This document shows, piece by piece, positions 1-44,164 of a stretch of 44,164 nt of DNA (position 1 is the first letter of the stretch; each line of letters starts with the position of its first letter). The notes below the pieces were generated by a model, which did not search any database, was not told the origin of the DNA, and was given only the letters and a program-made list of their open reading frames with translations. Origin of the DNA: Spirochaetales bacterium (GTDB taxonomy: Bacteria > Spirochaetota > Spirochaetia > DSM-2461); contig JAQQAM010000035.1 in NCBI GenBank assembly GCA_028532905.1, positions 1-44,164 on the forward strand, given 5' to 3'. The position numbers and the translations under genes were made by a program.

Positions 1-1251
1 AATTGTTGGATCGACAGGCTTCATTCCTTCTTCGTTTAAACGTCCCACATTGCTGAATGTGGTTTCAATTGAATCATCAACAAGTCCCTGGGGCTGGAGT
101 TGATGTCCTGATATGGCAAGCATTGAAGCAAAGTATGCCTCATCCGCGCCTGTTGCAACTTTAAAACTGCATGAAAATTTTGCACCGTCACACAGCATCC
201 CGGACAGATTTGCCAGAACCATTTTTATGGATCTGGTACAAACTTCAGTATTTTCTGTTTCCATATAAGTAATTCCGGCAGCTGCACCGGCACCAGCTGT
301 AATAGAACAACCACAGCTGGCTGATAAACGACCAAGATGACTTTTTATCATGGAGCATGAGAGATGACTGACTGCTACAGCAGTTGTGATCCTTCTAAGG
401 TCATATCTTTTATTTATTCCATATAGGTAAACTGGTAGAATCGCTGTAATTCCATGATTACCACTTCCAGCACTACTCATGACTGGTAGATTGACTCCAT
501 GCATTCTTGCATCGGATGCAGCCGCACAATAAGCCTTAATTTGTAAGGCCAAATCTTCAGTGCTAGAGTATTTTCTGATATTTCTTCCCAGACCAACTCC
601 TACGGTATTTTGTAGTCCAAAATCAGCAATCCTTTTATTCATTAGACAACCTTCCCATAGGAAATTATGATCCTCCTCATCCAGGTCCTCTACGAGTTTT
701 ATTAAATCTGAATAGGAATATTCTTTCAATTGCTCTTGTATGCTTACCAATTGTTTGGTATCGCTCTTCCGGTCAATGATCAGATTGCCATCGCATTCAA
801 CTCTAGTAATATTAGAGTGATGTCCCCGAATGGTTACATTGCAGATCTTTCCTCCGGATTTGGATTCTACATGAATATAAACACCATCATAATCATTTGG
901 ATGGATAGTTATTATATTTTTTTTAATAAGTGATACACTTTTTTCTTTATCTTTCTGTGTATATCCGCAAAGAACCTCCAACCCCATTGATGACCTACCG
1001 CAAATCCAGGAAAGAGCAGCAGCTGTAGAATTGCCTGTATAAGGTTCCATTCCTGGAATTCCAACAGTAGCTCCGTTTTTGAAGATTCCCTTACTAACGT
1101 ATATTCTAATTGATTCTAACTGATCTCTCTGAATGCCTAATGATTCCAATTCTTCTGCTGATCTGGCAACAGCCAGGGCTATCGCTCCAGGTTCAGTACA
1201 ACCTAATGCAGGCTTCACTTCTTCTTTTAAAAAATTTTTAATAGTAAGCAT
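1..1251 (-). CDS. cyuA: L-cysteine desulfidase / serine dehydratase-alpha-like Fe-S lyase (CyuA/YhaM family), 3' end cut by window
   Basis: The reverse strand is open from the ATG at 1251 to the window edge (417 codons), so the C-terminus is missing by perhaps 10-30 residues. Family hallmarks are visible: GCTEPGAIALA with Cys18 near the N-terminus, a glycine-rich SAGSGNHG stretch in the middle, and a CDGAKFSC segment near the C-terminus. In this family such cysteines hold a [4Fe-4S] cluster that catalyses beta-elimination from L-cysteine (or a related amino acid), giving 2-aminoacrylate, then pyruvate and ammonia. The stop of the upstream permease lies 2 nt before this ATG, and the Shine-Dalgarno AAAGGA overlaps that stop, so translation is probably coupled. 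It is the last visible gene of the AKR/UroD/ABC operon. The family call is firm; the true substrate (cysteine, serine or a beta-substituted amino acid) is unknown. Confidence 0.85.
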   Translation of the reverse strand, partial: MLTIKNFLKEEVKPALGCTEPGAIALAVARSAEELESLGIQRDQLESIRIYVSKGIFKNGATVGIPGMEPYTGNSTAAALSWICGRSSMGLEVLCGYTQKDKEKSVSLIKKNIITIHPNDYDGVYIHVESKSGGKICNVTIRGHHSNITRVECDGNLIIDRKSDTKQLVSIQEQLKEYSYSDLIKLVEDLDEEDHNFLWEGCLMNKRIADFGLQNTVGVGLGRNIRKYSSTEDLALQIKAYCAAASDARMHGVNLPVMSSAGSGNHGITAILPVYLYGINKRYDLRRITTAVAVSHLSCSMIKSHLGRLSASCGCSITAGAGAAAGITYMETENTEVCTRSIKMVLANLSGMLCDGAKFSCSFKVATGADEAYFASMLAISGHQLQPQGLVDDSIETTFSNVGRLNEEGMKPVDPTI

Positions 1252-1253
1252 AT

Positions 1254-2084
1254 TTATCCTTTTGTGGCCCCCGCTGTGAGATCTGCAACTTGAAATTTCT
1301 GTAGAATGAAATAAAGAATTACCAATGGCAGTACGGCTATTGTTGCTCCAGCCATGATTACTGGCCAAGGAGTTGAAAGCCCCTCTGAAACGGGAAGCTG
1401 TGACAGTGAAACCATTAAGGTGAACTTCTCTGGGGTTCGCATAAAAAGAAGAGGCCATAAGAGTTCATTCCATCTGGCAATTAAACCTATCGAAGCCCAG
1501 GCTGCAAGAGCCGGAGAGATAACAGGTAATACCATATTCCAATAGATTCTGAATTCACTGCATCCATCAATTCGACTTTGTTCCATTAGAGAATCAGGAA
1601 AACTGAGTATGTACTGCCTCATATAGAATATACCCACTGCTGTAGCGGCTCTCGGTATAATTAGTGATATTAGTTTATTGATCCATCCCAGTTGGCGCAT
1701 GATCAGAAAAACTGGAATTACATTTGTCTCTGGTGGAACCATCATTGTGGCAATCAAAAAAATAAAGAGAAAATCTCTTCCCGGAAATTTATATTTGGCA
1801 AAAGCAAAACCGGCTAGAGAACAAAAAAACACAGTTAGTATAGTACCTGACAACGATACAATCACACTATTCAGAAAGTTCTGCCAGATGGGCATCAATA
1901 AACTTACCTGATAAAAATTCTCAAAAGCAATGCGGCTAGGAAGTATTTCTCGGATAGTTCCAAAGCTCTCAGTTACTGGTTTTACTGCAATGAGCAGCAT
2001 CCATAAAATAGGAAATAGTGCCAAAAAACAAGCGATGAAAATTAAAGCCTGTGCAAAATATGAACTAATTGTTTTTTTTGCCAT
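1254..2084 (-). CDS. Carbohydrate ABC transporter permease, MalG/UgpE type
   Basis: 276 aa inner-membrane protein with about six hydrophobic segments. The EAA loop that docks the ATPase is present near residues 165-195 (EQSRIDGCSEFRIYWNMVLP), with the IDGCS core typical of CUT1 sugar permeases. It would form the heterodimeric channel with the permease encoded 4 nt upstream. Length and motif spacing are normal for the MalG subgroup. No ATPase gene is present in the visible part of the operon, so the pair probably uses a shared MsmX/UgpC-type ATPase encoded elsewhere; that is inferred from the behaviour of CUT1 systems. The substrate cannot be read from the permease. Confidence 0.9.
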   Translation of the reverse strand: MAKKTISSYFAQALIFIACFLALFPILWMLLIAVKPVTESFGTIREILPSRIAFENFYQVSLLMPIWQNFLNSVIVSLSGTILTVFFCSLAGFAFAKYKFPGRDFLFIFLIATMMVPPETNVIPVFLIMRQLGWINKLISLIIPRAATAVGIFYMRQYILSFPDSLMEQSRIDGCSEFRIYWNMVLPVISPALAAWASIGLIARWNELLWPLLFMRTPEKFTLMVSLSQLPVSEGLSTPWPVIMAGATIAVLPLVILYFILQKFQVADLTAGATKG

Positions 2085-2088
2085 GGTT

Positions 2089-2985
2089 CTAGACTCCTTC
2101 TTTTGATCGTTTGATCATTATCCTTAGCTGAAAGCTGGACACGATGATCAGAATAAAAGTTAAAACATATCCGATAGCTGAAGCATAACCCAGTTTAAAA
2201 ATAGTGAATCCATTTATATAAAGATATTGAACCAGCGTCATTGATGATGATCCGGGTCCTCCTCCAGTCAGAATCTGAGGTTCTGCAAATCTTCTAAAGG
2301 ACTCTATGGATAGATTTATTAAGCAGAAAAAAGCCAATGGTGCAATTGTTGGAATAATTATATTCATCAGATTCTGAATGGGATTGGCGCCATCAATTTT
2401 AGCTGCTTCAAAGAGATCTCGATTAATACTTTGAAGTCCTGAATAAAAAATAAGCATATACCAGGGGATCGCTCTCCAGGAGACAAGAAATAGAACTGGG
2501 AATTTTGATACCTTGGTACTAACTAGCCACGGAATCCGTTCAAATCCTATCGCAGCTAATATGTTATTAACAAATCCTGCATTATGATCAAAGAGAATGT
2601 AGAATACGAGACCGATTGAGACTGCAGCAGAGACATAAGGTAAAAAAAGAATAGTCTGATATGTTTTGATTCTTTTTGAACTGATCACAAAAGTTACTGC
2701 TGCAATGATCAGAGCAACTGGTATTATCATAAGAATGCTGAGGGCCCAGTAAAAAAAGGTGTTTTCAAGACATTCTAGAAACATCTGATCACTGAAAAGG
2801 TTGATGTAGTTTTTGAAACCTACATATTCTCTAGCACCCAGGCCATTCCATTTATATAAACTAAGTATCATTGAATATATGAGGGGGAAAAACTGAAAAA
2901 CGATGAACAATAGAAAAAAAGGAGAAATAAATAGATACATAAGTCGTTTTTGCCAGATTTTTTGCCAGATATTTTTTTCTATCAA
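2089..2985 (-). CDS. Carbohydrate ABC transporter permease, MalF/UgpA type (TTG start preferred)
   Basis: Second membrane subunit of the CUT1 importer, 298 aa from the chosen start. It has about six membrane segments and an EAA loop (EAAKIDGANPIQNLMNIIIP) near residue 200. The open frame also allows an ATG at 3006, but that codon touches the foot of a 10-bp hairpin and lacks a well-spaced ribosome site. TTG at 2985 is preceded by AAGGAG at 7 nt, so I take TTG. It pairs with the permease 3 nt downstream, and the binding-protein gene lies upstream across the hairpin. Family assignment is firm; substrate unknown. Confidence 0.88.
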   Translation of the reverse strand: MIEKNIWQKIWQKRLMYLFISPFFLLFIVFQFFPLIYSMILSLYKWNGLGAREYVGFKNYINLFSDQMFLECLENTFFYWALSILMIIPVALIIAAVTFVISSKRIKTYQTILFLPYVSAAVSIGLVFYILFDHNAGFVNNILAAIGFERIPWLVSTKVSKFPVLFLVSWRAIPWYMLIFYSGLQSINRDLFEAAKIDGANPIQNLMNIIIPTIAPLAFFCLINLSIESFRRFAEPQILTGGGPGSSSMTLVQYLYINGFTIFKLGYASAIGYVLTFILIIVSSFQLRIMIKRSKEGV

Positions 2986-3007
2986 AATTGAGCTCCTTGG
3001 ATACATC

Positions 3008-3038
3008 GTCCTGGCTTAAGTTTAAATAAAGCCAGGAC
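3008..3038 (-). promoter_or_regulatory. 10-bp perfect hairpin between binding-protein and permease genes
   Basis: GTCCTGGCTT (3008-3017) and AAGCCAGGAC (3029-3038) are exact inverted repeats around an 11-nt loop. In the minus-strand mRNA this sits just after the binding-protein stop and just before the permease ribosome site, with no T-tract. Hairpins here commonly protect the upstream message and lower expression of the permease genes (as for malE-malF), so a stoichiometry-setting role is the likely one. The repeat is seen directly; the role is inferred. Confidence 0.6.
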
Positions 3039-3052
3039 AATAGTTTCATACA

Positions 3053-4408
3053 TTACTGAACAGGGTCGGTTGTCCCGATACGGCTTTTAATGTTCTTAGC
3101 CATATTGCTTATGGCTTCATCCATATTCTGGTCTCCGGATAGATATCGTTCCAGTTCGTTGGAAATAATGATATCTGCTTCAATATCATCAGATGTAACT
3201 CTGAGGTTAACTGACGCATTTTGGAGTCCTTCTCCTTCTTTCTGACGGAAAGACTCTTCTCCATAATAGGAAGAAGGAAGTTGCCAGAAGGCATCATTTA
3301 GCATTTCTAAACTAATCGGATTGGGGTAGGGAGCATTTTGTTTCTCCATACTTTTAGTCCAGGTGATTCTGGCTTCATTATTGAAAGTGAAATCTTCCCA
3401 GTATTTGAGATACAGGTCGGCATAAATATTGTTTTTAGTTTCAATAAGAGCTTCCATCATGACAACAGGAGCCCCTCTGGTGCCAATATTTTCATACATA
3501 GGAGAAGGGAGAGTACGCCATTTTCCTTCCATATCTGGGAGGTTCTTTCTCAGGAATTCATCCCAGAAGGCTCCGATCATGTAGGTGGCAATTTTATTGG
3601 CTCGGGTAGCATCATAAAGTGGAGGCTGCATGATGGCTGACTTGAGTACCAATTCTTCCTTGTAAAGAGTGTCAATGGTATTGAAAGCAAGACGAGAACC
3701 GGGATCACTGTCAATGATACAGTTTCCTTCATCATCCCAAATTTTGGCACCAGCTTGAGGCATCACACCTCTTCTTCCATAGTACCTCCAGGTTCTGGAG
3801 CCCGGATCAATGTAAGAGAGGAAAACTGTGCCATTGCTTTTTTCTTTCAGTTCTCGTCCAACATCCAGCCACCCTTCAATGGTGGACATTCTTGCAGGGT
3901 CAATATTATATTCCTCAAATATTTCATTGTTATAGAAAAGAATATTTGGACGGACAGATCGAGGTAATCCATAATAGGAGTTCCCAAATGAAACCTGCTC
4001 TAAAGCTCCATCTACGAGTTTAGTTGAATAGGGAGTTAGGAACTCTGTTATGTCTTTCAGAATCCCGGACTCGGCCATAGCTTGCATACTAACAGGATTC
4101 GTTGATATTGCAGTGGGTAGATCATCATAAGCTCCTGCAGTGAAAGAGAGCATAACTTTCTGTCTAACATCAGCCTCTCCTTCTGTTTGAATGATTTCTA
4201 CTTCCACTTCTGGTGCTATATCTCTATTCCTTTCCAGAAACGCATCATAGTACTCCTGCCTGAAGTGAGGCTGACCATAGGCATATAGTGTCATTTTTCC
4301 AGCTGGAAAAGCTCCATCATTACTCACCTGGGTGCTTTTTGAGCATCCCATAACTGCTAAGGACAAAACCATTGTCAATACGATCATAATCAGTTTAGTT
4401 TTCTTCAT
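3053..4408 (-). CDS. Extracellular sugar-type substrate-binding lipoprotein (ABC family 1)
   Basis: 451 aa from the ATG at 4408. A longer frame exists, but MKKTKLIMIVLTMVLSLAVMGC from this ATG is a textbook lipoprotein signal (lipobox AVMGC, lipid-bearing Cys22), and AAAGGA lies 7 nt upstream. The mature part has the solute-binding layout of family 1 proteins, for example GKMTLYAYGQPHF at the start of the first lobe and an aromatic-rich middle (TWRYYGRRGV). It would hand the substrate to the two permeases downstream. The upstream neighbour is a UroD-family gene 26 nt away, so transporter and enzyme are co-transcribed. The ligand cannot be deduced from sequence alone. Confidence 0.88.
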   Translation of the reverse strand: MKKTKLIMIVLTMVLSLAVMGCSKSTQVSNDGAFPAGKMTLYAYGQPHFRQEYYDAFLERNRDIAPEVEVEIIQTEGEADVRQKVMLSFTAGAYDDLPTAISTNPVSMQAMAESGILKDITEFLTPYSTKLVDGALEQVSFGNSYYGLPRSVRPNILFYNNEIFEEYNIDPARMSTIEGWLDVGRELKEKSNGTVFLSYIDPGSRTWRYYGRRGVMPQAGAKIWDDEGNCIIDSDPGSRLAFNTIDTLYKEELVLKSAIMQPPLYDATRANKIATYMIGAFWDEFLRKNLPDMEGKWRTLPSPMYENIGTRGAPVVMMEALIETKNNIYADLYLKYWEDFTFNNEARITWTKSMEKQNAPYPNPISLEMLNDAFWQLPSSYYGEESFRQKEGEGLQNASVNLRVTSDDIEADIIISNELERYLSGDQNMDEAISNMAKNIKSRIGTTDPVQ

Positions 4409-4434
4409 TTGAGATTCCTTTACCTGTTGTTTTT

Positions 4435-5394
4435 TTATCTGTAGGCTTTTGAGGTCGCTACAACCTGTTTGATATTTCCCAGAGGAACTTCTGTGGGTAA
4501 GGTGCAATCTGATCCCAGGATAAATGGCTTCCCTTTCATTCTTTGAATCATGTCCTCAGTTGCCCGGGAAATCGCTTCCTGATCACTTTCTGTCATAATT
4601 CCGGAACGGTCATCAAATCCTCCCAGAATGGGCTTTTGAAACAGATCCCATCCTTCCTCCAGGGAAAAATCATTTTCATGGATGGCCCAGTTTACAATGT
4701 TGCATGGATAATCTTTGAACATAGGAATACGTACTTTGTCTTTACAAATATGAAGTGTTAAGTATTCTGTTTTTTTGCTGATTTCAGAGAGTATCTCCAT
4801 TTCTACAGGACGTACATATTCTTCATAGAGCCCTTCATCAAATCGTCTCATTTCACCACCGAGGGCTGCATAATATATACCATGGGCTCCTGCATCCAAA
4901 GCTGCAAGAGATAATTCTAGAAGTGTTTCTCCTACTATCTTGAAGACATCTCTGAAAACCTCAGGATTCGCTCTAAAGTCTCTGGAAAGGAAGTTATTCA
5001 TATCTGCATAATTATCCTTAAAGAAATCCTTGGTCCCATGTTGTGTTGAAACAAAAACTCCATGTATTGTGAAAAGCAGGGGTACTTCATCTCCGATTTT
5101 GTCAGAGATTTTTTTTACTACATCCAGAGAATCTTCATATCGGGATCCTTTCACCTTAACAGTGGACCAGTTCTTCCAGTCCGCAGTCCTGTCGGGACGC
5201 ATGTTGTTCTCATATTTGACCTCATTCATTATTTTGAAGAGGTCAGTATCAATTTCATTGTAGAGGTTTAAATGAGCCTCTACAGATTTATCTCCAAAAA
5301 AGCATTCATCCGGAAAATGAAACCAGAACCCGGAAGGAGTATGGTCTACCTCTTTCCCTTTGGTAACATTTAGTATTCTTTCAAATTTAGTCAT
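4435..5394 (-). CDS. Uroporphyrinogen decarboxylase-family protein (probable methyltransferase-type, not HemE)
   Basis: 319 aa with the UroD/MtaA-CmuA TIM-barrel pattern: N-terminal MTKFERILNVTKGKEVDHTP, a central LEGA-like segment DAGAHGIYYAALGG (about residues 160-175), an LHICKD strand, and a C-terminal FILGSDCTLPTEVP where this superfamily often has a metal-binding Cys. Classic HemE has an N-terminal arginine-rich PVWxMRQAGR motif; it is absent here. Members of this subgroup often transfer methyl groups to or from corrinoid or thiol acceptors, but no corrinoid protein is visible nearby. A Shine-Dalgarno AAGGAG lies 5 nt before the ATG. It lies between the aldo/keto reductase and the sugar importer, so it probably acts on the imported compound. 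The exact reaction is unknown. Confidence 0.75.
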   Translation of the reverse strand: MTKFERILNVTKGKEVDHTPSGFWFHFPDECFFGDKSVEAHLNLYNEIDTDLFKIMNEVKYENNMRPDRTADWKNWSTVKVKGSRYEDSLDVVKKISDKIGDEVPLLFTIHGVFVSTQHGTKDFFKDNYADMNNFLSRDFRANPEVFRDVFKIVGETLLELSLAALDAGAHGIYYAALGGEMRRFDEGLYEEYVRPVEMEILSEISKKTEYLTLHICKDKVRIPMFKDYPCNIVNWAIHENDFSLEEGWDLFQKPILGGFDDRSGIMTESDQEAISRATEDMIQRMKGKPFILGSDCTLPTEVPLGNIKQVVATSKAYR

Positions 5395-5454
5395 ATATTC
5401 TCCTTGAACTGATCTGTTTTTACATAAAAAAGTGTTCTAGTGTGTTGTTTTAGA

Positions 5455-6432
5455 TTATCTAGTCCTGTGGTCCCACATATCTATATTGTTTCCCAGTGCA
5501 ATCTTGAGAGCATCTGTCGCATCATCAAGAGCATCTAGAAGATCATCTGAAAGATTGATATCCATCAATTCGGTAAGTTTATGGCTCTGTTCGCCATTTC
5601 TTGTTCCTACAAGAACTCCCCCAACAGCATTTTGAGCTTTTAGCCATCCAATAGCTAACTTGGCCATGGGAATTCCCGAGCCTTCGGCAATCTTATGTAA
5701 CATATTAAGTGCCATTTCTCCCTTTTCTTCCTGGCCGAACTCACCATGTCGACACTGTGGCCACTTGCGACTGTCAAATAGTCGTATGCGAGCTCTGTTT
5801 TCTGGAAAGTCGGAGAGTGTTTTATATTTACCGGTCAGTAGCCCCTGCATCAGGGATGAGTAACACATCAAAGGAACAGAGGAGGATTTACATAGAGGTA
5901 TTACTTCATGTTCCACAGCACGGAACAAAAGATGGTAGGCTACTTGGTTGGCACTGACTTCACCTAGTTTCAATGCATCTTCTAGATCCTTCTTACCAAA
6001 ATTTGATACTCCATATTTCAGGATTTTTCCCTCTTTCTGAAGCTGTTTCAGGGCTTCAAAACTCTCATCAAGGGGGATCTCTCTATTTGGCCAATGAAGA
6101 AGATAAAGGTCGATATAATCTGTATCAAGGTTATTAAGAGATCTTTCACAGGCTTCTATTATGCCCTTGTAAGACATATTGTGAGGACTGACTTTGGATG
6201 AAATCCTGATATCTTTTCTGACATCATTCAGGGAACGACTTAATAACTGTTCTGAATAACCGTCTCCATACATTTCTGCAGTGTCAAAAAATCTGATCCC
6301 CACTTTGTAGGCCGTTTTCAAGGCGTCTATGGAATCCAGTTCATCTTGTTTTCCAAAGGCACCGGCTCCACCCATGCATCCATATACAATTTTTGATTCA
6401 TTATCTTTTGAATTATTAAATAGGCTAATCAT
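5455..6432 (-). CDS. Aldo/keto reductase
   Basis: 325 aa NAD(P)H-dependent oxidoreductase. With the ATG at 6432 as start, the catalytic tetrad is Asp50 and Tyr55 (FFDTAEMYG), Lys80 (SSKVSP) and His113 (LLHWP). A C-terminal GVLVGTRNGEQ segment matches the cofactor phosphate-binding region. A TTG two codons upstream is open, but AAAGGA sits 8 nt from the ATG and only 2 nt from the TTG, so the ATG is chosen. The family reduces sugar aldehydes, ketoses and keto-acids; it could reduce an intermediate of the imported compound. It is the first gene of the minus-strand arm. Confidence 0.87.
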   Translation of the reverse strand: MISLFNNSKDNESKIVYGCMGGAGAFGKQDELDSIDALKTAYKVGIRFFDTAEMYGDGYSEQLLSRSLNDVRKDIRISSKVSPHNMSYKGIIEACERSLNNLDTDYIDLYLLHWPNREIPLDESFEALKQLQKEGKILKYGVSNFGKKDLEDALKLGEVSANQVAYHLLFRAVEHEVIPLCKSSSVPLMCYSSLMQGLLTGKYKTLSDFPENRARIRLFDSRKWPQCRHGEFGQEEKGEMALNMLHKIAEGSGIPMAKLAIGWLKAQNAVGGVLVGTRNGEQSHKLTELMDINLSDDLLDALDDATDALKIALGNNIDMWDHRTR

Positions 6433-6467
6433 TAACAAAATCCTTTAAAATGTTAAAATATCACTGA

Positions 6468-6477
6468 TATGATCATA
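6468..6477. promoter_or_regulatory. Perfect 10-bp palindrome in the divergent control region
   Basis: TATGATCATA is a perfect palindrome lying 9 bp upstream of the -35 box of the ridA promoter and about 36 bp before the aldo/keto reductase start. It is a plausible operator for a dimeric regulator controlling both arms; no regulator gene is visible in the cluster. The palindrome is observed; its role is inferred. Confidence 0.35.
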
Positions 6478-6485
6478 CATACTAC

Positions 6486-6514
6486 TTGAAACATTGTACA
6501 GATATATTTATAAA
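6486..6514 (+). promoter_or_regulatory. Sigma70-like promoter for the ridA-kinase-dehydrogenase arm
   Basis: TTGAAA (6486-6491), a 17-bp spacer and TATAAA (6509-6514). Spacing is optimal, with four of six -35 and five of six -10 consensus bases. It leaves a leader of about 55 nt before ridA. Confidence 0.65.
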
Positions 6515-6575
6515 AGTTATAAAGTTTGTTCAAAGTGTAATTCACAGACTAAATCTCAAAACGAAGGATTAAAAC

Positions 6576-6959
6576 ATGATTAAAGAAGTAAGTAGTGATA
6601 AAGCTCCAAAGGCCATCGGACCATACAGTCAAAGTATAAGCAATGGGTCCCTAATGATAATTTCAGGGCAATTACCTATAAATAGTGAAACCGGGGAATT
6701 TTCGGGAGAAAATATTAAGAGTCAGACTAGACAATCTCTTGAGAACATAAAGGCAATATTAGCCGAAGCAGGTCTAGGTATGGCGGATGTTATGAAATCA
6801 ACAGTATATTTACAGAATATGTCAGACTTTAAGGATATGAATGAGGTTTATGCTGAGTATTTTAATAGCCCTTTTCCAGCCAGAGCGGCATTTGAAGTGG
6901 CAAAGCTGCCTTTAAATGCCCTAGTTGAGATTGAAGTAATTGCTAATCATAACTCCTGA
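6576..6959 (+). CDS. ridA: RidA/YjgF-family enamine/imine deaminase
   Basis: 127 aa, the full family length. It has the signatures AIGPYSQSI (residues 13-21), ISGQLPI, and PARAAFEVAKLPLNALVEIE near the C-terminus, whose arginine binds the substrate carboxylate in RidA trimers. The cytosolic enzyme hydrolyses reactive 2-aminoacrylate and related enamines to 2-keto acids and ammonia. AAGGA lies 7 nt before the ATG. Its placement opposite a CyuA-type lyase, which makes 2-aminoacrylate, gives a direct reason for it to be here. It leads the plus-strand arm with the FGGY kinase and hydroxyacid dehydrogenase. Confidence 0.92.
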   Translation: MIKEVSSDKAPKAIGPYSQSISNGSLMIISGQLPINSETGEFSGENIKSQTRQSLENIKAILAEAGLGMADVMKSTVYLQNMSDFKDMNEVYAEYFNSPFPARAAFEVAKLPLNALVEIEVIANHNS

Positions 6960-6992
6960 TGGAAAATCTATTAAAAAGTTTTCGAGGGTAAT

Positions 6993-7015
6993 GTTGGGTA
7001 GTCATTCTATCCAAC
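6993..7015 (+). promoter_or_regulatory. Hairpin in the ridA-kinase gap
   Basis: GTTGGGTAG and CTATCCAAC form a 9-bp stem with one G-T pair around TCATT. No T-tract follows, so it is not a standard terminator; it may protect the ridA message or set the ratio with the kinase gene 50 nt downstream. Confidence 0.35.
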
Positions 7016-7065
7016 TCCCAAAACAGATTATTGGTTCACATGAGCCCAAAGAAAGGTGTATATAA

Positions 7066-8463
7066 ATGGTGGTTTTAGTTCTAGAAGCCAGTACCTCATC
7101 TGCGAAAGCCATGGTATTGGATACTCAGAGGAAAGAACAGAAACATTTGAGCCGGCCATACAAGCCGGGAACAGAAAAAAATCCGAGGGCCATATTTGAG
7201 CAATTAATGAAGGTCGGTTCCAGTTTGGTATCATGCCAGACTGTTTCAATGATTGCTTTGGCAGGTATCTGGCATAGCCTTTTACTCTGTAACCGGGAAA
7301 TGGAGCCTGTTTCTCCCTTATGGACATGGTCAGATACAGATTCATATAAGCTTTGTATAGATTTACGGAAAGATTCAGAATATACAAAGGAGTATTATCA
7401 GACCACAGGATGCATGGTTCATTCAATTTTTCCTTTTTTTAAGATCAAGTATTTTAAAAATGAAGGAATGATACAGAAGGGACATAAGATTGCTGATCAG
7501 GGAAGTTATATTTTTTATAAACTCACTGGTAACTGGTTCGCCAGTCGCAGTATGGCTTCGGGCAGCGGTTTTCTGGATATACGTAAGAAATCTTATTCCT
7601 CCAGAGTCGGGAAAGAACTGGGTATTATGACAGAAGACCAGTTGCCGCCCTTGGTCGATCTAGGGAAAACCGCCCCTCTATGCCGGGAGGCTGCAAGTCT
7701 TCTTGGGCTTAAACAGGGAATTCCTGTGCTAGCGAGCCTTCCTGATGGTGGTTTGAATCAGGTTGGCTCAGATGCAGTTCAAAAAGGGATAATGACCCTT
7801 TCAATGGGAACAAGTGCTGCCATGCGTTTAACATCGGATAAACCCTACCTTCCTGAAAGAATGAGTACCTGGAGCTATATTGCTCCAGGTGGTGAATATC
7901 TTAATGGTGCGGCCATTTCCGGATGTTGTAATTGTGTGGATTGGGCAAAGGGTCAATTTTTCTCAGAAAACATCTCTTATTCTGATATTGAAAAACAAAT
8001 GGATCCAAGACGGCAGGTTCCTGTATTCCTTCCTTTTTTATATGGAGAGCGATGCCCTGGTTGGAATGATGAGAAAAAGGCTTCCTATCATGGACTTAAA
8101 GCTCATCATAGTTCTGTGGATAAATTTCAGGCAGTTCTTGAAGGGGTCGTTTTTAATCTTTATCAATGCTTTCTGGATATTCAGAAGAGTGGTGTCCCTA
8201 TAAAGAAGATTAAAATTTCTGGTGGAGTTCTTAACTCAAATCCCTGGAAGCAGATTTGTTGTGATGTTTTTTCACTTCCCTTAACTGAAGATTCTGTATC
8301 ACAAAGTTCATTGATGGGGGGAATAAAAGTAGCCCTTATGTGTCTGGGAGAATCTTATAAGACATCTCATGACGAGACAATTTTGATGCCGGATTTGAGG
8401 AAAAGAGAACTTTATCAACAGAAATTCGGTGAATATTTAAACTGGTATGATAAATCTCATTAA
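7066..8463 (+). CDS. FGGY-family carbohydrate kinase, gluconokinase-like
   Basis: 465 aa, two-domain FGGY sugar kinase. The ATP-domain segment GIMTLSMGTSAAMRL (about 241-255) and the preceding PDGGLNQVG (Asp227 as likely catalytic base) match the gluconokinase subgroup (SDGxLxNLG...GTSGAIR). GIWHSLL near residue 70 fits the sugar-binding loop of the same group. The N-terminal phosphate loop is unusual: VLEASTSSAKAMVLD, where most family members have D-x-G-T at the place of E7-x-S-T. AAAGGTG lies 7 nt before the ATG. It probably phosphorylates the sugar or aldonate released from the imported compound. Family is secure; gluconate as substrate is only a guess. Confidence 0.82.
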   Translation: MVVLVLEASTSSAKAMVLDTQRKEQKHLSRPYKPGTEKNPRAIFEQLMKVGSSLVSCQTVSMIALAGIWHSLLLCNREMEPVSPLWTWSDTDSYKLCIDLRKDSEYTKEYYQTTGCMVHSIFPFFKIKYFKNEGMIQKGHKIADQGSYIFYKLTGNWFASRSMASGSGFLDIRKKSYSSRVGKELGIMTEDQLPPLVDLGKTAPLCREAASLLGLKQGIPVLASLPDGGLNQVGSDAVQKGIMTLSMGTSAAMRLTSDKPYLPERMSTWSYIAPGGEYLNGAAISGCCNCVDWAKGQFFSENISYSDIEKQMDPRRQVPVFLPFLYGERCPGWNDEKKASYHGLKAHHSSVDKFQAVLEGVVFNLYQCFLDIQKSGVPIKKIKISGGVLNSNPWKQICCDVFSLPLTEDSVSQSSLMGGIKVALMCLGESYKTSHDETILMPDLRKRELYQQKFGEYLNWYDKSH

Positions 8464-8483
8464 CGATAGATATAGGAAAAAAA

Positions 8484-9437
8484 ATGAATAATACAAAAAT
8501 TCTGGTTACAGCCCGGTCTTTTGGAGCCTTTGACTCTAAAGCCTTTGATTTGATGAGGCAGAAAGGTTTTGATGTCTTGCATTTAAAAGAAAACTCTAAA
8601 GAGTCTCTCAGAGATCAAGTGGAATCTCATATCTCAGATGCAGACGGTATTATTGCCGGCTTAGAGAATTATAATAGAGATCTTTTACTCAAAGGTGAGA
8701 AGCTCAAAGCTATTTCCCGATATGGTGTGGGGTATGAATCCGTAGATTGCGATGCGGCTCATGATCTGGGTATTAAAGTGGCTATTACTCCAGGAGCCAA
8801 TGGGGATTCAGTTGCAGATTTTGCCGTTGCCCTTATGCTTAGTGCTGCTCGTAATATTCCTTATATGGATCAGACTTTGAAAGGAACAAATGCCATTCGT
8901 CCGGCAGGAATAGAGCTTTGGGAGAAAACTCTGGGAATCATTGGAACTGGGCGAATCGGATTAGGTGTTGCAAAAAGACTGAGCGGATTTAATATGAGAA
9001 TTCTCTGTCACGATATGTATGAGAATGAAGAGTTAATTAGTAACTACAAAGCAGAATATACTAGTATAGAGAAGATTGTGAAAGAGTCTGACTTCATCTC
9101 CATTCATACGCCCTTAACAGAAGTAACAAGAAATCTATTTAACGCAAAGGCCTTTCAGAAAATGAAAAGAAAGGCTGTTTTGGTCAATACAGCTCGGGGG
9201 GGGATTATAAATGAGGATGATCTCTATGATGCTCTTAAAAGAGGTGAGATTGCAGCAGCTGCACTTGATGTGACTCTGGAGGAACCATATAAAGGAAAAT
9301 TATGTGAACTTACCAATTGTATTCTTACTCCTCATGCAGGGGCAACAACATTGGAAGCTAGTAATAAGATGAGTTTGATGGCAGCTCAGAATCTGATTTC
9401 AATACTGGAAACAGGGCATTGTGAATATCTGGTGTAA
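8484..9437 (+). CDS. D-isomer-specific 2-hydroxyacid dehydrogenase
   Basis: 317 aa NAD-dependent dehydrogenase. The Rossmann motif GTGRIG is at 154-159, the substrate-binding Arg238 in VNTARGG, the relay Glu267 in EEP and the catalytic His284 in PHAGA. The N-terminal YGVGYESVD is typical of phosphoglycerate, hydroxypyruvate or 2-ketoaldonate reductases, so the enzyme could reduce hydroxypyruvate, pyruvate or a 2-keto sugar acid. It lacks the ACT domain of SerA. It follows the kinase by 20 nt and ends the arm. With a gluconokinase-like kinase and an aldo/keto reductase, a keto-aldonate route is one possibility. Confidence 0.88.
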   Translation: MNNTKILVTARSFGAFDSKAFDLMRQKGFDVLHLKENSKESLRDQVESHISDADGIIAGLENYNRDLLLKGEKLKAISRYGVGYESVDCDAAHDLGIKVAITPGANGDSVADFAVALMLSAARNIPYMDQTLKGTNAIRPAGIELWEKTLGIIGTGRIGLGVAKRLSGFNMRILCHDMYENEELISNYKAEYTSIEKIVKESDFISIHTPLTEVTRNLFNAKAFQKMKRKAVLVNTARGGIINEDDLYDALKRGEIAAAALDVTLEEPYKGKLCELTNCILTPHAGATTLEASNKMSLMAAQNLISILETGHCEYLV

Positions 9438-9444
9438 ATTCTTA

Positions 9445-9486
9445 TATAGACAGCAATGCCTGATTTTTGTCAGGGAGCTATAGACA
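9445..9486. repeat. 8-bp direct repeats around a small hairpin
   Basis: TATAGACA occurs at 9445-9452 and 9479-9486, flanking a 26-bp segment that holds CCTGA/TCAGG around TTTTTG. It could be the footprint of an excised element or a weak terminator after the dehydrogenase gene; both are uncertain. Confidence 0.3.
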
Positions 9487-9496
9487 TTTTCTTCCA

Positions 9497-9526
9497 GGGC
9501 TGTCCAGTGACTTTTGAGACAGCCCC
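9497..9526. repeat. Inverted repeat resembling an insertion-sequence end
   Basis: GGGCTGTC (9497-9504) pairs exactly with GACAGCCC (9518-9525). On the minus strand the right half reads GGGGCTGTCTCAAAAGTC, which resembles the outer end of several IS families whose termini begin with GGCTGTC and then CAAAA (from memory, not searched). It could instead be a terminator for the plus arm, but the tail CTTTCTATG is a poor T-tract. It lies directly before a truncated GGDEF gene, which favours a mobile-element scar. Confidence 0.4.
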
Positions 9527-9539
9527 TTTCTATGTTTGA

Positions 9540-9806
9540 GGTCTTATTTTTGCCCGTTATGGCGGTGATGAGTTTGTGGCCATCATGTTTAATGCCGAGG
9601 AAGGCAACTGCCGGCAGCGTCTTGATGAAAAACGGTTACAGTTACTAAATGCTCCTCTTGTTTTTGAAGGAAATGAAATTTTCTGTGATTTCAGTTACGG
9701 ACTTGTGTGTTTCGGCAGGGAGGGAAAGGATTATGAAACCCTTATTGCTGAAGCAGACAGAAGGATGTATGAGCACAAATCCAGGGTAAAATCTTCTGAA
9801 ATATGA
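9540..9806 (+). pseudogene. 3' remnant of a GGDEF diguanylate cyclase gene
   Basis: An in-frame TGA at 9537 is followed by the end of a GGDEF domain. RYGGDEFVAIMF carries the signature itself, then LNAPLVFEGNEIFCDFSYGLVCF matches the region where intact cyclases have a short Ser-Ile-Gly motif, and LIAEADRRMYEHKSR is the usual final helix. Everything upstream of the signature, including the nucleotide-contacting N-terminal half, is missing. No plausible start with a ribosome site is present; the open part from GTG 9576 starts after the active site. I read it as a dead fragment left by the insertion or deletion that built the AT-rich island to its left. Confidence 0.8.
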
Positions 9807-9841
9807 TATATTGCTGATTTTTCCTTCACATTTAAACATAT

Positions 9842-9871
9842 AACGTGAATTTGTTATTGAATATTTACGTT
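9842..9871. promoter_or_regulatory. Near-perfect 9-bp inverted repeat upstream of the exported barrel-like protein
   Basis: AACGTGAAT (9842-9850) and ATTTACGTT (9863-9871) match as inverted repeats at eight of nine positions, 12 bp apart and about 41 bp before the start codon. It may be an operator overlapping the promoter, whose boxes I cannot place with confidence. Confidence 0.35.
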
Positions 9872-9912
9872 CATTTATTATGCTTAATGTATCTTTACGG
9901 AGGAATAGAATA

Positions 9913-10389
9913 ATGAATAAAAAAGTAATTATCCTTGTGTCTTTGATTTTTCTGCTGAGTGCCGGTGCTGTATTTGCTGAAACCGGTATCGGTGCGGCCT
10001 TTGGTTACGGCCGTTTTGGAAGCAATGTAGCCCTGTCTCTGGATGTTGATGCCATTCCCGGTTCTGTACAGACAGTGTCTCTTCAAATCCATGACGGTTA
10101 TATGGGAATCGGTGTTACAGACGACTGGTATCTGATTGATGATGTCTTTATCGACAATCCCTTCGGTTGGTATTTCGGTCTCGGTTTCTATGTGGATATG
10201 GCCTTTGCCAATGACTTTGCCCTGGCTCTCGGTGCAAGAGCTCCCATTGGTCTGGACGTAACCGTTCTTGATGATCAGCTACTTTTCTATATTGAAGCCG
10301 CTCCTATCCTGGGACTGAGTGTAACACCCAGCTTTGACTTCCCCCACTGGAATATTCTGGGATCTTTCGGATTCAGATTCTACTTCTAG
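9913..10389 (+). CDS. Small exported protein, probable outer-membrane beta-barrel
   Basis: 158 aa from the ATG at 9913, which has GGAGGAA at good spacing; the frame opens earlier but without a ribosome site. Residues 1-23 form a signal peptide (MNKKVIILVSLIFLLSAGAVFA) cleaved near AFA-ET. The mature part alternates Gly, aromatic and polar residues (FGYGRFG, GWYFGLGFYVDMAF, GSFGFRFYF) and ends in phenylalanine, as expected for a membrane beta-barrel recognised by the Bam machinery. It has no cysteine, so it is not a lipoprotein. No named family was recognised. It is monocistronic, with a strong terminator directly after it. Confidence 0.7.
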   Translation: MNKKVIILVSLIFLLSAGAVFAETGIGAAFGYGRFGSNVALSLDVDAIPGSVQTVSLQIHDGYMGIGVTDDWYLIDDVFIDNPFGWYFGLGFYVDMAFANDFALALGARAPIGLDVTVLDDQLLFYIEAAPILGLSVTPSFDFPHWNILGSFGFRFYF

Positions 10390-10412
10390 AACTCCGCAAT
10401 CCTGATAATGTA

Positions 10413-10437
10413 CCCCTCCACTGGAGGGGTTTTCTTT
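10413..10437 (+). terminator. Rho-independent terminator after the exported protein
   Basis: CCCCTCC/GGAGGGG stem with a 3-nt loop followed by TTTTCTTT, 23 nt after the stop codon. Confidence 0.88.
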
Positions 10438-10521
10438 CAGCTAGGGCTTATTTGGCTGTTCAATGGGCCAGATAATTCAATAATTTCTTATCAAAAGACC
10501 CAAGAAATCACCTCAGGTTCC

Positions 10522-10550
10522 TTGTATAAGAACCGCGATATCACTATACT
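10522..10550 (+). promoter_or_regulatory. Sigma70-like promoter for GAPDH
   Basis: TTGTAT (10522-10527), a 17-bp spacer and TATACT (10545-10550), leaving a leader of about 38 nt. The GGAGG ribosome site precedes the ATG by 5 nt. The rest of 10438-10594 shows no gene. Confidence 0.65.
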
Positions 10551-10594
10551 TTTCAAAGATTTATTTATACTAACATAAACCACTGGAGGATCAG

Positions 10595-11623
10595 ATGGGA
10601 AAAATTAGAGTTGGATTCAACGGAATGGGTAGAATCGGGAAAAACGTAATGCGTGTCATTACTTCCCAGTTCAATGACCAGATTGAGATTGTTGCAGGAA
10701 ATGACCTGGTTTCCGCCAAGGAAATTGCAGAAGGTCTTCCCAAAGACTCAATTCACGGAAAATTCCCCGTTGACGTAAAACTGATCAGCGACAATGTAAT
10801 TAAAATCGGTGATCACGAAGTAACTGTATATGCAGAAAAAGACGCAAACAACATTCCCTGGGGAAAACACAATGTTGATGTCGTTCTGGAATGTACTGGT
10901 TTCTACCTGAGCACAGAAAAAGCTCAGGCTCACATCAATGCAGGTGCCAAGAAAGTAATTATCTCTGCACCCTGTAAAGATGATACAAAAACTGTTGTAA
11001 TCGGTGTTAACAGCGACACTCTGACTGCTGCTGATACAATCGTTTCCAATGCTTCTTGTACAACAAACTGTCTTGCACCCCTGACAAAAGCTGTAGATGA
11101 CAGCTTCAAGGTAATCACCGGTCTGATGTGTACTACTCATGCTGCTACAGCAACTCAGAGAGTACAGGACTTCTTCGGCGGCGGAAAAAACAGAGCTACC
11201 GGAAACAACATCATTCCCGCTTCTACCGGTGCTGCTATTGCTGTAGGTAAGGTTCTTCCCCACCTGAACGGCAAACTCAACGGTACAGCTCTCCGTGTCC
11301 CCACAGACACAGGTTCTGTAGTTGAAGTTGTTTACCTCCTCGAAGGAAAACACACCAAAGACGAAATCAACGCAGCTGTTGCTGAGAACGCCAAGAAAGT
11401 TAACGCTATGTCCATCACCGGTCAGGTTCTGGATGTAAGCGATTACTACGAGTGTTCCAGAGACTGTGTAGGCGAAGGCTGGACTTCCATGATGATCCCC
11501 GGTAACACTCAGGTAACTGAAGCCGGAGACAACACTCTTGTTAAAATGACTTCTTTCTACGACAATGAAATGGGTTACTCAACCAAAATGGCTGAGCTGG
11601 CACAGATCATTTCTGCACTCTAA
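10595..11623 (+). CDS. gap: Glyceraldehyde-3-phosphate dehydrogenase
   Basis: 342 aa glycolytic enzyme converting glyceraldehyde-3-phosphate, phosphate and NAD+ to 1,3-bisphosphoglycerate. It has the Rossmann start VGFNGMGRIG (6-15), Asp37 of GND favouring NAD over NADP, the DSIHGKF phosphate loop (51-57), catalytic Cys155 in SNASCTTNC and its partner His182 in THAATATQ. A typical NEMGYS segment lies near the C-terminus. Codon choice is visibly restricted, as in strongly expressed genes. It has its own promoter and terminator, so it is a single-gene unit. Confidence 0.97.
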   Translation: MGKIRVGFNGMGRIGKNVMRVITSQFNDQIEIVAGNDLVSAKEIAEGLPKDSIHGKFPVDVKLISDNVIKIGDHEVTVYAEKDANNIPWGKHNVDVVLECTGFYLSTEKAQAHINAGAKKVIISAPCKDDTKTVVIGVNSDTLTAADTIVSNASCTTNCLAPLTKAVDDSFKVITGLMCTTHAATATQRVQDFFGGGKNRATGNNIIPASTGAAIAVGKVLPHLNGKLNGTALRVPTDTGSVVEVVYLLEGKHTKDEINAAVAENAKKVNAMSITGQVLDVSDYYECSRDCVGEGWTSMMIPGNTQVTEAGDNTLVKMTSFYDNEMGYSTKMAELAQIISAL

Positions 11624-11648
11624 TCATTATTGATTAAATTGTATTGAT

Positions 11649-11697
11649 AAAACCGTTCGGTATTGAGGTGAATCCTTAATGGCGGACGGTTTTTTTT
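11649..11697 (+). terminator. Rho-independent terminator after GAPDH
   Basis: AAAACCGTTCG pairs with CGGACGGTTTT (one G-T pair), with a second imperfect helix inside the loop, followed by eight T residues. Confidence 0.9.
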
Positions 11698-11812
11698 ATT
11701 CTTTTCCCTGTAGAACTGGTGAGGTGCTAAAGCCCTGTTGCCGGCATTCTCCTCTTCAGATAATCTCCCTGAAAAATACGTATAAACTCTTGTTCGACAA
11801 GTAAATGAATTG

Positions 11813-11841
11813 TTGACTGATTTTACCTTTATGTAGAAAAT
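11813..11841 (+). promoter_or_regulatory. Candidate promoter for the NSS transporter pair
   Basis: TTGACT (11813-11818), 17 bp, GAAAAT (11836-11841). The -35 box is good and the -10 is moderate. A short palindrome, CTTGTTCGACAAG, lies just upstream at 11789-11801 and could be a regulator site. Confidence 0.45.
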
Positions 11842-11872
11842 ATGGGGAATTTAGTTTTTTAGGAGATTTCAT

Positions 11873-13366
11873 TTGGAAAATAAACAGCAATGGGGAAGCC
11901 GTCTCGGATTTATCCTGGCAGCCGTTGGTTCTGCCATCGGACTGGGGAATATCTGGCGCTTTCCCTATATGGTATATGAGAACGGGGGCGGAGCCTTTCT
12001 GATTCCCTACTTTGTGGCCCTTCTGACCGCCGGTATTCCCATCATGATTATGGAGTTCTCTCTCGGTCATAAAAGCAGGGTAGGGGCGCCCCTTACGTTT
12101 TACAGAATAAACAAAAAATGGGAAATCCTGGGCTGGGTGCAGACGGGAGTATCAGCTGTTATAGCCGTTTACTATGTGGCCGTTGTGGCCTGGTCTTTCA
12201 GTTATATGGGATTTTCCCTCAGCTCCGCCTGGGGCAGTGAGCCGGCGGATTTCTTTTTAAATGATTATCTGGCCATAAGTTCGGGACCCTTTGAACTGGG
12301 CGGCCTGCAGCCGGCCATTCTTCTGACCATAGTCATTGCCTGGTTCTTTAATTTTCTGGCCAGTTACGGAGGAGTACAGAAGGGGCTGGAGAGGGCAAAT
12401 AAGATTCTGATGCCCGTACTGATTCTGATGCTGCTGGTGGTCGTTGCCCGGGCGGTTACACTGCCGGGAGCCGTTCACGGACTGGAAATCCTGTTCAAGC
12501 CGGACTTCTCAAAGATCCTTGATCCCCAGGTTTGGATTGCCGCATACGGCCAGATCTTTTTCAGCCTCAGTATTGCCTTTGCCATTATGCTGACTTATTC
12601 CAGCTACCTCCCCAAAAAATCGGATATTGTGAACAATGCCTTTATGACGGCCCTGTTGAACTGCGGTTTCAGTATTCTGGCGGGAATTGCTATCTTCAGT
12701 ATTATCGGGTTTATGGAGTATCAGGCAGGCGGAACCCTTCCTGAAAAGATGGCAGGTGTCTTTTTGGCTTTCGTTACCCTGCCTTCAGCCATTACCCAGC
12801 TTCCCGGTTTAAATGCTCTGATCGGCGTTCTTTTGTTCCTGACACTGGCCTTTGCCGGGCTCTCATCCTTTATTTCCATCAACGAAGTTGTGGTCCGGTC
12901 CATCGTGGACAAGTTCAATATTCCCAGAAGAAAAGTATCGGTTTACTACACCCTCATTGCAGGGGCTGTCAGTCTGCTTTTTGCCACAGGTGCCGGTCTT
13001 CATATTCTGGATATGGTGGATTACTATATCAATAATTACGGAATCGTTCTTGCCGGTCTGGTGGAAGTCATTCTGCTGGGGTGGTTTTTCAAACTTTCCT
13101 CTCTCAGGGAGCATGCTAACCTGACCAGCGATTTCAAAATTGGTAAATGGTGGGATGTGATGATTAAATTCGTTACCCCTCTGGTTCTGGGGATCAACTC
13201 GATTCTGAAGTTTATCAATGATGTGCAGAACAACTACTCCGGTTATTCCACTGCCGCCCAGTTCGTATTCGGATGGGGTCTGCTGGCGGCTCTCATTGTG
13301 ACAGCAGTATTGATTGCCAGAACAAAGTGGAGCGGGTTGACCGCGCAAAGTGAAGGAGGTCTTTAA
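11873..13366 (+). CDS. Sodium-dependent transporter, neurotransmitter:sodium symporter (NSS/LeuT) family, large subunit
   Basis: 497 aa inner-membrane symporter with about 12 membrane segments. The first helix carries the family signature SAIGLGNIWRFPY with the unwound Na+/substrate site, followed by NGGGAFLIPYF. It starts at TTG, which is preceded by AGGAG at suitable spacing; no ATG is available before the signature. The stop overlaps the start of a 35-aa partner by 1 nt. NSS proteins with such a small partner (MetP-MetS type) import methionine, alanine or other neutral amino acids with sodium. The substrate here is inferred only from that partner. Confidence 0.93.
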   Translation: MENKQQWGSRLGFILAAVGSAIGLGNIWRFPYMVYENGGGAFLIPYFVALLTAGIPIMIMEFSLGHKSRVGAPLTFYRINKKWEILGWVQTGVSAVIAVYYVAVVAWSFSYMGFSLSSAWGSEPADFFLNDYLAISSGPFELGGLQPAILLTIVIAWFFNFLASYGGVQKGLERANKILMPVLILMLLVVVARAVTLPGAVHGLEILFKPDFSKILDPQVWIAAYGQIFFSLSIAFAIMLTYSSYLPKKSDIVNNAFMTALLNCGFSILAGIAIFSIIGFMEYQAGGTLPEKMAGVFLAFVTLPSAITQLPGLNALIGVLLFLTLAFAGLSSFISINEVVVRSIVDKFNIPRRKVSVYYTLIAGAVSLLFATGAGLHILDMVDYYINNYGIVLAGLVEVILLGWFFKLSSLREHANLTSDFKIGKWWDVMIKFVTPLVLGINSILKFINDVQNNYSGYSTAAQFVFGWGLLAALIVTAVLIARTKWSGLTAQSEGGL

Positions 13367-13473
13367 TGTCTGCAGATGCAATTGTAATGATGATTTTCGG
13401 TCTGGGTATTACATGGGGCGGAGCTGCCGTCTGCATGTATATTGCCTTGCGGAAAAAAGATAATCAGGACTGA
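13366..13473 (+). CDS. metS: MetS-type small subunit of the NSS transporter
   Basis: A 35-aa protein (MSADAIVMMIFGLGITWGG, then AAVCMYIALRKKDNQD) made of one membrane helix and a basic-acidic tail. The pattern of S-x-x-A-I-x-M-M, a G-rich helix with WGG, and ALR at its end is that of the methionine/alanine NSS small subunit. Its ATG overlaps the last base of the transporter stop (TAATG), and GGAGGT lies 5 nt upstream, so translation is coupled. It is easily missed because of its size. In the characterised corynebacterial MetPS system the small subunit is needed for uptake. Confidence 0.82.
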   Translation: MSADAIVMMIFGLGITWGGAAVCMYIALRKKDNQD

Positions 13474-13497
13474 TTGAAAATATAAAAATAAATATAT

Positions 13498-13539
13498 AGG
13501 GACAGAACAATTTTTTACTTGTGTCTGTCCCTTTTTTTT
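13498..13539 (+). terminator. Rho-independent terminator after metS
   Basis: AGGGACAGA pairs exactly with TCTGTCCCT, followed by eight T residues; an inner CAA/TTG pairing extends the helix. Confidence 0.92.
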
Positions 13540-13565
13540 ATTATTTTCAATAACGAGGTCTGAAT

Positions 13566-13898
13566 ATGAAAGAATTACACGATATGGAATCAATACAGAA
13601 ACAGATGGAAGAAAAAGGATTTCAATTCTTTTACTTTTCCCGTCCCGCCTGCGGAGTGTGCGGCGCCATAAAGGAAAAGGCTCTTTCCATGCTCACAGAC
13701 TATCCTGGAATCAAATCCTGGTACGTCAACCTGGATCTTGTCCCTGAAGCGGCTGGACAGCTCTCTCTGTTTACCATACCCGCCATACTGCTGTATTCAG
13801 ACGGTCATGAACTGGTCAGAGAAGCCCGGTATATTTCCATGGATGATCTGGAAGCCAAAATTGCCCGCCCCTATGCCCTGTCGGCAATGGGAGAATGA
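13566..13898 (+). CDS. Thioredoxin-like protein with CGVC active site
   Basis: 110 aa single-domain thioredoxin fold. FFYFSRPACGVCGAIKEKAL places the redox pair at Cys29 and Cys32, and FTIPAILLYSDG supplies the cis-proline strand. There is no signal peptide, so it should be cytosolic. The usual WCGPC is replaced by ACGVC, as in many small oxidoreductases of the bacterial thioredoxin-family group, so it is not the general thioredoxin TrxA. GAGGT lies 6 nt before the ATG. It stands between two terminators and converges with the TauE gene. Partner protein unknown. Confidence 0.82.
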   Translation: MKELHDMESIQKQMEEKGFQFFYFSRPACGVCGAIKEKALSMLTDYPGIKSWYVNLDLVPEAAGQLSLFTIPAILLYSDGHELVREARYISMDDLEAKIARPYALSAMGE

Positions 13899-13914
13899 GG
13901 AAGAAAGGGTTTCT

Positions 13915-13935
13915 CTTAAAAAAGCCGCTCCGGCT
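13915..13935 (-). terminator. Rho-independent terminator of the mltD-tauE operon
   Basis: On the minus strand AGCCG-GAG-CGGCT is followed by TTTTTT; the first stem bases overlap the TauE stop codon. Confidence 0.75.
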
Positions 13936-14716
13936 ATAAAAACCATTTGAGAATGTTATAGACACAAATGCCAATGATTATGGCCATAACTCCCATGAAG
14001 AGCCTGTCAACGGCTCTGTGAGACATACGGGCGGAGAGTCTGGAACCCAGAAGACCACCGCTGATTCCCCCCAGAATCATCAGCAGAAGGACCGCCGGTT
14101 CAAAGGGGGGGATATTTCCGGCAAGGGCTGTGAACAGCAGACTGGTCACCTGTGAGAAGAAAATAACAAATATGGAGTTCAGGGCAGCGGTCTTACTGTC
14201 CATGGAGAAGAAGTAACACAGAACAGCCAGGTTGATGGGGCCTCCTCCTATTCCCAGGAAAGTGGCCAGTCCTCCCAGTATCAGACCGGTGGAGGCAATA
14301 AAGAGAAGACCCTTCTGATGCCGGGGAGGAATATTCTCTTTAAACAGGGTATAGAAGAATACCAGAACCGTCAGCAGCAGAAGAATCCCCGACTGGCTGA
14401 CTCCCAGTACCATGTCGTTTTCAAAACTGCTTCTGATTATGTCAAAGATATACTTTCCGATCATTCCGCCGGCTATCCCCCCGGCAGCCAGCAGACCGGC
14501 GGTTCTGGTCTCCACCTGAATCTCGGATTTTCTGCTTTTAATCAGAGCGACTGTTGTCATGGACAGGACCGTGCTTCCGGACAGAAAGCTGATGGTTGCC
14601 ACAGGAAAGCCTCCAATGCTGTCCAGAACAGGTTTAATGATTACCCCTCCTCCTATGCCGCTGATAGCTCCTACCACCGAGGAGAAGAAGCTTATTATGA
14701 AGTAGAGGATAGACAT
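13934..14716 (-). CDS. TauE/SafE (DUF81) family membrane permease
   Basis: 260 aa with seven or eight membrane segments. The two family repeats show as VGAISGIGGGVIIKP near the N-terminus and ATFLGIGGGPINLAV in the middle (G-I-G-G-G in both). The family moves sulfite, sulfonates or other small organic anions across the inner membrane. GGAG lies 9 nt before the ATG, 19 nt after the stop of the exported 281-aa protein. It is the last gene of a minus operon whose other members act in the envelope; the link in function is not obvious. Substrate unknown. Confidence 0.87.
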   Translation of the reverse strand: MSILYFIISFFSSVVGAISGIGGGVIIKPVLDSIGGFPVATISFLSGSTVLSMTTVALIKSRKSEIQVETRTAGLLAAGGIAGGMIGKYIFDIIRSSFENDMVLGVSQSGILLLLTVLVFFYTLFKENIPPRHQKGLLFIASTGLILGGLATFLGIGGGPINLAVLCYFFSMDSKTAALNSIFVIFFSQVTSLLFTALAGNIPPFEPAVLLLMILGGISGGLLGSRLSARMSHRAVDRLFMGVMAIIIGICVYNILKWFL

Positions 14717-14735
14717 GTGTGTGAACTCCGGTTAT

Positions 14736-15581
14736 TTATGAATCTGAGGGAAGAATGATGACCACCCGTCCCTGTCTGAGCATTTCTCTGTTGTGCTCAG
14801 AAGAGATTAACATTTTAACCGTTTCATCAGAAAGTATCAAATCGGTTCTGTTTTTACCGTAAATCTTTCGGGCCATGGTTCTTAAGGGGTAAACTCCGAT
14901 TCGTTCATTCAAAGCGGTAAGATCATGACTGTAGGTATAACCGGCATTGCCCCATTTTTTTATGGCTTCGGGATTTGTCATTTCTGAGCTGTGAATCAGA
15001 TTCATGGAACTGTCATAGAGTCTGGGAAAAAGACAGGGATTGAGCAGAACATCCTCTTCGGTGCTGCCCTGTAGAGGCAGGGCTTCACCGGCATAGATGA
15101 CAATGCCCGTAAAATCCTCGTTGGCTGTATACAGAGGGCTGACAGGAGAGGGGTAGGGTTTCTCATGACTGATTACCAGATTGGCCAGTTCAGGAAAAAT
15201 GGGAAGAGTATAGCGGACAGTCAGGAATTTTCTGTCCCCCGTAGCCGTGGTAAAAACCTTTGTCATTTTTTGTGAAAGGTTTTCCAGCTCCCTCAGCAGT
15301 ACGGGAGACCGGGTAATCAGGTCGGCAATGGTATGGGAAGAGTCCACTCGCAGGTTCTGAAGCACTTCCCCTGTAATTACGGGGGTCTGGCGGATTATAT
15401 ACTGCTCGGTTTTGAAACGGCCTGTGGGCTGATTGGGCTCCTCTTCTATGGGTGATGTAATATCCAGCTGAACAGTTCCGGTAAACCAGTCTGTTTCACT
15501 TTGAATCTCCAGATCACTCTGAGCGGAAAGAAAAGGGGCGCACAACAGGCAGATCACCGGAATCAGGCTTTTAGTTTTCAT
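14736..15581 (-). CDS. Exported protein of unknown function
   Basis: 281 aa with a signal peptide (MKTKSLIPVICLLCAPFLSA, cleavage near SAQS). The mature part has many beta-type stretches, a conserved-looking GTVQLDITSPI start, a central LTVRYTLPIFPEL block and a C-terminal GRVVIILPSDS. I recognise no catalytic motif. Its start overlaps the end of the MltD-like gene by 11 nt and uses the AAGGAG inside that gene, so translation is coupled. This places it in the periplasm alongside peptidoglycan remodelling. The family is likely specific to spirochaetes, but that is unverified. Confidence 0.75.
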   Translation of the reverse strand: MKTKSLIPVICLLCAPFLSAQSDLEIQSETDWFTGTVQLDITSPIEEEPNQPTGRFKTEQYIIRQTPVITGEVLQNLRVDSSHTIADLITRSPVLLRELENLSQKMTKVFTTATGDRKFLTVRYTLPIFPELANLVISHEKPYPSPVSPLYTANEDFTGIVIYAGEALPLQGSTEEDVLLNPCLFPRLYDSSMNLIHSSEMTNPEAIKKWGNAGYTYSHDLTALNERIGVYPLRTMARKIYGKNRTDLILSDETVKMLISSEHNREMLRQGRVVIILPSDS

Positions 15582-16950
15582 GTCTTTCTCCTTCCAAAGA
15601 GGGCACTTTCAGAACCATGCCGGGTTTGATCACTGAGTTCAGGGGCATTTTGTTTCCCGCGGCCAGTTCCTCGGGGCTCAGATTGTACCGTCTTGAAATT
15701 CCCCACAGAGAATCCCCTTCCCGTATGGTATAGCTCTCTGTCCAGGACGCGGAGTGATCAGCCGTCATGACCCCCTTCCGCTCGGGAATATCCTTGTGGA
15801 CAAGAGGAACCAGAAGAACCTGCCCGATCCGCAGGTACCGGCTGTTCACTCCGGGGTTGTACTCCCTGATCATGGACACGGGAATCCTGTACCATTCGGC
15901 TATTTCCGATAGGGTATCACCCGACTGGATTCTATAGCGCTTGAATTCAAGAAGATCTGATTCCTCATCCAGAACCTTGAGAACCACCTCTTTTGCATCT
16001 GTGGGAACCTTCAGTTCATACCCTGTGGATGCGGGAGGAGTTACACCGTAATTCAGCTCTTTATGCGCCGTCAGGAACAGATCCTGATCAATACCGGCTT
16101 TATCAGCAATCCGTCTGATATCAACGCTTTTCTCAATGGGTACTTTCTCCCACTGAATACGGGCCCCCCAGTGAAGGGGCAGGCCGTAGCTGCCTTTGCT
16201 GTTGCTGAGAATGGTCACCGCGGCCAGTTTGGGAACATAGTTCCGGGTCTCTGCGGGCAGAAGATTCTGTTCGGACAGCTCCCAGTAGTCGTTTATCCCC
16301 GAGGACGCTATGGTTCTTGTGACTCTCCCCAGGCCGCAGTTATAGGCCGCCAGAGCCAGATACCAGTCTCCCGTCCTGCGGTAGTTGTATTCCAGTTTGT
16401 GGAGGGCCGCTTCGGTTGACTTCCAGAAATCCCTCCGGTCGTCCTGCCAGACATTCACATGAATATCATAGGGATCAATGCTGTTCATCATAAACTGCCA
16501 CATGCCGGCAGCCCCGGACCGGGAGATCGCATCCATCCGGAAGGCCGATTCAATAACAGGCAGGTAGAGAATTTCAGGAGGCATACCCTGAGCTTCCAGT
16601 CGCTCCATGATAAAGGGGATAAAGGGCTCGGCCCTGTTGATGCAGCGCTGCAGATAGGCCAGTCCTTCCCCTTGGGAAAAATAGTCCAGATAGTAGTCTA
16701 TTCTGCTGTTTTCCGGCAGGGTGCTGCTCCAGACCTTGGCCTGGTAGTGATCTGTTCTTTCTGCTGTTTGACTGTACTTCACAGCTCCCGTGAAGGATCC
16801 CGCAGCCGGTGCGGGAGAGACGCTGTGCTCCCCTTTTACCGCAGGAATATGACTCATACCGGCAAAGGCATGGCCTCCTGCTGTCAGAAGAAGAGTAAAG
16901 AGGATGAATCTTACAATCTGTCTCCGAAATATATTCCGGCCCATTCCCAT
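15571..16950 (-). CDS. MltD-like lytic transglycosylase with two LysM domains
   Basis: 459 aa periplasmic or outer-membrane-facing muramidase that cleaves the MurNAc-GlcNAc bond to leave 1,6-anhydroMurNAc. A signal peptide spans 1-30 (RNIFRRQIVRFILFTLLL...AFA). The SLT domain has catalytic Glu134 in PVIESAFRMD, GAAGMWQFM (147-154) and AAYNCG (201-206). Two LysM repeats (338-382, IQSGDTLSEIA; 407-450, IREGDSLWGIS) bind glycan. The ATG at 16950 (or the one at 16944) overlaps the upstream lipoprotein gene by 40 nt without a well-spaced ribosome site, suggesting re-initiation. E. coli MltD is a lipoprotein, whereas this protein has no lipobox. Confidence 0.92.
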   Translation of the reverse strand: MGMGRNIFRRQIVRFILFTLLLTAGGHAFAGMSHIPAVKGEHSVSPAPAAGSFTGAVKYSQTAERTDHYQAKVWSSTLPENSRIDYYLDYFSQGEGLAYLQRCINRAEPFIPFIMERLEAQGMPPEILYLPVIESAFRMDAISRSGAAGMWQFMMNSIDPYDIHVNVWQDDRRDFWKSTEAALHKLEYNYRRTGDWYLALAAYNCGLGRVTRTIASSGINDYWELSEQNLLPAETRNYVPKLAAVTILSNSKGSYGLPLHWGARIQWEKVPIEKSVDIRRIADKAGIDQDLFLTAHKELNYGVTPPASTGYELKVPTDAKEVVLKVLDEESDLLEFKRYRIQSGDTLSEIAEWYRIPVSMIREYNPGVNSRYLRIGQVLLVPLVHKDIPERKGVMTADHSASWTESYTIREGDSLWGISRRYNLSPEELAAGNKMPLNSVIKPGMVLKVPSLEGERHEN

Positions 16951-17954
16951 CTGTTATTAATCTCCGGATCTATAGGATACTTTACACGATTGAAGTAAAG
17001 GTACCAGATCTTTATTCGATACGACCACCCGCCGGTTCTCAGAAAGGCTTCATTTTCATTGGAGTCCGGCTCCAGCAGTCTGTTATACCAGACAGAAGAC
17101 TTGAGAAAATAGGCCAGCTCCATAGGTATTTCAGTAAAAGGATCGTACCGGTCCTGTCCCCAGCTCATCATAAAGAAATCTTCTGCCTTATACCTGTTTA
17201 ATCGGCTCCCGCTGCGGGTCCTGATAGCATATTTTATTGAATTCACCAGACCTTCCAAAGATTCCCGGGTCCAGTCCTTGCTGGAATAATGAAAATTCAG
17301 GTAATGATTCACCTCGTTATAGACATTGGGCTGACCGGCAATCGTCGTAGGTTCGGCTTCCAGAAACTTCTCATAGCTGTCAATGGACTGTTCCCAAAGC
17401 CCCTCAGCCTCATAGGATTTGGCCAGATTGTAGAACACCTGTCCCCTGTCAATTTCACCGGAGAAGCGGCTGATCAGCTCATTGTAGTAACTGATTTTTT
17501 TTAGAGGGTCGTCCTCATAGTATTTTATCAGCTTTTCCAGACTGAAATAGTGTATGGAGCTGCCTCGTATGATCAGATCCTCATAATTTTTCAGCAGCCT
17601 GTTGTAGTAGATCACCGCTATGTCCAGGGCATTTTCTTCTTCATAAATGGTTCCCAGAAGCAGGAGGTAATAGGCATTGTAACTGTCTTCCGGATGTTTA
17701 TAGAGGTGATGGTTCAGAAACTGTTTGAGCAGTTCCGTCTCCTCCTGCTGCATATAGCGGGAAATAATCTGCTCCATGATCCCGTAGCGGAGGGTATCAT
17801 CCTCCTGGGTCTCCAGAATGGCCAGCAGCTCTTCCAGCCGGCGGTCCGTCTCTTCCACACCTGTGAGAAAGGGGGAACTCTCCTCCCTGCCGCCGCATGA
17901 GAAAAGAAGTATAAATAACAGGAACAGCAGAGCTGTCCGAATCAGGTCTTTCAT
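16911..17954 (-). CDS. TPR-like lipoprotein
   Basis: 347 aa. A short basic start and hydrophobic stretch end in LFSC (Cys20), a lipoprotein signal. The mature part is largely helical, with TPR-like pairs: IAVIYYNRLLKNYEDLI (about 118-134) and QVFYNLAKSYEAEGLWEQSIDSYEKFLEAEP (about 177-206), the second matching the canonical TPR spacing. It would sit on the periplasmic face as a protein-interaction scaffold. It is the first gene of the operon with the transglycosylase, which it overlaps by 40 nt, so it may recruit or regulate that enzyme. The start lacks a Shine-Dalgarno and lies close to the -10 box. Confidence 0.78.
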   Translation of the reverse strand: MKDLIRTALLFLLFILLFSCGGREESSPFLTGVEETDRRLEELLAILETQEDDTLRYGIMEQIISRYMQQEETELLKQFLNHHLYKHPEDSYNAYYLLLLGTIYEEENALDIAVIYYNRLLKNYEDLIIRGSSIHYFSLEKLIKYYEDDPLKKISYYNELISRFSGEIDRGQVFYNLAKSYEAEGLWEQSIDSYEKFLEAEPTTIAGQPNVYNEVNHYLNFHYSSKDWTRESLEGLVNSIKYAIRTRSGSRLNRYKAEDFFMMSWGQDRYDPFTEIPMELAYFLKSSVWYNRLLEPDSNENEAFLRTGGWSYRIKIWYLYFNRVKYPIDPEINNRWEWAGIYFGDRL

Positions 17955-17964
17955 TTAATCAGGG

Positions 17965-17993
17965 ATTTTATCACAGCCCCCATTTGATGACAA
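17965..17993 (-). promoter_or_regulatory. Promoter of the lipoprotein-mltD-tauE operon
   Basis: On the minus strand TTGTCA, a 17-bp spacer and TAAAAT, with the -10 only 10 nt before the ATG. The predicted leader is about 4 nt, so the transcript is nearly leaderless. Confidence 0.65.
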
Positions 17994-18003
17994 GTTGGGC
18001 GTC

Positions 18004-18108
18004 CCGGACAGCCGTCCGGACAGGCTCTTCGCTTGTAGTTCGTATCCTGCAGGGTTCTTACCGGCTCATCTCCGCGCCGCCGGACCCTGCAGCGAACTGC
18101 CGCTGCGA
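18004..18108. repeat. Structured intergenic element: small hairpin plus an 80-bp imperfect inverted repeat
   Basis: A small stem, CCGGAC/GTCCGG (18004-18019), is followed by a long one. AGTTCG (18037-18042) pairs with CGAACT (18093-18098) and CTGCAGGGT (18047-18055) with ACCCTGCAG (18084-18092), leaving a TATC bulge on one side. CCGG pairs lie inside and TCGC/GCGA outside. The element fills the 171-bp gap between the operon promoter and the AlaX stop. It could be a terminator-like fold, a small repeat element or an RNA; no T-tract is present. Confidence 0.6.
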
Positions 18109-18125
18109 TCCCTTACGCGGAAATA

Positions 18126-19313
18126 TCAGATACCTGCCAGTACCCGGAAACTCTCCAGAAAAGCCTCTGCTCCGGAACCATCCCCACCCGACCCCTGCCA
18201 TAAAGGAGCTCTTCCTCCCCCCTTGCCCTGTATCAGGGGCAGGCAGTCGGATTGAAAGGTATTAAAATCAATTGTATCGCCTCCGGGGAGGCACAGAGCC
18301 CAGTTCAGCCGCCCTTCGTCCCGGGCACACAGGAGGAAGGACAGATCACCCCGGGTACTGAGGTTTTTGACAATTCCCCTGAACAGGTCCGATGGACAGT
18401 CTGCCAGTTCCCGGATCAGAACCGGAGGGTAATGAGTCACAGAACCGGAAAGCTGACGGCTGATCAGTTCAGCCTGTTTGTCTGTCAGAACTCTGAGGAG
18501 GCGGTTCGCCTCTTTTTTTTCTTCAAGCACTTCGCGCAGCCGCCGGGTAGCCCCCCCGGGCTGTTCTGAGAGGAGGGAGGAGATGGCTTCCAGCTGAGAA
18601 AAACGCATTCTGTAATCCGCGTAGGCTGGGGCTCCCATCTTCCATTTCAGCCTCAACCGGCCCCGGATCTTCTCCTGACCTGTGTACTTTATCAGTCCCA
18701 GCCGGGCTGTATTGTCTGTGTGGAGTCCCCCGCAGGGGGTTATATCCAGTCCCTCGATTTCTACAAGACGAATGTTTTCAGTTTTATCGGTGCTGCGGCG
18801 CAGGCTGTACTGTGCCAGCTCCTCGGCTGATGCGACCAGGATGGATTTAACCTGCCGGCAGGCCCGTATTTCTCTGTTGGCTGCCTCTTCCACCGCAAAC
18901 AGCTGATCCTCTGTCAGTTTGTCTGAGTCAATTTCTATGGTGCTCTCTTCCTGTCCCAGATGAACCGAAACCGTAGGGGCATCCCACAGACTGAGAAGGA
19001 GAGACGAGATGAGGTGCTGGGCTGTGTGCTGAATGCAGAAATGGTCCCGTTTTTCCCGGTCCAGTTTCAGATTCATAACGTCCCCTTCCGGTTTTCCGGC
19101 GCAGAGATGCAGAACCCTTCCTTCCGATTTCTTCACATGGATAAGGGGTATTCCGTTTATGGTTCCGCCGTCCGCCGGCTGCCCACCTCCTTCGGGATAA
19201 AACAGGGTATCTTTCAGTTCCAGAAGCCAGCCTTCGGCGCACTCCTCAGCAGAAAGCAGGGAAGTTTTCAGTTCATTGTATTCAGGGTTTGTGTAATAAC
19301 TCAGTCTGTTCAT
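18126..19313 (-). CDS. alaX: Stand-alone alanyl-tRNA editing protein, AlaX-L type with DHHA1 domain
   Basis: 395 aa. Lacking the aminoacylation core of AlaRS, it keeps the editing half: FYPEGGGQPADGG (38-50), HTAQH (His96 and His100) and CGGLH (Cys194 and His198), the four zinc/catalytic ligands that hydrolyse Ser-tRNA(Ala) or Gly-tRNA(Ala). A helical linker (about 240-290) leads to a C-terminal DHHA1-type domain ending in GKGGGRAPLWQGSGG, which binds tRNA in AlaRS. The cytosolic enzyme clears mischarged tRNA in trans. The gene is monocistronic; its start has no clear ribosome site, and TAAAAT lies 8 nt upstream, so it may be leaderless. Confidence 0.9.
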   Translation of the reverse strand: MNRLSYYTNPEYNELKTSLLSAEECAEGWLLELKDTLFYPEGGGQPADGGTINGIPLIHVKKSEGRVLHLCAGKPEGDVMNLKLDREKRDHFCIQHTAQHLISSLLLSLWDAPTVSVHLGQEESTIEIDSDKLTEDQLFAVEEAANREIRACRQVKSILVASAEELAQYSLRRSTDKTENIRLVEIEGLDITPCGGLHTDNTARLGLIKYTGQEKIRGRLRLKWKMGAPAYADYRMRFSQLEAISSLLSEQPGGATRRLREVLEEKKEANRLLRVLTDKQAELISRQLSGSVTHYPPVLIRELADCPSDLFRGIVKNLSTRGDLSFLLCARDEGRLNWALCLPGGDTIDFNTFQSDCLPLIQGKGGGRAPLWQGSGGDGSGAEAFLESFRVLAGI

Positions 19314-19391
19314 AACAGGGAATTTTAACAGATGAACCGGGGATTAGAAAGGAAAAACTCCTCAGAAGATCTGGTGAATATCCACTAATTT

Positions 19392-19406
19392 GAGCTATGA
19401 TAGCTC
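19392..19406 (+). promoter_or_regulatory. Inverted repeat overlapping the -10 box of the HAD gene
   Basis: GAGCTA-TGA-TAGCTC is a perfect 6-bp inverted repeat. It contains TATGAT (19396-19401), a good -10 that ends 9 nt before the ATG at 19411. A protein bound here would block initiation; alternatively the match is chance. The -35 is weak. Confidence 0.4.
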
Positions 19407-19410
19407 TCAT

Positions 19411-20253
19411 ATGAACAAAGAACTTCCTCTCTGCAAAGAAAAACCTGAACTCATTGCCCTGGATCTGGACGGCACACTATTGAACTCCGATCATAAAGTT
19501 ACTGAAAAAACAGCAGCCGTCATCGAGTCTGCCGTTGCCGCCGGAATCCATGTTGTCATAAGCACCGGACGGAGCTATGAAGGGATGATGCACTATAAAA
19601 ACCAGCTGAACCTGAAGAGCCCTGTCATTTGCTACAACGGCGCCATGATTGCCGACGGCGCCACAGACCAGGTTCTGCATGAGTGGCTCCTGCCCTCCGA
19701 TATTACCCGGGAGGTATACGGCTATGCCAGAGAACGGGATTTTCATATACAAGTTTTTCAGGATGGAGAGCTCTATTTTGAAAAGAGAAGGGAAGAGGCC
19801 GAATACTATGAAAACGCCACCGGCCTCAGCGGACGGCTCACTGATTTTGATACCTGGGAGAATCTGGATGTCACCAAAGCTCTGATGATACTGCCTCCCT
19901 CCAGAGAATCAGGGGAGTTTCCCGAACTCCATGAGGCTCAGTCCTTTTTCAGGGACAAATACGGGGAAAGACTCTACTGTGCCCTGTCCAAACCCTTTTA
20001 TCTGGAGTTTATCAATGGCAAGGGGTCCAAGGGGCATGCCCTGGATCAGCTGGGACTGGATCTGGGGATTCCCCGGGAGAAGATGGCTGCCTTCGGCGAC
20101 GGTTTCAATGATCTGGAAATGCTGGAGCATGCGGGAATTTCAGTTGCCATGGCCAATGCTCCTGAAGGGGTCAAGGAAGGCTGCCGATATGTCACCGAAC
20201 GTTCAAACGATGAAGACGGGGTGGCTCACTTTATAGAAAAATACATTCTCTGA
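19411..20253 (+). CDS. Cof-type HAD-IIB sugar-phosphate phosphatase
   Basis: 280 aa from the ATG. Motif I is ALDLDGTLL (nucleophile Asp18 and Asp20), motif II is VISTGR, and motif IV is GDGFNDLEML (a late metal-binding Asp pair) after the KGSKGHAL lysine motif III. The large cap domain between motifs II and III is that of the Cof/YbiV group, which removes phosphate from sugar phosphates, pyridoxal phosphate or FMN with broad specificity. A TTG at 19390 is also in frame, but neither start has a Shine-Dalgarno; the ATG lies just after a -10 box and is preferred. Its substrate cannot be told from sequence. Confidence 0.88.
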   Translation: MNKELPLCKEKPELIALDLDGTLLNSDHKVTEKTAAVIESAVAAGIHVVISTGRSYEGMMHYKNQLNLKSPVICYNGAMIADGATDQVLHEWLLPSDITREVYGYARERDFHIQVFQDGELYFEKRREEAEYYENATGLSGRLTDFDTWENLDVTKALMILPPSRESGEFPELHEAQSFFRDKYGERLYCALSKPFYLEFINGKGSKGHALDQLGLDLGIPREKMAAFGDGFNDLEMLEHAGISVAMANAPEGVKEGCRYVTERSNDEDGVAHFIEKYIL

Positions 20254-20317
20254 TTCGGGGACGAATGCCCTGATTCCCTTTTTCAGGGAAATCCCTGCAG
20301 ACGGCGATGAGTGAAGT

Positions 20318-20554
20318 TTAAAAGATAACCTCTTCGGGATAGCGGTTCCGGATAATATCCATCATCCGGATCATATCGATCTGATACTTCTCAAAAAGCC
20401 CCAGTTCTTCGTGGAGCATCATCAGATCTCTGCCTGCGGCAACCCCCTGCATCACATATTTCAGCTCATTGTTATTGAGAAAATGGGACATTCTCTTGAA
20501 AATTTCCACCTGCAAGGAAGGGGTCTGTTTTTTTATCCACTGCTGAATCGTCAT
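20318..20554 (-). CDS. Small hypothetical protein (78 aa)
   Basis: An all-helical, charged small protein (MTIQQWIKKQTPSLQVEIF...) ending in RNRYPEEVIF, with a conserved-looking MQGVAAGRDLMMLHEELGLFEKYQIDM core. No signal peptide, membrane segment or known DNA-binding motif is visible. A good promoter with -10 only 7 nt before the ATG supports a real, leaderless gene. It is divergent from a PIN-like gene with partly overlapping control regions, so a toxin-antitoxin-like link is conceivable but unsupported. Confidence 0.6.
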   Translation of the reverse strand: MTIQQWIKKQTPSLQVEIFKRMSHFLNNNELKYVMQGVAAGRDLMMLHEELGLFEKYQIDMIRMMDIIRNRYPEEVIF

Positions 20555-20561
20555 TCTCTGT

Positions 20562-20591
20562 ACTATACTAAAGGGAATGGAAATTTGTAAA
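20562..20591 (-). promoter_or_regulatory. Promoter of the 78-aa gene
   Basis: On the minus strand TTTACA (20586-20591), an 18-bp spacer and TATAGT (20562-20567), 7 nt before the ATG. The plus strand of the same site reads TATACT at 20564-20569, a possible -10 for the divergent PIN-like gene. Confidence 0.6.
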
Positions 20592-20598
20592 TGCCCGG

Positions 20599-21084
20599 AT
20601 GCAGAATATGAAAGACCCTGAAATTCCCCGATCCTTTCGGGAAGGGATTCCCGTACTGTGCATTGATGCCTCCAGTATGATCTATCATCTGAAAATCGGA
20701 CTCCTGGGATCTCTGGCGGCAGAAGTCAGGCTCCTTTCCACTCCCCAGGTGTTTGAAGAAGTCCTCTGGCCCCATCTGCCAATTGAGCCTATAGCTCTGG
20801 AAGAGGAGGGAGTCAGTAATGATGACTCTCTTCTCCTGCTGGCCCGGAGGGAGGGGATTCCTCTGGTTTCAGAGGATAAAGAGATCCTTATGAACGCCCG
20901 GGAGGAGGGGCTGGAGTACTATAACAGCCTGATGATGCTCAATTATCTGTTTCTGAAAGGCCGGGTGACCCTCCAGGATTATCCTGAATACCTGGACCGC
21001 CTGATGGAATGCTCCCGGTACAGCGCTGATGTTCTGGCGTACGGAAAAGCAGTCTATACCCTTATCGCCGCTCAGATGTCTTGA
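20599..21084 (+). CDS. PIN-like domain protein (possible VapC-type nuclease)
   Basis: 161 aa. Acidic residues sit where PIN nucleases need them: Asp23 in VLCIDASSMIYHLK, Glu53 or Glu54 in STPQVFEEVL, Asp75/76 in VSNDDSLLLLARREG and Asp93 in PLVSEDKEIL. PIN enzymes are Mg-dependent RNases, most often toxins with a small antitoxin gene just upstream on the same strand; none is present here. The C-terminal 60 residues are helical and not part of the core fold. The start at 20599 lacks a strong ribosome site, and the second Met at 20608 is an alternative. The fold is likely; nuclease function is inferred. Confidence 0.68.
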   Translation: MQNMKDPEIPRSFREGIPVLCIDASSMIYHLKIGLLGSLAAEVRLLSTPQVFEEVLWPHLPIEPIALEEEGVSNDDSLLLLARREGIPLVSEDKEILMNAREEGLEYYNSLMMLNYLFLKGRVTLQDYPEYLDRLMECSRYSADVLAYGKAVYTLIAAQMS

Positions 21085-21109
21085 CAATACGGCGTAAAAT
21101 AATTATATT
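21081..21109 (+). promoter_or_regulatory. Strong promoter of the marR-MATE operon
   Basis: Perfect -35 TTGACA (21081-21086, beginning inside the PIN gene stop region), a 17-bp spacer and TATATT (21104-21109). Confidence 0.85.
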
Positions 21110-21114
21110 TCAAA

Positions 21115-21162
21115 TAGTTAGAAAACAAACTAATAGAAATTGAACTAACAGAAAACAAACTA
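21115..21162. promoter_or_regulatory. MarR operator region: palindrome plus 13-bp direct repeats
   Basis: TAGTT (21115-21119) and AACTA (21128-21132) form an imperfect 18-bp palindrome at the expected transcription start. AGAAAACAAACTA is repeated exactly at 21120-21132 and 21150-21162, a 30-bp period or about three helical turns. This layout is what a dimeric repressor bound twice on one face would use, so the MarR protein probably represses its own operon here. Confidence 0.7.
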
Positions 21163-21180
21163 TTATTTATGGGAGGCAGC

Positions 21181-21636
21181 ATGAGTATTGAAATGAATGC
21201 CTATACCGGTATGCCCCATTATCTGCTTCGTTTCGGTCACCATCTGATCAGAGGCTTCAAGCACAAGGCCGGTGAAAAATACAGTCTGAATAAGTCCCAG
21301 ATGCGGACTCTGATAATTCTGGGCCGCAGAGGCGGACAGACCATGACAGAGCTGGTGACTCATATGAATATAGAAAAGGGGTCCATGACCTCTGTGGTGG
21401 ACAGCCTGATAGAGGGGGGATTCGTCAGCCGGGAACGGGACAGCAAGGACCGCCGGAAAGTTCTGATTTCCCTTCTGCCCCCGGGGCAGGAGATGGCTCA
21501 GGCTCTGTCGGGCGAAATGGAAGAGCATATCCGCAGCCAGCTGAATCTGCTGGGAGAAGAGAGGGTCGCCTCTTTAATGGAACTTGTGGAAGTGGTGAAG
21601 GAAAGCCTTGAAATCTGGGAGAACACAAATGAGTAA
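21181..21636 (+). CDS. MarR-family transcriptional regulator
   Basis: 151 aa from the ATG at 21181, which has GGGAGG 5 nt upstream; an earlier in-frame ATG at 21169 lies in front of that site. The winged-helix core runs from LNKSQMRTLIILGRRGGQTMTELVTHMNIEKGSMTSVVDSLI, with the DSKDRRKVLISLLPPG wing, typical of MarR proteins. Such dimers release DNA on binding small phenolic or lipophilic ligands. It overlaps the MATE exporter by 8 nt and its promoter carries a duplicated operator, so it is almost certainly an autoregulated repressor of the pump. Confidence 0.92.
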   Translation: MSIEMNAYTGMPHYLLRFGHHLIRGFKHKAGEKYSLNKSQMRTLIILGRRGGQTMTELVTHMNIEKGSMTSVVDSLIEGGFVSRERDSKDRRKVLISLLPPGQEMAQALSGEMEEHIRSQLNLLGEERVASLMELVEVVKESLEIWENTNE

Positions 21637-23020
21637 ACATGATCATAAAAAGACCTTTGAGTCTGATTCCATCGGGAAACTTCTTCTGAAAATGTCTGTT
21701 CCCGCCACAATCGGAATGATTGTAAACGCCCTGTATAATCTGGTGGATACCATCTTTGTGGGCCAGGGCGTCGGTCCCATGGGAATTGCCGGGCTTACCA
21801 TCGGTCTCCCTATTCAGGCTCTCATCGGTGCCCTGGGAATGACCTTCGGTACAGGGGCAGCTTCCATTGTCTCCAGACGTCTGGGAGAAAAAAAGCCTGA
21901 TGAAGCTGCCAAAACTGCGGTCAATGCCTTTGTTCTGGCCTTTCTCTTCAGCTCTCTGATCATGATTCTGGGAGAGATCTTTATCGATACCCTTCTGATT
22001 GTGTTCGGAGCCACAGAGACGGTTCTTCCCTATGCCAGGGAATATATGGAGATCATTCTGCTGGGATCCTTCTTCCTCTCCTTTGCCATGGTGGGGAACA
22101 ATGTCTCCCGTGCCGAGGGGCAGCCCAAGATTGCCATGATGACCATGATTACCGGTGCGGGTATGAATATTATTCTTGATCCCATTTTTATATTTGTCCT
22201 GGATATGGGCATCAGAGGGGCGGCTATTGCCACGGTTATCAGCCAGTTCTGTGCTTTTGTCTTTATCATGAGATTTATGATTGCCGGAAAAAGCCATCTG
22301 CCTCTCAAATGGTCTTATGTGAAACTCGATCCGGCTCTGGCAAAAGAGATCAATACCCTCGGTTTTCCCACACTGGTCAGGCAGGGGGGGATGAGTGCCC
22401 TGGCCCTTGTCATCAACAATGTGCTGCGCCATTACGGAGGAGACTTCGGAATAGCCACTTACGGTATGATGAACCGCCTTTTTATGTTCACCCTTATGCC
22501 CATTTTCGGTGTGGTACACGGCTATCAGCCCATCGCAGGCTACAGTTTCGGGGCAAGGCTGGTGGACCGGCTGAGTGAGGTCAATAAAAAAGCCATCCTG
22601 GTGACCACCATCATGTCCACAGGAGGATTTCTCTTTCTGGAATTCGGAGCCGGCCTGCTGATCAGAATGTTCACCGATGATGCAACTCTCATTGCCATGG
22701 CCGTACCGGCGTTGAGAATCAGTTCTTCAGCCATTTTTCTGCTGGGGATTCAGGTGATCTGTTCCACCTATTTTATGGCGGTGGGCAAGGCGTTCCCCGC
22801 TTTTTTCCTGAGTCTGTCCAGGCAGTTTATTTTCCTTATTCCCCTGGTTATCATACTCCCGGGATTTTTTGATCTGAAAGGAGTCTGGATTGCCCTGCCC
22901 ATAGCGGATGTCCTGTCTGTTGTGGTGACACTCATCTGGTTTCTGAGCAGCTGGAGAAAAACACAGGGGGAACTGAGGGCCGAATATGAATCTCTCCACA
23001 AGGCGACTGTGGGGGCATAG
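21629..23020 (+). CDS. MATE-family multidrug/sodium antiporter
   Basis: 463 aa with 12 predicted membrane segments in two halves. Family features include IGKLLLKMSVPATIGMIVNALYNLVDTIFVGQ near the N-terminus, GTGAASIVSRRLGE, and GYQPIAGYSFGA in the second half. The ATG at 21629 has GGGAG 7 nt upstream and overlaps the regulator stop; an earlier start at 21608 is unlikely. MATE proteins expel cationic drugs in exchange for Na+ or H+ across the inner membrane. Control by the adjacent MarR protein suggests induction by its substrates. Confidence 0.94.
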   Translation: MSKHDHKKTFESDSIGKLLLKMSVPATIGMIVNALYNLVDTIFVGQGVGPMGIAGLTIGLPIQALIGALGMTFGTGAASIVSRRLGEKKPDEAAKTAVNAFVLAFLFSSLIMILGEIFIDTLLIVFGATETVLPYAREYMEIILLGSFFLSFAMVGNNVSRAEGQPKIAMMTMITGAGMNIILDPIFIFVLDMGIRGAAIATVISQFCAFVFIMRFMIAGKSHLPLKWSYVKLDPALAKEINTLGFPTLVRQGGMSALALVINNVLRHYGGDFGIATYGMMNRLFMFTLMPIFGVVHGYQPIAGYSFGARLVDRLSEVNKKAILVTTIMSTGGFLFLEFGAGLLIRMFTDDATLIAMAVPALRISSSAIFLLGIQVICSTYFMAVGKAFPAFFLSLSRQFIFLIPLVIILPGFFDLKGVWIALPIADVLSVVVTLIWFLSSWRKTQGELRAEYESLHKATVGA

Positions 23021-23054
23021 GCCGGACTTTTGTTTTTCCTGATTCTGTTTTAAG

Positions 23055-23615
23055 ATGGGGGGCATGAAAATGCTCCCCTTTTTTTTGATCCTTCTTTCAT
23101 TGCTTTCTCCCCTGTGGGCACAGGAATCTCCGGCGGTTTCACAGCAGACGGCTGAATCTTCCTCAGACAGGGAAGGTCTGACATCCCCGCAGGACCAGGT
23201 CCCGTCTCCTTCTGAACAGGCCTCCCGGCAGCTGTCTGCCCTTGCCGCTTATCTGGGACTCTCTGTGGAAGAGGTGATAGCATCAGAAGGTTACCCCGAT
23301 GAAATGTACACCGTCCGGGGGCCTTCAGAGGGGCAGGATTCGGTGGTCTTTTTCTACAGCGCCAGCCTCTCTTTATTCTGGGCGGAGTCCCATGTCTGGC
23401 AGGTCAGGGCTTTTCTCGATTCTCTCGGAGACCATCGGGCAATCAGCCGGAATATGACCAGAGAAGAGGTTCTGGCCCTTCTGGGAGAGGCCGATCTGGA
23501 CCGGGGGGATTTTTATATTTATACCCTGCCCCAGAGGGGATACCCCGTATCCTGTGCTTTGTATTTTGACAATGACCGTCTCAGTGATCTTTATGTCTAC
23601 AGGAGTGATTTCTGA
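23055..23615 (+). CDS. Exported protein with BamE/SmpA-like repeats
   Basis: 186 aa. A signal peptide (MKMLPFFLILLSLLSPLWA) precedes a Ser/Gln/Glu-rich linker (about 25-55). Two similar units follow: LSVEEVIASEGYPDEMY...VVFFYS and MTREEVLALLGEADLDR...FYIYT...CALYFDNDRLSDLYVY. The pattern of TREEV-x-x-LLG-x-ad followed by a YxYxxP strand and an LYFDNDRL strand resembles the BamE/SmpA fold used in outer-membrane assembly, though that is inferred. There is no lipobox. The ATG at 23070 is an alternative start with GGGGGG at 7 nt. The stop overlaps the aroDE start by 1 nt, so expression is coupled. Confidence 0.7.
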   Translation: MGGMKMLPFFLILLSLLSPLWAQESPAVSQQTAESSSDREGLTSPQDQVPSPSEQASRQLSALAAYLGLSVEEVIASEGYPDEMYTVRGPSEGQDSVVFFYSASLSLFWAESHVWQVRAFLDSLGDHRAISRNMTREEVLALLGEADLDRGDFYIYTLPQRGYPVSCALYFDNDRLSDLYVYRSDF

Positions 23616-25096
23616 TGTCCCTTTTATGCCTGACCCTGTGCCGGAACACCCTGGCCGCCAATCTGGAAGATCTTAAGATGAATACACCCCATATGGCGGA
23701 GCTGCGGATCGATTTGCTGGATCCCCCGGAACGGAAGCATATTTCAGATTTTCCCGCCCGGGCGGGTATTCCTCTTATTCTGACCTGCCGGAAAAAGGCG
23801 GACGGGGGAGAGTGGAGCGGAACCGACTCGGAACGGGAATCTCTCCTTCTGGCAGCCATGGCCGGTGATTTTGATTATATGGATCTGGAAGAGGATGAGA
23901 CATCCCGGCGCCTTGTTGCAGAGGCGGAACAAAGAAATACCCGCATTATCCGGTCTTTCCATGATTTTAAGGGCGTTCCCTCTGATCTGATGCAAAGGCT
24001 CGAGGCAATGTCCCTGAAGGGAGACCTGGTCAAGGCGGCCGTTATGCCCCGGGGCATTGCCGATCTTCTGACCCTGTTTAAAACCGGCAGGCAGTGGAGG
24101 GAGGAAAATCCGGGAAAAAATAATCTGATCCTCCTGGGAATGGGGGCTTTCGGTGTCCCCAGCCGGATTCTGGCTCAGCGCTGTGCTTCCTTTTTGACCT
24201 TCTGCTCTCCTGCAGGAGCCGAGGCCGCCCCCGGACATATGAGCCGGCAGACCCTGGAAGAGCTGTACAGGGTTCCTGAAATTGATGATGACACTCAGAT
24301 TTTCGGCATAATCGGCAATCCGGTTCTCCATACCCGTTCTCCTCATATTCACAATCCCGGATTTCAGGATCTGGGAATCAATGCTGTTTATGTTCCCTTT
24401 ACGGTGGATGATGTCTCCGCTTTTTTTGAACTGGCCGATTTTCTGGATATAAGGGGATTTTCAACCACTGTCCCCCATAAACTGGCTGTCCGGGAGCATC
24501 TGGACCGGGAGGATGAGGCTGTTCAGGCGGTTTCCTCCTGTAATACAGTTGTCCGTTCACGGAAGGGCTGGGAAGGATTTAATACGGATGTAGAGGGTTT
24601 TCTCCGTCCTCTGATCAGCCGGGCTGGTGTCCTTAATGGAAAAACCGCAGCCGTTATCGGCGCGGGAGGAGCCGCCCGTGCCGTTGTCTACGCCCTGGTG
24701 AGAGAGGGCTGCAGGGTCAGTATCTTTAACAGGACGGAGAGCAGAGCGGCTGCCCTGGCATCAGAGATGGGATGTTCCGGATACTCTCTGGACAAACTGC
24801 GGGCGGAAATGGACGAGGGGGAACGGTATGATATTGTTGTGCAGACCAGCTCCGTAGGCATGCATGGTACAGAGGGACCTTCCAATCCGGTTCCCTTTTA
24901 CAGGTTTACAGGATCAGAACTGGTCTATGACATTATCTATACTCCCCCGGTTACGGAGATTATGCAGAGGGCTCTGGATGCCGGTGCTGCGGTATTGGGA
25001 GGAATGCCCATGCTCCGGGAGCAGGCCTTTGAACAGTTTCTTCTTTTTACGGGAGCAGAATATCCCCGGAAGAGTTCCGGGATGGATCAGGAATAA
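23615..25096 (+). CDS. aroDE: Bifunctional 3-dehydroquinate dehydratase (type I) / shikimate dehydrogenase
   Basis: 493 aa fusion carrying steps 3 and 4 of the shikimate pathway. The dehydratase part (1-215) has ELRIDLL (Glu29, Arg31), His116 in SFHDF, the Schiff-base Lys140 in LVKAAVMP, and MGAFGVPSR. The dehydrogenase part (228-490) has GNPVLHTRSPHIHN, Lys289 in TVPHK, Asp325 in NTDVEGF, the NADP loop GAGGAARA (349-356) followed by NRTES, and a C-terminal GGMPMLREQA. Dehydroquinate passes to dehydroshikimate and then shikimate in one protein. This order is common in plants and known in some bacteria. AGGAG lies 9 nt before the ATG. Confidence 0.95.
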   Translation: MSLLCLTLCRNTLAANLEDLKMNTPHMAELRIDLLDPPERKHISDFPARAGIPLILTCRKKADGGEWSGTDSERESLLLAAMAGDFDYMDLEEDETSRRLVAEAEQRNTRIIRSFHDFKGVPSDLMQRLEAMSLKGDLVKAAVMPRGIADLLTLFKTGRQWREENPGKNNLILLGMGAFGVPSRILAQRCASFLTFCSPAGAEAAPGHMSRQTLEELYRVPEIDDDTQIFGIIGNPVLHTRSPHIHNPGFQDLGINAVYVPFTVDDVSAFFELADFLDIRGFSTTVPHKLAVREHLDREDEAVQAVSSCNTVVRSRKGWEGFNTDVEGFLRPLISRAGVLNGKTAAVIGAGGAARAVVYALVREGCRVSIFNRTESRAAALASEMGCSGYSLDKLRAEMDEGERYDIVVQTSSVGMHGTEGPSNPVPFYRFTGSELVYDIIYTPPVTEIMQRALDAGAAVLGGMPMLREQAFEQFLLFTGAEYPRKSSGMDQE

Positions 25097-25261
25097 TCAG
25101 TAGTCAATTGAGTTCATAAGGATGATCATGATGGCGCAGAACATAAATCCGCCGAAAGCCACAATGGATGTGGAGATGATCAGAATCCTTTCACTCAGGG
25201 AAAACTCACTTATTTTTTTACGCTTCTCTTTCAGTTCTTTCTTTTTTACAGCATTAGTCAT
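25097..25261 (-). CDS. Small single-pass membrane protein (54-60 aa)
   Basis: A lysine-rich N-terminus (KKKELKEKRKKISEF) is followed by one hydrophobic helix (ILIISTSIVAFGGFMFCAIMIILM) and a short tail ending in DY. The ATG at 25261 has AAGG 8 nt upstream; a second ATG at 25279 extends it by six residues but lacks a ribosome site. It converges with aroDE with no gap. No family recognised; it could be a membrane anchor or a regulator of a membrane complex. Its positive-inside charge pattern favours a real protein. Confidence 0.5.
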   Translation of the reverse strand: MTNAVKKKELKEKRKKISEFSLSERILIISTSIVAFGGFMFCAIMIILMNSIDY

Positions 25262-25469
25262 CTTTACAGCCTTGGTCATCCGTTTCTAACCGCCTATTTG
25301 AAAATCACGCTATTCTAACTTATTTTTTATCTTGATGGAAAGTCTTAAGCCTCCCGGCAGGGATGTTTCTTGATAAATACTAAATTCCGCGCATCAGGAG
25401 GATACTTCTTTTCCGGGGATGAATCACAGCATCAATTGCTGTTTATAACTTCAAAAAATCATGATTATA

Positions 25470-25498
25470 TTGTTGAAAACATGAATATATATTATAGT
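25470..25498 (+). promoter_or_regulatory. Promoter of the glycine cleavage operon
   Basis: TTGTTG (25470-25475), a 17-bp spacer and TATAGT (25493-25498), 27 nt before the gcvT start. Upstream, in the otherwise empty stretch 25280-25469, a small hairpin ACAGCA/TGCTGT lies at 25426-25442. No glycine riboswitch fold was recognised. Confidence 0.6.
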
Positions 25499-25525
25499 AA
25501 TTGAAGAAAACAGAAGGGGTCAGAC

Positions 25526-26626
25526 ATGTTGAAGACTGTTTTGAATTCATTTCACAGAGAAGCGGGTGCCCGGATGGTGGAGTATGCCGGATGGGACATG
25601 CCTCTGTTCTATGCACTGGGAGCCACGGAAGAGCATAAAATTGTCCGTCGGAGCGCCGGTCTGTTCGATGTGAGCCATATGGGCCGCTTCCGTATTCAGG
25701 GAGAGGGCAGTACGGATTTTCTGGATTACCTGATCAGCAGCAATGTACAGGCACTGCTCCCGGGGCAGTCGGGTTACGGCCTTCTTCTGAAGGAAAACGG
25801 GGGAATCATTGATGATGTTTTTCTCTACCGTCTTGAGGAAAAAGACTACATTCTTGTGGTAAATGCCTCCAATCTCAAAAAAGACTGGGACTGGCTGAAT
25901 CAACATGCCTCTTCCTATGATATGACACTGAAAGATGAATCTCCTGAAACCTCTCTGTTTGCCCTGCAGGGGCCCCGGGTTATCCCTGTTCTGGAAACAC
26001 TCTGTTCCTGTTCTCTTCAGAAGGAGTGGGACCGTTTCGGGATCAGAACTCTGGAGATAGACGGCATCCCCTTTACCGCCGGACGGACCGGTTATACAGG
26101 AGAAGACGGAGTCGAAATCTTTGTAGAAAACGGGCAGGCTGAAGCTCTCTGGAAGGGAATTCTGGATCACTTTGCTGGACACTGTGAAATCAGCCCCTGC
26201 GGTCTGGCCTGCCGGGACAGCCTCCGTTTTGAACCGGGATTCCCCCTGTACGGACATGAGCTGAATGAGGAGATTCTCCCCCCGGAAGCCCTGTTGAAAT
26301 GGGCCTGTGACCTGAATGGGAATTTCATGGGAAAAGAAGCGGTTGAAGCCCTACTGGAGAAAGGTCTGGATAAAAAGCTGATCACCCTGTCTCTCACCGA
26401 GAAAGGGGTCCCCCGGGAAGGATATGAGGTCCTGTCGGAAGAAGGAGAGGTCATCGGTACGGTGGTCAGCGGACTCTATGCCCCCACGGTGGATAAATAC
26501 TGTGCCAATGCCTTTGTTCCTCCTGCCTATGCCAAGTCCGGAACCCCTCTTCAGGTTTCCCTCAGGGGAAGAGTGAAAAAAGCTGTGGTTGAGAAAAGGC
26601 CTCTGTACAGACCGGTCTACCGGTGA
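25526..26626 (+). CDS. gcvT: Glycine cleavage system T protein (aminomethyltransferase)
   Basis: 366 aa. It moves the methylene group from the aminomethyl arm of GcvH to tetrahydrofolate, releasing ammonia. Features are EYAGWDMPLFY (19-29), GLFDVSHMGRF, the folate-site run NGGIIDDVFLYRL (91-103), GRTGYTGEDGVEIF, and CGLACRDSLRFEPGFPLYGHEL in the last third. AAGGGG precedes the ATG at 7 nt. The length is usual for the family. It leads the operon, but a 167-nt gap with RNA structure separates it from gcvH. Confidence 0.96.
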   Translation: MLKTVLNSFHREAGARMVEYAGWDMPLFYALGATEEHKIVRRSAGLFDVSHMGRFRIQGEGSTDFLDYLISSNVQALLPGQSGYGLLLKENGGIIDDVFLYRLEEKDYILVVNASNLKKDWDWLNQHASSYDMTLKDESPETSLFALQGPRVIPVLETLCSCSLQKEWDRFGIRTLEIDGIPFTAGRTGYTGEDGVEIFVENGQAEALWKGILDHFAGHCEISPCGLACRDSLRFEPGFPLYGHELNEEILPPEALLKWACDLNGNFMGKEAVEALLEKGLDKKLITLSLTEKGVPREGYEVLSEEGEVIGTVVSGLYAPTVDKYCANAFVPPAYAKSGTPLQVSLRGRVKKAVVEKRPLYRPVYR

Positions 26627-26667
26627 AAGAAGAAAGAGAGAGGATTGTAATACCGGGTTTGCATAAA

Positions 26668-26695
26668 ACCTGATATGATTCAGTCAGGTCTTTTT
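26668..26695 (+). terminator. Weak terminator or attenuator between gcvT and gcvH
   Basis: ACCTGA pairs with TCAGGT around a 10-nt loop and is followed by CTTTTT. The short stem suggests only partial termination. Confidence 0.4.
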
Positions 26696-26705
26696 ATAAC
26701 AGAGA

Positions 26706-26755
26706 CCGGCTGTACTGATGGCTCAAGGCCAGAACAGTAATTTCATCAGAACCGG
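26706..26755 (+). promoter_or_regulatory. Possible structured RNA leader upstream of gcvH
   Basis: CCGG (26706-26709) pairs with CCGG (26752-26755), CTGATG (26715-26720) with CATCAG (26744-26749), and an inner TGGC with GCCA. An alternative TACTG/CAGTA pairing competes. It lies 38 nt before gcvH. It is not a glycine aptamer that I recognise; the pairing is observed and the role inferred. Confidence 0.35.
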
Positions 26756-26793
26756 ATAACGGAACTGATAGCGATAGAACGAGGAGAGAATCT

Positions 26794-27168
26794 ATGGAAA
26801 TCAGATACGCCAAAACCCATGAGTGGGCTGCAAAAGAGGGAGATCTTTACATCTGCGGTCTCAGTGATTACGCCCAGGAGAAAGTAGGGGACATTGTTTT
26901 TGTAGAGCTTCCGGAAACAGGAGCAGCCGTAGAGCAGGGGGCTCCTTTTGGAGTCATCGAGTCCGTTAAAGCTGCCAATGACCTCTATTCACCCTTAAGC
27001 GGAGAGGTGGCTGCAGTCAATGAGGCTCTGGAAGATGAACCGGAACTGGTCAATTCATCCCCTCTGAAAGACGGATGGATCTGTAAAATCAAAAGTGATG
27101 ATGCAAGCTTTTCCGCACTTATGAGTGAGGATGAGTACAAGGAATACCTGAAAGGACAGGATGACTGA
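26794..27168 (+). CDS. gcvH: Glycine cleavage system H protein (lipoyl carrier)
   Basis: 124 aa. It carries the lipoyl arm that shuttles the aminomethyl intermediate between the P, T and L proteins. The lipoylated Lys59 lies in GVIESVKAANDLYSPLSGEV, and YAKTHEWAAKEGDLYICGLSDYAQEKVGDIVFVELP is the standard N-terminal half. GAGGAG lies 7 nt before the ATG. No lipoate ligase, synthase or dihydrolipoamide dehydrogenase gene is visible, so these must be encoded elsewhere. Confidence 0.97.
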   Translation: MEIRYAKTHEWAAKEGDLYICGLSDYAQEKVGDIVFVELPETGAAVEQGAPFGVIESVKAANDLYSPLSGEVAAVNEALEDEPELVNSSPLKDGWICKIKSDDASFSALMSEDEYKEYLKGQDD

Positions 27169-27213
27169 CATCATTCCCGTCAGGATAATTTTGAATTAAA
27201 TCGAGGTTGGTAA

Positions 27214-28542
27214 ATGAGTTATAATCCCCATACCGAGGGCGACCGGCTTAAAATGCTGGAACAGCTGGGTCTGAAAGCAGTGGAAGAGCTGTTTCAGGAT
27301 ATTCCCGAAAGCTGCCGTTATCCGGAAGTTGATATTCCCGACGGTCTTTCAGAGATGGAAGTCAAAAACAGAATGAAACAGCTGTCAGACAGAAATCAGA
27401 GTGCTGACGACGCCCTCTGGTTTCTGGGCGGGGGAATCTACAGACACTACATTCCCTCTGTTGTGGATGCCGTCCTCTCCCGGGGAGAGTTTTTTACCGC
27501 CTATACCCCTTATCAGCCGGAGGTGTCCCAGGGAACCCTGCAGGCTCTATTTGAGTTCCAGACCATGATTGGGGAGCTTTACGGCATGGAAGTGGTCAAT
27601 GCCTCCCACTACGATGGGGCTGCCGCCATGGCCGAGGCGGCTCTTATGGCCCTCCGCTGCAAGCCTGGACGGAAGGAAATTGTTCTGGATGAGGGGATTC
27701 ACCCTGAATATATCCAGGTTATGGAGACCTATCTGGCAGACAGTGCCGCTGTGATCCGAATGGGCAGAGCCGATGAGGCATCCGCCTGCTTCATAACAGC
27801 CAATCCCTCCTTTACCGGGCAGATCAGAGATCTCAAAGCTCTGGGTGAGGAATGTCATGCCGCAGGCGCCCTGTTTATCGTGCATGCGGATCCTCTGGCC
27901 AGTGCTTTTCTGGAGAGACCCGGAGCCTGCGGTGCGGATATTGTTACCGGAGAAGGGCAGCCCCTGGGCATCCCCATGAGTTACGGCGGTCCCGGTCTGG
28001 GGCTGTTTGCCACCACCAAAAAACTGATCAGAAAAATGCCCGGCCGGGTTGTGGGCTGCACACAGGATGCCGGGGGCAGAGCCGGCTGTGTCCTTACCTT
28101 TTCTGCCAGGGAGCAGCATATCCGCCGGGAAAAAGCCACCAGTAATATCTGTTCCAACCAGGGACTGATGGCCCTGGCCGCGGCGGTTTATTTGGCCGCC
28201 CTGGGTAAGGAAGGGGTCGCCGGTACCGCCCGTCTTGTGTATGACAAGACCGCCTATGCGGCTGACGCACTGAACAGCCTGGAAGGTTATTCTGTGGACA
28301 GGTCGCATCCCTGCTACAGGGAGTTTGTTCTCAACTGCCCTGCACCGGCAGAGGCTGTTGCCCATGAGCTGCAGAAAGAGGGTATTTTTCCGGGACTGGC
28401 TTTGAGCCGTTTTGAGGCTTCTCCCTATGGTGCAGATTTTAAGGAGAATCAGCTCCTTGTCTGTGTAACGGAAATGAACAGCAGAGAAGAGATTGACCGG
28501 CTGGCAAAGGCTCTTGCCGGGTATAAAGGGGGCAGTAAATGA
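27214..28542 (+). CDS. gcvPA: Glycine dehydrogenase (decarboxylating) subunit 1
   Basis: 442 aa, the N-terminal half of the two-subunit P protein. It shows GGGIYRHYIPSVVDAVLSRGEFFTAYTPYQPEVSQGTLQALFEFQTMI, DGAAAMAEAALMA, GQPLGIPMSYGGPGLGLFA and SNICSNQGLMALAAAVYL, all in the expected order. It lacks the PLP lysine, which is in subunit 2, and forms a dimer of heterodimers that decarboxylates glycine. GAGG lies 11 nt before the ATG. It overlaps gcvPB by 4 nt, giving equal subunit supply. Confidence 0.97.
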   Translation: MSYNPHTEGDRLKMLEQLGLKAVEELFQDIPESCRYPEVDIPDGLSEMEVKNRMKQLSDRNQSADDALWFLGGGIYRHYIPSVVDAVLSRGEFFTAYTPYQPEVSQGTLQALFEFQTMIGELYGMEVVNASHYDGAAAMAEAALMALRCKPGRKEIVLDEGIHPEYIQVMETYLADSAAVIRMGRADEASACFITANPSFTGQIRDLKALGEECHAAGALFIVHADPLASAFLERPGACGADIVTGEGQPLGIPMSYGGPGLGLFATTKKLIRKMPGRVVGCTQDAGGRAGCVLTFSAREQHIRREKATSNICSNQGLMALAAAVYLAALGKEGVAGTARLVYDKTAYAADALNSLEGYSVDRSHPCYREFVLNCPAPAEAVAHELQKEGIFPGLALSRFEASPYGADFKENQLLVCVTEMNSREEIDRLAKALAGYKGGSK

Positions 28543-29987
28543 ATCAGAACGGAATATCCTCCCTCTGGGAACTGAGCTCTTCCGGACGCCGGGGCGTTGT
28601 GATCCCCCGGTCCGATGTGCCGGCAGCGGAACTGGATGACAAATATATCCGGAAAGACGCTGCCGATCTGCCTGAGGTCAGCGAACTGGATCTGATCCGG
28701 CATTACACCCGTCTTTCCACACTGAACTACAGTATTGATACACGCTTTTATCCTCTGGGTTCCTGTACCATGAAGTACAATCCCCGGGTGAACGAACAGA
28801 CCGCCAGAATGGCCGGATTTGCTGCCTCCCATCCTTATCTGCCCGAGTCCATGGCCCAGGGCAATCTGGAGCTTATGCATGAATTGCAGAAGGATCTGGC
28901 GGAACTGGCCGGTTTCAAGGCCGTCAGCCTGCAGCCGGCGGCCGGCGCCCACGGAGAACTGGCGGGTGTTCTGATGATCAAGAAATACCATGAGAGCCGG
29001 GGGGATACGGGACGAACCCGTTTTCTGATTCCCGATTCGGCCCACGGAACCAATCCCGCATCGGTTGCCATGGCCGGATTTGAAGCGGTGGAAGTCTCTT
29101 CCGATGACCGGGGCAATATCGACCTGGCCCGGCTGAAAGAGCTCTGCGACGAGAGCATCGCCGGCATTATGATTACCAATCCCAATACACTGGGACTCTT
29201 TGAAGAGCAGATTATCGATGTGATCAGCACAGTTCATGCCTGCGGCGGACTGGTCTACGGAGACGGCGCCAATTTCAATGCCATTATGGGTGTGGTAAAG
29301 CCCGGAGACCTGGGCTTTGATGTGATGCACTACAATCTGCATAAAACCTTCAGTACCCCTCATGGAGGGGGCGGACCCGGTGCCGGCCCTGTGGCAGCAG
29401 CCGATTCTCTGAAGGATTATTTACCCGGCCCCCTTGTGGGACGTTCTGATAACGGCAGCTTTACCTTTGTTCAACCGGCAAAGAGTATAGGCCGTCTGAA
29501 AGCCTTCAACGGGAATTTCGGAGTCCTGGTCAGGGCCTATACCTACATCCTCTCACTGGGAGGAAACGGGCTGAAGGCCGCCTCTGAGAGCGCTGTTCTG
29601 GCCGCCAACTACCTGCTGTCCAGAGTAAAGGATGTCCTTCCCTCCTGGTACGACCGGATTTGTATGCATGAGTTTGTCTCTTCCGGACAGAGTCTGGGTG
29701 AAGGGGTTCACACCATGGACCTGGCCAAAAGGCTGATCGACTACGGTTTCCATCCGCCTACGGTCTACTTCCCCCTGATTGTTCCCGAAGCCCTGATGGT
29801 GGAACCCACAGAGACTGAGAGCATCGAGATCCTTGATGCCTTTGCCGAGACCCTCAGAGTCATAGTCAAAGAGAGCCAGGATCAGCCCGAACTCCTTCAT
29901 GATGCTCCCCACAGAGAGACGGTTTCCCGTCTGGATGAGGTGATGGCTGTGAAAAAACCGGTGCTGCGGGATATCGGCCGGATCTGA
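28539..29987 (+). CDS. gcvPB: Glycine dehydrogenase (decarboxylating) subunit 2
   Basis: 482 aa, the PLP-bearing half. Lys269 in HYNLHKTFSTPHGGGGPG forms the Schiff base with PLP. Other features are FYPLGSCTMKYNP, QPAAGAHGE, HGTNPASVAMAG and GDGANFNAIMG. The start ATGA overlaps the gcvPA stop. The C-terminus is complete, ending in DIGRI. It is the last operon gene and converges with the helicase-partner gene 31 nt away; no clear terminator lies between them. Confidence 0.97.
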   Translation: MNQNGISSLWELSSSGRRGVVIPRSDVPAAELDDKYIRKDAADLPEVSELDLIRHYTRLSTLNYSIDTRFYPLGSCTMKYNPRVNEQTARMAGFAASHPYLPESMAQGNLELMHELQKDLAELAGFKAVSLQPAAGAHGELAGVLMIKKYHESRGDTGRTRFLIPDSAHGTNPASVAMAGFEAVEVSSDDRGNIDLARLKELCDESIAGIMITNPNTLGLFEEQIIDVISTVHACGGLVYGDGANFNAIMGVVKPGDLGFDVMHYNLHKTFSTPHGGGGPGAGPVAAADSLKDYLPGPLVGRSDNGSFTFVQPAKSIGRLKAFNGNFGVLVRAYTYILSLGGNGLKAASESAVLAANYLLSRVKDVLPSWYDRICMHEFVSSGQSLGEGVHTMDLAKRLIDYGFHPPTVYFPLIVPEALMVEPTETESIEILDAFAETLRVIVKESQDQPELLHDAPHRETVSRLDEVMAVKKPVLRDIGRI

Positions 29988-30018
29988 CAGGTCAGCTGAT
30001 TCCGGTTCCCGGGAGGCT

Positions 30019-32025
30019 CTAGAACAGGGACACCCGGATCTTGGAGATCTGGCTGATCTTCCGGACGGGACACTGAAAGGGTTTGTCCGGGAGTTCGGTT
30101 CCGATGAGAAGAGCGTCCGCCTCTTTCTGGTTCTCCAGTTTGAGGGGGACGATTCTGTATGTCTTTATATCAAAGTCTCCCTCGGGGAGGTTCACATCCA
30201 GCTGCCAGGCTCTGTTGCCCAGAACAGACTGAATCATTCTGAGTTTCCCCTGGTAATCCAGCCCTTTCACCCTGCGGATGCCCCCTTTCATCACAGAGGA
30301 GTTGAGCTGCTCCTCCATAAAGATAACACCCCGTTCTATCCGTTCCTGAAGTTCCCGTCTGTCTTCGGGAGCCAGTCCTTCCAGGTTTTCCAGCCGGCCC
30401 AGAAGTTGATCCTTATGGTCCGCTGGAGTATGGGGAAGGTCTTCGGCTTCTCCCGGTTCATTGTGGTGAAACAGAAGGGGTTTGACTTCCTCCAGGGGTC
30501 TGAACTCAGTGGTGCTCCCTTTCCGGGAAGGCGCCGAGCGGACATGGGGAACCGTCCGTATGCCCAGATTCTCCAGAACCTCTTCCCATTCTGCTTTGTG
30601 TTCCCGGCTTAAAAGGAAGATGCCCGGGGCGGGCTGCCTGAGGATATAGGGTTTCAGATCCGTACTTTCTTCCAGGATGGTCCGTCTGGATTCATCCACT
30701 TCCAGAACCAGGGCATCCCAGATCAGGCAGCTGTTATACTCCTTTTCCCAGTCCTTCAGGGAGAACTGAACATTCTGGGAGAGGGGCAGGGAAAAGCGTC
30801 CGGTCAGTTCCTCTTCCAGTTCTTCCAGCTTCATCCCGGTTTTCAGGTAGGAGGCAAAACTCCTGTCTGTCAGTTTCAGCTGAGCAAAAGCATCGTAGCG
30901 TTCGGCCTCCAGAGAGAGGGCCAGAGGCAGACTGAAAGGAGCTTCGGGAGTGAGGTTCACATCAAATGTGGCATGAAGAAAAACGGAGCCTGCCGCCGGG
31001 GGGACGGGAAATACCGTGAGCCTTGCCAGCATGGGATGCAGATAGTAGCAGTCCTCCCTCTTCAGCAGAAGGTTGAAGGTCTCAAATCTTTTGATCATGG
31101 TCATCACGGGAAGGGGCGGGGCTCCTCCGTATACTCTGTCGCACAGAATCATGATCAGAGCCGTCAGGTCATCCTCTTCAATGCCCCTGTTGGCAGGCAG
31201 CTGATTCAGAAGGGATTCGGTAAAATCCATCCCCCTTTCAGGATTTCCTCCGTCTGTTGTGATGATCTGTCCCCACAGGGTCAGGAGCTGGGAACGCCGG
31301 TCCAGGGCTGAGTATTTTTTCAGGTTATCCAGGCGGAGTGACCAGCTTCCTGCCTGAACCCTGAGGAGTTTAAGGGATTTCAGTGTATTCAGGAGCAGGT
31401 GAAGCTCTTCGGATTCCCCCTTTGTGAATATATCAATGGGATAGAGCTGCTCCAGTCTCTGGAGAAACTTCTTTTTCAGAGATCCGTCGTTATTGGATAT
31501 CTGCTGTTCCCTGTGTATAAGCGAAAGAAAACAGATCAGGAAGGAGCCGTTTAAAAGGGGCAGGGAGCCTGTCTCCGGAGGAAGGGAGGGGTGCAGGTCA
31601 TACAGATGGCCGGGGTTCAGATCGGCTTTGATCTCATCCGGCAGCAGGGGACTGCAGCGGAGGCTGAGGCCCGAACTGTCTTTTGTGCTGAACAGAAGAA
31701 GCCGTTCCTCCAGACTGCAGATGCGGTTCTGAATTTCAAAGGGAGAAAAACGGGATGAAAAAAAGTCTTTCAGAAACAGAAGGTCCGGGGAGCTGAACCA
31801 GTCCACCGCCGAAAGGATCAGTATATCCTCCCGGCTGATCATGCTGATCTGCCTGTGCTTGTATTCAGGCCGGCTCAGACGGGAGGCCAGGGTATTGAGA
31901 AGATCCGTTTTATTATACGGCGTTGTCACTCCCCCCAGATAGTTGTTCATGATCTCCATAAACACATCTTCCGGAAGCTCCCTCATAAGGGCGTTCCACT
32001 CTTCCCGTTCCCTGCTGTTTTTCAC
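30019..32025 (-). CDS. Large helicase-associated protein paired with XPB
   Basis: 668 aa, cytosolic, without Walker motifs. The N-terminal third is helical, with a winged-helix-like start (LPEDVFMEIMNNYLGGVTTPYNKTDLLNTLASRL). The middle has long leucine-rich helices. Near residues 465-490 the segment LKPYILRQPAPGIFLLSREHKAEWEEVLENLGI resembles the Helicase_C_3 type domain found next to XPB in other bacteria. The C-terminus (VKGLDYQGKLRMIQSVL, then VNLPEGDFDIKTYRIVPLKL) looks like a WYL/SH3-like ligand module, which is a guess. It overlaps xpb by 4 nt. A similar pairing exists in actinobacteria, so it is probably a partner or regulator of the helicase. Confidence 0.72.
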   Translation of the reverse strand: MKNSREREEWNALMRELPEDVFMEIMNNYLGGVTTPYNKTDLLNTLASRLSRPEYKHRQISMISREDILILSAVDWFSSPDLLFLKDFFSSRFSPFEIQNRICSLEERLLLFSTKDSSGLSLRCSPLLPDEIKADLNPGHLYDLHPSLPPETGSLPLLNGSFLICFLSLIHREQQISNNDGSLKKKFLQRLEQLYPIDIFTKGESEELHLLLNTLKSLKLLRVQAGSWSLRLDNLKKYSALDRRSQLLTLWGQIITTDGGNPERGMDFTESLLNQLPANRGIEEDDLTALIMILCDRVYGGAPPLPVMTMIKRFETFNLLLKREDCYYLHPMLARLTVFPVPPAAGSVFLHATFDVNLTPEAPFSLPLALSLEAERYDAFAQLKLTDRSFASYLKTGMKLEELEEELTGRFSLPLSQNVQFSLKDWEKEYNSCLIWDALVLEVDESRRTILEESTDLKPYILRQPAPGIFLLSREHKAEWEEVLENLGIRTVPHVRSAPSRKGSTTEFRPLEEVKPLLFHHNEPGEAEDLPHTPADHKDQLLGRLENLEGLAPEDRRELQERIERGVIFMEEQLNSSVMKGGIRRVKGLDYQGKLRMIQSVLGNRAWQLDVNLPEGDFDIKTYRIVPLKLENQKEADALLIGTELPDKPFQCPVRKISQISKIRVSLF

Positions 32026-33695
32026 TGTTCCTCCAACCCCAGGCTTATGGTGTACTTATACCCCTGTTCTGTCAGAAACTGCTGTCTGTTAGCGGCATAC
32101 TGTTCTTCTACAGTATAACGGGTAACCAGGGAATAAAACCAGGAATCCCTGTCTTTAGGTCTTAAGATCCGTCCCAGTCGTTGTGCCTCTTCCTGGCGGG
32201 AGCCGAAGGTTCCCGATATCTGAATGGCCACAGACGCATCCGGCAGGTCTATGGCAAAGTTGGCCACCTTGGATACAACGATAATCCGGGATTTTCCTGT
32301 CCGGAAGTCATCATAGATTTCTTCCCGCTGGGCATTGGGCGTTTTTCCTGTAATCAGGGGGGCTTTGAGAATCCGGGCCATCTCCTGCAGCTGTTTGACG
32401 TACTGTCCGATGACCAGTATGGAATCATCCGGGTGTTTCTCGATGATTTTCAGAACAAGCTCGGGCTTCATGGGGTTCTCAGCGGCAATCCGGAACTTCA
32501 GCCTCTTGTCGGCCACGGCATAACTGGTTTTCAGATTTTCCGGCAGATCCAGACGGACCTCATGGCACCAGGCGGTGGCAATCCAGCCCCCTGCTTCCAG
32601 CTCCTTCCAGGGCACATCGTAGCGTTTGGGGCCTACCAGAGAAAACACATCTTCCTCGGCTCCGTCCTCCCTGACCAGGGTGGCAGTCAGTCCCAGACGG
32701 CGGACCGCCTGTATCTCGGCTGTCACCCGGAAGACGGGTGCCGGGAGCAGGTGTACTTCATCATAGATGATCAGTCCCCAGTTTCCTTTTCGGAAAAGGG
32801 AGAAGTGCTCGTACTCACTCTCCTTGTCCTTTCTCCAGATCAGAATCTGATAGGTGCCGATGGTTACCGGTTTGATCTCTTTTCGTTCCCCTGTGTATTC
32901 ACCGATATCCTCTTCTTTGAGATCCGTTTTATCCAGGAGTTCCCGCTTCCACTGATGAACGGCGGCCACATTGGTGGTGAGGATCAGGGTTTTGCACTGG
33001 ATACGGCTCATGGCGGTCATGCCGATAACGGTTTTTCCGCCGCCGCAGGGAACCACAACGGTTCCGAATCCGGTGCCCGGTTTATTGTTTCCGATAAAGG
33101 ATTTTACCGCATCCTCCTGATATTCCCGTATAGTCAGCTCCCGGCCGCTGAGCATGGTTTTTCGTAAATTAACCGGACAGGGATCTCCGCTTTTCAGGGG
33201 GGCCAGGTCTTCCACCGGAAATCCGGCACGGATCAGATGGAGTTTAATGGTCCCTCTGTCCATGAGTTTGAAGAAGAATCCCCCCTCCGCACCGGTCAGA
33301 TATTTCTTCACACTCTTGAGGTGGGCAATTTCCTTCAAAATGGCCGGGTCCGATGATTTCAGGTAAAGTGTCTCTTCATCTTCTGTGGCATCGATCTTGA
33401 TCAAGCCGTAGCGGGACAGGGTGGAGCGGACAAAGTAGAGGACATTTTCGGGAACCGGAAAACGGGAGTGTCCGTTGAGGGCCTCCATAATCTCCTCTTC
33501 CGTGATGCCCGCAGAGGCGGCATTCCACAGAGAGAGGGGCGTCATTCTGTATGTATGAATATGTTCGGGAGATTTTATCAGCTCTGCAAAGGGGGATATA
33601 TCCGCTCTGGCCTGTTCAAAGCCGGGATTGTGTACATCCAGCAGAAGTGAGTGGTCTCCCTGTACAATCAGGGCAAGTCGGGTAGGGTCAATCAT
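32022..33695 (-). CDS. xpb: XPB/Rad25-type superfamily 2 DNA helicase
   Basis: 557 aa 3'-5' DNA helicase. Walker A is PCGGGKT (216-222), Walker B is DEVH (312-315), motif III is TAT (337-339), and Arg342-Glu343-Asp344 form the XPB-specific RED motif. Motif VI is QEEAQRLGRILRPK near the C-terminus. The N-terminal 180 residues form the usual damage-recognition-like region. In eukaryotes XPB opens DNA in TFIIH; bacterial and archaeal forms are thought to act in repair or transcription-linked remodelling. A consensus promoter ends 8 nt before the ATG and no Shine-Dalgarno exists, so the mRNA should be leaderless. Confidence 0.95.
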   Translation of the reverse strand: MIDPTRLALIVQGDHSLLLDVHNPGFEQARADISPFAELIKSPEHIHTYRMTPLSLWNAASAGITEEEIMEALNGHSRFPVPENVLYFVRSTLSRYGLIKIDATEDEETLYLKSSDPAILKEIAHLKSVKKYLTGAEGGFFFKLMDRGTIKLHLIRAGFPVEDLAPLKSGDPCPVNLRKTMLSGRELTIREYQEDAVKSFIGNNKPGTGFGTVVVPCGGGKTVIGMTAMSRIQCKTLILTTNVAAVHQWKRELLDKTDLKEEDIGEYTGERKEIKPVTIGTYQILIWRKDKESEYEHFSLFRKGNWGLIIYDEVHLLPAPVFRVTAEIQAVRRLGLTATLVREDGAEEDVFSLVGPKRYDVPWKELEAGGWIATAWCHEVRLDLPENLKTSYAVADKRLKFRIAAENPMKPELVLKIIEKHPDDSILVIGQYVKQLQEMARILKAPLITGKTPNAQREEIYDDFRTGKSRIIVVSKVANFAIDLPDASVAIQISGTFGSRQEEAQRLGRILRPKDRDSWFYSLVTRYTVEEQYAANRQQFLTEQGYKYTISLGLEEQ

Positions 33696-33703
33696 AACCA
33701 GCT

Positions 33704-33732
33704 ATTATAACTTTTTCAGAGAATGTATTCAA
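33704..33732 (-). promoter_or_regulatory. Promoter of the xpb operon
   Basis: On the minus strand TTGAAT (33727-33732), a 17-bp spacer and a perfect TATAAT (33704-33709), placing the transcription start at or within 1-2 nt of the xpb ATG. Confidence 0.8.
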
Positions 33733-33762
33733 TGAGCCCCGGATTGAGGGAAATGAGGATTG

Positions 33763-33800
33763 AGAGGGGCACAGTTGCCCTGGCCCCTCTGTCTGTGCCC
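33763..33800 (-). terminator. Two alternative hairpins after the opp operon
   Basis: AGAGGGGC pairs with GCCCCTCT (33763-33770 with 33783-33790). The overlapping GGGCACAG pairs with CTGTGCCC (33767-33774 with 33793-33800). Both are perfect 8-bp stems and exclude each other. No T-tract follows on the minus strand, so termination may be factor-dependent. Confidence 0.45.
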
Positions 33801-34790
33801 TCAGGTCACAGGATAAAAACAGGCCAGACGCCTGCCCAGTTCCACTTCCCTGAACTCCGGAGGCTTCAGACAGTCCTCCTGTCTGCGGGAGCATCTGTGA
33901 TAAAAGGGGCAGCCCGTCAGAGGCTGAGTGGAATCAAAGGGTTCGTATCCTTCCGTCTCCAGAGATTCATCCATCCGGCTGGGGATGCTGTTATACAGAA
34001 GATTCGTATAGGGATGCATCCGTTTGGCAGCCAGATCCCGGGCCGGGGCTTCCTCCACAATTTTACCTCTGTACATAACCCCGATTCTGTCGCAGAAATA
34101 GGTGGTTACCGTCAGGTCATGGGCGATGAAGAGCATGGTCAGTTTGAATTTGTCCTTCAGTTTCAGAAGCAGGTTCAGAATCTGACTCTGTATGGAAACA
34201 TCCAGAGCCGACACAACCTCATCACAGATTAAAAGCTCGGGCTTCATAATCAGAGCTCTGGCTATGGAGATTCTCTGTCTCTGCCCCCCTGAGAAATCCG
34301 CCGGCCGGCGGTCCAGGTCTTCGGGATTGAGGCCGACGGTGACCATCATCTCCTCCGCTTCCTGCCGGGCCGCGCTGTCTCCGGGCCAGGCGGAACTCTG
34401 CCTGTAACCGGCGGTGAGAATACTGTAGATATTCATTCTGGGGTTCAGGGAGCGGGCGGGGTCCTGGAATATGTATTTTACCCGGCTTCTGTAGTCGAAG
34501 AGTTCTTTTTTCTTCAGATCCATCAGACTGTGTGATTCTCCGTCTTTCCCGTGGAACAGAACCTCCCCTCCGTCGGCTTTATACATCTGTACCGCCAGGC
34601 GGGCCAGTGTGGTCTTTCCGCAGCCCGATTCCCCCACCAGTCCGTAGGTCTCTCCCCTTTTCAGGTGCAGGCTGACGCCGTTGACCGCATAAACAAAACG
34701 GCCGTACCGTGCGAACAGGCCGGCTTCCAGAGGGAACCGGATTTTCAGATCTTTCAGTTCAAGGTGACAGTCTTTGCAGGCAGTACTCAC
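33801..34790 (-). CDS. oppF: Oligopeptide ABC transporter ATP-binding protein, OppF type
   Basis: 329 aa. Walker A is GESGCGKTT (53-61), followed by the ABC signature FSGGQRQRISIARAL and Walker B LLICDEVVSALD. The C-terminal oligopeptide-type extension GCPFYHRCSRRQEDCLKPPEF has the cysteines that bind a cluster in this family. It powers import as a heterodimer with OppD. It overlaps oppD by 4 nt and is the last gene of the operon. Confidence 0.94.
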   Translation of the reverse strand: MSTACKDCHLELKDLKIRFPLEAGLFARYGRFVYAVNGVSLHLKRGETYGLVGESGCGKTTLARLAVQMYKADGGEVLFHGKDGESHSLMDLKKKELFDYRSRVKYIFQDPARSLNPRMNIYSILTAGYRQSSAWPGDSAARQEAEEMMVTVGLNPEDLDRRPADFSGGQRQRISIARALIMKPELLICDEVVSALDVSIQSQILNLLLKLKDKFKLTMLFIAHDLTVTTYFCDRIGVMYRGKIVEEAPARDLAAKRMHPYTNLLYNSIPSRMDESLETEGYEPFDSTQPLTGCPFYHRCSRRQEDCLKPPEFREVELGRRLACFYPVT

Positions 34791-35785
34791 TTTAGTCCCT
34801 CCTTATAGGGATTGATGCAGCGCAGTTTCACTGATTCTGACTCCCCGGTATTCAGTGCTTCAAGATCCGGTATCTTTTCCGTACACTCTTTCTGAACCCT
34901 GCTGCACCGGGGAGCGAAAGGGCATCCCGGTTCAGGATGGATGGGATTCGGCACGGTTCCGGGAATGGTATGGAGCTCATCTGTACTGTAATGGGTGCCG
35001 AAGGCCGGCAGAGCATGGAGCAGCCCTCTGCTGTAGGGGTGGGCCGGCTGTTTGTACAACTGCTGTGCCGGTGCTTCTTCCATTACCAGTCCCCCGTAGA
35101 GAACCAGTATTCTGTCGGCTATACGGGCCACGAGATCCAGATCATGGCTGATGAAGATGATCCCCATATCCCGTTTTTTGCGAAGCTTCAGAAGCAGTTC
35201 GATAATCTGAGCCTGAATGGTCACATCCAGTGCGGTGGTGGGCTCATCGGCGATAAGGAGTCTGGGATTCCCCGCCAGGGCCAGGGCGATCATGATGCGT
35301 TGAAGCTGTCCCCCGGAAAACTGGTGGGGATAACTGGAAAGACGCTCCTCGGGCTGGGGAATCTGCACTTCCCGGAGCAGTTCCACTGCTCTTGCCTTCA
35401 GCTGTTCATCCGTCTCGGCAGGGTAGTGGAGGCGCAGGGTTTCCCTGAAGGTTTTCTCCATGCTGTACAGAGGGTCAAAGGAACGGCCCGGTTCCTGAAA
35501 AATCATGGCAGTCTTACTGCTTCTGAACCGGGGAAGCTCTTTTTTCCTGTCCAGAGCCAGCACATCCTCCCCTTCAAAGAGGATGGAGCCCTCAATCTGT
35601 GTGTAGTCGGGGAGGAGTCTCATCATCGCCTGAACGCTGACGCTCTTCCCGCTGCCGCTTTCACCCACAATTCCGAGGATTTCTCCCTTATCCATTGTAT
35701 AGGACATACCCCGCAGGGCCTGAAGAGCCCCCCGTCTTAAGGGGAAGGTTATATGTAGATCTTTAATCTCTACCAGCTGACTCAT
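34787..35785 (-). CDS. oppD: Oligopeptide ABC transporter ATP-binding protein, OppD type
   Basis: 332 aa. Walker A is GESGSGKS (41-48), the signature is FSGGQLQRIMIALAL and Walker B is LLIADEPTTALD. The C-terminal extension carries IPGTVPNPIHPEPGCPFAPRCSRVQKEC. All catalytic residues of both ATPases are present. Overlaps by 4 nt with oppC upstream and oppF downstream indicate strict co-translation. Confidence 0.95.
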   Translation of the reverse strand: MSQLVEIKDLHITFPLRRGALQALRGMSYTMDKGEILGIVGESGSGKSVSVQAMMRLLPDYTQIEGSILFEGEDVLALDRKKELPRFRSSKTAMIFQEPGRSFDPLYSMEKTFRETLRLHYPAETDEQLKARAVELLREVQIPQPEERLSSYPHQFSGGQLQRIMIALALAGNPRLLIADEPTTALDVTIQAQIIELLLKLRKKRDMGIIFISHDLDLVARIADRILVLYGGLVMEEAPAQQLYKQPAHPYSRGLLHALPAFGTHYSTDELHTIPGTVPNPIHPEPGCPFAPRCSRVQKECTEKIPDLEALNTGESESVKLRCINPYKEGLK

Positions 35786-36855
35786 CTCAGACCCCCTTTA
35801 TCACGGTGATAGGGGTCCAGATAATCCCGCAGCAGGTCTCCCAGGAAGTTGAAGGCCAGTGTGGTGACAAGGAGAAACAGACCGGGAATCAGGAACCAGG
35901 GGAAATTCCGGAGGTTGCTCAGGGTCGATATTTCTCTGTTGATCAGGCTTCCCCAGCTCACTGCCGGGTCCACAATGCCCAGTCCCAGATAACTGAGAAC
36001 CGTTTCACCCAGAATGAATCCGGGTATGCCCAGGGCAATGCTGACAATGATAATGGAGGACATCTGGGGAATAATCTGTTTGAAGATAATATTCAGGGTG
36101 GGAATTCCTTCCAGAACCGCATTGGAAATGAAGTCTTCCCTTTTAATACTGTGCACCATCCCCCTGATGAGTCTGGCGCTTCCCGGCCATCCCACAAAAC
36201 TTAAGATGATGGTGATGATCATAAATGACTGGCCGCTGGTCATATCTCTGGACAGGATGGATCTGAGAAAGAGGATCAGATAGAGCCCGGGAACCAGTAT
36301 GAAAAACTCGGAGAACCGCATGATCAGCCAGTCAATTTTTCCGCCGTAGAATCCCGCCAGTCCGCCGAATGTAATGGCCAGGGTCATGGAAATGGCTATG
36401 CCGATGAATCCGATGGTCAGACTGATCCGGCTGCCGTAGAGAATTCTGGAAAACAGACAGCGGCCCAGGTTGTCAGAGCCCATCAGAAAGACCGGTGTGC
36501 TCTGGTCTCCTTCGCTCATGCCGAAAAGGTGGCGTTCGGCGGGGATCAGACCCCACAGTTTATAGGGTTCTCCCTTTACAAAGAACTGAACCCGCTTGCC
36601 GGTGCCCTTGATCCGGGCGTATTTCCAGTTAATTTCATTGATGACGGCTCTGTCCTGAACCTGGGGACCGAAGCCCAGTTCCTGACTGTACCAGCTCACC
36701 GCCGGAGGGTGAAAGCTTTTATCCGAAAAGCTTGTTCCCGGTCCGTAGGGGGCAACAAACTCGGCAAAAATCATCATCAGATACAGAAGTATCAGTATTA
36801 TGACCGAAATCAGGGTGACCGGTCTGTAGAGCAGGGCTTTTAAAAATCCTTTCAT
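35782..36855 (-). CDS. oppC: Oligopeptide ABC transporter permease, OppC type
   Basis: 357 aa inner-membrane protein with about six helices. A first helix (LISVIILILLYLMMIF) is followed by a large periplasmic segment (about 35-135) with SWYSQELGFGPQVQ and GVKLWGLIPAERHLFGMSEGD-like sequence, longer than in many OppC proteins. HLFG...LMGSDNLGRCLFSRILYGSRISL is the family signature, and SNAVLEGIPTLNIIFKQIIPQM is the EAA-type loop. It pairs with OppB. Confidence 0.92.
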   Translation of the reverse strand: MKGFLKALLYRPVTLISVIILILLYLMMIFAEFVAPYGPGTSFSDKSFHPPAVSWYSQELGFGPQVQDRAVINEINWKYARIKGTGKRVQFFVKGEPYKLWGLIPAERHLFGMSEGDQSTPVFLMGSDNLGRCLFSRILYGSRISLTIGFIGIAISMTLAITFGGLAGFYGGKIDWLIMRFSEFFILVPGLYLILFLRSILSRDMTSGQSFMIITIILSFVGWPGSARLIRGMVHSIKREDFISNAVLEGIPTLNIIFKQIIPQMSSIIIVSIALGIPGFILGETVLSYLGLGIVDPAVSWGSLINREISTLSNLRNFPWFLIPGLFLLVTTLAFNFLGDLLRDYLDPYHRDKGGLR

Positions 36856-37928
36856 TTATTTGAGTACCTTATTCTCGGGTCTACAACAGCCAGCAGGATA
36901 TCGGCCAGAACCATTCCCAGAAGCACCAGAAAAGAGGTGAACATCAGGTTGGCCAGAACCAGATAGATATCTTCCTGCAGAACCGCTTCATACATCAGCC
37001 TTCCGATTCCGGGATAGGAAAAGATAATCTCCAGAATAAGAGATCCGGAAAAGAGGCTGGCCAGCAGGTTGGCACTGCTTGTGATATAGGGGTTCAGGGT
37101 ATTCCGGAAGGCATGGGCAAAATAGACCCTTGCCTCGGAAATCCCCCGGGCCCTCAGGGCGGTAATATAGGGCTGTCCCAGCTGATCCAGCATGGTGGCC
37201 CTGATCATCCGCATGGTCCCGCCGATGCCCCCCAGAAAGGCTCCGATTAATGGCAGGGTAATATGATGCATATAGGAGAACACAAAACGCCCCGGATCTT
37301 CGGAGAAGGGGAAACCCGGGTAGGCAGTCACCGGAAAGAGGCCTGTCACCGCGGCAAAGAGCTGCAGCAGTATCAGAAGGAGGAGCCCCGGAATGGAATG
37401 GAGAAACAGGGCGGTGAATGTGGCCGCCAGATCGGTTTTTGTCCCCACTTTCGAGGAAAAGTAGATTCCCAGGGCAAAGGATATAAAGGTGAGCATAAAC
37501 AGGGAAATCAGGTTCAGCAGTATGGAGTTGAAGATCCTTGTTTTTATCAGATAGAGAATGGGCGCCCGGCTGATCATGGAACGCCCCAGATCCCTGTCCA
37601 CAAAAACCTGTTTCAGCCAGCTCAGGTATTGAATGTAAAAGGGTTTGTCCAGCCCCAGTTCCGCCCGGAGAGCCGCCATCCTCTGTTCCGAATACTCCAG
37701 ATCCCCCGCCATGGCTGAGGAGGATGACTGTTCATTGAGCAGCTGGGCCTGAACATGTTTTTCAACAATATCTCCCGGCGCCAGTTCCATCAGCCCGAAT
37801 ACCGCAAAACCCAGAATAAAGAGAATAACAATCATGGAGGCGAACCGGCCCAGAATGAAATTCAACAGAGGGTGGGTCGTACGGAATTGTATGAGCAGCC
37901 CTGCGATCATCCGCCCTAAGTTCTTCAT
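36852..37928 (-). CDS. oppB: Oligopeptide ABC transporter permease, OppB type
   Basis: 358 aa. It shows the OppB start (LGRFASMIVILFILGFAVFGLMELAPGD), the LGLDKPFYIQYLSWLKQVFVDRDLGRSM block and the EAA-type loop ITALRARGISEARVYFAHAFRNTLNPY. The N-terminus is about 20 residues longer than usual before the first helix. It forms the channel with OppC and overlaps oppA by 4 nt. Confidence 0.92.
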   Translation of the reverse strand: MKNLGRMIAGLLIQFRTTHPLLNFILGRFASMIVILFILGFAVFGLMELAPGDIVEKHVQAQLLNEQSSSSAMAGDLEYSEQRMAALRAELGLDKPFYIQYLSWLKQVFVDRDLGRSMISRAPILYLIKTRIFNSILLNLISLFMLTFISFALGIYFSSKVGTKTDLAATFTALFLHSIPGLLLLILLQLFAAVTGLFPVTAYPGFPFSEDPGRFVFSYMHHITLPLIGAFLGGIGGTMRMIRATMLDQLGQPYITALRARGISEARVYFAHAFRNTLNPYITSSANLLASLFSGSLILEIIFSYPGIGRLMYEAVLQEDIYLVLANLMFTSFLVLLGMVLADILLAVVDPRIRYSNK

Positions 37929-39772
37929 TCGCTGTCCTTCAGAAAAAGATATTCAGACTGCAATCCCCCCAGGGTGTCATAGAAGACATTGTCCCAGCGG
38001 TCTTTGACGGCAACAAAACTCTCTGTATAGGCAAGGTAGAAGAGGGGCAGTTCCTCCAGGAGGATAGACTGGAATTCATCCCATATTTTTTTGGCTTCCA
38101 CCGGGTCAGGAGTAAAGCTTCCTTCGTTGTACAGATAATCCACGCGGGCTTCCCATTCGGTGGCCGGTTCTGTCTGCAGAGGATTCCAGAGGTGGAGATT
38201 TCCGTCAGAAGGCCAAATGTTGGAGCCCCCGGTGGGCCAGTAGTTGGAACCGCCGAATCCCAGAAGAATGGCATCCCAGTCAAAGGTACTCATCAGCATC
38301 TCAATCATCTTCTGAAAATCCAGGGGTTTCACATTGACTGTAATTCCCACCTTGGAGCATTCATCTGAAAAAATACTGGCAATATCAATTCGGATATTAT
38401 TCTCTGCATTGGTGATGATATCAAAGACAACTGCATTGCCGTCCTTGTCTCTCATAACGCCGCTCTCGTCCTGCTCCATGCCAATGGACGCCAGGAGTTT
38501 CAGAGCTTCCTCCGGGTCATAGCTGTAGATATTCACCAGGGATTCATCATAGTAGGGGTTGGCCACGGCAAAATGGTGGAGCGCCGGTTTTCCCATTCCC
38601 CGGTAAATCTGTCTGATGATCCTGTCCCGGTTGGTCAGGCGGCTCATGGCCTGGCGGAACTCTTTCTGAGTAAACCAGCTGAGCTTGGGATCATCCAGTC
38701 CCGAGGGGTTCTGATTAAAGCTGATGAAGTTGGAGCCCAGACCGGCACCGCCGTCATAGACGGTGTAGTCCCTGTTCTCTTTTTTCACAAGTTCTTCCAG
38801 ATCTTCGGCACGGATGCCGTAACTCTCGGTCTCTCCGTTTTTGAACAGCAGAAAGCTGGTATTGATGTCAGGTACAATTTTGGCAATGGATTTATCAATG
38901 TAAGGTATGGTTTGCCCTTGGGCATCCTTTTCCCAGTAGTCGTCGTTCTTTTCATAGACCAGGCGGACGCCGGGGGTGTATTCCACCAGAAAACGGGAGC
39001 CTCCGGAAGGCAGTTTTTTCACATCCATGTCGATGGTCAGTTCTTCTTTCAGCCCGGCTGGCCCTTTTTCCCTTAACAGGGGCTCATAGATAAAGCGGGG
39101 GCCGTACACCATGTTGCAGCTCAGGATGGGGTTGGCCACAATCCGGGGAAAGTGGAAGGCAAGCTTCATCTCTCCCAGTTTTTCAATTTCCACCCGGGCC
39201 TGAGAACCGTCGGCCATGGTCAGGAACTGTCCGTTAAACGCGGAGTGCTGAAAGTCTGGATTTCCGTGAATCTCGTCGTACCAGAATACAACATCGTTGG
39301 CGGTGATTTTTACTTTCTCATCAGAGTTGTAGAAGGACCAGTACAGGTCATCCCTCAGAGTGAAAATCACATCCAGCCGGTCCTCTTCCTCATATATGAC
39401 GATTTCAAAAGAGGCGGTTTCCGCTTCCCACTGCCGGGTGTAGGGGTCGTAGTCGGCCAGGTAGCCCGGGAGCAGGCCGGTCAGAACATCCATGGCTCCC
39501 TGTTCTCCGTCTGCGGTTACCAGATTGAATGTTTTGGGATCGCTGGTAAAGGTTCCCTGCCAGGTTCCTCCGGGAACACCTACTCCGTGGACATCCGTCC
39601 CCCCCGGTTTCTTGACTGTCCCGGCCATAAGCCCCTGCTGGTTTTCCACTTTAAGAGCCTCAGCTTCCTCCAGTGTCATTTCCTCATCTTTGGAGCAGGA
39701 TGCCGGAAGGATCAGAAGGAAAATACCAAGAAGAATGGCATGGAGTATAGAAATGGATCTGGATGTGTTCAT
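37925..39772 (-). CDS. oppA: Oligopeptide-type extracellular binding lipoprotein (family 5), OppA-like
   Basis: 615 aa lipoprotein. The signal ends in LPASC (Cys26). Family 5 landmarks include ADYDPYTRQWEAETASFEI, VIFTLRDDLYWSFYNSDEKVKITANDVVFWYDEI and FRQAMSRLTNRDRIIRQIYRGMGKPALHHF. It captures peptides or other ligands on the outer face of the inner membrane. AGGTGG lies 6 nt before the ATG. The gene follows a histidine kinase by 57 nt on the same strand, which may regulate or share its ligand. Confidence 0.93.
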   Translation of the reverse strand: MNTSRSISILHAILLGIFLLILPASCSKDEEMTLEEAEALKVENQQGLMAGTVKKPGGTDVHGVGVPGGTWQGTFTSDPKTFNLVTADGEQGAMDVLTGLLPGYLADYDPYTRQWEAETASFEIVIYEEEDRLDVIFTLRDDLYWSFYNSDEKVKITANDVVFWYDEIHGNPDFQHSAFNGQFLTMADGSQARVEIEKLGEMKLAFHFPRIVANPILSCNMVYGPRFIYEPLLREKGPAGLKEELTIDMDVKKLPSGGSRFLVEYTPGVRLVYEKNDDYWEKDAQGQTIPYIDKSIAKIVPDINTSFLLFKNGETESYGIRAEDLEELVKKENRDYTVYDGGAGLGSNFISFNQNPSGLDDPKLSWFTQKEFRQAMSRLTNRDRIIRQIYRGMGKPALHHFAVANPYYDESLVNIYSYDPEEALKLLASIGMEQDESGVMRDKDGNAVVFDIITNAENNIRIDIASIFSDECSKVGITVNVKPLDFQKMIEMLMSTFDWDAILLGFGGSNYWPTGGSNIWPSDGNLHLWNPLQTEPATEWEARVDYLYNEGSFTPDPVEAKKIWDEFQSILLEELPLFYLAYTESFVAVKDRWDNVFYDTLGGLQSEYLFLKDSE

Positions 39773-39829
39773 ATAATACCACCTGTTTTTGTGTTTTATT
39801 TATTGTCTACTTAAATTATCAGAATTATT

Positions 39830-41854
39830 TCAGCAGTTGTCCATAGGCCGTTCAATGGGAAAATAGATCCGGAAACAGACCCCTTCCCGTTCAGCTCCCT
39901 CTTCGGCAGGCTGATATTCCACGGCTCCCCCCAGCTTTTCATTGACTGTCTTGAATATAATATAGAGTCCCAGTCCTGTCTTGCCTTCCAGACGGCTGCC
40001 GGTTGTAAAGGGTTCAAACATATGCTCTTTGATGGCAAGGGGAATCCCTTTGCCGTTATCTCTGTATTCGATCATTCCGCTCTGGCCTTCCAGTTCTTTC
40101 AGGTTGATGGAAATCTGTTTGTTCTCCAATTCCTCTTCAAAACCGTGGGTCATGCTGTTCAGGAGCAGGTTATTGATAACATGGTAAAAACTTCCCGGAT
40201 AGGATCTCAGAAACAGAGGGTTGCCGGTAAGGGATATTCTTATATTCTGATTATTAAACTGAAGGGCCTGGGTCCGGACAACCTCCTCCAGATACTCCAT
40301 CAGATCAAAATCAAGACATTCTCCAGCGGTCTCATCAAAGGAGAGATTTTTGAAACTGTCTATCAGGCTGGCCGTTTTGTTCAGGTTTTTTTCCAGCAGA
40401 CTGCTTCCCTGTTTTATCCGGTCAATAAACTCATCCATTCCCTCTCTGGTGAGAGTGTTACTTTTAAGCTGTTTCTCCAGCTTGGCCGTCAGATCGATAA
40501 TATAGCTGGATGTAGTTATTCCCACGCCCAGGGGGGTGTTCAGCTCATGGGCCACTCCGGAAACCAGAGATCCCAGTGCCGCCAGCCTCTCTTTTCGGAT
40601 CAGGGCTTTCTGTGTGCTCTTAAGCTGTTCCAGGGCGTTGTTCAGGGAATCATTGCTTTCTTCCAGATCTTTTGTCCTTTGTTCCACCCTCTCATTCAGG
40701 GAGTCGTTCAGGGCTGACAGAGCTTTTTCTCCGGCTTTCCGTTTTTGAATATTCTGCTGCAGCATGAAAATAAAGGCCAAAAGTATGATAAAGGCAATCA
40801 GAACAATGGTGGTTTCTGTATAGTACTGATGAAAAATTGTATCCGGGAGATTTATAATAATGCTGTTCCGGGGCAGGTCATCTATGCGGATGGAGTAGGC
40901 AAGAAGCTTTTCAAAGTCAAACATGTAGTGATGGGGGGTATTCCAGATGACGGGTATGGAGTTGACATCTTCCCCATCCAGTATCCGTTTTGCCATTTGT
41001 CCGGCTTCCCGGCCCTGCTCAACTCCCCTTAACAGATAACCGCCCACTATCCCGTAGGGAAACTGGAAATCCCAGGAACCGAAAACAGGTACATTTGTAG
41101 CCTCCCCGATTATCCTGTTACTGTGGTTATATTCAAAGTATTCACCCTGATTATCTTTCTGGAAATAAATGTTGAACACAATAAAATCATCTCCCAGAAG
41201 ACCCAGATCTCTTACAAGGTCATTCATGGACAAATCCGACCAGATTTCAATTTTATCAAATTCTTTTTCAAACTCGGGAAGAGATTTTTCCAAACCCTTA
41301 CGGACGGCCATTCCTGTCACAGATTCATCCAGAATGCATATGAGATTTTTCCGCTGAGGGAAGAGTTTCTGCATTACCCTTAGAGTCCCTCTAAAATTAT
41401 TTTCTTCGCTGATTCCAGTAATATTATCAAATCCCTGCAGGTTCTGGCTGTCCAGAAAGTTGACACCCGTAAAGACAACCGGAATATCACCGTACAATTC
41501 TGTTCTATGCTTTTTGAGAAATTCGAAGGCATAGTTGTCTGATGCAATAATCAAATCATAATTAATTTTAGCGGATTTATATTGAAGATAATTTTTTGTC
41601 CTTTCCAGGTACTCAGTACTGAAATATTTTTTAGTATCCATATACTCAATATGGATTTCTGCTTCATCCTGCAGTACCTCCAGAACCCCCTGGCACAGTT
41701 CATCGCTCCACTTGTATCCCTGATGGTAGGACTGGAGCAGAAGAACATTGGGATAACTGGAATGACTCAAAGGCTTTTCATCAGCTGACAGAGGAGCAGA
41801 AAGTAATACTGTAAACAGCAAAGCCAAAGCGATTTTTCTCAACAGCATGGACAT
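39830..41854 (-). CDS. Membrane sensor histidine kinase with periplasmic ABC-binding-protein-like domain
   Basis: 674 aa from the ATG at 41854, chosen because a signal peptide (LLRKIALALLFTVLLSAPLSA) follows and a TATAAT lies 6 nt before it; the longer frame to 41899 reads through the promoter. Residues about 30-320 resemble the ABC_sub_bind fold (NVLLLQSYHQGYKWSDELCQGV, PVVFTGVNF, PVFGSWDFQFPYGIVGG). One membrane helix (about 349-366) leads to a coiled coil, then His436 in GVAHELNTPLG, the N box NNLLLNSMTHGF (561-572), DNGKGIP (599-605) and GLGL (627-630). No receiver domain or response regulator is adjacent. It precedes the opp operon and may sense its substrate. Confidence 0.9.
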   Translation of the reverse strand: MSMLLRKIALALLFTVLLSAPLSADEKPLSHSSYPNVLLLQSYHQGYKWSDELCQGVLEVLQDEAEIHIEYMDTKKYFSTEYLERTKNYLQYKSAKINYDLIIASDNYAFEFLKKHRTELYGDIPVVFTGVNFLDSQNLQGFDNITGISEENNFRGTLRVMQKLFPQRKNLICILDESVTGMAVRKGLEKSLPEFEKEFDKIEIWSDLSMNDLVRDLGLLGDDFIVFNIYFQKDNQGEYFEYNHSNRIIGEATNVPVFGSWDFQFPYGIVGGYLLRGVEQGREAGQMAKRILDGEDVNSIPVIWNTPHHYMFDFEKLLAYSIRIDDLPRNSIIINLPDTIFHQYYTETTIVLIAFIILLAFIFMLQQNIQKRKAGEKALSALNDSLNERVEQRTKDLEESNDSLNNALEQLKSTQKALIRKERLAALGSLVSGVAHELNTPLGVGITTSSYIIDLTAKLEKQLKSNTLTREGMDEFIDRIKQGSSLLEKNLNKTASLIDSFKNLSFDETAGECLDFDLMEYLEEVVRTQALQFNNQNIRISLTGNPLFLRSYPGSFYHVINNLLLNSMTHGFEEELENKQISINLKELEGQSGMIEYRDNGKGIPLAIKEHMFEPFTTGSRLEGKTGLGLYIIFKTVNEKLGGAVEYQPAEEGAEREGVCFRIYFPIERPMDNC

Positions 41855-41860
41855 GATTCT

Positions 41861-41866
41861 ATTATA
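41861..41866 (-). promoter_or_regulatory. -10 box of the histidine kinase-opp operon
   Basis: A perfect TATAAT on the minus strand, 6 nt before the ATG at 41854. The -35 is weak, so activation by a regulator is possible. It predicts a leaderless message. Confidence 0.5.
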
Positions 41867-41953
41867 CACATTTTTTGGGATATTATTTGAGACTTTCATG
41901 AAAAAAGAAGGCGGGTGTTGCTAAAATTGCCGGCCGCGTGTAATGTTCCATTT

Positions 41954-43276
41954 ATGAACATTTCAGTAATCGGAACAGGATATGTCGGACTCGTACAGGG
42001 AGTCATTCTGGCGGACTTCGGTCTGCAGGTGATCTGTATGGATGTGGATCAGAAGAAAATTGACAGGCTCAATGCCGGTGATGTACCCATTTATGAACCG
42101 GGGCTTGCGGAGCTGATGAAGAAGAATGTGGATGCCGGGAGGCTTTCCTTCACTTCTGACATGAAAGAGGCTGTAGAGTCGGCAGATTCAATTTTCATTG
42201 CCGTGGGAACCCCTCCTGCAGACGACGGTTCTGCTGATCTCCGCTATGTTCTTGCCGTTGCAAAGTCCATCGGTGAGTTTCTCAACGGATATAAAGTCAT
42301 TGTTGATAAATCCACCGTTCCTGTGGGAACCGCCCGCCAGGTTAAAGCAGCCATTCAGAAAGAGCTGGATGTCCGGGGAGTGGACCATGAATTTGATGTG
42401 GCTTCCAATCCCGAGTTCCTGAGAGAAGGGAAGGCAGTCAACGACTGTCAGAGACCCGACCGTGTTGTCCTGGGTACGGATTCTGAACGGGCCAGGGATC
42501 TTCTGAAAAAAGTTTATAATGTTCTGTATATCAACCAGACACCTTTTATTTTTACAGAAATCGAAACAGCCGAACTGATTAAATATGCCTCCAACGCCTT
42601 TCTGGCAGTGAAAATCTCTTTTATCAATGAGATCGCTCTGCTGGCGGAGAAGGTGGGAGCCAATGTTCAGGAAGTGGCCCGGGCCATGGGTATGGACGGA
42701 AGGATCAGTTCCAAGTTTCTCCATGCGGGTCCCGGATACGGGGGCAGCTGTTTTCCCAAAGATACCAAAGCCGTAGCGGATATCGCCCGGAAACACGGGG
42801 AAGAAACCCTTGTTATTGAAGCGGCCATCAAAGCTAATGAGAAACAGAAAAACAAGATGGTCGAAAAAATCACATCCTCCATGGAAGATCTGGAAAACAG
42901 TACCATTGCGGTTTTGGGGCTCTCCTTCAAGCCGGATACGGATGATATGAGAGATGCTCCGGCCCTCACCATCCTGGACGGTCTGGCGGCAAAGGGCGTT
43001 CAGATTAAAGCCTTCTGTCCCCAGGGAATTGAAGAGTCCAAATGGCGTCTGGAGCATATTGATAACCAGATTACCTACTGTCACGATGAGTATGAAGCGG
43101 CCAAGAATGCGGACGCTCTGGTTATTATGACAGAATGGAACCAGTTCAGAGGAATCGACCTTGAAAAAATGAAAAAGCTTATGAAGGGTGATTTCCTTTT
43201 TGATCTGAGGAATATCTTTGCCAAGGATGAACAGGTCAGGGGGCTGTTTCAGTACAGACCTGTAGGCCGCAGCTGA
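41954..43276 (+). CDS. ugd: UDP-glucose 6-dehydrogenase
   Basis: 440 aa from the ATG at 41954. The frame opens 13 codons earlier, but the Rossmann strand MNISVIGTGYVG begins exactly at this ATG. Catalytic Cys266 is in GYGGSCFPKDT, with GTPPADDGSADL, DKSTVPVGTA and SNPEFLREGKAV in order, and a second Rossmann half (VLGLSFKPDTDDMRDAPAL). It makes UDP-glucuronate from UDP-glucose with 2 NAD+, a precursor for surface polysaccharides. No Shine-Dalgarno is visible. It is followed by a shared terminator and stands alone. Confidence 0.95.
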   Translation: MNISVIGTGYVGLVQGVILADFGLQVICMDVDQKKIDRLNAGDVPIYEPGLAELMKKNVDAGRLSFTSDMKEAVESADSIFIAVGTPPADDGSADLRYVLAVAKSIGEFLNGYKVIVDKSTVPVGTARQVKAAIQKELDVRGVDHEFDVASNPEFLREGKAVNDCQRPDRVVLGTDSERARDLLKKVYNVLYINQTPFIFTEIETAELIKYASNAFLAVKISFINEIALLAEKVGANVQEVARAMGMDGRISSKFLHAGPGYGGSCFPKDTKAVADIARKHGEETLVIEAAIKANEKQKNKMVEKITSSMEDLENSTIAVLGLSFKPDTDDMRDAPALTILDGLAAKGVQIKAFCPQGIEESKWRLEHIDNQITYCHDEYEAAKNADALVIMTEWNQFRGIDLEKMKKLMKGDFLFDLRNIFAKDEQVRGLFQYRPVGRS

Positions 43277-43310
43277 ATCAGAAGAAATAATCCGCTTGAA
43301 CTGGCGGACT

Positions 43311-43337
43311 GTCAATGATGTCAATGATGTCAATGAA
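43311..43337 (+). repeat. Three tandem 9-bp repeats after ugd
   Basis: GTCAATGAT, GTCAATGAT and GTCAATGAA follow one another with no gap, between the ugd stop and its terminator. The copy number could vary by slippage. Confidence 0.85.
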
Positions 43338-43341
43338 ATGG

Positions 43342-43375
43342 AACCCGCCGGTCTGATGAGGATGGCGGGTTTTAT
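43342..43375 (+). terminator. Rho-independent terminator shared by convergent ugd and ABC-F genes
   Basis: AACCCGCC pairs exactly with GGCGGGTT around a 14-nt loop and is followed by TTATT on the plus strand. The ABC-F stop codon overlaps the plus-strand T-tract. Confidence 0.8.
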
Positions 43376-44051
43376 TGTGTTAAAGCCGCCAGTTCTTCCG
43401 CCGCCTGCTCCCAGGCTTCGGAAAGTTCCAGCTGTTTCTTTTCCAGCTCTTCAATTGCACGGCTGACGGCCTTCGCCTTTTCACCGTCAGAATAGACTTC
43501 GGGGGTTGCCAGTTTTTCATGCTCTGCTGTCAGCTTAGCTTCGCAGCGTTCCAGCTCTTCCATCAACCGGGCTTCCTGTCTCTCCAGCCGTCTGATGTCG
43601 GCTTTCAGTTTTTTCTCTTCTTCCCGGCTCAGTCTGGCAGAACCGGTTGCCTGAGAGGCCTCTGACTGAGAGGAGGCTGTTTTACCGGGATCTGCCCCGT
43701 TTGAGGCGGCTCCTGCGGCCTCTGCCTCCCGGCTTTCTTTCTTCCAGCGGTAATAGGCATAGTCCCCGTCGAAGTACTCGGCTTTTCCCGGAGTCAGCTC
43801 CATAACCGATCCGGCCAGAGCCTCTATAAAATACCTGTCATGGGATACAAACACCAGAGTGCCTTCATAATTCTTCATGGCATCCAGAAGCACATCCTTG
43901 GATGTGAGATCCAGATGGTTGGTGGGCTCATCCATAACCAGAAGATTCACCGGTTCCAGAAGAAGTTTCAGCAGGGCCAGCCTGTTTTTCTCACCACCGC
44001 TCAGGACGGCGCATTTTTTGTAAATATCATCGTCAGAAAACAGATAAGACT
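43372..44051 (-). CDS. ABC-F family ATPase, C-terminal part only
   Basis: About 225 residues of genuine ABC-F sequence. They start near SYLFSDDDIYKK, then give the signature LSGGEKNRLAL, Walker B LLVMDEPTNHLDL, the switch-region SHDRYF, and a charged coiled-coil tail ending in AALTQ. ABC-F proteins act on ribosomes (translation factors or antibiotic protection) or remain uncharacterised. A whole protein has about 600-650 aa with a second ATPase domain in front; that half is missing because the sequence changes to unrelated DNA at about 44031-44051. The open frame continues to 44142, but residues before SYLF do not belong to the family. Confidence 0.85.
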
Positions 44052-44108
44052 GACGCCAACGGCGACGGGAATCACATAAAGCAAACGTCGGAAGAAATAG
44101 ACCAGCAT
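44031..44108 (-). pseudogene. N-terminus of an unrelated peptide-type ABC permease fused to the ABC-F sequence
   Basis: In a frame different from the ABC-F frame, ATG at 44108 begins MLVYFFRRLLYVIPVAVGVS followed by LICFLT. This is the typical start of DppB/OppB-type permeases (RRLLYxIPVxxGVSLxxFLL). The homology stops where the ABC-F homology begins. About 18 bp can be read as either protein, fitting a join at a short shared sequence. It is a fragment, not a functional gene. Confidence 0.65.
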
Positions 44109-44164
44109 CAGCACGCCTGGTTGTCATTGAAAGGAATTTCATGAAAACCGGCAGCCCCGTGGTG
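44108..44164 (-). CDS. Last 18 codons of an unidentified gene upstream of the permease fragment
   Basis: The frame from the window edge ends HHGAAGFHEIPFNDNQAC and stops at a TGA overlapping the permease ATG (TGATG), the layout of a normal operon junction. It is too short to identify; an ABC-transport partner would be expected from the context. Confidence 0.4.
   Translation of the reverse strand, partial: HHGAAGFHEIPFNDNQAC

Follow-up and report, generated by a model that had tools for sequence, protein, structure and literature searches.

The window analysed here, a stretch of 44,164 nt (positions 1-44164), is one complete contig (C35) of a draft host genome that comprises 4,976,132 bases in 296 contigs (G000; 95% complete, 2% contamination). 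At the extreme end of this contig the sequence passes abruptly from an ABC-F ATPase gene into the beginning of an ABC permease gene, and this switch is present in the assembled sequence (Table 1). The opposite end of the contig interrupts an ordinary gene (window 1-1458, minus strand), which we take to resemble the UPF0597 / L-cysteine desulfidase-like family.

Table 1. Features at the chimeric end of the contig, in window coordinates.
Feature	Position	Strand	Basis
C-terminal part of the host ABC-F ATPase gene	43372-44031	minus	ABC-F profiles; congener tblastn; in-frame join to C267
Join zone GTCAGAAAACAGA, equal to C267 positions 2-14; 7 nt (44038-44044) also match the Martelella homologue	44032-44044		Contig and Martelella comparison
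Foreign tail, 120 nt: start of an oligopeptide/dipeptide-type ABC permease (ATG at 44108) with its untranslated leader	44045-44164	minus	85% DNA identity to Martelella
Spurious 256-aa ORF without a stop at the join: out-of-frame foreign leader followed by the C-part of ABC-F	43372-44142	minus	ORF list; join and leader comparison

Followed upward from 43372 in the minus-strand frame, ABC-F homology persists through ...LFSDDD and is then lost. Over this part the gene shares 64-76% protein identity with its congeners (tblastn). The aligned protein of one congener (G001) reads ...KLRGMLGAFLFSDDDIYKKCAVLSGG where the window reads ...RRWRQSYLFSDDDIYKKCAVLSGG, such that host homology stops just before LFSDDD. 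The original prediction had taken SYLFSDDD as the edge of the ABC-F homology; the true ABC-F reading is GAFLFSDDD, and the 'S-Y' ahead of LFSDDD belongs to the foreign side.

A search with the ABC-F C-part also matched a second contig of the same draft, C267 (10,351 bases), near its start, which reads NGTCAGAAAACAGAAAGGCTCCC. The opening bases of C267, N followed by GTCAGAAAACAGA, overlap window 44031-44044, with C267 positions 2-14 identical to window 44032-44044. The 450 ABC-F codons absent from C35 are encoded on the minus strand of C267 and end ...KLRGMLGAFLFSD. When window 43372-44031 was joined to C267 from position 2 onward, we obtained a reading frame of 2010 nt that encodes a 669-aa ABC-F protein, with one terminal stop and no internal stops. 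The single N at C267 position 1 (L043) falls exactly at the break, where the expected host base is that of window 44031 (C); among 20 other contig starts, none had an N and none shared a 13-mer with the end of C35.

The congeners show synteny across the break. In all five congeners searched (5/5), as in most relatives, the ABC-F gene is intact, and the parts found on C35 and C267 are consecutive codons in each of the five, the gene being continuous at the exact break codon. The next gene on C267, encoding an SH3-like lipoprotein, adjoins ABC-F in all five congeners, and the ROK-like and ankyrin-repeat genes that come after it on C267 follow in four of the five, the fifth keeping only the nearest neighbour; on the opposite side of ABC-F, four congeners carry the UDP-glucose dehydrogenase gene of the window. 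The labels SH3-like, ROK-like and ankyrin-repeat are presumptive ones assigned by sequence appearance, and the synteny argument is independent of them, being based on identity to the genes of the congeners. Because the two parts join in frame into a 669-aa protein and synteny with the congeners runs across the break, C35 truly continues into C267, and ABC-F has been neither cut short nor lost. The reassembled gene resembles the ABC-F ATPases of the host genus in being full-length, with 64-88% protein identity to the congeners (by parts), and differs from them in nothing unusual, the apparent truncation coming only from the contig break.

The foreign tail reads on its minus strand MLVYFFRRLLYVIPVAVGVSLICFL, corresponding to the N-terminus of a DppB/OppB-type permease. 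Using tblastn against plasmids, we found that it matched permeases of Rhizobiales and other alphaproteobacteria (E down to 4e-5) that belong to oligopeptide-type operons, while blastn against the same collection returned short matches only (E >=1). This N-terminus is homologous to annotated permeases, whose leader the tail's leader also resembles, which bears out the original description of a switch from ABC-F into a DppB-type N-terminus, as does a DNA match. When 84,980 species genomes were scanned with a degenerate pattern, a single locus was recovered, in Martelella sp. HB161492 (Alphaproteobacteria; Hyphomicrobiales), with a peptide pattern shorter than VYFFRRLLYVIPVAVGV; VYFFRRLLYVIPVAVGV itself, scanned in genome contigs, and a looser pattern, scanned in viral contigs, gave no match. 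The tail and the Martelella locus share 85% DNA identity over 122 nt (E 3e-32), spanning 25 permease codons plus the leader ahead of the permease ATG, and their local alignment score of 156 lies far above chance (at most 25 in 200 shuffles). Other genomes of the genus and family of Martelella gave at most weak, coding-only matches to the tail, and in the collections searched the exact donor was not found, the best match being that at 85%. Judged from this relative, which at 85% identity also stands in for the foreign sequence at the join, the source of the tail appears to be a Martelella-like alphaproteobacterium; the proposed check of whether the tail matches another taxon was thus answered in the affirmative.

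In Martelella, the last position of the substrate-binding-protein gene is L047:2375, the permease start lies at about L047:2512, and the leader homologous to the tail (L047:2460 onward) is intergenic. The operon resembles the tail throughout this leader as well as in the permease; it differs in that just 120 nt of it are present here and that identity ends at the join. Since the aligned leader is non-coding in Martelella and the alignment contains indels, the 3' gene end and TGATG junction originally read in the tail are probably a chance reading of leader DNA, the upstream gene in Martelella stopping well over 100 nt short of the permease.

The tail is foreign to the host. It has no second copy in the draft genome, none of 394 further genomes of the host class (all five congeners among them) matches it, and when 3.8 kb of the Martelella operon was searched against the draft the sole match was C35:44038-44161. 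The draft's own DppB/OppB-type permeases are just 28-42% identical. One further alignment of the tail within the draft (C265:25547-25595, E 0.002) lies in a histidine-kinase-like gene and was set aside as a chance alignment over about 50 nt. In the Martelella genome, the closest relative of the C-part of the host ABC-F is 30% identical, against 42-79% for most ABC-F orthologues within the host class, and host and donor are therefore well separated.

The position of the join can be narrowed from both sides. The window follows C267 through 44044 and diverges from it at 44045, Martelella homology extends inward as far as 44038, and Allorhizobium, a more distant relative, reads TCTGTTTTCTG at the join position; for these reasons the stretch common to both sources comprises no fewer than 7 nt, probably 11, and no more than 13. 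A micro-homology join had been proposed, and a shared stretch does exist, but at 7 to 13 nt instead of about 18; by the same C267 identity and Martelella homology, the join falls within 44032-44044 and not across 44031-44051. We detected no long repeat at the join, only inverted matches of 6-9 nt, among them CGTCAG/CTGACG at 44031-44036 and 44050-44055, a size expected by chance.

Three explanations of this structure were weighed. A real genomic deletion, joining the host ABC-F gene with a permease operon of the host, was offered in the original prediction as the less likely alternative, and would be suited by the microhomology at the join. The uninterrupted gene that C35 and C267 yield together, with the remainder of ABC-F and its syntenic neighbours present on the latter, contradicts it, as does a genome in which neither the permease nor the gene upstream of it has a copy to serve as a fusion partner; we regard it as having practically no chance of being correct. 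A real horizontal insertion, in which alphaproteobacterial DNA entered the ABC-F gene in some host cells and both alleles were assembled, would agree with a draft in which an intact path (C35 + C267) exists beside an interrupted one (the tail of C35), as a mixed population would. The ends of the tail, which begins mid-leader and breaks off around permease codon 25, speak against such an event, as do the join with its microhomology and no long repeats, the lack of any tail match in the class sample, and the lack of any adjoining part of the 3.8 kb Martelella-like operon on other contigs of the draft. Insertion is therefore very improbable, and its specific form, a recent, microhomology-joined insertion of alphaproteobacterial DNA into ABC-F among some members of the host population, is slightly more improbable still.

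We conclude that the contig end is almost certainly a chimera, in which host DNA and Martelella-like DNA were joined at 7-13 nt, an artefact of assembly or library preparation and not biology. The tail has its affinities with a member of another class, non-coding DNA included, the host gene and its synteny are restored by a continuation elsewhere in the assembly, and other DNA of the foreign operon is absent from the host genome, all in agreement with the chimeric end first proposed. Host and alphaproteobacterial DNA may have been joined physically at the shared sequence, during amplification or library preparation, or else in silico; the assembler would then have extended C35 along one or more chimeric reads until the contig ended, with the true path going on as C267. 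Short-read assemblers usually require overlaps longer than 13 nt, which makes an in silico misjoin less likely, and we infer that the origin of the join was a read or a molecule of the library, not the assembly step. Every observation is accounted for by a chimeric molecule or read that formed at microhomology and was extended at the contig end. Chimeric junctions formed during multiple displacement amplification (MDA) or library preparation similarly join unrelated segments at short shared sequences (Lasken and Stockwell 2007, PMC1855051); in E. coli MDA, 76.8% of junctions had at least 2 bp of microhomology, up to 21 bp (PMC1855051), a published range that includes the 7-13 nt seen here. Unlike in those chimeras, the segments here come from different organisms. 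A literature search on chimeric contig ends in MAGs gave no match.

The significance of this chimeric end is one of quality control only. Trimming should remove the final 120 nt of C35, and C35 and C267 should be handled as neighbours. Gene finders would call the 256-aa hybrid ORF a short ABC-F protein with a strange N-terminus, and no database of proteins should list it as a fused or truncated ABC-F. As here, searching the remainder of the draft together with congeners can resolve what looks like a gene fusion or truncation where a contig ends. In the interval that separates the UDP-glucose dehydrogenase and ABC-F genes, the window also carries a short tandem array of TCAATGATG-like units (43311-43337), which is adjoined by a terminator-like hairpin.
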